35,966 nt of DNA from Bacteroidales bacterium (GCA_023145515.1 JAGLDP010000110.1:1-35966), one strand, 5' to 3'. Positions 1-35,966 are shown, counted from the stretch's first letter. Translations and numbers: made by a program. Notes: a model not told the origin generated them from the sequence alone.

Positions 1-317
1 ATTGGGACCTTGCTTATGGCCTGCAAGCGATTGATCATATTAATCTGACGAATAGGCCCTCCTTGAAAGAAAGCAATACCACCGATACTGTGATTAATAA
101 CCAGGCCTTCCAATTCCAAAAGATGGGAACTATCCCGCTCAGACCATGCCGGCACCATAATTAACTGGGCAATTCTCTCCTTAGTACCGAGGGTGTTATA
201 AACTGAATCTACCCAGATTTCTTTTGCAGAAGTCTCAAAACTCAAATTAGAATCTTGAGCAAATAATCCGTAAAAAGGTAGAACTAGCAATATCAGGATA
301 AATAATTTTCGTGGCAT
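1..317 (-). CDS. Glycoside hydrolase family 3 protein, 5' part only
   Basis: Reading the reverse strand from ATG at 317 gives an open frame of 105 codons that runs off the left edge. It starts with a hydrophobic signal peptide (MPRKLFILILLVLPF, then GLFAQ, cleavage after FA), so the enzyme is exported. After it comes WVDSVYNTLGTKERIAQLIM and a GGIAFFQGGP segment. This is how the N-terminal TIM barrel of Bacteroidota GH3 beta-N-acetylglucosaminidase-like proteins begins. The catalytic Asp and any C-terminal beta-lactamase-type domain lie outside the window, so substrate is unproven; beta-hexosaminidase is the best guess. A TAnnTTTG element sits 32-39 bases upstream (349-356). The gene diverges from the small secreted protein at 478. 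Family call is fairly sure, specificity is not. Confidence 0.8.
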   Translation of the reverse strand, partial: MPRKLFILILLVLPFYGLFAQDSNLSFETSAKEIWVDSVYNTLGTKERIAQLIMVPAWSERDSSHLLELEGLVINHSIGGIAFFQGGPIRQINMINRLQAISKVP

Positions 318-348
318 TTCTTGATATTCATGGCTGATTAACAAGCAT

Positions 349-356
349 CAAAGGTA
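349..356 (-). promoter_or_regulatory. Bacteroidota -7 promoter element for the GH3 gene
   Basis: The minus strand reads TACCTTTG, a full match to the Bacteroidota -7 consensus TAnnTTTG. Transcription would begin around 342, leaving a leader of about 25 bases before ATG 317. I see no good TTG -33 element 17-23 bases further upstream, so support is from one half-site only. Confidence 0.45.
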
Positions 357-447
357 CAATTTATCATGATTGTAAGAATACTGATTATCCTTTTGTGAAC
401 GCTACAGTCTTTTTAGTATCCAATCCTTTTATTAAGTATTCATTTTG

Positions 448-455
448 TAGCTTTG
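448..455 (+). promoter_or_regulatory. Bacteroidota -7 promoter element for the 478 gene
   Basis: TAGCTTTG matches TAnnTTTG exactly and lies 22 bases before the GTG start at 478. The -33 region is only T-rich (ccttttatt) without a clear TTG. With the element at 349-356 it makes the 318-477 gap a divergent promoter region. Confidence 0.5.
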
Positions 456-477
456 TTATACTCAAAAAGGTGATATA

Positions 478-1002
478 GTGAAAAAGAAAGTTTCCCTATT
501 ATTTTTTATCCTGATATTACTCTCTGCATCAAACGGGCTAAGAGCTCAGCAGGAAATCCCTGTCTGCCCTTGTTGTGAAGAGGAATATACACAGTTTGAT
601 TTTTGGATTGGTGATTGGGTGGTATATGCCAAGGGCAAAATGGCTGGTTTTAACAAAATCACCAAGATTGAAGATGGCTGTATAATACGCGAAAACTGGA
701 AATCAATTGAAAGTGCTTACACCGGTTCCTCTTACAATTTCTACGACAAATCTGAGAAGAAATGGAAACAAGTATGGGTCGACAATCAGGGTACAGTTTT
801 GGAATTAACAGGAGAGTTTAAAAAAGGTAAAATGGTTTTAAGCAGCAATGAAAAAACTGACCAAAACGGCAACAAAATCATCAACAGGATCACCTGGTCT
901 AAAAACGACGATGGCACAGTTCGCCAACTCTGGGAACAATCAGACGACGGAGGTCTTACTTTTAACACTTCGTTTGACGGCTTGTACCGGAGGAGGAAGT
1001 GA
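478..1002 (+). CDS. Secreted FDFWIGxW-type protein (DUF1579/lipocalin-like), unknown function
   Basis: 174 residues starting with GTG. The KKK n-region follows the GTG directly and no in-frame ATG is nearby, so GTG is the likely start; an AAAAGG stretch precedes it. A signal peptide (about residues 1-24, ending GLRAQ) exports it. The mature part has a CPCC pair, then FDFWIGDWVV, an IEDGCIIRENW segment and KWKQVWVDNQGTVLEL. This pattern is shared by small beta-rich proteins annotated DUF1579 or lipocalin-like in Bacteroidota, whose ligand is unknown. It converges with the ROK kinase gene with a single base between the stop codons, so any terminators must lie inside coding sequence. Fold inferred from motif pattern only. 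Confidence 0.75.
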   Translation: MKKKVSLLFFILILLSASNGLRAQQEIPVCPCCEEEYTQFDFWIGDWVVYAKGKMAGFNKITKIEDGCIIRENWKSIESAYTGSSYNFYDKSEKKWKQVWVDNQGTVLELTGEFKKGKMVLSSNEKTDQNGNKIINRITWSKNDDGTVRQLWEQSDDGGLTFNTSFDGLYRRRK

Positions 1003-1003
1003 G

Positions 1004-2101
1004 CTACCCCAACTGCTGCACCGCATAAGCATATGATCCAAGCGAAGTAGCTTTCGAAGCACCTAACTTACTAGCTCCCACACCTACCCTGGCCAGTGAA
1101 TCATAAGCAACAGTATCATCCGAACCAGGAATAGGAAGTTTAACTCCATTTCCTTTGGCAAATTCATCCATTACAGACGGATCCTCCAGGTTATATACTT
1201 TATATGATAATCTGTTGGATACCTGACCTTTGAAGTTATAGATATTACGACCAAGCTCCCTGAACATTGCAGGTGAGAACAGATCCCATGCTGCAACAAT
1301 TCCTCCACCCAGAACAACTATACCATCAACAAAAGTGAGGATATCGGCAATTGAACTGCCAAGGTTTTCTCCGTACTGACGATATGCTTCAACAGCTGCT
1401 TCTTGATTTCCTTCCTTTTTGCCATTAGCAATACCGGAAATATCCACCGGCATTAGGTTTCCATCAAAGTTTGTTCCACTTGCTTCTGCATAAACCCGCT
1501 GAATAGCTCTTGTGCTTACACCTTCTTCTGCATTCCAAAGTGGATTGTATTTATTGATAGCATTGTGAATCTCGGCTCCACATGAATTATCCCCTCTAAG
1601 AAGATATTTGTTTAAGACGATCCCAGCACCAAATCCGGTTCCCAGAGTAACCCCAATAATGTTTCGAAAGGTTTTAACAGATCCTTTCTCCGACAATGTA
1701 TTATTCAACCATGGCAAATACCCCATAAGTGCTTCACCATAAGCATACAGGTCACCGTCATTATTAATAAATACCGGAAGTTTAAAATGCTTCTCAAGAA
1801 TAGGACCCAAGGGTACTCCTCCTCTGAATGATGGAAAGTTGGGAAGATCACCAATTACACCTGCAGTATAATCAGCTGGTCCCGGGAAGGCAAAACTTAT
1901 AGCATCAGGATTCTGACCAATCTTTTCAATTAGCTGCTCGAAGCCGCTAATAATATTGCCCAGACACTTGACTAGCTGATCAGCATTTGAAGAAAGAACC
2001 AGAGGCTCTGTAAGTTCAATATTTCCCTGCAGAGCTGAAAATACAAAATTCGTTCCCCCTGCATCAAGGGTTAATACTACGGGTTGGTTGGCTGCTGTCA
2101 T
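1004..2101 (-). CDS. ROK-family sugar kinase-like protein lacking the zinc motif
   Basis: 365 residues, cytoplasmic. It has the ROK/actin-like ATPase signatures: phosphate loop DAGGTN (13-18), FPGPADY near 72-78, NND with catalytic Asp115, and GTGFGAG (154-160). A GAEIHN segment (Glu177) stands where typical ROK kinases have GExGH. The CxCGxxGCxE zinc motif that normally follows is absent, replaced by an NKYNPLWN stretch, and the C-terminus is longer than usual. Such zinc-less ROK proteins occur in Bacteroidota and are usually annotated glucokinase or N-acetylhexosamine kinase; the substrate cannot be read from sequence. It is transcribed alone and points toward the GH3 fragment, which may supply its sugar. 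Confidence 0.85.
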   Translation of the reverse strand: MTAANQPVVLTLDAGGTNFVFSALQGNIELTEPLVLSSNADQLVKCLGNIISGFEQLIEKIGQNPDAISFAFPGPADYTAGVIGDLPNFPSFRGGVPLGPILEKHFKLPVFINNDGDLYAYGEALMGYLPWLNNTLSEKGSVKTFRNIIGVTLGTGFGAGIVLNKYLLRGDNSCGAEIHNAINKYNPLWNAEEGVSTRAIQRVYAEASGTNFDGNLMPVDISGIANGKKEGNQEAAVEAYRQYGENLGSSIADILTFVDGIVVLGGGIVAAWDLFSPAMFRELGRNIYNFKGQVSNRLSYKVYNLEDPSVMDEFAKGNGVKLPIPGSDDTVAYDSLARVGVGASKLGASKATSLGSYAYAVQQLG

Positions 2102-2139
2102 ATTTCAATTTTTTTCAATACTACTTTTTCAGGTAGACA

Positions 2140-2147
2140 CAAATTTA
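2140..2147 (-). promoter_or_regulatory. Bacteroidota -7 promoter element for the ROK gene
   Basis: The minus strand reads TAAATTTG, a match to TAnnTTTG, 39-46 bases upstream of ATG 2101. No clear TTG at -33. Its position between the 25-bp repeat block and the gene suggests that the ROK gene has its own promoter. Confidence 0.4.
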
Positions 2148-2165
2148 GGATAAAAATGGTAGGAA

Positions 2166-2240
2166 AGGTGATTCCGTTCACTTCGTTCACTGTTAATTCT
2201 TCTCGCTTCGCTCACGTGATTTAGCTCACTTTGGTCGCTG
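2166..2240 (-). repeat. Three degenerate 25-bp tandem repeats
   Basis: Between the ROK gene and the DUF4249-like gene, directly after the latter's stop, the minus strand carries three consecutive units of about 25 bases. Units 2 and 3 begin GTGAGCGAAGCGAG and GTGAACGAAGTGAAC; unit 1 (2216-2240) is a more diverged version containing CAAAGTGAGC. The boundaries at 2190/2191 and 2215/2216 fit a constant period. I see no protein or strong hairpin in it. It may act in 3'-end formation or be a dispersed repeat. Confidence 0.6.
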
Positions 2241-3173
2241 TTAATAGTAAACAAACTTTAGTTTTGCTAATCTTGGGAGTGTGGCCAGACTGTCCATAAA
2301 TTTTCTGTCTGGCATATAGCCATAAATTCCCCCGCTCGCACGGCTCCCAACAAATCCGTATGCCCCATTTACATTGGAATATGGTTCTCCTAAAAGATCG
2401 AAAGAAAAGTCCTTCCTTGTTTGGTATTCACACCACTGCCAATTACCTGCGGATACTAAAAAATCGACCTGAAGAACATTTCTGGCAAGAACCCGATAAT
2501 CATCCTTGATGCTGTGTAGCATGAATTCAAACCAGGGATTCGGTTCCAGAATAAAAGCAGTATCTCTTCTGATCCAATCGAGCTTGCATGTATCAACACC
2601 GTTTTCTGTATGTTCCAGATACCAAAACCTAACTATTGTTTCCGACGAAGCATCACATCCATGCCATCCTATCTGGACAACTGCATCTCCATAGAAAGAT
2701 AGAAACTTTTTATCTCTGGGATCAGGTGAATAAAATTGAGGCTCTCCCATGACATTTATATTTGCCATGATATATTTATCATCATTTGGCAATTCAATTC
2801 TAAGGCGAATATTACCGGGTGTAATTGGACAGTCAGTTTTGTATAGTCGGAAAGGAACATCCGGAAAAAATCCTGGATCCCGTTCTAAATAATCGCTCAC
2901 CTCAAGCTGAATAGTTTCGATTACGTGACCATTCTTAACAATATCGAAATACACATTAGCTTCCTTGTAGTACAATGAATCCTGATTGTGAATCATTGCA
3001 TGCAAATCCGAACCGGAAAAGGTTTTTCCAAGCCTAAGGTAATGAACACTGTCATTAGCGTTAAGCAAACAATGAACGACTGGCCAGTTGAAATTAGCAA
3101 CAGGGTTAACTACCTCCTCACTGCAGGATGACAGTATAATAAATGATAGTATTAAAAGGTATATTTTCCTCAT
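2241..3173 (-). CDS. DUF4249-like lipoprotein
   Basis: 310 residues with a type II signal peptide (lipobox LSSC, acylated Cys16). After the anchor comes an Ig-like beta-rich region (PVVHCLLNANDSVHYLRLGK), a KTFSGSD loop, and a C-terminal YSNVNGAYGFVGSRASGGIY segment. This arrangement resembles DUF4249-type surface lipoproteins of Bacteroidota, often found with outer-membrane machinery and of unknown function. It starts 3 bases after the stop of the FISUMP lipoprotein gene, so the two form one operon. A 25-bp repeat block follows its stop codon. The family call rests on general resemblance, not on a single diagnostic residue. Confidence 0.6.
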   Translation of the reverse strand: MRKIYLLILSFIILSSCSEEVVNPVANFNWPVVHCLLNANDSVHYLRLGKTFSGSDLHAMIHNQDSLYYKEANVYFDIVKNGHVIETIQLEVSDYLERDPGFFPDVPFRLYKTDCPITPGNIRLRIELPNDDKYIMANINVMGEPQFYSPDPRDKKFLSFYGDAVVQIGWHGCDASSETIVRFWYLEHTENGVDTCKLDWIRRDTAFILEPNPWFEFMLHSIKDDYRVLARNVLQVDFLVSAGNWQWCEYQTRKDFSFDLLGEPYSNVNGAYGFVGSRASGGIYGYMPDRKFMDSLATLPRLAKLKFVYY

Positions 3174-3176
3174 TGC

Positions 3177-4178
3177 TTAATCCCTTTTAATACACCTTAC
3201 TGGGGCAATTGCAAAGTGTTTTTTTATTGTGTCATTGAAATAAGGCATAGCATAGATATTTCCTCTATCAGCCAAATAATGGGAACTCTTTAGTGAACTA
3301 ACAATATAGGGTATGATTTTATCTGGACCATTCAGATATCCGGTATAGAATTCCCTGGTAAAATAAGTCCAGTCAACTATCCCTTTCGAAATATCATACC
3401 AATACCATTCCTGTAATTTGGGTTGCAGCAGCATTCTTGAAAGATGAAGATTTGAAAGCCCACCCTGGGCAAAGTAATCCAAACCCCTGCGATGATTAAC
3501 TATATCTTCCCAATCTTTCCTTGTTGGAAGCTCCCAACCTGGTGGACAAATTCCCTGGATTGAAGTTGTGTCGTGATTCATCATTTCCATCCAGTCGTAA
3601 TAAGTGTAATATCCGCCAAACTCACCTTGTAAATCAGGATTATCATTAAAAGAATACTTCTCAACAAGACTATTATCCCTAGAAGTATCAGTTACCGGAA
3701 TAAAACTACCATAATTCAGGTTTTCAGCCATCCATTCTAATCCTGATATCATTACTGTTCTATATACTTGTCCATCCCTGGGATCTGTGAAATGTGAAGT
3801 ATCACTATTAGGACCGTAGGTTTCAAATACCAAAGAATCCTTATTTCTCTGGTCAAACCTGTCGGCTATTTCTAGTATTACAGTATGAAATCCTGTTTCA
3901 CGATAAACATGAACATAATCAGTCTTGCCGGTAAATGGTGTTTCCCACACCCCATCTCCATTTATATCCCATCTAAATTTAATTATTCCCCAATGGCCAT
4001 CTGAATCGTGGGATCCAACTCCGCTAAAAGTATACCAGACAGTAGAATCGACCCTCATGGCAGAACCTGACAACTTAATTATCGGTGGCCCAAAATCATC
4101 AGGAGGATCCCCATAATAGTCCTTTTTACATGCAACTAGTGCAATTAAAAAGCCTATCAGAAATAATAATCGTTTCAT
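3177..4178 (-). CDS. Lipoprotein with PKD-like and FISUMP domains
   Basis: 333 residues. The lipobox is LVAC (Cys17). Residues about 35-120 look like a PKD/Ig-type beta-sandwich (YTFSGVGSHDSDG, KFRWDINGDG, DYVHVYRETG), a fold common in surface carbohydrate-binding and adhesion proteins. Residues about 128-333 match the Fibrobacter succinogenes major paralogous (FISUMP) domain: DGQVYRTVMISGLEWMAENL, then CPPGWELPTRKDWE, and the closing APVRCIK. FISUMP proteins are thought to sit on the surface, with function unproven. It is the first gene of a two-gene operon, and its start faces the GH95 gene across a 233-bp divergent region. Confidence 0.9.
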   Translation of the reverse strand: MKRLLFLIGFLIALVACKKDYYGDPPDDFGPPIIKLSGSAMRVDSTVWYTFSGVGSHDSDGHWGIIKFRWDINGDGVWETPFTGKTDYVHVYRETGFHTVILEIADRFDQRNKDSLVFETYGPNSDTSHFTDPRDGQVYRTVMISGLEWMAENLNYGSFIPVTDTSRDNSLVEKYSFNDNPDLQGEFGGYYTYYDWMEMMNHDTTSIQGICPPGWELPTRKDWEDIVNHRRGLDYFAQGGLSNLHLSRMLLQPKLQEWYWYDISKGIVDWTYFTREFYTGYLNGPDKIIPYIVSSLKSSHYLADRGNIYAMPYFNDTIKKHFAIAPVRCIKRD

Positions 4179-4291
4179 ATCAAAGTTCAGGACGAAGTAC
4201 GTCTTAGGGCTATTTTTGGGGGACAGTATAAAGTTAACAATAATTTGGCTTTTGATCTAAGCTATACGATATTTTTACCTGTGCCAATAAC

Positions 4292-4314
4292 GGACGGGCA
4301 CAAGGCCCCCGTCC
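4292..4314. repeat. GC-rich intergenic hairpin repeat
   Basis: Stem GGACGGG (4292-4298), 9-base loop CACAAGGCC, stem CCCGTCC (4308-4314), then CTAC. The stem is perfect over 7 bp in otherwise AT-rich intergenic DNA. Hairpins with a CACAAGG core and flanking CTAC recur as dispersed intergenic repeats in unrelated bacteria (from memory). No T-run follows on either strand, so it is not a classical terminator. Confidence 0.6.
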
Positions 4315-4320
4315 CTACTA

Positions 4321-4360
4321 TTTCCCTATTTCCCTAATTCCCTATTTCCCCAATTCCCTT
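4321..4360. repeat. Octamer tandem array (TTTCCCTA-type), five units
   Basis: Five consecutive 8-bp units: TTTCCCTA, TTTCCCTA, ATTCCCTA, TTTCCCCA, ATTCCCTT, followed by a looser CTAATTCCC. It fills the spacer just upstream of the possible GH95 promoter. Copy-number change here would alter promoter spacing, not a reading frame. Confidence 0.85.
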
Positions 4361-4380
4361 CTAATTCCCTTTTCTTTTCC

Positions 4381-4388
4381 TACCTTTA
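4381..4388 (+). promoter_or_regulatory. Possible -7 element for the GH95 operon
   Basis: TACCTTTA matches TAnnTTTG at 7 of 8 positions, 24 bases before ATG 4412. No TTG at -33; the upstream region is the C/T-rich octamer array. Weak call. Confidence 0.3.
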
Positions 4389-4411
4389 ATCTCCCTCAAA
4401 ACCTATCAATA

Positions 4412-6823
4412 ATGATTAAACTTTCCTTACCTAAGATTTTACGCATTTTACTGCCTATTACGCTGATAATCTTATCGTTCTCTTGCACAACACCCAAGCC
4501 CGACCTCGATTCTTCATCAATCCTTTGGTTTGATCGACCAGCTGACGTATGGGAGGAAGCTACTCCTCTTGGCAATGGGCGTATTGGAGCTATGGATTTT
4601 GGTCAAGTTTCAAAACAGGTAATCCAACTAAATGAAGAGAGTCTTTGGGCAGGTGAGCCGCAAAATGAATTGCCTGAAAATGGCAAATACCATATGCAAC
4701 AATTCCGAGAGATGCTTCTGGCCGAAAAATATCAGGAAGCATATGATTACGGAATGGAGAACCTAACATTCAGACCAACATCATTTAGGTCGTATCAAAC
4801 CCTGGGAAACCTTACTCTGGATTTTGAATTGGAAGATTCTGCGGCAAATTACAGTCGTGTTTTAGACATGACTAATGGTATTGAAACAACTGAGTTTGAA
4901 ATAGCCGGGGTGAAGTATACAAAAAGACTGCTTATTTCTGCTGTAGATGATGTATTGGTGCTTGAACTGAGTACTTCTCAGAAAAAAACACTAAACCTCA
5001 AGGTAAATATTGAAAGGGAGAAGGATGTAAGTGTTTATTTTCCTGATGATCAAAACATCCTGATGGATGGTCAGGTAATTGACATCCCCGCTCCGGATGC
5101 CTATGATGATAACCCCGGAGGATCAGGTCCGGGAGGGGAACACATGAAATTTGCTGCAAGGGTACATGTAAAGACCAAAGACGGTAATACAAAATCTAAT
5201 CATGATGGGATCCAGGTATCAGGAGCATCTAAAGTCTACATCTTTCTAACGGCAGCAACAGATTTCAATGTTGAGAAACTTAATTATGACAGGAGTATCA
5301 ATCCATTGGATATCACCAGCGAGATTATTGAAAAGACAATAGCTAAATCAATAAAAAACATCATCGCTGATCATTCAGATGAACATTCTGCACTATTCAG
5401 CCAAGTTGATCTTGATCTTGGCGCCACCACAGCTCCGGGGATTAGCACTTACAACAGACTAAAAAGAGTTATTAAAGGTGAATCAGATCCTCTTATGGAT
5501 GCTCAATATTATCAGTTTGGAAGATACTTACTGATGAGCAGTTCAAGGGCCCCTGGTCGCCTGCCGGCAAACCTTCAGGGAATCTGGAATAAGCACATGT
5601 GGGCTCCCTGGGAGGCTGATTATCACCAAAATATCAACCTCCAGATGAATTACTGGCCAGCCTTGTCAGGAAATTTGGAAGAATGTATCAAACCCCTTGA
5701 CAACTTTATGATTCCTACCTATAAACTTGGAGAAACAACTGCTCAAAAGTTGTACGGAACAGAAGGTTGGGTTTCTCATACTGCTACGAGCTTATTCGGA
5801 CGAACAGCTCCGAGCGGATCAACAGAGTCTTCACAGATGATTAACGGGTATGGTTTTCCACTTGCTGGCGCCTGGATGAGCCTGTATATGTTCAGATATT
5901 ACGAATATACTCTCGATAAAAACTACCTAAGAAAAACGGCTTACCCAACCATGAAAGGTGCCGCTGAATTTATTCAGGGTTATCTGGTAAAACATCCCTC
6001 AGGGTTTATGGTGAGCGTTCCGTCATCTTCCCCGGAAAATAATTTTATTGATCCACAAACCGGCAAAGGTCAAAGACTGACATACGGATCAACCATGGAT
6101 AATCAGATCATTCGGGAAGTGCTTTCGAAAGTTATTAAATCAGCAGAAATCCTTGGTGAAGACCAGGCTTTTGCAAAAGAATTAAAAAGTATTGTATCAA
6201 GCCTATCCCCAACCAGAATTGGAGCAAACGGAACTATCATGGAGTGGATAGAGGATTATGATGAGGCTGAACCCGGACACCGACATATGTCGCATTTATT
6301 CGGTTTACATCCCACTTTCCAGATTACACCTGATCAGACCCCGAAACTGGCCAAGGCTGCCGGTAAAACTCTGGAAAGGAGACTGTCGTTCGGTGGTGGA
6401 CACACAGGATGGAGTCGCGCCTGGCTAATCAATTTTTATGCCCGCTTGTGGGATGGTGAATCTGCATATGATCACCTGCAAATGCTCTTCAGAAAGAGTA
6501 CTAAACCTAACCTGTTTGATAATCACCCACCCTTTCAGATAGATGGAAATTTTGGAGGCGCTGCAGGAATTGCTGAAATGTTAGTTCAAAGTCGTTCAGA
6601 GCAGATAATCCTCCTGCCTGCCCTTCCAAAAGCCTGGACCACAGGGTATATCAAAGGCATTAAAGCACATGGAAATATTGAAATAGAACTGAGTTGGGAA
6701 GAAGGGATCCTGACTAAAGCCATTTTCAGCTCTCCAATCTCCCAGAAATTATCCGTATCTTATGGAGGTAAAAACAATGAGATTCATTTAGGTGCAAATA
6801 AATCTACTGTATTTAATCCCTAG
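4412..6823 (+). CDS. GH95 alpha-L-fucosidase-like lipoprotein
   Basis: 803 residues, the usual length for GH95, with an export signal and probable lipid anchor at Cys25 (LSFSC). The N-terminal beta-domain begins ILWFDRPADVWEEATPLGNG and has LNEESLWAG. The (alpha/alpha)6 catalytic domain contains GRLPANLQGIWN, HQNINLQMNYWPA, SSSPENN, GHRHMSHLFGLHP and FQIDGNFGG. By comparison with the characterised inverting GH95 fucosidase from Bifidobacterium, Asn407 and Asn409 should activate water, Glu542 is the acid, and Asp711 lies in the active site; all are present. GH95 enzymes cut alpha-1,2-L-fucose, and some prefer alpha-L-galactose, so the exact sugar is open. First gene of a plus-strand operon with the CHAD gene 11 bases downstream. 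Confidence 0.95.
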   Translation: MIKLSLPKILRILLPITLIILSFSCTTPKPDLDSSSILWFDRPADVWEEATPLGNGRIGAMDFGQVSKQVIQLNEESLWAGEPQNELPENGKYHMQQFREMLLAEKYQEAYDYGMENLTFRPTSFRSYQTLGNLTLDFELEDSAANYSRVLDMTNGIETTEFEIAGVKYTKRLLISAVDDVLVLELSTSQKKTLNLKVNIEREKDVSVYFPDDQNILMDGQVIDIPAPDAYDDNPGGSGPGGEHMKFAARVHVKTKDGNTKSNHDGIQVSGASKVYIFLTAATDFNVEKLNYDRSINPLDITSEIIEKTIAKSIKNIIADHSDEHSALFSQVDLDLGATTAPGISTYNRLKRVIKGESDPLMDAQYYQFGRYLLMSSSRAPGRLPANLQGIWNKHMWAPWEADYHQNINLQMNYWPALSGNLEECIKPLDNFMIPTYKLGETTAQKLYGTEGWVSHTATSLFGRTAPSGSTESSQMINGYGFPLAGAWMSLYMFRYYEYTLDKNYLRKTAYPTMKGAAEFIQGYLVKHPSGFMVSVPSSSPENNFIDPQTGKGQRLTYGSTMDNQIIREVLSKVIKSAEILGEDQAFAKELKSIVSSLSPTRIGANGTIMEWIEDYDEAEPGHRHMSHLFGLHPTFQITPDQTPKLAKAAGKTLERRLSFGGGHTGWSRAWLINFYARLWDGESAYDHLQMLFRKSTKPNLFDNHPPFQIDGNFGGAAGIAEMLVQSRSEQIILLPALPKAWTTGYIKGIKAHGNIEIELSWEEGILTKAIFSSPISQKLSVSYGGKNNEIHLGANKSTVFNP

Positions 6824-6834
6824 CATTTCATACC

Positions 6835-7635
6835 ATGGTTAATGCCCTTAATAAATACGTCAAATTTCAAAAAAGCAAATTGATTGAAAGCATCAAGGGC
6901 ACTGTTAATATCGAAGATGAGGCCATTCATGATTTTCGTGTAACTATCAATAAAACCAGAACTATCCTGGATTTTATTGACTACTGGTCGTATGGTAATT
7001 CCTCCAAAATCGAAATCTATCGTCAACTCCGTCCTATATTTCAAAGAACTGGTAGAATCGGTGAGCTACAAAATCATAAAAGTCTGCTTCCTGATTTATC
7101 GGCACAAACTGAATTGGATCTTGACTTTCTGGTAAAAAAGCTTGACTACCATATTATCAGGAATAAGCCTTTTCTGGAAAAGGAAATTAAGAAATTCAAA
7201 AAAACAATTCCGAGAATATTTAACCGCATAAACAGAGAGATTAAAAAAGCAGCTTTAGGCAAACAAAGGATCGATGCTGCAGCAAATTACCAGATACGTT
7301 TGGAAAAGGCAGTTCAGAAACAACTGTCTGCAGATCAGCCCAGTTTGCTGCACATTAGACGCTTTATGAAACAGAAAGTAGACATCTTTGACAGTTTCCA
7401 GGAAAGTGAATTGTTAAGCTTTTATAAAGAGTTCAGGGCAGAATGGGATATTCTTGAATCCAGTATCGGGATATGGCATGATCAAATGATATTCTTACAA
7501 TGGCTTATCAAAGGACTTAAATGGAAGCGTATTAATGATGAGCAGTACAAAATCATGATGAAACTAATTGCCCACCTCAGATCTTCTACCAAACGAATGG
7601 AGAAGCAGCTAATCCGGTCTATCCCTCGGCTATGA
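6835..7635 (+). CDS. CHAD-domain protein
   Basis: 266 residues, no signal peptide, almost entirely alpha-helical and rich in Lys/Arg. The IHDFRVTINKTR segment (His32, Arg35, Lys40, Arg42) is the first helix signature of the conserved-histidine alpha-helical domain. A TGRIGELQNH motif and long basic helices (EKEIKKFKKTI) follow. CHAD domains bind inorganic polyphosphate through basic surface residues and often target proteins to polyphosphate granules; no catalytic CYTH/triphosphatase domain is present. The gene starts 11 bases after the GH95 stop and overlaps the next lipoprotein gene by an ATGA, so the trio is one operon. Why a polyphosphate-binding protein is made with a fucosidase is unclear. 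Confidence 0.85.
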   Translation: MVNALNKYVKFQKSKLIESIKGTVNIEDEAIHDFRVTINKTRTILDFIDYWSYGNSSKIEIYRQLRPIFQRTGRIGELQNHKSLLPDLSAQTELDLDFLVKKLDYHIIRNKPFLEKEIKKFKKTIPRIFNRINREIKKAALGKQRIDAAANYQIRLEKAVQKQLSADQPSLLHIRRFMKQKVDIFDSFQESELLSFYKEFRAEWDILESSIGIWHDQMIFLQWLIKGLKWKRINDEQYKIMMKLIAHLRSSTKRMEKQLIRSIPRL

Positions 7636-8108
7636 ATAAAATCCTATCTATCATAACTACTATATTCTTGCTTTCATCATGTAGTAGCAATAAAGCTGTA
7701 ATCCCTGATTTTATGCCGGGTCCTTCAACCATTGTCTATAAAACTAAGGCTGATTATTACGACAAAGTTCCGATCTTGCTTTCTGATGATAAAAAGACAA
7801 TCTTAGGATTTCCTCATCCCAAAGACCTGATCCGGGGAGGACAACTAGCTTTGCCAACCAGGCTGGTCAAAGGCTACCTGCTTGATAACCGTGGAGTGAG
7901 TGCAAATACCGCCTTTCTGAAGTACAGCTATAAGGATTATGCGAGCCTGAAAACACCTCCTGATCTTAACATATTATATCAGTCTATTCTCGATAAAGAT
8001 CCATTTTTGGAGATATATGATTGCGGATTAAGATCAGGATATAAGGGGATTGGCGAAATCAAGCAAATTATTAGAAAAGGTTTCAAAAGAGTCAAAAAAC
8101 TGAAATAG
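7632..8108 (+). CDS. Small Bacteroidota lipoprotein, unknown function
   Basis: 158 residues with a clear lipobox (LLSSC, Cys17). The mature part has MPGPSTIVYKTKADYYDKVP, LPTRLVKGYLLDNRG and DPFLEIYDCG. This pattern recurs in short lipoproteins found across gut and marine Bacteroidota, for which I know no function. Start ATG overlaps the stop of the CHAD gene (ATGA, 7632-7635), implying translational coupling. It converges on the TRAP permease gene with only 17 bases between stops and no visible hairpin there. Confidence 0.75.
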   Translation: MNKILSIITTIFLLSSCSSNKAVIPDFMPGPSTIVYKTKADYYDKVPILLSDDKKTILGFPHPKDLIRGGQLALPTRLVKGYLLDNRGVSANTAFLKYSYKDYASLKTPPDLNILYQSILDKDPFLEIYDCGLRSGYKGIGEIKQIIRKGFKRVKKLK

Positions 8109-8125
8109 TCTTTCAGAAATAATCC

Positions 8126-9421
8126 CTATAATCCAAACAGGCTTGGTAGCCATAAACTGATCTGCGGGAAATAAGTGATCAGAAGAAGAGTGATAATCAT
8201 CACCAACCAAAACGGTAGCATGGGTTTTATAACCTGACCAATGCTGACCTTCCCTACACTACACCCAATAAACAATAGAGAACCCACAGGTGGAGTACAT
8301 AATCCTACACTCAGGTTAAGAACCATCATAATGCCGAAATGAATAGGATGAACACCCATCTCTACCACAACGGGCAAAAAAATTGGTGTAAAAATCAAAA
8401 CTGCCGGGGTCATATCCATAAAAATACCCACAAAAAGCAGCAATACATTAATTACCAGCAGTATAACGAACTTATTCTGACTTATATTCAACATGAAATC
8501 ACTCATGTTTTGTGGAATATTCTGGTACGACATGACCCATGAAAGAGCCATCGATGCTGCTACCAGAAGCAATACAATAGAAACAATTTCAACTGTCTCC
8601 AGAATTACCCTTGGCATATCCTTCATCTTAATCTCCTTGTATATCATTGCCAGGGCCAGGGTGTACACTACTGCTATTCCGGATGCTTCGGTGGCTGTAA
8701 AATACCCCGCTACAATTCCGCCTATTACTATTACCAGCAACATCAGACTAGGAATAGCATCGAAGAAACGCCTGACACCTTCTCTAAACCCCACGCTTTC
8801 TCCAACAGTCAGGTCCATCTTTCTGGCATAAAACCAGGCCACCACCATCAGTGATAATCCAACAAGAATTCCGGGCAAATAACCTGCAATAAATAATGCT
8901 GCAATTGAGACCCCTCCACTGGCAAGAGAATATACGATCAGAATATTACTCGGAGGAATGATTAAACCAGTAGTTGCCGAAGTGATATTAACGGCAGCAC
9001 TAAACGGTCGGGGGTAATTATCCTTTTCCATAACCGGACTCATAAACCCGCCAATGGCAGATGCTGAGGCTGCAGCAGATCCTGAAATTGCACCAAAAAG
9101 CATATTGGCAAAAATATTAACAAATGCCAGTCCTCCCGGAATCCACCCCACCATCAATTTGGCCAGGTTAATCAATCGCTTAGCTATTCCGCCCCTGTTC
9201 ATTAACTGTCCGGCAAATACAAAAAAGGGAATAGCCAGCAAGGGAAAGCTATCCAAAGAAGTTGCCATTCTCTGAGCTAAGGTAGTGAAGGTTGCCATTG
9301 GAGCAATACCAACAAACATTGTTAGTACTGCTGCAATTCCAATACTAAACGCAACAGGAACACCAATAAGTAAAAGAACAATAAAACTTATAACCAGAAT
9401 AAGAATGCCAAATAATTCCAT
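8126..9421 (-). CDS. dctM: TRAP transporter large permease (DctM)
   Basis: 431 residues with about 12 hydrophobic helices, the normal size of the large membrane subunit of TRAP transporters, which moves organic acids or sugar acids using an ion gradient. Diagnostic stretches are AIPFFVFAGQLMNRGG, GAISGSAAASASAIG, TGLIIPPSNILIVYSLASGG and GLCTPPVGSLLFIG. It is not a DctQM fusion, since there is no extra four-helix N-terminus. The ATG follows the TAA of the upstream lipoprotein gene with no intervening base, so it is the last gene of the SDR-to-DctM operon. The partners DctQ and DctP are nowhere in the window, so it must use subunits encoded elsewhere or work in an unusual way. Confidence 0.95.
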   Translation of the reverse strand: MELFGILILVISFIVLLLIGVPVAFSIGIAAVLTMFVGIAPMATFTTLAQRMATSLDSFPLLAIPFFVFAGQLMNRGGIAKRLINLAKLMVGWIPGGLAFVNIFANMLFGAISGSAAASASAIGGFMSPVMEKDNYPRPFSAAVNITSATTGLIIPPSNILIVYSLASGGVSIAALFIAGYLPGILVGLSLMVVAWFYARKMDLTVGESVGFREGVRRFFDAIPSLMLLVIVIGGIVAGYFTATEASGIAVVYTLALAMIYKEIKMKDMPRVILETVEIVSIVLLLVAASMALSWVMSYQNIPQNMSDFMLNISQNKFVILLVINVLLLFVGIFMDMTPAVLIFTPIFLPVVVEMGVHPIHFGIMMVLNLSVGLCTPPVGSLLFIGCSVGKVSIGQVIKPMLPFWLVMIITLLLITYFPQISLWLPSLFGL

Positions 9422-10801
9422 TTACTTCTGCTTTTTTGCCAGCTCAAGACCAGCAGTTGTTGTATAATACTTTGCCAAACTATTAGGCACTTCCCAAGCT
9501 GGTAACTCCCCGGCTTTGAGGTACTTTAAAAACTGTGCTGTTACTTGTCCGAAGTGAGCCTCATGTCCTATCCTGTATTCATCCGGAATATTCACCCGAA
9601 ATTCTTCTGCACTCTCATCAAGCTGTACGCCAGGGAATTTCTTTTCTAACACAGAGAATTTATCATTAAGAATCGACAGATATTCTTTACTTGTAGATTT
9701 TGGAATCAAGTATAATTCGGGCTTATAATTCTCAGCAGCACCCTGTCTGATCTCCAGGTCAGCCAAAGTTCCTCTGAGTATTGAATAATGTGTATCGCCA
9801 GCGCCTTCCGGAGCTTGATATTTCCATTCAACCTTAACTCTGGCATGGATATTCTTAAGCTGGTATGTCATCTCGCCATTACAATATACCTGTAACAATC
9901 CGTTCTCATCCAAATCGTTATCCAGATACTCAGGAATCTTGTCCAGACGTGTAACTGCAGAAAATTCCTCCTCTGTCAGTGCGGTAGTCCATCTGCTCGC
10001 CTTAAGAATCTCAATATCCTTTTTGTAATCCAGAATTACCTCAGGGAAGCAGGCCCATTGGATCAGATCTACGAGATGGGTAGTTACATCCACAATGCCA
10101 TCACCTTCTTGAGTAACATCAAAAAACCACGGCGGACGTTTGATTTTATTTCCTGAAACAAACTTAAAGAAATGGTGAACACTTTCTTTAACAACCGATG
10201 GATTATCAGCACTTCCGGGCTCGATAGCACCAAATATTTCAGGAATCAGGCTTAGTTCCTTCTGAAGTCTGGAAGTAATTTCAAAGCGCTCAGTCATAAT
10301 ATCATAGAGCAAAATCCCTTGTTCACCAGCACTTTGATAGGCCTGCTTTAGAAGCTCAAAATCCTGAACATTAATCACCATAGGCTTATCAGCATATACA
10401 TGTATTCCATTTTGAACAGCCTCCAGAATATACTCAGTTTTCTTCTCATTATTCCCTGCAAGAACCAGAACATTTCCTGGTTTCTCCTTCAACATTTTCG
10501 CAAAAAAGTCTGATCCACGATAGGTTTCGCTTATCCAAGCTGTTGGGTTATTCTCACGAGTATTAAATCCCTCTATTCTATTCAGGTGATCATCAACATC
10601 TGCAGCATCAGGAGCAAAAATAAATACCTCAGGATTCAACTCCGGAAACATCTCTTTCTGCACCAGGGCAGCATGAAAATGACCAGGATCAACAGTCATA
10701 AACGTAGCAATATGAGCAGATTCCTGTTTAGTGTTAGTGCAGGACATTGTGAGCAAAATTAAAAATACAGATTGAAGAATGGAGAATACAGAATATTTCA
10801 T
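9422..10801 (-). CDS. Lipoprotein Gfo/Idh/MocA-like protein with degenerate nucleotide loop
   Basis: 459 residues. A Sec-type lipoprotein signal (LLTMSC, Cys21) means it is exported unfolded. The body resembles Gfo/Idh/MocA oxidoreductases with the 'putative oxidoreductase C-terminal' domain common in Bacteroidota: DPGHFHAALVQKEMFPELNP, EKPGNVLVLAGNNEKKTEYI and VYADKPMVINVQDF, with the DKP lysine (Lys139). The NAD-binding GxGxxG loop is replaced by DPGHFH (38-43), so cofactor use is doubtful. The signal peptide contains a seven-residue repeat (YSVFSIL then QSVFLIL, residues 3-16) encoded by a heptamer DNA array. It lies between the TAT oxidoreductase and DctM genes, in the same operon. It could be a sugar-binding or non-redox relative. 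Confidence 0.85.
   Translation of the reverse strand: MKYSVFSILQSVFLILLTMSCTNTKQESAHIATFMTVDPGHFHAALVQKEMFPELNPEVFIFAPDAADVDDHLNRIEGFNTRENNPTAWISETYRGSDFFAKMLKEKPGNVLVLAGNNEKKTEYILEAVQNGIHVYADKPMVINVQDFELLKQAYQSAGEQGILLYDIMTERFEITSRLQKELSLIPEIFGAIEPGSADNPSVVKESVHHFFKFVSGNKIKRPPWFFDVTQEGDGIVDVTTHLVDLIQWACFPEVILDYKKDIEILKASRWTTALTEEEFSAVTRLDKIPEYLDNDLDENGLLQVYCNGEMTYQLKNIHARVKVEWKYQAPEGAGDTHYSILRGTLADLEIRQGAAENYKPELYLIPKSTSKEYLSILNDKFSVLEKKFPGVQLDESAEEFRVNIPDEYRIGHEAHFGQVTAQFLKYLKAGELPAWEVPNSLAKYYTTTAGLELAKKQK
10769..10796. repeat. Heptamer tandem array inside a signal-peptide coding region
   Basis: On the plus strand: AGATTGA, AGAATGG, AGAATAC, AGAATAT, four units of 7 bp. Translated on the minus strand it gives the seven-residue repeat of the lipoprotein signal peptide at 10801. 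The first unit is the most diverged. Confidence 0.65.
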
Positions 10802-10855
10802 TACTAAACCTAAAACTTAATACAAATCACTTTTTACTTCCTTTTGCCTTCCTGC

Positions 10856-12220
10856 CTAAACATAGTCAGTTCCATAAGGAAACCGCTGCTGTCTGCTAAG
10901 CATAGCATTTGCTGCATCATTATTCAAGAATCGCTCCTTAACCGGATCCCAATGCAATTTACCAGGTAACTTCATGGCAATACCGCCAAGCAAGCACGCA
11001 GAACAAGAGCGATGAGCAACCTCAACCGGAGCAATAGGTTGCTTAAGAGCAATCATACTATCCACCCAATTGAAATAATGGTTACTACTATGATAGAGGT
11101 TAATTTCATCCTTGCCAATTTTTGATGTGAGGATTTTTGGATCGCTGGCATCAAGAGATTTTCGATTTTTGTCGAAAGTCACAGGATCACTATCGGTTAC
11201 CTTATAGCTGCCACGAGTTACAAAAATCCATCCTTCTGAACCCTCAAAGCGAACTCCATTTGGAAATTCACCACTCACAAGCATATTAGTTCCATTGGCA
11301 TACTTTGCTTTCATCATAAAATCGCCATGCACATTCCAAAGACCACTTTTTGGGAAATCTGCTTCAGCCTCAACTTCAATCGGACCGCTGAACTCTGTTC
11401 CCATGCCCCAGTGGGCGATATCTAAATGATGTGCACCCCAGCCGGTAATCATTCCTGCACCAAACTGATCGCATCTTAGCCAACCCGGACGACTATAATC
11501 GTGCTGAGGGTGAACTCTTTTCTCAGTATAATAAGCATTAGGAGTTGACCCCAGCCACATGTTGTAATTCAGATTTTTTGGGATAGGCATTTCTAATTCC
11601 TCTTCTCCTCCGGGATCACCCGGAAGACCAACTTTTATTGTGTGAATATCACCAATGCGTCCATTTCTGACTAGTTCACATGCATACCTGAATTGCTCGG
11701 CAGACCGCTGCTGAGAACCTATCTGGAAAGTCACTCCTGAACGATGAACAGCATCACTCAATTGTCGGCCTTCCTTAATCGTCAGAGAAGTAGGCTTTTG
11801 AAGATAAATGTTTTTTCCGGCTATGGCAGCTTCAATGGCTGGCTGTGAATGCCAGTGGTCAGGTGTACTGATAACCACACCATCAATATCCTTATTCATC
11901 AGAAGTTCTCGATAATCACCATACATTTTTACATCCACGGCATTAGGCATTCCCATTTTTGCATAATTGTCCATGATCAGTTTTTTTCCATCCATCATCC
12001 TTTTGGAATCCAGATCACATACTGCCATGAAACGCACTTTTTCATGCCGCATCACACCATTAAGGTCACCACGACCCATACGGCCGCAGCCTATCTGAGC
12101 GATGTTTACACGATTGCTGGGCGCATTTTTGCCCATCACAAAAGAAGGAACAATTGTAGGTACAATGATAGCAGCAGTTCCGGCTACACCTGTTGTTTTG
12201 AGAAATTTTCTTCTGTCCAT
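10856..12220 (-). CDS. TAT-exported Gfo/Idh/MocA family oxidoreductase
   Basis: 454 residues. It begins with a twin-arginine signal (DRRKFLK, hydrophobic stretch to about residue 30), so it should cross the membrane folded with its cofactor, as glucose-fructose oxidoreductase does. The Rossmann loop is intact (IGCGRMG, 43-49). It has a QKPTSL segment with the catalytic-type Lys141, and GWGAHHLDIAHW (259-270) with the His/Asp cluster of the C-terminal sheet. Members oxidise or epimerise sugars and inositols, often at C3. Upstream is ThuA (12 bases) and downstream the lipoprotein relative (54 bases containing a loose G/A-rich repeat). ThuA plus Gfo/Idh/MocA recalls keto-sugar pathways such as ThuA/ThuB for trehalose. 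Substrate unknown. Confidence 0.92.
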   Translation of the reverse strand: MDRRKFLKTTGVAGTAAIIVPTIVPSFVMGKNAPSNRVNIAQIGCGRMGRGDLNGVMRHEKVRFMAVCDLDSKRMMDGKKLIMDNYAKMGMPNAVDVKMYGDYRELLMNKDIDGVVISTPDHWHSQPAIEAAIAGKNIYLQKPTSLTIKEGRQLSDAVHRSGVTFQIGSQQRSAEQFRYACELVRNGRIGDIHTIKVGLPGDPGGEEELEMPIPKNLNYNMWLGSTPNAYYTEKRVHPQHDYSRPGWLRCDQFGAGMITGWGAHHLDIAHWGMGTEFSGPIEVEAEADFPKSGLWNVHGDFMMKAKYANGTNMLVSGEFPNGVRFEGSEGWIFVTRGSYKVTDSDPVTFDKNRKSLDASDPKILTSKIGKDEINLYHSSNHYFNWVDSMIALKQPIAPVEVAHRSCSACLLGGIAMKLPGKLHWDPVKERFLNNDAANAMLSRQQRFPYGTDYV

Positions 12221-12231
12221 TTTATTTCAAT

Positions 12232-12245
12232 TTTAGGCTTTAGGC
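12232..12245. repeat. Heptamer repeat at the ThuA 3' end
   Basis: Two perfect copies of TTTAGGC on the plus strand (12232-12238, 12239-12245), followed by TTTATTA. On the coding strand AAAGCCT-AAAGCCT encodes the last residues (KPKA) and the stop codon of ThuA. Only two full copies, so weak alone; notable with the other arrays in this operon. Confidence 0.55.
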
Positions 12246-13081
12246 TTTATTATAGGAATGAGTAAGTTATTAGTTTCTAGTTCCGTTGCGCTTGCTTTTG
12301 AGAAATCTACTGCGGGCTTGTCGATTGTCCAGAGAATTCCACCTAATACATGCTGGCGGAAATTCGAATCAGAATAGTGCTTTATGCTGTGTCCGTAGCT
12401 GGTGTACCATTCTTTGCCTCCGTCAAATTCATGGCACCAGGCTCCAGGGTATAAATCTCCAAATATCGTTCCCGGATAATCATCTTTTCCTTTATCCTCT
12501 ATCGTAGTCATATCGTGAGATAGTAATACATGGACATCAGGATTAAGATGGTGCAGATAATAACCTTCGTCTTCCCATTTCCAGTCGCCGGCAAAAAATT
12601 CAGTTGATGGATGATTGGGATCGGTTATTATGACATCAAATTTCTGGTACGGACAATGCCTTACAAATGTGCCACCCAGCATTTTCCAGAACCAGGGCCA
12701 CTGACGCTCGCTACCACAGGCTGAATGAATACCAACAAAGCCTCCACCCGCCTGAATATACCTTTTGAATGCCAGTCGTTGTTCGTTATTGTCAAATGCT
12801 TCATTATTAGTATTCGAGAAAATCAAGGCATCATATTGAGCCAGATTATCCTCTGTGAAAAGTGAAGGATCTTCAGAAATATCATACTCAATCTCGTTAT
12901 CATTGCACAGAGCAGTCAGCATATCAACTGATGCCTGGATGTTATCATGGATAAAGCCCTTTCCATTTTTAGTGTAAATGAGTACTTTTTTACCATCCTG
13001 TTTTACTGTTGGGGAACAGGAAAATATCAGGGCAGAAAGGCAGAAAAGCAGTAAGGCATAAAGGGGAAATGCTCTATTCAT
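12233..13081 (-). CDS. ThuA-domain lipoprotein
   Basis: 282 residues. Signal peptide with lipobox IFSC (Cys22). The body is the flavodoxin/glutamine-amidotransferase-like ThuA fold: KVLIYTKNGKGFIHDNI (His45), a YDALIFSNT strand, GGGFVGIHSACGSE (His119) and FGDLYPGAWCHEFDGGKEWY, ending with GHS. ThuA acts with a Gfo/Idh/MocA enzyme in trehalose and related disaccharide use in rhizobia, and ThuA domains accompany secreted sugar enzymes in Bacteroidota and Planctomycetes; its precise chemistry is unsettled. Here both neighbours are secreted too, suggesting a periplasmic or surface step. Its signal peptide is encoded by an octamer array and its C-terminus by a heptamer repeat. Confidence 0.9.
   Translation of the reverse strand: MNRAFPLYALLLFCLSALIFSCSPTVKQDGKKVLIYTKNGKGFIHDNIQASVDMLTALCNDNEIEYDISEDPSLFTEDNLAQYDALIFSNTNNEAFDNNEQRLAFKRYIQAGGGFVGIHSACGSERQWPWFWKMLGGTFVRHCPYQKFDVIITDPNHPSTEFFAGDWKWEDEGYYLHHLNPDVHVLLSHDMTTIEDKGKDDYPGTIFGDLYPGAWCHEFDGGKEWYTSYGHSIKHYSDSNFRQHVLGGILWTIDKPAVDFSKASATELETNNLLIPIIKPKA
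13033..13064. repeat. Octamer tandem array in the ThuA signal peptide
   Basis: CAGAAAGG, CAGAAAAG, CAGTAAGG, CATAAAGG on the plus strand, four 8-bp units, possibly a fifth (TATCAGGG) before them. Read on the minus strand it encodes the hydrophobic core of the signal peptide (about PLYALLLFCLSA). Because 8 is not a multiple of 3, the repeat is a DNA-level pattern, not a consequence of repeated residues. Confidence 0.75.
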
Positions 13082-13091
13082 AGATTTAAGT

Positions 13092-14405
13092 TTATTGCGG
13101 ATTAAGGTACGAAATTTTTATCGCTGGCTGATTGGCATAACTCTTCCAGGCAACATCAGCAATATCGGCAGGTAAATCTCCTTCATTAACCCATATTCTA
13201 TAGCGCTGCGAATAGCTTTTGCCAGACTCAAGAATCCAGGTTTTCTCACGGATGGGAGTAAATTCAAAAAACTGATGTCCGATTCCTCCGGTAGAATTTT
13301 CAGGCCAGATTCTCATCAGTTGAGGGAAATCATAATTCCCCGGATCACTCAAAAATAATAGTCCGGTTTCTATTCCATTCAGATCACCACTTACCCTACA
13401 CCATTTAGCTCTGGTAGCATCTCCATTTTTCCAGGTCTTTCCTTCTGAAGTCAAAACCTGAGAATTAGTATTATTCCACTTTTCGGTAGCCCGATAGCCC
13501 AATCCGCCACCATAGCGGTAAGCATCCAAAGAAACAGTATCATCTGTTACATTCGTTAGCACTGAAGTAAAGTCAAGGAAATATCCATCAGCAATATTCC
13601 AAACACGAACAATCCACTCTTCAGTCATAACAACAACTTCACTACGTTCTTGGGTCTTAGGTCTTAGGTCTTGGGTCTTATTAAGCGCCACATGATCTTG
13701 TACCACTCTGAATTCTGAAAAAACCTCTCCTGATTCAATTCCTGTAATATTTTTAAATCTAACTGTACCCTGTTCATCTCCCAGGTTCCAGAAATCGGTA
13801 TGATTCCCTTTCCATGTCACTCTGGTCCATGGATTCCAAAGACCCATGTGATGAAAATGATCTGGCGGCTGCACCCATGTAAGCACCTCACCTGCCGGAG
13901 AATATAGAGGATGAATAAACCCACTACGTGCCCACTTATCTGCCTGTCCGGACGGTGGTGGCAATAAGGCATGGCGATAATGCAGAATCGGGTGATGATT
14001 TTTTGATAATATTATTGTTGTGTCATTGATGGATGATGTCATTTGTGATTGTTGTTGTGATTGCAAATCATGCATTACTTCAACAAATAATTCAAAAACC
14101 CGTACAGAATCACCATTTGATTCAATCACCCACGACAATTCATCAAATTCGCCATAACGAATCTGACTGGAAACTTCAACTCGCTCATCATCAATCACTT
14201 CTTGAAGCTGATATACAACGCCCTGCTGAACAACCCCGGATTTCAACTGAACCCGAACCGGGACAGATATCCCCTGAGTCACTGGGTCACCTATTCCCTG
14301 AATCTCAATCCTTGCCACCGGCTCCTGAGCAAACCCAGAAACTGAAACAAGAATCACAAATAACAACAATATCTGAGTAATCCTTTTCATCATTCTACTT
14401 GACAT
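13092..14405 (-). CDS. PmoA/DUF6807 family secreted protein
   Basis: 437 residues. The start ATG shares a base with the SDR stop (TAATG), supporting this start over the internal ATGs at codons 5 and 6. A type I signal peptide ends near SVSGFAQ. The body is the beta-sandwich family named PmoA (now DUF6807), with HHPILHYRHALLPPP, PPDHFHHMGLWNPW and TDFWNLGDEQGTVRF. Despite the name it is not methane monooxygenase. It occurs in carbohydrate-use clusters of Bacteroidota and Planctomycetes and may act on modified sugars. Two low-complexity insertions stand out: QSQQQSQ near residue 120, and NKTQDLRPKTQERS, encoded by a heptamer array. Function inferred only from context. Confidence 0.85.
   Translation of the reverse strand: MSSRMMKRITQILLLFVILVSVSGFAQEPVARIEIQGIGDPVTQGISVPVRVQLKSGVVQQGVVYQLQEVIDDERVEVSSQIRYGEFDELSWVIESNGDSVRVFELFVEVMHDLQSQQQSQMTSSINDTTIILSKNHHPILHYRHALLPPPSGQADKWARSGFIHPLYSPAGEVLTWVQPPDHFHHMGLWNPWTRVTWKGNHTDFWNLGDEQGTVRFKNITGIESGEVFSEFRVVQDHVALNKTQDLRPKTQERSEVVVMTEEWIVRVWNIADGYFLDFTSVLTNVTDDTVSLDAYRYGGGLGYRATEKWNNTNSQVLTSEGKTWKNGDATRAKWCRVSGDLNGIETGLLFLSDPGNYDFPQLMRIWPENSTGGIGHQFFEFTPIREKTWILESGKSYSQRYRIWVNEGDLPADIADVAWKSYANQPAIKISYLNPQ
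13648..13680. repeat. Heptamer tandem array inside the PmoA-family gene
   Basis: Plus strand TCTTGGG, TCTTAGG, TCTTAGG, TCTTGGG and partial TCTTA: four full 7-bp units (13648-13675) plus a fragment. In the coding frame it yields KTQDLRPKTQ with KTQ repeated at a seven-residue interval. Gain or loss of one unit would shift the frame and truncate the protein. Confidence 0.9.
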
Positions 14406-15229
14406 TACACTCCACTGAAGGCACTAAATCCACCATCGATGGGCAATACTACGCCCGTTACAAATTTTGCAGCATCACTAAGAAGGTACATAACAGCGCC
14501 GCTTAGTTCATCAGCCTCACCAAATCTACCCATAGGAGTTTTACGAATCACATCCTGACCTCTGGGAGTAAAGCTCCCATCCTCATTGGTTAATAATCGA
14601 CGGTTTTGTTCACCTATAAAAAACCCGGGGGCAATAGCATTTACGCGAATCCCTTCTCCGAATTTCTGAGCCATCTCAGTGGCCAGCCATTGAGTAAAAT
14701 TAGAAATTCCTGCTTTAGAAGCTGAATACCCCATTACACGTGTAATTACTGGTCCGGCTGCCATTGAAGAAATATTCAGAATTGATCCCGATTTTTTATC
14801 GGCCATCACTTTTCCAAATACCATAGTAGGAAGAACGGAGCCTATGAAATTCAGGTCCATTACTTTTCTCAGAGCATCAATTTTAAGATCGAAAAATGTT
14901 TGATCTGGTCCGATTGTGGCCCCTGGCATATTTCCGCCTGCTCCATTTATGAGAGCATCAATGCCCCCATATTTCGCCAGAACAGCTTCGCGGGCCTTCT
15001 CAAGGCTATCCTCCTCCAGCACGTTAGCAGCAAGACCAATGGCCTCACCTCCTTTGTTAGATATTTCTTGGGCACGGTTTTCAGCCCTCTCCAATTCCAG
15101 ATCAAGAATTACCAATTTGCAACCTGCCGCAGCTAGTCCATCTCCAATGGCAGTGGCCAAAACACCAGCTCCTCCGGTAATAAGTACAACTTTCCCCTGA
15201 AGCTTGAATATCTGTTCGATATAACTCAT
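14405..15229 (-). CDS. SDR oxidoreductase, D-mannonate/fructuronate-type
   Basis: 274 residues, cytoplasmic. Classical short-chain dehydrogenase: cofactor loop TGGAGVLA (18-25), NGAGGN (95-100), Ser near 154, and the catalytic Tyr168 and Lys172 in GYSASK. The IAPGFFIGEQNRRLL and PIDGGFSAFSGV stretches match the group annotated as D-mannonate oxidoreductase (UxuB-like SDR) in Bacteroidota, which reduces or oxidises hexuronate-derived ketoacids. No UxuA or uronate isomerase is in the window, so another keto-sugar may be the substrate here. It is the first gene of the operon ending in DctM. A TATCTTTG element and a 14-bp palindrome lie immediately upstream. Confidence 0.9.
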   Translation of the reverse strand: MSYIEQIFKLQGKVVLITGGAGVLATAIGDGLAAAGCKLVILDLELERAENRAQEISNKGGEAIGLAANVLEEDSLEKAREAVLAKYGGIDALINGAGGNMPGATIGPDQTFFDLKIDALRKVMDLNFIGSVLPTMVFGKVMADKKSGSILNISSMAAGPVITRVMGYSASKAGISNFTQWLATEMAQKFGEGIRVNAIAPGFFIGEQNRRLLTNEDGSFTPRGQDVIRKTPMGRFGEADELSGAVMYLLSDAAKFVTGVVLPIDGGFSAFSGV

Positions 15230-15233
15230 ACTT

Positions 15234-15241
15234 CAAAGATA
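15234..15241 (-). promoter_or_regulatory. Possible -7 element for the SDR-DctM operon
   Basis: Minus strand TATCTTTG matches TAnnTTTG exactly. It ends only 4 bases before ATG 15229, so a transcript from it would be almost leaderless; either that is real or the match is fortuitous. The 14-bp palindrome covers its spacer/-33 region. Confidence 0.4.
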
Positions 15242-15251
15242 GAAACTTTTC

Positions 15252-15265
15252 CGTGTGCGCACACG
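15252..15265. promoter_or_regulatory. Perfect 14-bp palindrome, candidate operator
   Basis: CGTGTGCGCACACG is a perfect palindrome with a central CG, in the 38-bp gap between the TPR stop and the SDR start. An even-length palindrome centred on CG is the usual form of LacI-family operators. No T-run follows, so it is not an intrinsic terminator. The cognate regulator is not in the window. Confidence 0.55.
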
Positions 15266-15267
15266 TC

Positions 15268-17460
15268 TTACTCAAGACTATACCTCAAATGATCCATCAT
15301 GATTGGAATTTCGGCTGGATCGATGCCGTACCTGATCAGGTATTTTTTGTCTTCTTCAAATGACTCCATGAACTGATCAAAGCTTGTTTCTTTGCGTTTG
15401 ATACTATCTTTATACCTGTCAACGGCGGCCTTTCTGTTTCCTTCACACCACTCAAGATGACCGAGGTTCATCAGGTCAAATTGATTTGGATTTTCATCGA
15501 GGAGCTTTTCATAATACTTGCGGGCCTGATCAAATTTCTTAAGTACAAATGAACACCAGGCAATAGGTCGCCACACTTTGTGATTGGAAGGATCTAAATA
15601 CTCCACCTTAAAATAGGATTTGAGGGCTTCATCAAATTCTTCCATCTCAAGCAAACAGTGTCCCATTGAGACTTCAGTATGCAAATCATCGGGATCCAGA
15701 TGCTCTGCTTGTCGAAAATAGGGCAAAGCCTTATCCGGCTGATCCAGATACCGGTAACACAAACCGATTTTTTTTAGATTCCATTTGTTTTCCTGCAGCA
15801 TCAGGTCAGCCTTAAGGTAATGATCAAGAGCCTTTTGATAATCACCCTGCTTTTGGAAGCAATACCCTATTTTCTGAAGAATCTGAGGACTATTTACTTC
15901 TGTTCCATCTGCCAAAACCTGATATACCTGAGCAGCCTCAGGATAATATTTCTTTTCAAAATAAAAGGAAGCCATTGTGTTCAGAACACTCTCATCGTTT
16001 ATGAAAAGATCCTTAAAAAAGCTCTTATTATGAAAATCCAGTGGCCAGCTATATAAATCATCAAAGGCTTTTCTATCTGGAAAAAGCTTATAAAATCTGT
16101 ACAAATCCTGAGTGTACTGACGAATAATCTTGCCGGCCTTTTTGTTAGTATTCAGCATTTCTTCATCTCTGAGAATCTCGCCTACCTGCTCTGATTCTGC
16201 CTTTAAACCATCTGAAAGGAATTTCTTCATATCATCAGGCATAGACTGAATTCCGTAACAAAAAGAAAATTTATCTGAATTACACATGAAAGCACTATCG
16301 GTAATAGCTTCCATAAACTTCATAAACCAATCTTCCTGATTATCTTTTGCAAGCTTCTGGATATCAGGATGATCACCAGTGAATGGAAAAAACCAATTAG
16401 CCAGGTGAGAGAAAAAAGGAAAGTGTTTCAACATGCTGAATGAACCCATAAAAACATCTGATCCTTCCATTTGAAGCTCTGTCAATTCCTCCATTTTTCC
16501 TAGTAGCTCAGGAGAATCGCCTAGCAGCTCTTCCCACTCAGGGTTCTGATCCTCTTCTCCCAAACTCTCTTTCAAGAGTTTATCAAGATCAAGCTTTTGT
16601 TTCAGATGAGGAGTAAGCTTCATCATCTCAGGTAAAATTTCCTCCTGCATACGCTTAGTCAACTTCTCTGTATCTTTACTTCTGATCAGCTGTATCACCA
16701 CTTCCTCTACCAGTTTTTTGAATTCCTGACTTTCATCAAAAAGAAGAAAACGATTCCGGATATCCGGATATACTAAAAGACGATTATCATATTTATAAAA
16801 AGCAATAAGCAATCCAACCAAGGCACGATAACGAATTTGATCATTCTGATTTTCAAAGAGCTGAAATAAAAGACCAAATTTCTTGGGATCAAAAAATCTC
16901 CAAAGACTCATATTCAATGCTGAGACAAGAGTTAGCTTTTCTTCCTCCAGCATATCCTGGTGATCTATGGCACTACTAACAAGATTTCGCTCATTTTCTG
17001 CAAATTCATCACTTAGCCAAAGTAATTTGAATAAAAACGACAATTGCATATTATAATCCGTAGGCTCTTCACTACGTAAACGAACCAGTTCATTTAGGTC
17101 ATGACCTGCCTGATGACTTCCCCGCCTGACCTGCTCATCCCTGAAAATTCGTTTTTGAACATGCTGATAAGAAACCGAATCACGCGTCAGGAGGGCTTCT
17201 TTCACCCTGTCGGTAAGTCGATATATCCTGGCAACCAACTTCTGATATACTTTTTGACGCTCAGGATCTTGCACCCCCTCAACTGTATATTGAAGCATAT
17301 ATTTATATGTGGTATTGAGTTCATCCTTTTCACCCATATACTCACCTAAACCAGTATCCACTACCATTGGATGCAATTCATCCATAGCCTCCTTCAGCCG
17401 ATTAACTGACAAAAGGTCAGATATCCTTTGATAAGAGCTTAAAAATTCCCTTTCTATCAT
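15268..17460 (-). CDS. Large TPR protein, unknown function
   Basis: I place the start at ATG 17460 (MIEREFLSS), giving 730 residues; the longer frame would need a TTG at 17508 and adds 16 residues read from an intergenic repeat. No signal peptide or membrane segment. The first ~480 residues are helical and charged, with no motif I recognise. The last ~210 residues hold about five tetratricopeptide repeats (ILQKIGYCFQKQGDYQKALD, LKKIGLCYRYLDQPDKALPY, VSMGHCLLEMEEFDEALKSY, and so on), a protein-binding scaffold. Similar 700-750 residue cytoplasmic TPR proteins occur singly in Bacteroidota. It lies downstream of GH92 but is separated by repeat-rich DNA and probably has no enzymatic role in the pathway. 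Confidence 0.85.
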   Translation of the reverse strand: MIEREFLSSYQRISDLLSVNRLKEAMDELHPMVVDTGLGEYMGEKDELNTTYKYMLQYTVEGVQDPERQKVYQKLVARIYRLTDRVKEALLTRDSVSYQHVQKRIFRDEQVRRGSHQAGHDLNELVRLRSEEPTDYNMQLSFLFKLLWLSDEFAENERNLVSSAIDHQDMLEEEKLTLVSALNMSLWRFFDPKKFGLLFQLFENQNDQIRYRALVGLLIAFYKYDNRLLVYPDIRNRFLLFDESQEFKKLVEEVVIQLIRSKDTEKLTKRMQEEILPEMMKLTPHLKQKLDLDKLLKESLGEEDQNPEWEELLGDSPELLGKMEELTELQMEGSDVFMGSFSMLKHFPFFSHLANWFFPFTGDHPDIQKLAKDNQEDWFMKFMEAITDSAFMCNSDKFSFCYGIQSMPDDMKKFLSDGLKAESEQVGEILRDEEMLNTNKKAGKIIRQYTQDLYRFYKLFPDRKAFDDLYSWPLDFHNKSFFKDLFINDESVLNTMASFYFEKKYYPEAAQVYQVLADGTEVNSPQILQKIGYCFQKQGDYQKALDHYLKADLMLQENKWNLKKIGLCYRYLDQPDKALPYFRQAEHLDPDDLHTEVSMGHCLLEMEEFDEALKSYFKVEYLDPSNHKVWRPIAWCSFVLKKFDQARKYYEKLLDENPNQFDLMNLGHLEWCEGNRKAAVDRYKDSIKRKETSFDQFMESFEEDKKYLIRYGIDPAEIPIMMDHLRYSLE

Positions 17461-17515
17461 AGCATTAGTAGTACTGCAAATATCGGGCAGAAAATACCGT
17501 GACACCAATCGTGAC

Positions 17516-17555
17516 GCGGGATCCTTCGACTCCGCTCATGGACCGGTGACTGAAC
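17516..17555. repeat. GC-rich intergenic repeat-like element
   Basis: Contains GGATCCTTCGACTCCGCTCA then GGACCGGTGAC, within AT-rich surroundings. Sequences of the TGAGCGGAGTCGAAGG type are widespread dispersed intergenic repeats in bacteria (from memory). GTGAC occurs three times nearby (17499, 17511, 17546). No clear stem-loop with a T-run. Confidence 0.45.
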
Positions 17556-17560
17556 TCTTC

Positions 17561-17588
17561 CGAAAGACGAAAGACGAATGACGAATGA
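17561..17588. repeat. Heptamer tandem array between TPR and GH92 genes
   Basis: CGAAAGA, CGAAAGA, CGAATGA, CGAATGA and a partial CGAAAAA: four full 7-bp units, ending 8 bases before the GH92 stop codon. Non-coding here. Confidence 0.85.
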
Positions 17589-17595
17589 CGAAAAA

Positions 17596-19818
17596 CTATT
17601 GCTCCTCCCCCTTCATTAAAAACCTGAGCTCTCCCCCATCCATAATCTCCTGATGCGTTATCCAGGTACGATCGAGCTTATCTCCATTGAGGTAAACCTC
17701 TTCAACCAGGTAGTTTTCGGGACTCAAATTTTCAGCCAGAACTGTAAAATCCTTATCTGCTTCCAATTTCAGCACCAGCTTATCAAATGCCGGGGTTCCT
17801 AATTGATATTTTCCATCAGCAGGATTAAAAGGATAAAAACCCATGGCACTAAAAACGTACCAGGCCGACATTTGTCCGCAGTCTTCGTTACCACACAATC
17901 CATCTGGTTTATCTGAATATAATTCTGTTCGAATACGATGAATTAATTCCTGAGTTTTTTGTGGCTGTCCGACAAAGTTGTAGAAATAAGCCGTATGATG
18001 ACTAGGTTCATTACCATGAGCATATTGCCCGATCAATCCGGATATATCCGAAGAAGCAAACTCTCCCTCAACGCCTTCATTATGTGTAAATAAGGAATCT
18101 AGCTTGGAAGCAAAATCTGCCTTACCTCCCAGCATTCCGATAAGGACTTCCGGATCATGCGGAACAAACCAGGTGTATTGCCAGGCATTACCTTCAGTAT
18201 ATTCATCATCACGATGGTTACTGTACAATGGGTTAAATCCGGGTTTCCAGGAGCCATCAGATAATTTGCCTTGCATGAAACCGGTTTCATGATTAAAAAG
18301 GTTCTTGTAATTTGCAGCACGCTTCATGAAATAATCATATTCATCTTGCTTATCCAGTATTTTCGCCAATTGGGCTATACACCAATCGTCATAAGCATAT
18401 TCAAGAGTAATGGAAACCGACTCGTTGACAAGGTCAGCCGGACAATATCCAAATTCTCTGTACTCTTTACATCCTCTGATATCTTGCATGGCAGAAGCTT
18501 TTACCGCTTCAAAAGCCAATTCATAATCGAATTCAAATCCCTTTGTAGCTGCGTCCACTATAACCGGAATTGCATGATATCCAATCATACAATTTGTTTC
18601 ACAGCCCTCTAGTGTCCATACCGGCAACAATCCACTTTCCTGATAATGAACCAGCATTGCATTGATCAGATCAGGTATCAAATCGGGCTGAAACAGAGTA
18701 AAGAGCGGATGATTTGCTCTGAAAGTATCCCATAAAGAAAAAACAGTATAATTATCCCAACCATCAGTTTGGTGAACCTCCCGGTCAATCCCCCGGTACA
18801 AGCCATCAACATCCGAGAATACATTTGGCGCAATAAAACTGTGATACAGAGCAGTATAGAAAGTCCGCTTAAGAGCCGGATCAGAAGTTTGAACTCCTAC
18901 TTTTGCCAGCTGCTCATTCCAAAGTGCACTAGCATCGCGCTTGTATTTGTTAAACTTCCAATGTGGAGCCTCAGCGATGAGATTCTTCAAAGCACCATCT
19001 GTGTTGGTAGGAGAAATAGCCACTTTTACCATAAGGTCAGAAATCTCACCAAAAGAAATAATCGCTTCAGTAGACTTCTCGTTTACCAATGATACACCTT
19101 CAACCTCCATTCCGGCCTCAAACAGTTGATGACTGATAATAGGTTTTGAAAAACTGGCTACAAAGTATACATGTTGATTATTAGACCAACCTTTGGATCT
19201 GCGATAACCCTTTATCAGCGTATCATTAACAACATGAATACGGGTTTCTGCCGGACTATCCCAATTTATGGCAAAACCCAAATCAATCACAAGATTAGCA
19301 GGTTTCCCAGCCGGGTATTTATAACGATGGATGCCAACTCTTGGAGTAGCAGTAAGTTCTGCCTTAATAGGATTCTCCTTAGTTTCCCAATCTCGAAAAG
19401 TCAAGGCATAATATCCCGGACAAGCGGCTTCATCTTCATGACTATACCAGCTTTTGAATCTTTGACTAAAATCCTTTGGAGGCAAGAACTCTCCTTTTTC
19501 CAAATTACTAACCGTAGGCTTAAACAAAATATCAGCAAGATCTCCAATTCCAGTTCCACTAAGATGTTTGTGAGAGAAACCTACCAGGGTAGAATCAATC
19601 CAGTTATATCCTGAACACCAATCCCATCCACTGACACCGTTATCCGGACTAAGCTGCACCATTCCGAAAGGGGTTGTTGCCCCTGGAAAGGTGTGGCCGT
19701 GATCGTCAGTTCCAATAAAAGGATCAACAAAACGTGTATAATCAGTATTATCCTGGGTTGAGCAGGAAATAGCCATCACTGCAACAATCAGTACTACAAA
19801 TCTATATAGAGTATTCAT
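17596..19818 (-). CDS. GH92 alpha-mannosidase lipoprotein
   Basis: 740 residues from ATG 19818; a TTG seven codons upstream would put charged residues before an otherwise normal signal, so ATG is preferred. The export signal ends AISC (lipid anchor likely). GH92 hallmarks appear in order: FVDPFIGTDDHGHTFPGAT, GFSHKHLSGTG, GCETNCMIGYHAIPVI, GNEPSHHTAYFYNF and GNEDCGQMSAWYVFSAMGFY. These include the acidic residues that bind calcium and catalyse in this calcium-dependent inverting family. GH92 enzymes remove alpha-linked mannose, mostly from N-glycans or fungal mannans; the exact linkage is not predictable. It starts 21 bases after the ROK kinase stop, an obvious pair. Confidence 0.95.
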   Translation of the reverse strand: MNTLYRFVVLIVAVMAISCSTQDNTDYTRFVDPFIGTDDHGHTFPGATTPFGMVQLSPDNGVSGWDWCSGYNWIDSTLVGFSHKHLSGTGIGDLADILFKPTVSNLEKGEFLPPKDFSQRFKSWYSHEDEAACPGYYALTFRDWETKENPIKAELTATPRVGIHRYKYPAGKPANLVIDLGFAINWDSPAETRIHVVNDTLIKGYRRSKGWSNNQHVYFVASFSKPIISHQLFEAGMEVEGVSLVNEKSTEAIISFGEISDLMVKVAISPTNTDGALKNLIAEAPHWKFNKYKRDASALWNEQLAKVGVQTSDPALKRTFYTALYHSFIAPNVFSDVDGLYRGIDREVHQTDGWDNYTVFSLWDTFRANHPLFTLFQPDLIPDLINAMLVHYQESGLLPVWTLEGCETNCMIGYHAIPVIVDAATKGFEFDYELAFEAVKASAMQDIRGCKEYREFGYCPADLVNESVSITLEYAYDDWCIAQLAKILDKQDEYDYFMKRAANYKNLFNHETGFMQGKLSDGSWKPGFNPLYSNHRDDEYTEGNAWQYTWFVPHDPEVLIGMLGGKADFASKLDSLFTHNEGVEGEFASSDISGLIGQYAHGNEPSHHTAYFYNFVGQPQKTQELIHRIRTELYSDKPDGLCGNEDCGQMSAWYVFSAMGFYPFNPADGKYQLGTPAFDKLVLKLEADKDFTVLAENLSPENYLVEEVYLNGDKLDRTWITHQEIMDGGELRFLMKGEEQ

Positions 19819-19839
19819 AAAATAAAGTTTCTTTCTCAA

Positions 19840-20814
19840 TCATTTCTTCCCGTTCTCAAAAGTATCCCAGGCCAAGGCGCTGGCACCCAGAACTGCAGCA
19901 TTTTTCGAATTGAGTTGCGAAGGCAAAAGATCCACTTTGCCTTTATAAATACTCAGCAGATTTTCTTCAAAATGTCGCTTGGCAGGCTCAAATATCAGTC
20001 CTTTAGATAGTGCGAGTCCACCAAACAAGAAAATAGCCTCAGGATTTGTATGGGCTACTAAATCAGCTAGTTTGAACCCCAGCATTTCACCGGTATGTTC
20101 GAATGCCAGTTGAGCCAAACTATCACCAGCCAAAGCAGCTTTTGAAATATCGAGAGAGCTTAATTGATTCGGGCTCAAATCTCTTAAAACAGAGGGCTTT
20201 ATAGAGTCAGCAAGAATCTTCAGCATGGTACGTGTTATTCCGGTTGCAGAAACATAAGTTTCAAGACATCCAAGTCGTCCACAGCCACACTCGCGGTTGG
20301 TTCGTCCCGGACGAACAATGGTATGTCCAATTTCACCAGCAAATCCATCTTGTCCATACAAAAGCTTGCCGTCTACAACAAAACCACTTCCTAATCCTGT
20401 TCCAAGAGTAATTATCACAAAGTTCTTCATTCCTCTTGCACCTCCGTAGATCATTTCTCCAACGGCAGCAGCATTTGCATCATTGGTTACCAGAACGGGC
20501 AAATTGATTTGCTCTTTAATCAGATCAGCCAGCGGAACAATTCCTTTCCAGGGTAAATCAGCAGAGTGTTCAATAGTACCCTTATTGATATTGCCCATAG
20601 GAGCGCCTATACCAATACCGATAATATCGAGATCTTTCTCGCACCTCGCTCCTGCTAGTCTGGCTTTTTCAACCAGGGCAGCGACATACACTTCCACCTC
20701 TGAAAAATTACGGGTTTCTAAGTGACCTTCGATCAGGACTTCTCCATCCCTGTCAACAAATGCAAAATCGGTATTTGTTCCACCGATATCAATTCCTAAA
20801 GCTACTTTAGTCAT
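19840..20814 (-). CDS. ROK-family hexose/N-acetylhexosamine kinase
   Basis: 324 residues, cytoplasmic, complete ROK kinase: DIGGTN (9-14), catalytic Asp112 in TNDAN, GTGLGSG (138-144), GEIGH (160-164), and the zinc motif CGCGRLGCLE with Cys176, Cys178 and Cys183. The GEIGH glutamate and histidine are typical of glucose, N-acetylglucosamine or N-acetylmannosamine kinases. Given the deacetylase, SIS enzyme and phosphofructokinase just upstream, phosphorylation of an N-acetylhexosamine is the best reading; mannose or glucose from GH92 products are alternatives. A strong intrinsic terminator lies between this gene and the SIS gene, so its expression is set by read-through or by an unseen promoter. 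Confidence 0.93.
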   Translation of the reverse strand: MTKVALGIDIGGTNTDFAFVDRDGEVLIEGHLETRNFSEVEVYVAALVEKARLAGARCEKDLDIIGIGIGAPMGNINKGTIEHSADLPWKGIVPLADLIKEQINLPVLVTNDANAAAVGEMIYGGARGMKNFVIITLGTGLGSGFVVDGKLLYGQDGFAGEIGHTIVRPGRTNRECGCGRLGCLETYVSATGITRTMLKILADSIKPSVLRDLSPNQLSSLDISKAALAGDSLAQLAFEHTGEMLGFKLADLVAHTNPEAIFLFGGLALSKGLIFEPAKRHFEENLLSIYKGKVDLLPSQLNSKNAAVLGASALAWDTFENGKK

Positions 20815-20834
20815 GGTTATGTAGGTTCTGGTTC

Positions 20835-20867
20835 AAAAAAAACGGAGAATGATAACTCATTCTCCGT
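20835..20867 (-). terminator. Intrinsic terminator downstream of the SIS gene
   Basis: On the minus strand: a perfect 11-bp stem ACGGAGAATGA / TCATTCTCCGT (20842-20867) with a 4-base loop, running directly into eight T residues. It is correctly oriented to end the transcript coming from the SIS gene. Only about 20 bases separate its T-run from the ROK start codon. Confidence 0.9.
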
Positions 20868-20904
20868 GCAATATAATAGTTTTTTTCCAGAGTTTTTCCA
20901 GCTA

Positions 20905-21918
20905 TCAGAGGATATACTCATTTCCTACTTTACGGGCCCGTACTGGTTTATCCAGATCAATGCCCAGGGCTATACCAATATCAACCAAGAGGTTCCATCC
21001 GGCTGCCAATTCAACATACTCTTTAAATGCTCCACCATCAGGAATAAGGAAGGTTGGGAAACTTGTCTGTCGCGAAGAAATCGCTATTACTTTCATTGCC
21101 ACTCCATCAATCAAACATTCGGCAAATTTCTGTTCTTCACTTTCAAATGGATCAACAACAACCAGCACTTCATTAGCATCCATCACCTCCTCAATACCAT
21201 GCACCGCGTAGGTACCTTCAAGGAAGTCTGACTTCTTCCTGGTGATTTCATTTGTTTTAAGAGTTAATTCTTCTGCAACTCCTGTATTTCTACCTGCAAA
21301 ATAAATCTTATCAGCATTTTTAAGGATCTCTATTAACTCAGGATCAATTGTTGCTGTCAATGCTTTTTCAATATCTCTGGCAAGTTGATCCAGACCGTCT
21401 AGATCTGTTTCTGAAAGATGGTGAAGAACAGAATCAAAAAACAAGCCTTGTTCAATGACAGACTTTGTTGCAGCAACTGCATCTTCTGTACCGCAATTCA
21501 TAACGTGTGTATCCATGGAAATCTGCTCAAGGGTAGTATCCTTGTTAGCTGTCAGTCCAAAAAAGGCATCATGTCCCTCTTCTTTGAGTTTCATAAATAA
21601 GCGAACAACTTCTTTGGTTTTTCCAGAATTGGATGCGCCAAAAACAGCATAATCCTTAAGCTTATACTCCATAGCCTGAGTTGAACCCTCTGTCATTATA
21701 GCCATTGGGCCACCATCTTTCAAGACATCACAGATGGCTCTTTTAGCAGGAAAAATACGACTACTTCCTTCGCCTGTTAGGAAAAGGGCCTTTTTCTTCT
21801 GAATAGCTTCAGCAAATCGCTTTGTTGAAGCATGAGAGAATTGATTGACCACATCACTTGTTTCGAGCATTTCCCGAACTAGTGCATATTTAGAATATTT
21901 TGGATCTGAAAGATTCAT
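20905..21918 (-). CDS. SIS-domain sugar isomerase/aminosugar-6-phosphate deaminase
   Basis: 337 residues, two sugar isomerase (SIS) domains as in the isomerase half of GlmS. The first has GEGSSR (49-54) and ASNSGKT (95-101), the Ser/Thr-rich loop that grips a sugar phosphate. The second has AGRNTG (208-213), then NEITRKKSDFLEG with acidic residues Glu224 and Glu234, and VHG. Proteins of this size without the glutaminase domain include archaeal GlmD, bacterial NagB-II and AgaS-type deaminases, which turn hexosamine-6-phosphate into ketose-6-phosphate plus ammonia; fructosamine deglycase is another possibility. The PIG-L deacetylase gene directly upstream (16 bases) favours the amino-sugar role. 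Confidence 0.85.
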   Translation of the reverse strand: MNLSDPKYSKYALVREMLETSDVVNQFSHASTKRFAEAIQKKKALFLTGEGSSRIFPAKRAICDVLKDGGPMAIMTEGSTQAMEYKLKDYAVFGASNSGKTKEVVRLFMKLKEEGHDAFFGLTANKDTTLEQISMDTHVMNCGTEDAVAATKSVIEQGLFFDSVLHHLSETDLDGLDQLARDIEKALTATIDPELIEILKNADKIYFAGRNTGVAEELTLKTNEITRKKSDFLEGTYAVHGIEEVMDANEVLVVVDPFESEEQKFAECLIDGVAMKVIAISSRQTSFPTFLIPDGGAFKEYVELAAGWNLLVDIGIALGIDLDKPVRARKVGNEYIL

Positions 21919-21934
21919 AATCTGGAGTATTTAT

Positions 21935-22699
21935 TTACTTAACAATTGTTACATTTCTAGCTAGTTCCAGCTGTACAATTGGGTCCTTTTGAAACCCGCC
22001 ACCGAGATGTTGCCAGAATACTTCGGCATATTCTACCTCAGCCATTTTGCCATAATCTTTGTTTCCCTGGTAAACTACCCCAAAGAAATCATCCATTTTA
22101 TGCATAACCTTCATCAGGGTTTGCTGAGACTGATGATACTGGAGCATTTCGCGCTTAGTATCCATCACAGAACTAACATCAACAATGAAATGTGGTGGAG
22201 CAATTGGGGCTCCAATCGGATCAGTCAGGGTTAGTGGTGCAGTATGATACAACAAAGGAGTAATCTCAAGAGGCTCCTCCTCAACCGGTACATTTGGCAG
22301 AGTGGCTACGATGGTAGCAGCTTCAACCATATTACATGTAACCCGGTGATCTACATGGTAATCCATAGGTAGATGAGTCATCACTATACCTGCTTTATAC
22401 TTTCTCACCAAAGATGTTATCTTCAGCCTTAACTCCTCTGTGTCAAACAGATACCCATCTCTCCCCTCGAAACAATGATAATCTGCGTCCAATACTGCTG
22501 CAGCTTTTCGGGCTTCCTCTCTTCTGATATCTATGGTAGTTTGCTCATCAGAACCAATCCCGCCCATACCACCGGCTGTAAGGGTAGCTATAACTATTTT
22601 ATAGCCTCTTTCTTTTAACAATTTCAGTGTTCCTGCACACCACGCTTCTGTATCATCAGGGTGAGCATGAATTGATACTACAACATTATTAAATCTCAT
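21935..22699 (-). CDS. PIG-L/LmbE-family N-deacetylase
   Basis: 254 residues, no signal peptide. Zinc site as in LmbE/PIG-L deacetylases: AHPDDTE (12-18, His13 and Asp16) and DYHVDHR (113-119, His115, Asp117, His118). The family removes N-acetyl groups from GlcNAc-containing molecules (PIG-L, MshB, BshB, archaeal diacetylchitobiose deacetylase). Its ATG overlaps the phosphofructokinase stop (ATGA), and the SIS gene follows 16 bases later, so the three enzymes are probably coupled. I infer that it takes the place of NagA by deacetylating an N-acetylhexosamine or its phosphate. A bacillithiol-type role is less likely, because no partner glycosyltransferase is adjacent. Confidence 0.9.
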   Translation of the reverse strand: MRFNNVVVSIHAHPDDTEAWCAGTLKLLKERGYKIVIATLTAGGMGGIGSDEQTTIDIRREEARKAAAVLDADYHCFEGRDGYLFDTEELRLKITSLVRKYKAGIVMTHLPMDYHVDHRVTCNMVEAATIVATLPNVPVEEEPLEITPLLYHTAPLTLTDPIGAPIAPPHFIVDVSSVMDTKREMLQYHQSQQTLMKVMHKMDDFFGVVYQGNKDYGKMAEVEYAEVFWQHLGGGFQKDPIVQLELARNVTIVK

Positions 22700-23898
22700 T
22701 TTACAAACATCTTTTCTAATTCAACAAACTCTGGCAATTCTCCTATTAAGGGACGGATATAATCATAAAAGGCTTCACTAACGAAGTTCCCTCTGTCATT
22801 AAAATATTCAAAAGGTACAGGCTTGGCCTTTACCGCTACATCATTCAGAAGAGCTTTCCCGAAACTAACAATATATGGCGAACTGCTGATCCGATTTATG
22901 GCAACCATGAATCCTGATTCCTCAGCATTTGCAATCTTAACAGCCTCAATTCCACATTGAAAAGCCTCATCTAAATCAAGCCGACTAGCACGTACAAAGT
23001 CTGACATTATCAAAGACTCTGTAATCTGGAATTCTCCTCTAAAACCAAAATTATCACTAATAAATCTATGCAAATTCAATCCTACGCTGGCTCCGCCCAT
23101 AGCACCAAATTCAGTATTATTAAACTTATCCTTTGTTGCAGAGGCGCTAACAGCAGTTCCATCAGCATATTTTAAGCCTTCACCACAAACAACTGAAACC
23201 CAACCATACTTCTTATAAACAGTCTCAACATCCTCAAGGAATTTCATTTTATCAAATGTAAATTCAGGAGAATATATCAAGTGAGGAGCATCATCAGCTG
23301 AGCGACGAGCGAGAGCCGTGGCTGCTCCCAACCATCCAGAATCCCTGCCAATTGTCTGATAAACCACAAACTGATCCACTTTCTTCATGCCTCGCGCCAG
23401 AGCTCCGCCCTGCATCACGTTGAGGATATTACTGCGGGCAGCTGATGCAAAACCAGGGGTGTGATCAGTACCAAACAAATCATTATCAACTGTTTTGGGA
23501 ATTCCAATCCCAACCAGCTCATAATTCTCTTTGCGACAATACTGCTCAACACGATTAATCGTATCCATTGTGTCATTTCCACCAATCAGGAAGAAGTAAC
23601 GGATATTGTATTTTTTTAACACCTCCAGAATCCTGGGGAAATCTTCATCCTGAACCTTATGACGAGATGAACCCAAAGCAGAACCCGGAGTCCTTCTCAA
23701 ACCTTCCAGAATTTCTTTTGGTTGATTGCCCAAATCAATTAGCGTTTCCTGCATGAAACCTTCAATGCCGAAATTCATACCGTAAATTGATTCAATTCGG
23801 GGAGACCGGGTAGCACCATCAATCACTCCAGCCAAACTGGAATTTATAACCGATGTAGGGCCTCCCGATTGTCCTATGATAGCATTTCCTTTTAACAT
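22696..23898 (-). CDS. PPi-type 6-phosphofructokinase
   Basis: 400 residues, cytoplasmic. PFK signatures: GQSGGPTSVIN (9-19), IGGNDTMDT (105-113), PKTVDND (134-140) and GRDSGWLG (184-191). Asp109 and Lys135 stand at the two positions that are Gly in ATP-dependent E. coli PfkA and Asp/Lys in pyrophosphate-dependent enzymes. The protein should therefore use PPi to make fructose-1,6-bisphosphate reversibly. Tagatose-6-phosphate or sedoheptulose-7-phosphate are possible substrates for relatives. It is followed by PIG-L with a 4-base overlap and preceded by the CBM9-like gene. Its presence among sugar-processing genes suggests that it handles ketose-6-phosphate made by the SIS enzyme. Confidence 0.92.
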   Translation of the reverse strand: MLKGNAIIGQSGGPTSVINSSLAGVIDGATRSPRIESIYGMNFGIEGFMQETLIDLGNQPKEILEGLRRTPGSALGSSRHKVQDEDFPRILEVLKKYNIRYFFLIGGNDTMDTINRVEQYCRKENYELVGIGIPKTVDNDLFGTDHTPGFASAARSNILNVMQGGALARGMKKVDQFVVYQTIGRDSGWLGAATALARRSADDAPHLIYSPEFTFDKMKFLEDVETVYKKYGWVSVVCGEGLKYADGTAVSASATKDKFNNTEFGAMGGASVGLNLHRFISDNFGFRGEFQITESLIMSDFVRASRLDLDEAFQCGIEAVKIANAEESGFMVAINRISSSPYIVSFGKALLNDVAVKAKPVPFEYFNDRGNFVSEAFYDYIRPLIGELPEFVELEKMFVK

Positions 23899-23920
23899 GC
23901 TGTAAATTTAAGAAAAATCT

Positions 23921-23940
23921 GTTCTATTCTGTTCTATTCT
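23921..23940. repeat. Duplicated decamer
   Basis: GTTCTATTCT occurs twice in a row just upstream of the PFK gene, covering the stop region of the CBM9-like gene at 23939. A simple local duplication; no further copies. Confidence 0.6.
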
Positions 23941-24589
23941 ACTCAAACTCTAAAACACCAAAATACTCTGGCTGGTGATAATCAGGGTTCTCCGTTCCAA
24001 CCGGATTCCATGTGAGATAATGCATCTCTGAAAGACTATCACCACACTTGTAGAAATTCGCCCTGATTAATTTACCTGATAGATTAGGAACAGGACTACC
24101 AAAGAGAATGTCAAGCGGAATTGCCACTGTGAGAGTCCAGCTCTGTTTACCTTGCTTTTCATCAAAAGGTTTGTCTCCAAGACTAGACAAACGCCTTATT
24201 CTTTCAATTATATCTGCATTCTGCACCTGACTATCATGTCGACCCTTTCCTTTGCCCAACAAACATGTTCCAATTGGGTTAAACTCAAAATTGAAATACG
24301 GACCATCAGAAACCGGAGTAACAAAAAACTCAACACAAGAATCCTGGCAAACAGATTGGTTAGATTCTGACTTCTGAGCCATAACATAATTCTCTGTCAC
24401 ATAGTATTTCACATACAACTCTCCTTTACCATAAGCAATATTAAATCTCACTTCTGGCTTATAATCATACTCATCCCAATTTATGATACTTATAGGGGCA
24501 CCCACTCCAAAGCTATCGAGAAGTGAAGAGATCTCATCCATCGGAGTGTGAGAGGTGGTTTTGAGGTGCTTTATTAATAGTTTTTTCAT
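23939..24589 (-). CDS. CBM9-like carbohydrate-binding protein without signal peptide
   Basis: 216 residues. Recognisable as the Bacteroidota 'carbohydrate-binding family 9-like' fold: INWDEYDYKPEVRFNIAYGK, then CQDSCVEFFVTPVSDGPYFN, FNFEFNPIGTCLLGKGKGRH, and a closing GEL-type strand (HQPEYFGVLEFE). The CVEFF/NFEFNPIG pattern is diagnostic. Unusually for a sugar-binding domain, there is no signal peptide; the N-terminus is charged (KKLLIKHLK), so it is predicted cytoplasmic. The ATG overlaps the MFS stop (ATGA), and the PFK gene follows. It may bind imported sugar or act as a regulator, but I know no demonstrated function for this stand-alone form. Confidence 0.85.
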   Translation of the reverse strand: MKKLLIKHLKTTSHTPMDEISSLLDSFGVGAPISIINWDEYDYKPEVRFNIAYGKGELYVKYYVTENYVMAQKSESNQSVCQDSCVEFFVTPVSDGPYFNFEFNPIGTCLLGKGKGRHDSQVQNADIIERIRRLSSLGDKPFDEKQGKQSWTLTVAIPLDILFGSPVPNLSGKLIRANFYKCGDSLSEMHYLTWNPVGTENPDYHQPEYFGVLEFE

Positions 24590-25737
24590 TTCCTTAACGC
24601 GATAACACCGATATACACAAAACAGAGGATTGGAACAATAAATCCTGCCATTAAACTACCAGTAATATCAGCTACAGCACTAAACAACATCGGAACAAAA
24701 GCGCCTCCTATGATGGCTGTTATCATCAATCCAGATAATTCGTTTGAACGTTCCGGCATTTTTTCGATTGCAATGGAAAAAATCATCGGGAAAATATTTG
24801 CAAACCCAAGTCCTGAAATAAAAATTGCAGCAATAGCTACAGCTTTTACAGGAATAAATAATCCTACCATCCCAACCAAGGCTGTGAATGTTGAAATAAT
24901 CAGAAATTGACGAGCACTGATCCAATTGAGTACCAATGCACCTGAGAATCGACCTATTAGGATAGCAGTCACAACAAATGCCGATCCCAATAATCCCCAT
25001 GTTTTAAGATCAAAATCATAGATTTCTTGCAGATAAATTGGAATTTTAGAAAAGAGACTAACTTCAGCTCCAACGTAGAAGAATATACCCAAAACCATGG
25101 AGAGCACGTATTTGTTTTTCAGTAACAACAAGCAGGATTTCATAGTTGGATACTGGCTCTCATCTGTCTTACTCTCATTAATCTTGGTAAGCGCCAGGAT
25201 GAATACTGTGAGAAATAATCCGATACTATAAATAGGAAATAATAGTTTCCAATCCATATCCCACCACTTAACAGCAGCAACAGGAATAAGCATACCTGAC
25301 AAAGTACCAATCGCCTTAATAAACTGTCCGAAAGCCAGATTTCTGGAATACTTTCCCTCTGGAGACACGTCTCTCATAATTGGATTTCCGGCCACTTGAA
25401 GAATAGCTGAACCCGCGCCTAAAAACAGAACAGAAACAAGCAAAAGAGCAAACACATCGAATCCAAAAATAGTTGGAATCAAGAGTCCGAGAAGTGCAAC
25501 GACCAAACCAATTTGCAAAACAAATTTCTTACCCTTTCGTCCCTGATAAATCCCCATTGGCACCGATAGTACCCCAAACATGATAAGTCCTACGAAGGTT
25601 ACTAATTGAGAAGAAGTGTGAGAAAGAGCGAATTCATCCTTCAATAGAGCAGATAAAGGACTAACTACGTCTCCAAAACCCATGCACAAGAAGGCCAGGA
25701 AAATTGGAGTTGATCTGTAAAGATTTTTTGTACTCAT
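24586..25737 (-). CDS. FucP-like MFS sugar transporter
   Basis: 383 residues with about 12 membrane helices. The GAGSAILQVAGNPIMRDV stretch and FGQFIKAIGTLSG are typical of the fucose/glucose/N-acetylglucosamine:H+ symporter group (FucP, GlcP, NagP). The protein should import a monosaccharide across the inner membrane. Its stop overlaps the CBM9-like start, and the downstream genes encode kinase, deacetylase, deaminase and PFK, so an N-acetylhexosamine is the favoured cargo. Fucose from GH95 action is an alternative, but no fucose isomerase or fuculose kinase is present. The flippase gene ends 17 bases upstream. Confidence 0.9.
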   Translation of the reverse strand: MSTKNLYRSTPIFLAFLCMGFGDVVSPLSALLKDEFALSHTSSQLVTFVGLIMFGVLSVPMGIYQGRKGKKFVLQIGLVVALLGLLIPTIFGFDVFALLLVSVLFLGAGSAILQVAGNPIMRDVSPEGKYSRNLAFGQFIKAIGTLSGMLIPVAAVKWWDMDWKLLFPIYSIGLFLTVFILALTKINESKTDESQYPTMKSCLLLLKNKYVLSMVLGIFFYVGAEVSLFSKIPIYLQEIYDFDLKTWGLLGSAFVVTAILIGRFSGALVLNWISARQFLIISTFTALVGMVGLFIPVKAVAIAAIFISGLGFANIFPMIFSIAIEKMPERSNELSGLMITAIIGGAFVPMLFSAVADITGSLMAGFIVPILCFVYIGVIALRK

Positions 25738-25754
25738 ATGTCTGGTTTTTCTAA

Positions 25755-27233
25755 TTAAATATCTGATTTTTTCAAGACCATCAACACCAAAGCCTTAACA
25801 TTAATAAGGTTAAGAGCTAGTGCGAGAATTGCTGAAGAAGCAATCATACTAAAGAAGCTAATTCCCCAACCAGCATCTATCTGCTGAGAACCCCATCCTA
25901 ATCCAAATACACCTGCGATAAAAACTGCAAGTCTGAAGATCAACTGCGGATTTGGTGTGAATCTAAATTTACTAACCACGATTAGATACTGACTGATCCC
26001 CACAAAAACCTGCGTAGCGAGAGCACTGATTGCAGCTCCCAGCGCCATATATTTTGGAATAAGAATCAGATTTAAAACAATATTAATGACTACAGCTATC
26101 GCAGAGCTTATATTTAATAGGCGCAGATTACCATTAGCCGTGAGCAAGGTACCGTAAATAATCGTTCCGGCCATTCCAAGAAAGGCAAACATCAGAACAC
26201 TAAAAATCAAAGCTGATGTTGCTATTTCTTCTTCGTATTCCATTAAAATCATAATTTCTTCCCTGTAGAACATAGATGCAACAGCAAGTATCGTTGAAGG
26301 GATAAACAGGAGTGATGATGAAAGGCGTGTCAATTCACTAATGTATTTCCTGTCAGAAATCATTTTGGAAAACATGGGTAACAATAAAACAGCAAATAGC
26401 AATGCAAACTGATATGCTGCATCAAAAAGCCTGAATCCATGATAATAAATCCCTACCAGAAAATTACCCTCCTCTGGTTCGAACATGTGCCGAATCATCA
26501 CCTGATCAATTCGTGTATAAACAGACATAAGCAAAACAAGAAGAGCATACGGAAAAGATTGCCTCAAAACCACTAAGAAGAAAAGCCTGTCAAATTTAAA
26601 AGTAGGAAAACGAGATTTCCAAAGAACAATGACAAAGCAAATCAACATGGTTAACAAATAGGCAGCAGTTTGGGCATATACAAACCATTCTATTTTAAAG
26701 GGTTGGTCAATCAGATTCCCCCATAATAATACAGAACAGAAAATAATCATCAAGGCCCTGTCGAGAATTGAAACCACTGAATTCACAGTATGCATCTGTA
26801 AACCAGCTATATTTGACCGGAGATAGAGAGTAAAGGATGTCAGAAATTGATTTAATACAAGAATAGTCAGGATGTGCATCTCTTGTCCGTCATAATCTGT
26901 AAATGCAGATACCCCAAATACCACAATGGCATAGAATATGGCTAGCAGAAATTTCAGGACAACAATATTCGCAAAGTATTTTCTGAGAAGCTGATGATTC
27001 TGAGAGATATTCCTATTGTTATAGTTCGTGATACCCAGATCTAACAGAATATTCAAAAGGAAGGAGAAACTCAGAAGAGAGGAATACATTCCAAAAACTT
27101 CTGGACCGGTCAGAATCTGAACCTCGCGGTCGATTCCAAAAATCCATAAGGGCTTGATCAATAGATTGAGCAAGATGATCAAAACCAGATTAGTGACAAA
27201 CTTTCCCTTCAAGATTATATTATTTTTTTGCAC
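25755..27233 (-). CDS. Oligosaccharide flippase (Wzx/MATE-like)
   Basis: 492 residues, 12-14 hydrophobic helices, MOP-superfamily polysaccharide exporter type (TGPEVFGMYSSLLSFSFLLN, DLGITNYNNRN near the N-terminus). The start is GTG at 27233; no ATG is available upstream in frame before a stop, and a TACTTTTG element 30-37 bases upstream fits this start. Such proteins flip lipid-linked sugars outward for cell-surface polysaccharide. It faces a GT4 glycosyltransferase across a 101-bp divergent promoter, which suits that role. It lies only 17 bases before the MFS gene, so it may also be the first gene of the catabolic transcript. Confidence 0.9.
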   Translation of the reverse strand: MQKNNIILKGKFVTNLVLIILLNLLIKPLWIFGIDREVQILTGPEVFGMYSSLLSFSFLLNILLDLGITNYNNRNISQNHQLLRKYFANIVVLKFLLAIFYAIVVFGVSAFTDYDGQEMHILTILVLNQFLTSFTLYLRSNIAGLQMHTVNSVVSILDRALMIIFCSVLLWGNLIDQPFKIEWFVYAQTAAYLLTMLICFVIVLWKSRFPTFKFDRLFFLVVLRQSFPYALLVLLMSVYTRIDQVMIRHMFEPEEGNFLVGIYYHGFRLFDAAYQFALLFAVLLLPMFSKMISDRKYISELTRLSSSLLFIPSTILAVASMFYREEIMILMEYEEEIATSALIFSVLMFAFLGMAGTIIYGTLLTANGNLRLLNISSAIAVVINIVLNLILIPKYMALGAAISALATQVFVGISQYLIVVSKFRFTPNPQLIFRLAVFIAGVFGLGWGSQQIDAGWGISFFSMIASSAILALALNLINVKALVLMVLKKSDI

Positions 27234-27262
27234 TTCGGCCAGATATCCGGCACTAAAGTCCC

Positions 27263-27270
27263 CAAAAGTA
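27263..27270 (-). promoter_or_regulatory. Bacteroidota -7 promoter element for the flippase gene
   Basis: Minus strand TACTTTTG matches TAnnTTTG exactly. Expected start near 27256, leader about 22 bases to GTG 27233. The -33 region has only ATG instead of TTG. No comparable element was found for the divergent GT4 gene. Confidence 0.5.
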
Positions 27271-27334
27271 CTAAAATTAGATATTCATTATTTATTTTTA
27301 CCCGTTCTTCAATAAGACGAATTTAAAAAAAACA

Positions 27335-28483
27335 ATGAACATAGCTGTTAATTGTCGACTATTGCAACAAGGGAGGCTGGAAGGAATCGGCTGGTTCATG
27401 TATGAGAACCTTAAGCGCATTACAAAAAATCATCCAGAACATCAGTTCTTTTTCATTTTCGACAGGCCTTATGATCCTTCTTTCATATTTTCAGACAATA
27501 TCAAAGCCATGGTTGTAGGTCTGCCTACCCGACATCCATTTTTATGGTATTTGTGGTTTGAATGGAGATTGCCAAGAGTTCTAAAAAAGATCAATGCTGA
27601 TTTATTCTTCTCTCCGGATGGATATCTTTCATTACGCAGCAAAGTTCCCCAGATACCAGTGATACATGACATCAATTTCGCCCATCGTCCGAAAGATTTG
27701 CCCTTTTTAACACGACATTATTACAACTACTTTTTCCCACGATTTGCCCGCAAGGCTGATCGAATTTGTACGGTTTCAGAATACTCTCAGAAAGACATCT
27801 ACAAGACATACAGAATCGACAAATCCCTAATAGATGTAGTATATAATGGTGCAAATGAAGCATATACACCCTTTACCGAGAAAGATAAGCAAGCAGGAAG
27901 GTTAAAATTTGCAGAGGGATCAGAGTATTTTATTTTTATTGGATCCATTCATCCGAGGAAGAACCTTGGCAATCTTATTGAGGCATTTGATCGCTTTGTT
28001 GAGCAAACTGGCTCTGAGGTGAAATTGGTAGTGGTTGGAGCCGAAATGTGGGGTAAAGGAAGGAGCGAAGGACAAAGGGCGGATATCGAAAATCGAAGAT
28101 CAAATATTTCATTTCTGGGTCGCTTAGAGTCTGATGAACTTCGTGTAGCACTTGGGTCTGCACTGGCTATGACTTTTGTACCCTGGTTTGAAGGCTTTGG
28201 CATTCCTGTTGTTGAAGCTATGTATGCGGGAGTGCCTGTATTAACTTCTACCGAAACATCGCTACCTGAAGTTGGAGGAGAGGCCGTGTTATATGCCCAT
28301 CCCGGGAATGTGGAAGAAATCGCTGATCAAATGAAAAAACTGGTTTCTGATGGAGATTTAAGAAAGGAGTTAATTCAGAAAGGTTTCTGGCAGAAAGAAA
28401 AATTCAGCTGGGATAAAACTTCACAAAAAGTTTGGGAATGTCTGGATACTGTGATTACAGAATTAGAGAATAGTCATGACTAA
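27335..28483 (+). CDS. Glycosyltransferase family 4
   Basis: 382 residues, cytoplasmic or membrane-associated GT-B fold. N-terminal [17 protein letters not shown] loop; [11 protein letters not shown] in the middle; C-terminal donor domain with [18 protein letters not shown], and the E-x7-E motif Glu286/Glu294 in [12 protein letters not shown]. It transfers a sugar from a nucleotide-sugar donor in surface glycan synthesis; acceptor unknown. It diverges from the flippase gene, a likely partner. The last 8 bases overlap the ribonuclease HII gene, so the two are co-transcribed. Confidence 0.93.
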
Positions 28484-29087
28484 TTCACTGTTACCATATT
28501 TAATCTCTGGCCGGATAGAAGCCGGATGTGATGAAGCTGGCAGAGGCTGTCTGGCCGGACCAGTTTTTGCGGCTGCTGTGATTCTTCCAGAAGACTTCTT
28601 TCATCCTTTACTAGATGACTCCAAGAAGCTAAGCGAAAAAAAACGAATTATACTACGTGAAGTAATTGAAAAAGAAGCTATAGCATGGGCAGTTGCCGAG
28701 GTTAGTCCGAAAGAAATCGACGAGATAAATATCCTGAATGCAAGCATTCTGGCCATGCATAAAGCTGTGCAAGCCTTAAGCCATAAGCCTGAAGCCTTAT
28801 TAATCGACGGTCATCGTTTCAAACCTTATCCCGGCATTCCACATTCTTGTGAAATTAAAGGGGATGGACGCTTTATGTCAATCGCTGCCGCATCTGTCCT
28901 GGCCAAAACCTACCGGGATGATTATATGGAAAAGATTCATCATGAATACCCAATGTATTCATGGAACAGAAATAAAGCTTACCCAACAAAACTGCATCGG
29001 GCAGGAATTCTGGCACATGGAGTAACTAAGTATCACCGAATGAGTTTCAGGTTGCTAGACGATCAAATAGAAATTCCTTTTATTTAA
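28476..29087 (+). CDS. rnhB: Ribonuclease HII
   Basis: 203 residues, usual length. Catalytic motif [13 protein letters not shown] with Asp19 and Glu20, [11 protein letters not shown], a third acidic residue in LLIDGHR, and [21 protein letters not shown] with the final Asp. It removes ribonucleotides misincorporated in DNA and RNA primers. Overlap with the GT4 gene reflects compaction, not function. A housekeeping gene, suggesting a stable chromosomal setting. Confidence 0.98.
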
Positions 29088-29089
29088 AA

Positions 29090-30733
29090 ATGAACATTAT
29101 GAAACATCTCCTCTCCTCACTTTACATGCTTTTATCTTTTGTTTTCATCCTCTCATCTTGCTCCACTACTCCCTCCTGGACCAACGAGCAGATTACTGAC
29201 TACTGGACAAATGGCAAAACGCTACCATCTGAACTACTGAAACAGTATCCCCTACCGGCACAAGCAGTGATTAACGACAAAGGATTCAACGTTCTTATCG
29301 ACATGGCTCATGAATGCAGCTTTACTACTCTTTGGACTCTACCAGAGCAACTTAACGATCTGGGATACAGGGCAGTGGGAAGCCATGCTACCCTAAACTC
29401 GGTGCTTGCTTCAGATGGTGAAAGCAGAATACGAATGGTGTATGATACTATTAATAAAATTCATCCATTTGTTTGGATGCCAAATCCTGAATTTCAGCTC
29501 ATCATAACAGGACAAAACAGCTATAAATCTCAAATCTATACAGAGGATGAATTGAATAGCCTGAATAGTTTCGTGAATGAAGGCGGAGGCCTCCTTGTTC
29601 AGGGAAAATCAGCAGTAAAACAAATCAGGGAAGCATTCAAGCTGGACTCTGAACAAGAGCTGGTCACCAAAATAGACATGAATAAAGGCCGTGTGTGGTT
29701 TACAGAATCAGGTTCAGATTTTCGCTATCCGAAAAAGGCCGACCAAATTCAAAAAGACTCTGTTGATCAGAAGCTTAAAGAAGCTATGGAATGGTTGACA
29801 AATAAGCAAAAAGCTCTTAGTGATGAACCTCGCCTACCCGAACCAATGTGGGGTGGTGGCGGAATCTATCCGGAACTGGAAGACAATTTTAATAACATCG
29901 TCTTCTATTGGGCCGCCAATCAAAAAGATGAATTATTGAAAACCGTTACAATTGATATACCTAAAGCGCAGCATTTTGTTCAGGAACGACTCCCTTCTAA
30001 ACCGACCGATGAACCCATGTACCTGATCCTGGCTGCCGGAAGCGGCGGCGGATGGGCAGTGAATGCTTACCGTCCTAAAGAAAATGGAATTATCAGTCTC
30101 AATCCACATGGGATTCTTTCTATATTCGGACATGAACTAGCGCATACGATGCATGGTCCGGTAAATGACGATGGCTTTGTGGCTGGCATTGCTCCTATCC
30201 CAAATCGTGGTGAAGCTCACGCTGGATGGTTTCAGGGAAAAGTGAATGCCTTGTTTAAAGACGAACTTCTGACCGAATCTAACAGAAATTGTAATTCCTT
30301 TTTCAAATATGATCCGGATGGTAATGCTCTCGATCTGGCAACAAATTACGAAAATGAAGAATTAAGAAAGAACTGGGGCAAAGGCAAAGACTGGACAAAA
30401 ACATGGTACATGTGGCAAAAACTAGATGACCGCTATGGTCCCACCTGGTACCCCAGATGGAAATATGTTCAGCATACCCGCTGGCAAGATGATCCAGAAC
30501 ATCGTCTCACATGGGATGAAATGATTGAAGATATGAGTATCGCAGTTGGTGAAGACCTCTTCCCCTTTATGAAAAAATTAGGCACTACATTGGAAACTGA
30601 CCGTCTTGAAGAAATTGAATATAACGGAAACATACTGAAGCTGAATGTTGCTCCCATTGAAATAACACCTGCCGGGCCGGTTCGGATTGAAGCTATTGGG
30701 GATTATAGAGAGGAAATAGAAATTAGGAAATAG
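29090..30733 (+). CDS. Zinc-metallopeptidase lipoprotein, M60-like spacing
   Basis: 547 residues from ATG 29090; ATG 29099 (MKHLLSS) is equally possible and gives a cleaner signal. Lipobox LSSC. Residues about 55-170 resemble a glutamine-amidotransferase/DUF4350-like Rossmann domain (FNVLIDMAHEC, NEGGGLLVQGK). The catalytic part has HELAH (348-352) and Glu375 in GEAHAGWF, i.e. HExxH with 22 residues to the third ligand, within the HExxHx(8-28)E spacing of M60/enhancin-type gluzincins that attack mucins and glycoproteins. The flanking sequence does not look like a typical M60, so this may be a sister family. The last residues and stop codon sit in a heptamer array. Three bases after rnhB. Confidence 0.75.
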   Translation: MNIMKHLLSSLYMLLSFVFILSSCSTTPSWTNEQITDYWTNGKTLPSELLKQYPLPAQAVINDKGFNVLIDMAHECSFTTLWTLPEQLNDLGYRAVGSHATLNSVLASDGESRIRMVYDTINKIHPFVWMPNPEFQLIITGQNSYKSQIYTEDELNSLNSFVNEGGGLLVQGKSAVKQIREAFKLDSEQELVTKIDMNKGRVWFTESGSDFRYPKKADQIQKDSVDQKLKEAMEWLTNKQKALSDEPRLPEPMWGGGGIYPELEDNFNNIVFYWAANQKDELLKTVTIDIPKAQHFVQERLPSKPTDEPMYLILAAGSGGGWAVNAYRPKENGIISLNPHGILSIFGHELAHTMHGPVNDDGFVAGIAPIPNRGEAHAGWFQGKVNALFKDELLTESNRNCNSFFKYDPDGNALDLATNYENEELRKNWGKGKDWTKTWYMWQKLDDRYGPTWYPRWKYVQHTRWQDDPEHRLTWDEMIEDMSIAVGEDLFPFMKKLGTTLETDRLEEIEYNGNILKLNVAPIEITPAGPVRIEAIGDYREEIEIRK

Positions 30734-30738
30734 AAAAT
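30711..30738. repeat. Heptamer tandem array over the peptidase stop codon
   Basis: AGGAAAT, AGAAATT, AGGAAAT, AGAAAAT: four 7-bp units (a 14-bp unit twice), followed by AAGGCAA. It encodes the terminal EEIEIRK residues; the stop TAG (30731-30733) spans the third and fourth units. Confidence 0.75.
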
Positions 30739-30788
30739 AAGGCAAGGATTAAGATTATTTTTCTAATTATTATTTCCTTTCCCACCAA

Positions 30789-31340
30789 TTACTTGTGACT
30801 TGGAAACACCGCAAATATTCCTAATTCAAGAACATCAATGTATACAACTTCTTCACTTGCTTTGGAGTCTGCAATAGGGTGAACCTTAAACCCCTTGGTC
30901 TCAGGAATATATTGCAGAACATTCATAATCCAAATGTTCCCATGAGGTAAGTGTGCGAAACTAAGACCTAAATTAACTGTATCCCCAAACGTAATATCAT
31001 TAGGACTAAACCGTATCCACTTTGGTTCAAAATCAGGATAATCCTCTCTTTCAATATCAATTTCCGGCTCATAAATAGCCATCGTAACTGTAACATCCTG
31101 AACAGCATTTTCCGGAACGTATACTGAACACCCATAGATATCTGATCCCTCATCTATTTCAATCAACCAACCACCACTTTCATCAAAAACAGCCGTATTA
31201 CCATAGTAATACTGACCAATATCGTCGCCATAATCAAATAATTCATAGTCATGACCTTCATCACAACTATTATTTAACACAAACACAGACAAAAGAATGA
31301 TTATGAACGTGAAAATCCGAAACATTGAGATTTTATTCAT
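30789..31340 (-). CDS. Lipoprotein with ZU5-like beta domain
   Basis: 183 residues. Lipobox-like NNSC after a hydrophobic stretch (acylated Cys near 26), then an acidic linker (DEGHDYELFDYGDD). The mature part GGWLIEIDEGSDIYGCSVYV and PENAVQDVTVTMAIYEPE resembles the start of ZU5-type beta domains (VxIPxxAxxxxVxIxI), found in surface proteins as protein-interaction modules. A closing LELGIFAVFP fits the same fold. It converges with the peptidase gene (55-bp gap, no clear terminator) and lies downstream of the DUF5916 gene, separated by a region with paired inverted repeats. Function unknown; domain call from pattern. Confidence 0.6.
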   Translation of the reverse strand: MNKISMFRIFTFIIILLSVFVLNNSCDEGHDYELFDYGDDIGQYYYGNTAVFDESGGWLIEIDEGSDIYGCSVYVPENAVQDVTVTMAIYEPEIDIEREDYPDFEPKWIRFSPNDITFGDTVNLGLSFAHLPHGNIWIMNVLQYIPETKGFKVHPIADSKASEEVVYIDVLELGIFAVFPSHK

Positions 31341-31441
31341 GACAGGTACTATTAAGTGAATAAGCTCCTCATTATCAACATAAAATTACTAGAATCCTGT
31401 CAAACACCCAAATAATATCTCAAGCACCTGTCTATTCACTT
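31341..31441. repeat. Two interleaved inverted repeats
   Basis: GACAGGT (31341-31347) pairs with ACCTGTC (31426-31432), and AAGTGAATA (31354-31362) pairs with TATTCACTT (31433-31441). The order A-B-A'-B' is interleaved, so both stems at once would form a pseudoknot topology. Arms are perfect over 7 and 9 bp. It fills the 107-bp gap between the lipoprotein start and the DUF5916 stop. Confidence 0.55.
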
Positions 31442-31447
31442 AGTTCC

Positions 31448-33595
31448 CTAAATACCAATGCCATATACCAGCTTAACAATAAGTTGGTTTGACTGATAAA
31501 GCCAGAATCTCTCTTCAATCGGTTTTGCCATGTTGTGATTGTACACAATAAACAGCTCACCCCTTGGGGCAAAAGTCCAGCGAAAGCGATTATTAGTACC
31601 AAAAGAGCGACTTTCAGTATCATACTGAACAAATGAACTAAAATTGAGATTCGAGCTCATGTTTAACTGAACCCTTACACCATATAAGTCTTGAGTAAAA
31701 TCTCCGTATGAGAGATGTCCAATGTTTCGTTCATAGCTTCCTTCAAAAATCAAGAAACCAAATGGCCGCCAATTTACTTCAAGCTCTATTTGCTGCAAAC
31801 TTCCTCCGTAAAACCCTCCAAACCACCAGGTTGCCTGTCCGCTTATCTTCCTCTTGCTAGCAGCCTCCCATTCCAAACGATATCTGTTATAATGATAAGA
31901 TCCTTCAGGAATTGTTACACCATCAGCAATATCGAAAGGTACTTTCAGAAATTCGCCAGCAGGAATAACGTTAAACTCGAAACGATCGCCACTTTCTAGT
32001 GCAAAATGTATTGGCGCCGTAAAAATACGGTAACTCTCCCACTGGTTATCCAGATCAGTATAAAGAGAGAAGGAAGATTCAAAAATGAACTTTCGGATAT
32101 TCCACTTTTCAGGACGAGGCATGTAGTCTGCTCCCAATCGATAATAAGAAATTCCTTTGCGGGGAACAAAGCCAAGAGAAGGATCAAATGATTCGCCCAA
32201 ACGATAATATGTTAGAGACATGTCTAGTAAATCATTTGGGTAATCAATTTTGAATCCTAGTCCTGTGCGGTCTCCTTCCAGACCATCTCGGTCAGCCATT
32301 AAGCCCCATGCGCCAAAAATAAAATTTTTGTCACCCATAAACTCAGAATTCTGGTAAGTAAAATCCATACCGGCTGTCCAGCTGCCTGTTCTGCCCATAG
32401 GATCTCCAATCATCCCAATCATTCCAATATTTGACTCCTTCAGAATATTTTGTTTAATCCTGACTACACCCATAGTAGATGCCGGGGCTAAATCCTCAAC
32501 CATCCCGGTACGAGCCACTATTCCTCCAAACTGGGTATTGCCAAGTTTACCATTCACTTTTCCTCCAAGCTGAAGTGGCACAGCCTGTCCTTTAACTAAG
32601 CCTATTTTGCGACTTTGAAAAGCCAGCATTGAATGTCCAAGACCAAAACCAAAATCATATATATCTGATCCTTCCAGGAAAAACTGACGTTTCTCAGGAA
32701 ACATCAGTGAGAAGCGTGTCAGGTTAGTTCTTCTGGTATCCACCTCAGTTTCAGCAAAATCAGTATTAATTGTAAGCTGAGCTGTAATATCAGGTGTAAT
32801 TCTCTGGGTTAAATCCAGGCTATTATCCCATTTAAGCTTGCCATCGACTCCTACAGATTGTTTCCAGTCAAGCATAGTTGATGCTTTGGCCACTAATCCA
32901 ATCCCAAGATTAAAATCCGGTAGGCTATTCAAATGACCGGCATGAATTGTTTGGGCCAGTTGATAATCTCTGGATATGGCTGTCCAGCGATTAACTTCAA
33001 GCAAACGCTGGATTCGTCTTTCAACATTAAACCCCCAGGTATTCAATCCCTTGCGAAAGGTAAGTGAGTTCACAGGAATCCTAATCTCAGCAGTCCAACC
33101 ATCCGGCAAAATTTGAGTTTTCGCCTCCCATACAGCATCCCAACTACGATCTTCACTTTCTCCCCGATTACTTGCCAGCGCATCATATCTCGAGGCAAAA
33201 GCATTAATCGCAAAAATATAAGCACTCCTCCCATCCCCATAAGTGTCAAAAACAAACTTGATATAATCTTCATCATCCAAATCTGAATCACGGGCTTTAG
33301 AAAAAACAACCATCTTATCCAGATCCGGATCAAAACACTTAACACCCAGATACAAATTCTTAGAATCGACTAAAATCCTAACCTCAGTTCTGAAACTCGG
33401 ATCTGAGTTATCATAAGGTTCAACCATTCTGAAGTTTGAAATCACATTGGCTTTCTGCCATGTGGGTTCATCTAAAAACCCATCAAGTTTGAACCCCTGG
33501 CTTATCTGTGCAGCAGCAACTTCAGGAACGATGTTTTGGGCTTTGATTCCAATAGAAAAAAAGACTAGTGGGATAACTAAGAGAAAACGATTCAT
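31448..33595 (-). CDS. DUF5916 outer-membrane protein with CBM9-like N-terminus
   Basis: 715 residues. Signal peptide ends GIKAQ (type I). Residues about 30-230 form a CBM9-like beta-sandwich (FKLDGFLDEPTWQKANVISN, KNLYLGVKCFDPD, DGWTAEIRIPVNSLTF). The rest is DUF5916 (FFLEGSDIYDFGFG, TRRTNLTRFSLMFPEKRQFF), predicted as a large outer-membrane beta-barrel of alternating amphipathic strands ending VKLVYGIGI. Such proteins are widespread in Bacteroidota; role unknown, possibly binding or passage of a sugar-containing ligand. It follows the glycyl radical activase gene by 45 bases but has its own TATCTTTG promoter element there. Confidence 0.92.
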   Translation of the reverse strand: MNRFLLVIPLVFFSIGIKAQNIVPEVAAAQISQGFKLDGFLDEPTWQKANVISNFRMVEPYDNSDPSFRTEVRILVDSKNLYLGVKCFDPDLDKMVVFSKARDSDLDDEDYIKFVFDTYGDGRSAYIFAINAFASRYDALASNRGESEDRSWDAVWEAKTQILPDGWTAEIRIPVNSLTFRKGLNTWGFNVERRIQRLLEVNRWTAISRDYQLAQTIHAGHLNSLPDFNLGIGLVAKASTMLDWKQSVGVDGKLKWDNSLDLTQRITPDITAQLTINTDFAETEVDTRRTNLTRFSLMFPEKRQFFLEGSDIYDFGFGLGHSMLAFQSRKIGLVKGQAVPLQLGGKVNGKLGNTQFGGIVARTGMVEDLAPASTMGVVRIKQNILKESNIGMIGMIGDPMGRTGSWTAGMDFTYQNSEFMGDKNFIFGAWGLMADRDGLEGDRTGLGFKIDYPNDLLDMSLTYYRLGESFDPSLGFVPRKGISYYRLGADYMPRPEKWNIRKFIFESSFSLYTDLDNQWESYRIFTAPIHFALESGDRFEFNVIPAGEFLKVPFDIADGVTIPEGSYHYNRYRLEWEAASKRKISGQATWWFGGFYGGSLQQIELEVNWRPFGFLIFEGSYERNIGHLSYGDFTQDLYGVRVQLNMSSNLNFSSFVQYDTESRSFGTNNRFRWTFAPRGELFIVYNHNMAKPIEERFWLYQSNQLIVKLVYGIGI

Positions 33596-33613
33596 GTGCT
33601 TAATTTAATAGAT

Positions 33614-33621
33614 CAAAGATA
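33614..33621 (-). promoter_or_regulatory. Bacteroidota -7 promoter element for the DUF5916 gene
   Basis: Minus strand TATCTTTG, exact TAnnTTTG, 19-26 bases before ATG 33595. No TTG at -33. It suggests that DUF5916 is transcribed separately from the activase gene upstream. Confidence 0.5.
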
Positions 33622-33640
33622 ATAAGGCATATTAAATAGC

Positions 33641-34543
33641 CTAACCGCCAACTCTTGCAGTAATTCCGAGCTCTGCAAACTGCTGAATAATCCCCTCGAT
33701 TTCAGAAGCACCAGGTTCTTGCAATTCATCCTGCTGATATTTCTGTCCGAGTTTCTCATGCTTCATTATTGCGATATCGTGGTAAGGCAGTATATCTACA
33801 GGAATTCTTACGGGTAAGCCAGCCAGGAACTGTGCCGATGCCCGGATATTGGCTTGATCTGAATTCACGCCTTTTATCAGCGGAATTCTTACCCTTATTG
33901 AAGCTCCAGACTCAGCTAAAATTTTCAGGTTACTCAATATCTTTTCATTACCAACCCCGGTGTACTTCTTGTGAACCTCAGGATCCATCGACTTGAGATC
34001 ATACAAAAATAGCTCAGTGCGTTTAGCCACCTCAAGTAGAGTTTCTGTTTTGACAAATCCGGTGGTATCAACTGCCCTGTGAAGACCTTCTTCTCCAATG
34101 GCATCCAGTAATTCAATAAGAAAATCAGACTGCATCATCGGCTCGCCACCAGAAATTGTAACTCCACCATTTGATTGATCCAGGGTTAAAGCTTCCTTTC
34201 TGATCACTTTCATCATATCCTCCACAGTGGCCTGTTTACCTGACATCTCTATAGCCAAAGTCGGACAAACATCAGCGCATCTGCCACATAGCGTACATAA
34301 ATCAGTGTCCGTTACAATTCCGTCCGGAGTCAGGGTCAGGGCATTTACCGGACATTCATCAACACAAGCTCCACATCCAATGCACTTACTTTTAGAATAC
34401 ATCTTCTGCACATGAGGAGAAATACTCTCAGGATTATGACACCAAACACAATTCAAAGGACAACCCTTGAGGAACAGGGTAATTCTGATTCCCGGACCAT
34501 CGTTGATCGAATAGGGTTTTATGTCGAATATTAATCCGGTCAT
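33641..34543 (-). CDS. Glycyl radical enzyme activating protein (radical SAM)
   Basis: 300 residues, cytoplasmic. Radical-SAM cluster cysteines Cys28, Cys32 and Cys35 (GCPLNCVWCHNPE, CxxxCxxC as in all glycyl radical activases). There follow two inserted ferredoxin-type 4Fe-4S motifs (Cys54-57-60-64 and Cys83-86-89-93) seen in dehydratase/HypE-type activases but not in PflA. GGVTISGGEP is the SAM-binding loop. It abstracts hydrogen from the glycine of its partner enzyme, encoded 21 bases upstream in the same operon. By pairing it would be HypE of the hydroxyproline system (a name unrelated to hydrogenase maturation HypE). Requires anoxic conditions. Confidence 0.96.
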   Translation of the reverse strand: MTGLIFDIKPYSINDGPGIRITLFLKGCPLNCVWCHNPESISPHVQKMYSKSKCIGCGACVDECPVNALTLTPDGIVTDTDLCTLCGRCADVCPTLAIEMSGKQATVEDMMKVIRKEALTLDQSNGGVTISGGEPMMQSDFLIELLDAIGEEGLHRAVDTTGFVKTETLLEVAKRTELFLYDLKSMDPEVHKKYTGVGNEKILSNLKILAESGASIRVRIPLIKGVNSDQANIRASAQFLAGLPVRIPVDILPYHDIAIMKHEKLGQKYQQDELQEPGASEIEGIIQQFAELGITARVGG

Positions 34544-34564
34544 AAAGAAGTTTTCAGAGCTCTA

Positions 34565-35966
34565 TTAAAAAGTTTCATTCTCTGTTCTATCAATTACCTC
34601 CTGCTGCAAATCCTGGTTCATATCATTAAAATAATCAGAATACCCGGCCATTCTCACCAGCAGATCCTTGTATTCATCCGGATGTTTTTGTGCTGCATTC
34701 AGGGTTGCAGTATCTACAATATTAAACTGAACATGATGTCCGCCCATACTGAAATAACTTCGAATTAGGTGTCCGAGTTTTACTACATCCTCATCTCGTT
34801 TTACCAGACTGGGAAGAAAACGCAGATTTAATAGTGTTCCTCCTGATTTGGATTGATCTAATTTAGCCAGTGAGCGAATCACAGCTGTTGGTCCGTTAGT
34901 ATCACAACCATGCGATGGTGAAGTACCATCAGATATTGATTTGCCAGAAAATCTCCCATTTGGGCTCGCTCCCAAAACGATTCCAAAATATATGTGGCAA
35001 GTAGTTGATAGCATATTCAGGTGGAAAGATTCACCCTTTGTGTTTGGTTTTCCATCAATCGCCTTGACCAGGTCGTCATAAATCCTTACAGCAAGAGAAT
35101 CTGCCACATCATCATCATTTCCAAAGAAAGGAGTACGATTCAGAATAAACTGTCGCATTTTCTCATCTCCCTTGAAATCATACTCCAATGCATCAAGCAT
35201 ATCTGTCCAGCTATATCGCTTATCTTCAAGCACATGCTTACGGATAGCAGATAAGCTATCAGTAACTGTTGCCAAGCCGGTACATTGGATATAATTGGTG
35301 TTGTAGCGCGGACCACCATCATAATAATCACGGCCTTTAGCAATGCAGTCATCAATTACAACAGAGAGGAACGGAGCCGGAGCATATTTGGCAAACATGC
35401 GGTCGATATAGTTGCTCACTTTTACTTTTGTCTCAACGATATAGTTCAGCTGCTTCATAAAAGCAGCATATACATCCTCGAAATCGGTCCATTCCCTCGG
35501 ATCCCCACAATCTATCCCAGCCATTTTTCCACCTACCGGATCCAAGCCCCGATTCAGTGTAATTTCCAGTACTTTAGGCACGTTCAAATACCCGGTTAAC
35601 AGAAAAGCTTCTTTACCAAAAGCACCCACCTCAATACATCCGCTGCATCCCCCTTCGCGAGCATCCTGAACAGATTTGCCCATATTGACCATTTCGAGAA
35701 TATACTGATCAGGATTAAAAACGGATGGGTATCCATGTCCCTGTCTGATAACCTTAGTTGCGGCATGGAGAAATTTGTCGGGGGTACGAGAGCTGATATG
35801 CACCGAGTTACCGGGCTGAAGTATGTGTAGCTCTTCAATGATTTCAAGCATCAGGTATGATACTTCACTCACCCCATCGCTTCCGTCAGGTTTGACTCCC
35901 CCAATATTGATATTGGTAAAGTCATTGTAAGTACCACTCTCAAGAGCAGTAATTCCAACCTTTGGT
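34565..35966 (-). CDS. hypD: Glycyl radical dehydratase, HypD-like (trans-4-hydroxy-L-proline dehydratase), 5' end missing
   Basis: The frame stays open to the right edge, giving 466 C-terminal residues of an expected ~790. In fragment numbering it has SGTYNDF (Ser10), SGCIE with radical Cys110 and base Glu112, GY with Tyr126, TTCHIYFG, and the glycyl radical loop MAGYSDYF with Gly441. Relative to the Cys, these lie at -100, +2, +16, +211 (Thr) and +331. As I remember them, those are the spacings of Ser334, Cys434, Glu436, Tyr450, Thr645 and Gly765 in Clostridioides difficile HypD, which dehydrates trans-4-hydroxy-L-proline to pyrroline-5-carboxylate. The C-x-E site excludes pyruvate formate-lyase. 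The partner reductase (ProC) is not in view. The substrate call rests on recalled residues. Confidence 0.8.
   Translation of the reverse strand, partial: PKVGITALESGTYNDFTNINIGGVKPDGSDGVSEVSYLMLEIIEELHILQPGNSVHISSRTPDKFLHAATKVIRQGHGYPSVFNPDQYILEMVNMGKSVQDAREGGCSGCIEVGAFGKEAFLLTGYLNVPKVLEITLNRGLDPVGGKMAGIDCGDPREWTDFEDVYAAFMKQLNYIVETKVKVSNYIDRMFAKYAPAPFLSVVIDDCIAKGRDYYDGGPRYNTNYIQCTGLATVTDSLSAIRKHVLEDKRYSWTDMLDALEYDFKGDEKMRQFILNRTPFFGNDDDVADSLAVRIYDDLVKAIDGKPNTKGESFHLNMLSTTCHIYFGIVLGASPNGRFSGKSISDGTSPSHGCDTNGPTAVIRSLAKLDQSKSGGTLLNLRFLPSLVKRDEDVVKLGHLIRSYFSMGGHHVQFNIVDTATLNAAQKHPDEYKDLLVRMAGYSDYFNDMNQDLQQEVIDRTENETF

Follow-up and report, generated by a model that had tools for sequence, protein, structure and literature searches.

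Can six adjacent genes of a Bacteroidales genome break down an N-acetylated hexosamine without NagA or a classical NagB? The question is raised by positions 19840 to 25737 of the window, the whole stretch of 35,966 nucleotides from Bacteroidales bacterium (GCA_023145515.1, JAGLDP010000110.1:1-35966) that was analysed here. The answer favored by the gene families and motifs is affirmative. It is fairly probable, and well short of assured, that this operon degrades such a sugar, most likely GlcNAc freed from glycans, to fructose-1,6-bisphosphate. An MFS transporter would import the sugar, a PIG-L enzyme would take the acetyl group off the N-acetylhexosamine, a ROK kinase would phosphorylate carbon 6, a SIS-domain enzyme would deaminate and isomerise the hexosamine-6-phosphate to fructose-6-phosphate and ammonia, and a dedicated pyrophosphate-dependent phosphofructokinase (PFK) would convert fructose-6-phosphate to fructose-1,6-bisphosphate. 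Gene order, conservation, catalytic motifs and nearest families are read from the sequence; we infer the substrate, the order of the steps, import by the MFS protein and any role of a CBM9_2 domain protein.

Organization of the locus

Genes were identified with Pfam and NCBIfam profiles. The six of them are co-directional on the minus strand and are transcribed in the order MFS, CBM9_2, PFK, PIG-L, SIS and ROK. They encode a probable sugar importer of the MFS family (24586..25737; 383 aa; MFS_1, 107 bits), a CBM9_2 domain protein (23939..24589; 216 aa; PF16011, 218 bits), a PFK of the pyrophosphate type (22696..23898; 400 aa; Pfam PFK, 140 bits), a PIG-L (LmbE) family deacetylase (21935..22699; 254 aa; PF02585, 88.7 bits), a SIS-domain sugar-phosphate enzyme proposed as a hexosamine-6-phosphate deaminase (20905..21918; 337 aa; SIS, 37 bits) and a ROK-family sugar kinase (19840..20814; 324 aa; PF00480, 197.7 bits). 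All six Pfam scores exceed the curated cut-offs (28.2 for PIG-L and 22.9 for ROK). Four-base ATGA overlaps join MFS to CBM9_2 and PFK to PIG-L, and the remaining intergenic gaps measure 40 (CBM9_2-PFK), 16 (PIG-L-SIS) and 90 bases (SIS-ROK). The coordinates and Pfam identities thus bear out the run of overlapping or closely spaced genes described in a first-pass annotation of this DNA. The limits that it gave to the block, 19840-25737, do enclose these six genes, but the unit is longer, since another gene (17596..19839, minus strand) follows ROK with no gap and probably belongs to the same transcription unit; its product falls in the GH92 alpha-mannosidase family and carries what appears to be a lipoprotein signal.

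Elsewhere in the window, positions 8126-15229 carry, on one strand, genes for a TRAP DctM protein, two Gfo/Idh/MocA proteins, ThuA, DUF6807 and a mannonate-oxidoreductase-like SDR; the last three keep their position in the relative G001 (L020).

Transporter, kinase and deacetylase

The NCBIfam models nearest to the MFS protein are gluP, fucP and NagP, every one scoring below its cut-off. No N-terminal signal sequence is apparent in the CBM9_2 protein, whose gene keeps its place between those of a kinase and of PFK across the family; it would be unusual for a carbohydrate-binding domain to be intracellular. The ROK protein is nearest to the ROK glucokinases (TIGR00744, 208 bits, below the cut-off of 260) and reaches 88 bits with NagK (PRK13310), where 380 are required. 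Deacetylation before phosphorylation is slightly favored because of this greater resemblance to glucokinases.

The PIG-L family assignment made at first pass is well founded: the PF02585 score stands far above its cut-off, and the catalytic HPDD and DH motifs are present, within HAHPDD at residues 11-16 (HPDD at 13-16) and YHVDH at residues 114-118. Their key His and Asp residues are invariant in seven sequences. The best-scoring specific model, BshB1 (TIGR04001), gives 111.4 bits, below its cut-off of 182.5. Among solved structures its closest relatives are TT1542, Dac, BcZBP and BshB, TT1542 being ahead of Dac (8bgn) in a phmmer search (68 against 59 bits). A PIG-L protein 37-40% identical to that of the window adjoins a 309-aa protein in G327 and G359 (L069:7627-9599 and L070:7726-10568). 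This neighbor matches NagB weakly (27 bits for a cut-off of 237), so that a candidate sugar-phosphate deaminase accompanies this type of PIG-L there too. In L070, a Gfo/Idh-type gene lies immediately upstream of PIG-L.

A putative SIS deaminase and a pyrophosphate-type PFK

The SIS protein gives weak NCBIfam matches to GlmS (31.7 bits), NagB-II (31.6 bits) and, over its first half only, the hexulose-phosphate isomerase HxlB (37.5 bits). Across an alignment of 11 members, the NagB-II and GlmS profiles were matched by all, HxlB by 10 and GlmD by 5, while a PGI/PMI model was touched by a single one (E 0.008). The NagB-II cut-off (NF046059, 430) is reached by none of the 11, all of which are weak matches. 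For GlmD (NF041128, cut-off 580) the window SIS is unlisted and the five members concerned match weakly; the homologue in L077 scores 32 bits. No AgaS model was found among the NCBIfam matches, and the N-terminal glutaminase domain of GlmS is absent from this 337-aa protein, in which SIS is the sole domain matched. A profile search of solved structures returned at the top 2cb0, an archaeal GlmS-like SIS protein deposited as a glucosamine-fructose-6-phosphate aminotransferase, the NagB-II structures 8eol and 3hba, and GFAT. By hhalign, the SIS profile aligned with E. coli GlmS at 95%, with FrlB at 72% (first half only) and with E. coli AgaS at 7%, rough figures obtained with single-sequence templates.

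In the same type of alignment, K221, E224, H240 and K330 of the SIS protein fall on Lys485, Glu488, His504 and Lys603, the catalytic residues of E. coli GlmS. Their equivalents do not vary across the SIS alignment, and they recur in G253 and in the second of the two SIS pieces of G633 (L077, L113). By themselves, these Lys, Glu, His and Lys residues cannot separate deaminases from isomerases. The protein is nearest to NagB-II, GlmS and GlmD and is proposed to be a hexosamine-6-phosphate deaminase. The first-pass call of a deaminase is therefore retained as to the complete set of GlmS-type residues and the proximity of the profile to GlcN-6-P deaminases and GlmS, but the scores are far below the GlmD and NagB-II cut-offs, so that the protein is assigned to neither family. 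More generally, the specific profile scores of SIS, PIG-L and ROK all lie below curated cut-offs, which counts against the pathway proposed here. AlphaFold models, computed from alignments of two or three sequences, had a pLDDT of 33 for SIS and 49 for PIG-L, too low to be of use.

The operon PFK scores 394.9 bits with PRK14072 (cut-off 273), and its GGND and PKTVDND motifs place Asp and Lys at the donor-discriminating positions, 104 and 124 in E. coli PfkA numbering, Asp and Lys there marking pyrophosphate as opposed to ATP enzymes. The pyrophosphate type proposed in the first-pass annotation is upheld as a prediction by this score and by both residues. Since three more PFK matches occur in the window's genome, one of them ATP-type (GGDGS, PGTIDND), the operon PFK is an additional, dedicated enzyme.

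Conservation in the family and recurrence in another class

The SIS gene was found in all 12 genomes of the family, at 68-77% identity. The succession PFK, PIG-L, SIS is shared by the window and eight relatives (G001, G002, G003, G004, G005, G009, G010 and G011), so that the neighborhood, whose loss in relatives was to have spoken against a pathway, survives the comparison. In two others the contig stops, inside a PIG-L gene that adjoins SIS (G007) or at SIS itself (G008). The remaining relative, G006, counts against the proposal: a deletion (L029:9468-11166) took the C-terminal half of PFK and the entire PIG-L gene, and SIS, both ROKs, GH92 and GH125 are still there. CBM9_2 occupies the same place in relatives (53-63% identical). 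Upstream of it, most relatives carry an additional ROK gene, which shares about 51-54% identity with the window's ROK and is absent from that place in the window. The MFS gene is present in G001 and G003; in the genus g4 it has been replaced at this position or is missing from it. The gene set first described as a unit is accordingly kept in its PFK-PIG-L-SIS core, but neither the MFS gene nor the second ROK is constant. GH92 holds its place in G001, G003, G005, G006, G007 and G009, and GH125 lies upstream of the block in G006, G009 and G011. Because these genomes are related, conservation in the family alone constitutes moderate evidence of function.

A wider survey covered 392 genomes, all of the phylum Bacteroidota. 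SIS homologues of this type were found in three of them and close PFK homologues in two, the window's genome and G253, and the module is present in both. If PFK and SIS were unrelated, the single other genome with PFK would be one of the two other genomes with SIS by chance at about 2 in 391, a figure that ignores phylogeny. G253 belongs to another class, and in it PIG-L, a glutamine-amidotransferase-like gene, PFK (55%), SIS (54%) and ROK are adjacent; a NagA gene (TIGR00221, 353 bits, cut-off 226) stands beside this module in the opposite direction, which speaks for the amino-sugar reading. PIG-L, PFK (53%), a SIS gene split in two (56% and 61%) and ROK are also found in G633, from a different family of the same class. 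The neighborhood sought among Bacteroidota was thus met again, and its conservation in the family together with this recurrence of PIG-L, PFK, SIS and ROK in another class makes the gene block more than chance. The PIG-L proteins of G253 and G633 share about 21% identity with that of the window (E 0.03). They represent a different subfamily, apparently recruited separately for the same role, which suggests that it is deacetylation as such that has been kept. We regard this as the best evidence for PIG-L deacetylation as a part of the pathway.

The SIS subfamily also occurs in other Bacteroidota where it is accompanied neither by PIG-L nor by PFK and stands by itself or next to a DUF4954 gene, a distribution that weighs against the proposal. 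Indeed, other genomes of the order have SIS relatives 42-59% identical with neither gene alongside. In L031 and L032, of the same order, and in G666, of the other class, SIS adjoins DUF4954; the enzyme is therefore able to serve in another context. SIS directly follows the DUF4954 gene in these three genomes from two classes (L031:9003-12271, L032:1021-4280 and L112:7614-10846), which is a second conserved partnership; the DUF4954 product has hexapeptide, GlmU-like left-handed helix repeats and a DUF6819 part. As a query against genome contigs, the window's SIS retrieved only two loci. A further SIS relative (L037:3611-4462), 57% identical and cut by the contig end, comes from a short contig in a bin assigned to Thermogutta (Planctomycetota), where bin contamination is possible.

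NagA and NagB elsewhere in the genomes

The pathway had been proposed at first pass to operate without NagA or NagB. No Glucosamine_iso or NagA match was found in the window's own genome, but this assembly is 62.8% complete and its completeness cannot settle absence. The claim holds for G004 (92% complete) and G005 (99%), the only two family relatives without NagA-like, NagB-like and long NagB-like proteins. It fails for several others, whose NagA-like or NagB-like genes speak against the proposal: NagA-like genes occur in G001, G002, G007 and G011, and NagB-like genes in G001, G003, G007 (partial) and G011. Five genomes, G003, G006, G008, G009 and G010, encode long NagB-like proteins of the PRK02122 type. 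Proteins of this sort, 777-832 aa and below the PRK02122 cut-off, were located at L114:5530-7920, L119:553-2937, L120:961-3459 and L124:132-2465, and that of G006 has a PIG-L-like C-terminal part (PHHDD). The strongest Glucosamine_iso matches among the relatives (PF01182, about 1e-62) were rejected as NagB and read as 6-phosphogluconolactonases. They carry GEDGHTASIFP or a close variant and mostly adjoin glucose-6-phosphate dehydrogenase; an NCBIfam scan of one of them, L042, gave 6-phosphogluconolactonase at 182 bits. Because NagA-like and NagB-like genes vary among relatives, some members may have no other route, and others a second one beside it.

Alternative substrates

The GH92 and GH125 neighbors of the block are as suggestive of mannose as of GlcNAc, which weakens the case for the latter. 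GH92 and GH125 could free mannose, to be used by a ROK mannokinase, a SIS phosphomannose isomerase and finally the PFK, with PIG-L acting on something else. Such a route agrees with GH92 being part of the gene run both in the window and in relatives, and with GH125 upstream in G006, G009 and G011, and bifunctional PGI/PMI enzymes with a SIS fold exist. However, a type I phosphomannose isomerase is already present in every genome of the family, and this function for SIS was marked down accordingly. The isolated PGI/PMI match reported above does not help it, and PIG-L and the NagA gene adjacent to the module of G253 would be left unexplained; we regard the mannose route as improbable. About equally improbable is that the substrate of PIG-L and SIS is a conjugate (for example of the GlcNAc-malate or GlcNAc-inositol type, or a glycated compound) and not a free sugar, the operon then serving to salvage it. 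The best score of PIG-L is indeed with BshB1, and the deglycase FrlB shares the SIS fold, but its alignment covers only the first half of SIS, no bacillithiol genes lie nearby and the conserved block is devoid of a hydrolase for such a conjugate.

A galactosamine version, unlikely as well but less so than either of these, takes GalNAc to GalN-6-P, which SIS would convert to tagatose-6-phosphate and PFK to tagatose-1,6-bisphosphate, in analogy with the Aga pathway. The gene set does parallel Aga, with a kinase, a deacetylase, a SIS deaminase (AgaS is also a SIS protein) and a phosphoketohexose kinase. Moreover, fructose-6-phosphate needs no dedicated PFK where ATP-type PFKs are present, a point against the GlcNAc reading, and with several other PFKs in these genomes a dedicated one fits tagatose-6-phosphate better. 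Against it, the SIS profile is much nearer to GlmS than to E. coli AgaS in hhalign, the NCBIfam matches include no AgaS model, and tagatose-bisphosphate aldolase was not seen in any neighborhood read. Degradation of GlcNAc to fructose-1,6-bisphosphate is thus preferred.

Comparison with known systems

Every enzyme family of the operon is already known. A literature search, with most subscription papers outside its reach, did not turn up this combination of genes with an operon-encoded pyrophosphate-type PFK. It can be suggested, with considerable doubt, that the operon represents a distinct bacterial route, in which a new SIS clade of hexosamine-6-phosphate deaminases works with an obligate PIG-L partner that deacetylates the free sugar and with its own pyrophosphate-driven, possibly reversible PFK. 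Such a route would be shared by a Bacteroidota family and another class of the phylum and would be the sole complete N-acetylhexosamine route of some members.

Three bacterial systems are comparable. The long NagB-like proteins of Bacteroidota (PRK02122) likewise couple a PIG-L-like domain with one resembling hexosamine-6-phosphate deaminases, but theirs is a NagB fold in a single fused protein with a PIG-L-like C-terminal part, whereas a SIS protein is found here. The Aga pathway for GalNAc (AgaK, AgaA, AgaS and tagatose-6-P kinase; PMC5583593, PMC3668189) has the same reaction types in the same order, ketose-phosphate kinase included; the present operon differs in its PIG-L deacetylase, and an AgaS-type SIS and a tagatose-bisphosphate aldolase are missing. 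In the GlcNAc pathway of the Shewanella/Xanthomonas type, organized as nagP-nagB-II-nagA (PMC5583593, PMC13055268), a SIS deaminase, an MFS importer and a hexosamine kinase are shared, whereas the operon has PIG-L in place of NagA, plus PFK, and its SIS remains at 31.6 bits for a cut-off of 430.

A further parallel is archaeal. It is the chitin route of Thermococcales, with Dac (PIG-L family), GlmA and GlmD (SIS family), the original work on which is referred to in PMC3512248, and both the replacement of NagB by SIS deaminases and the use of PIG-L deacetylases in archaeal chitin degradation are on record (PMC5583593, PMC3512248). In both cases PIG-L deacetylation and SIS deamination replace NagA and NagB, with a phosphofructokinase downstream in metabolism. 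The block studied here differs in being without an exo-glucosaminidase or chitinase, in a SIS protein far below the GlmD cut-off and in a PFK that is of the pyrophosphate type and inside the operon. The presence of a ROK kinase is a further difference from the archaeal route. If the proposed pathway is correct, amino-sugar use in some uncultured Bacteroidota would be missed by annotation pipelines seeking NagA and NagB, the pyrophosphate-type PFK would acquire a specific setting, and a bacterial pathway would have converged on the archaeal combination of PIG-L and SIS enzymes.
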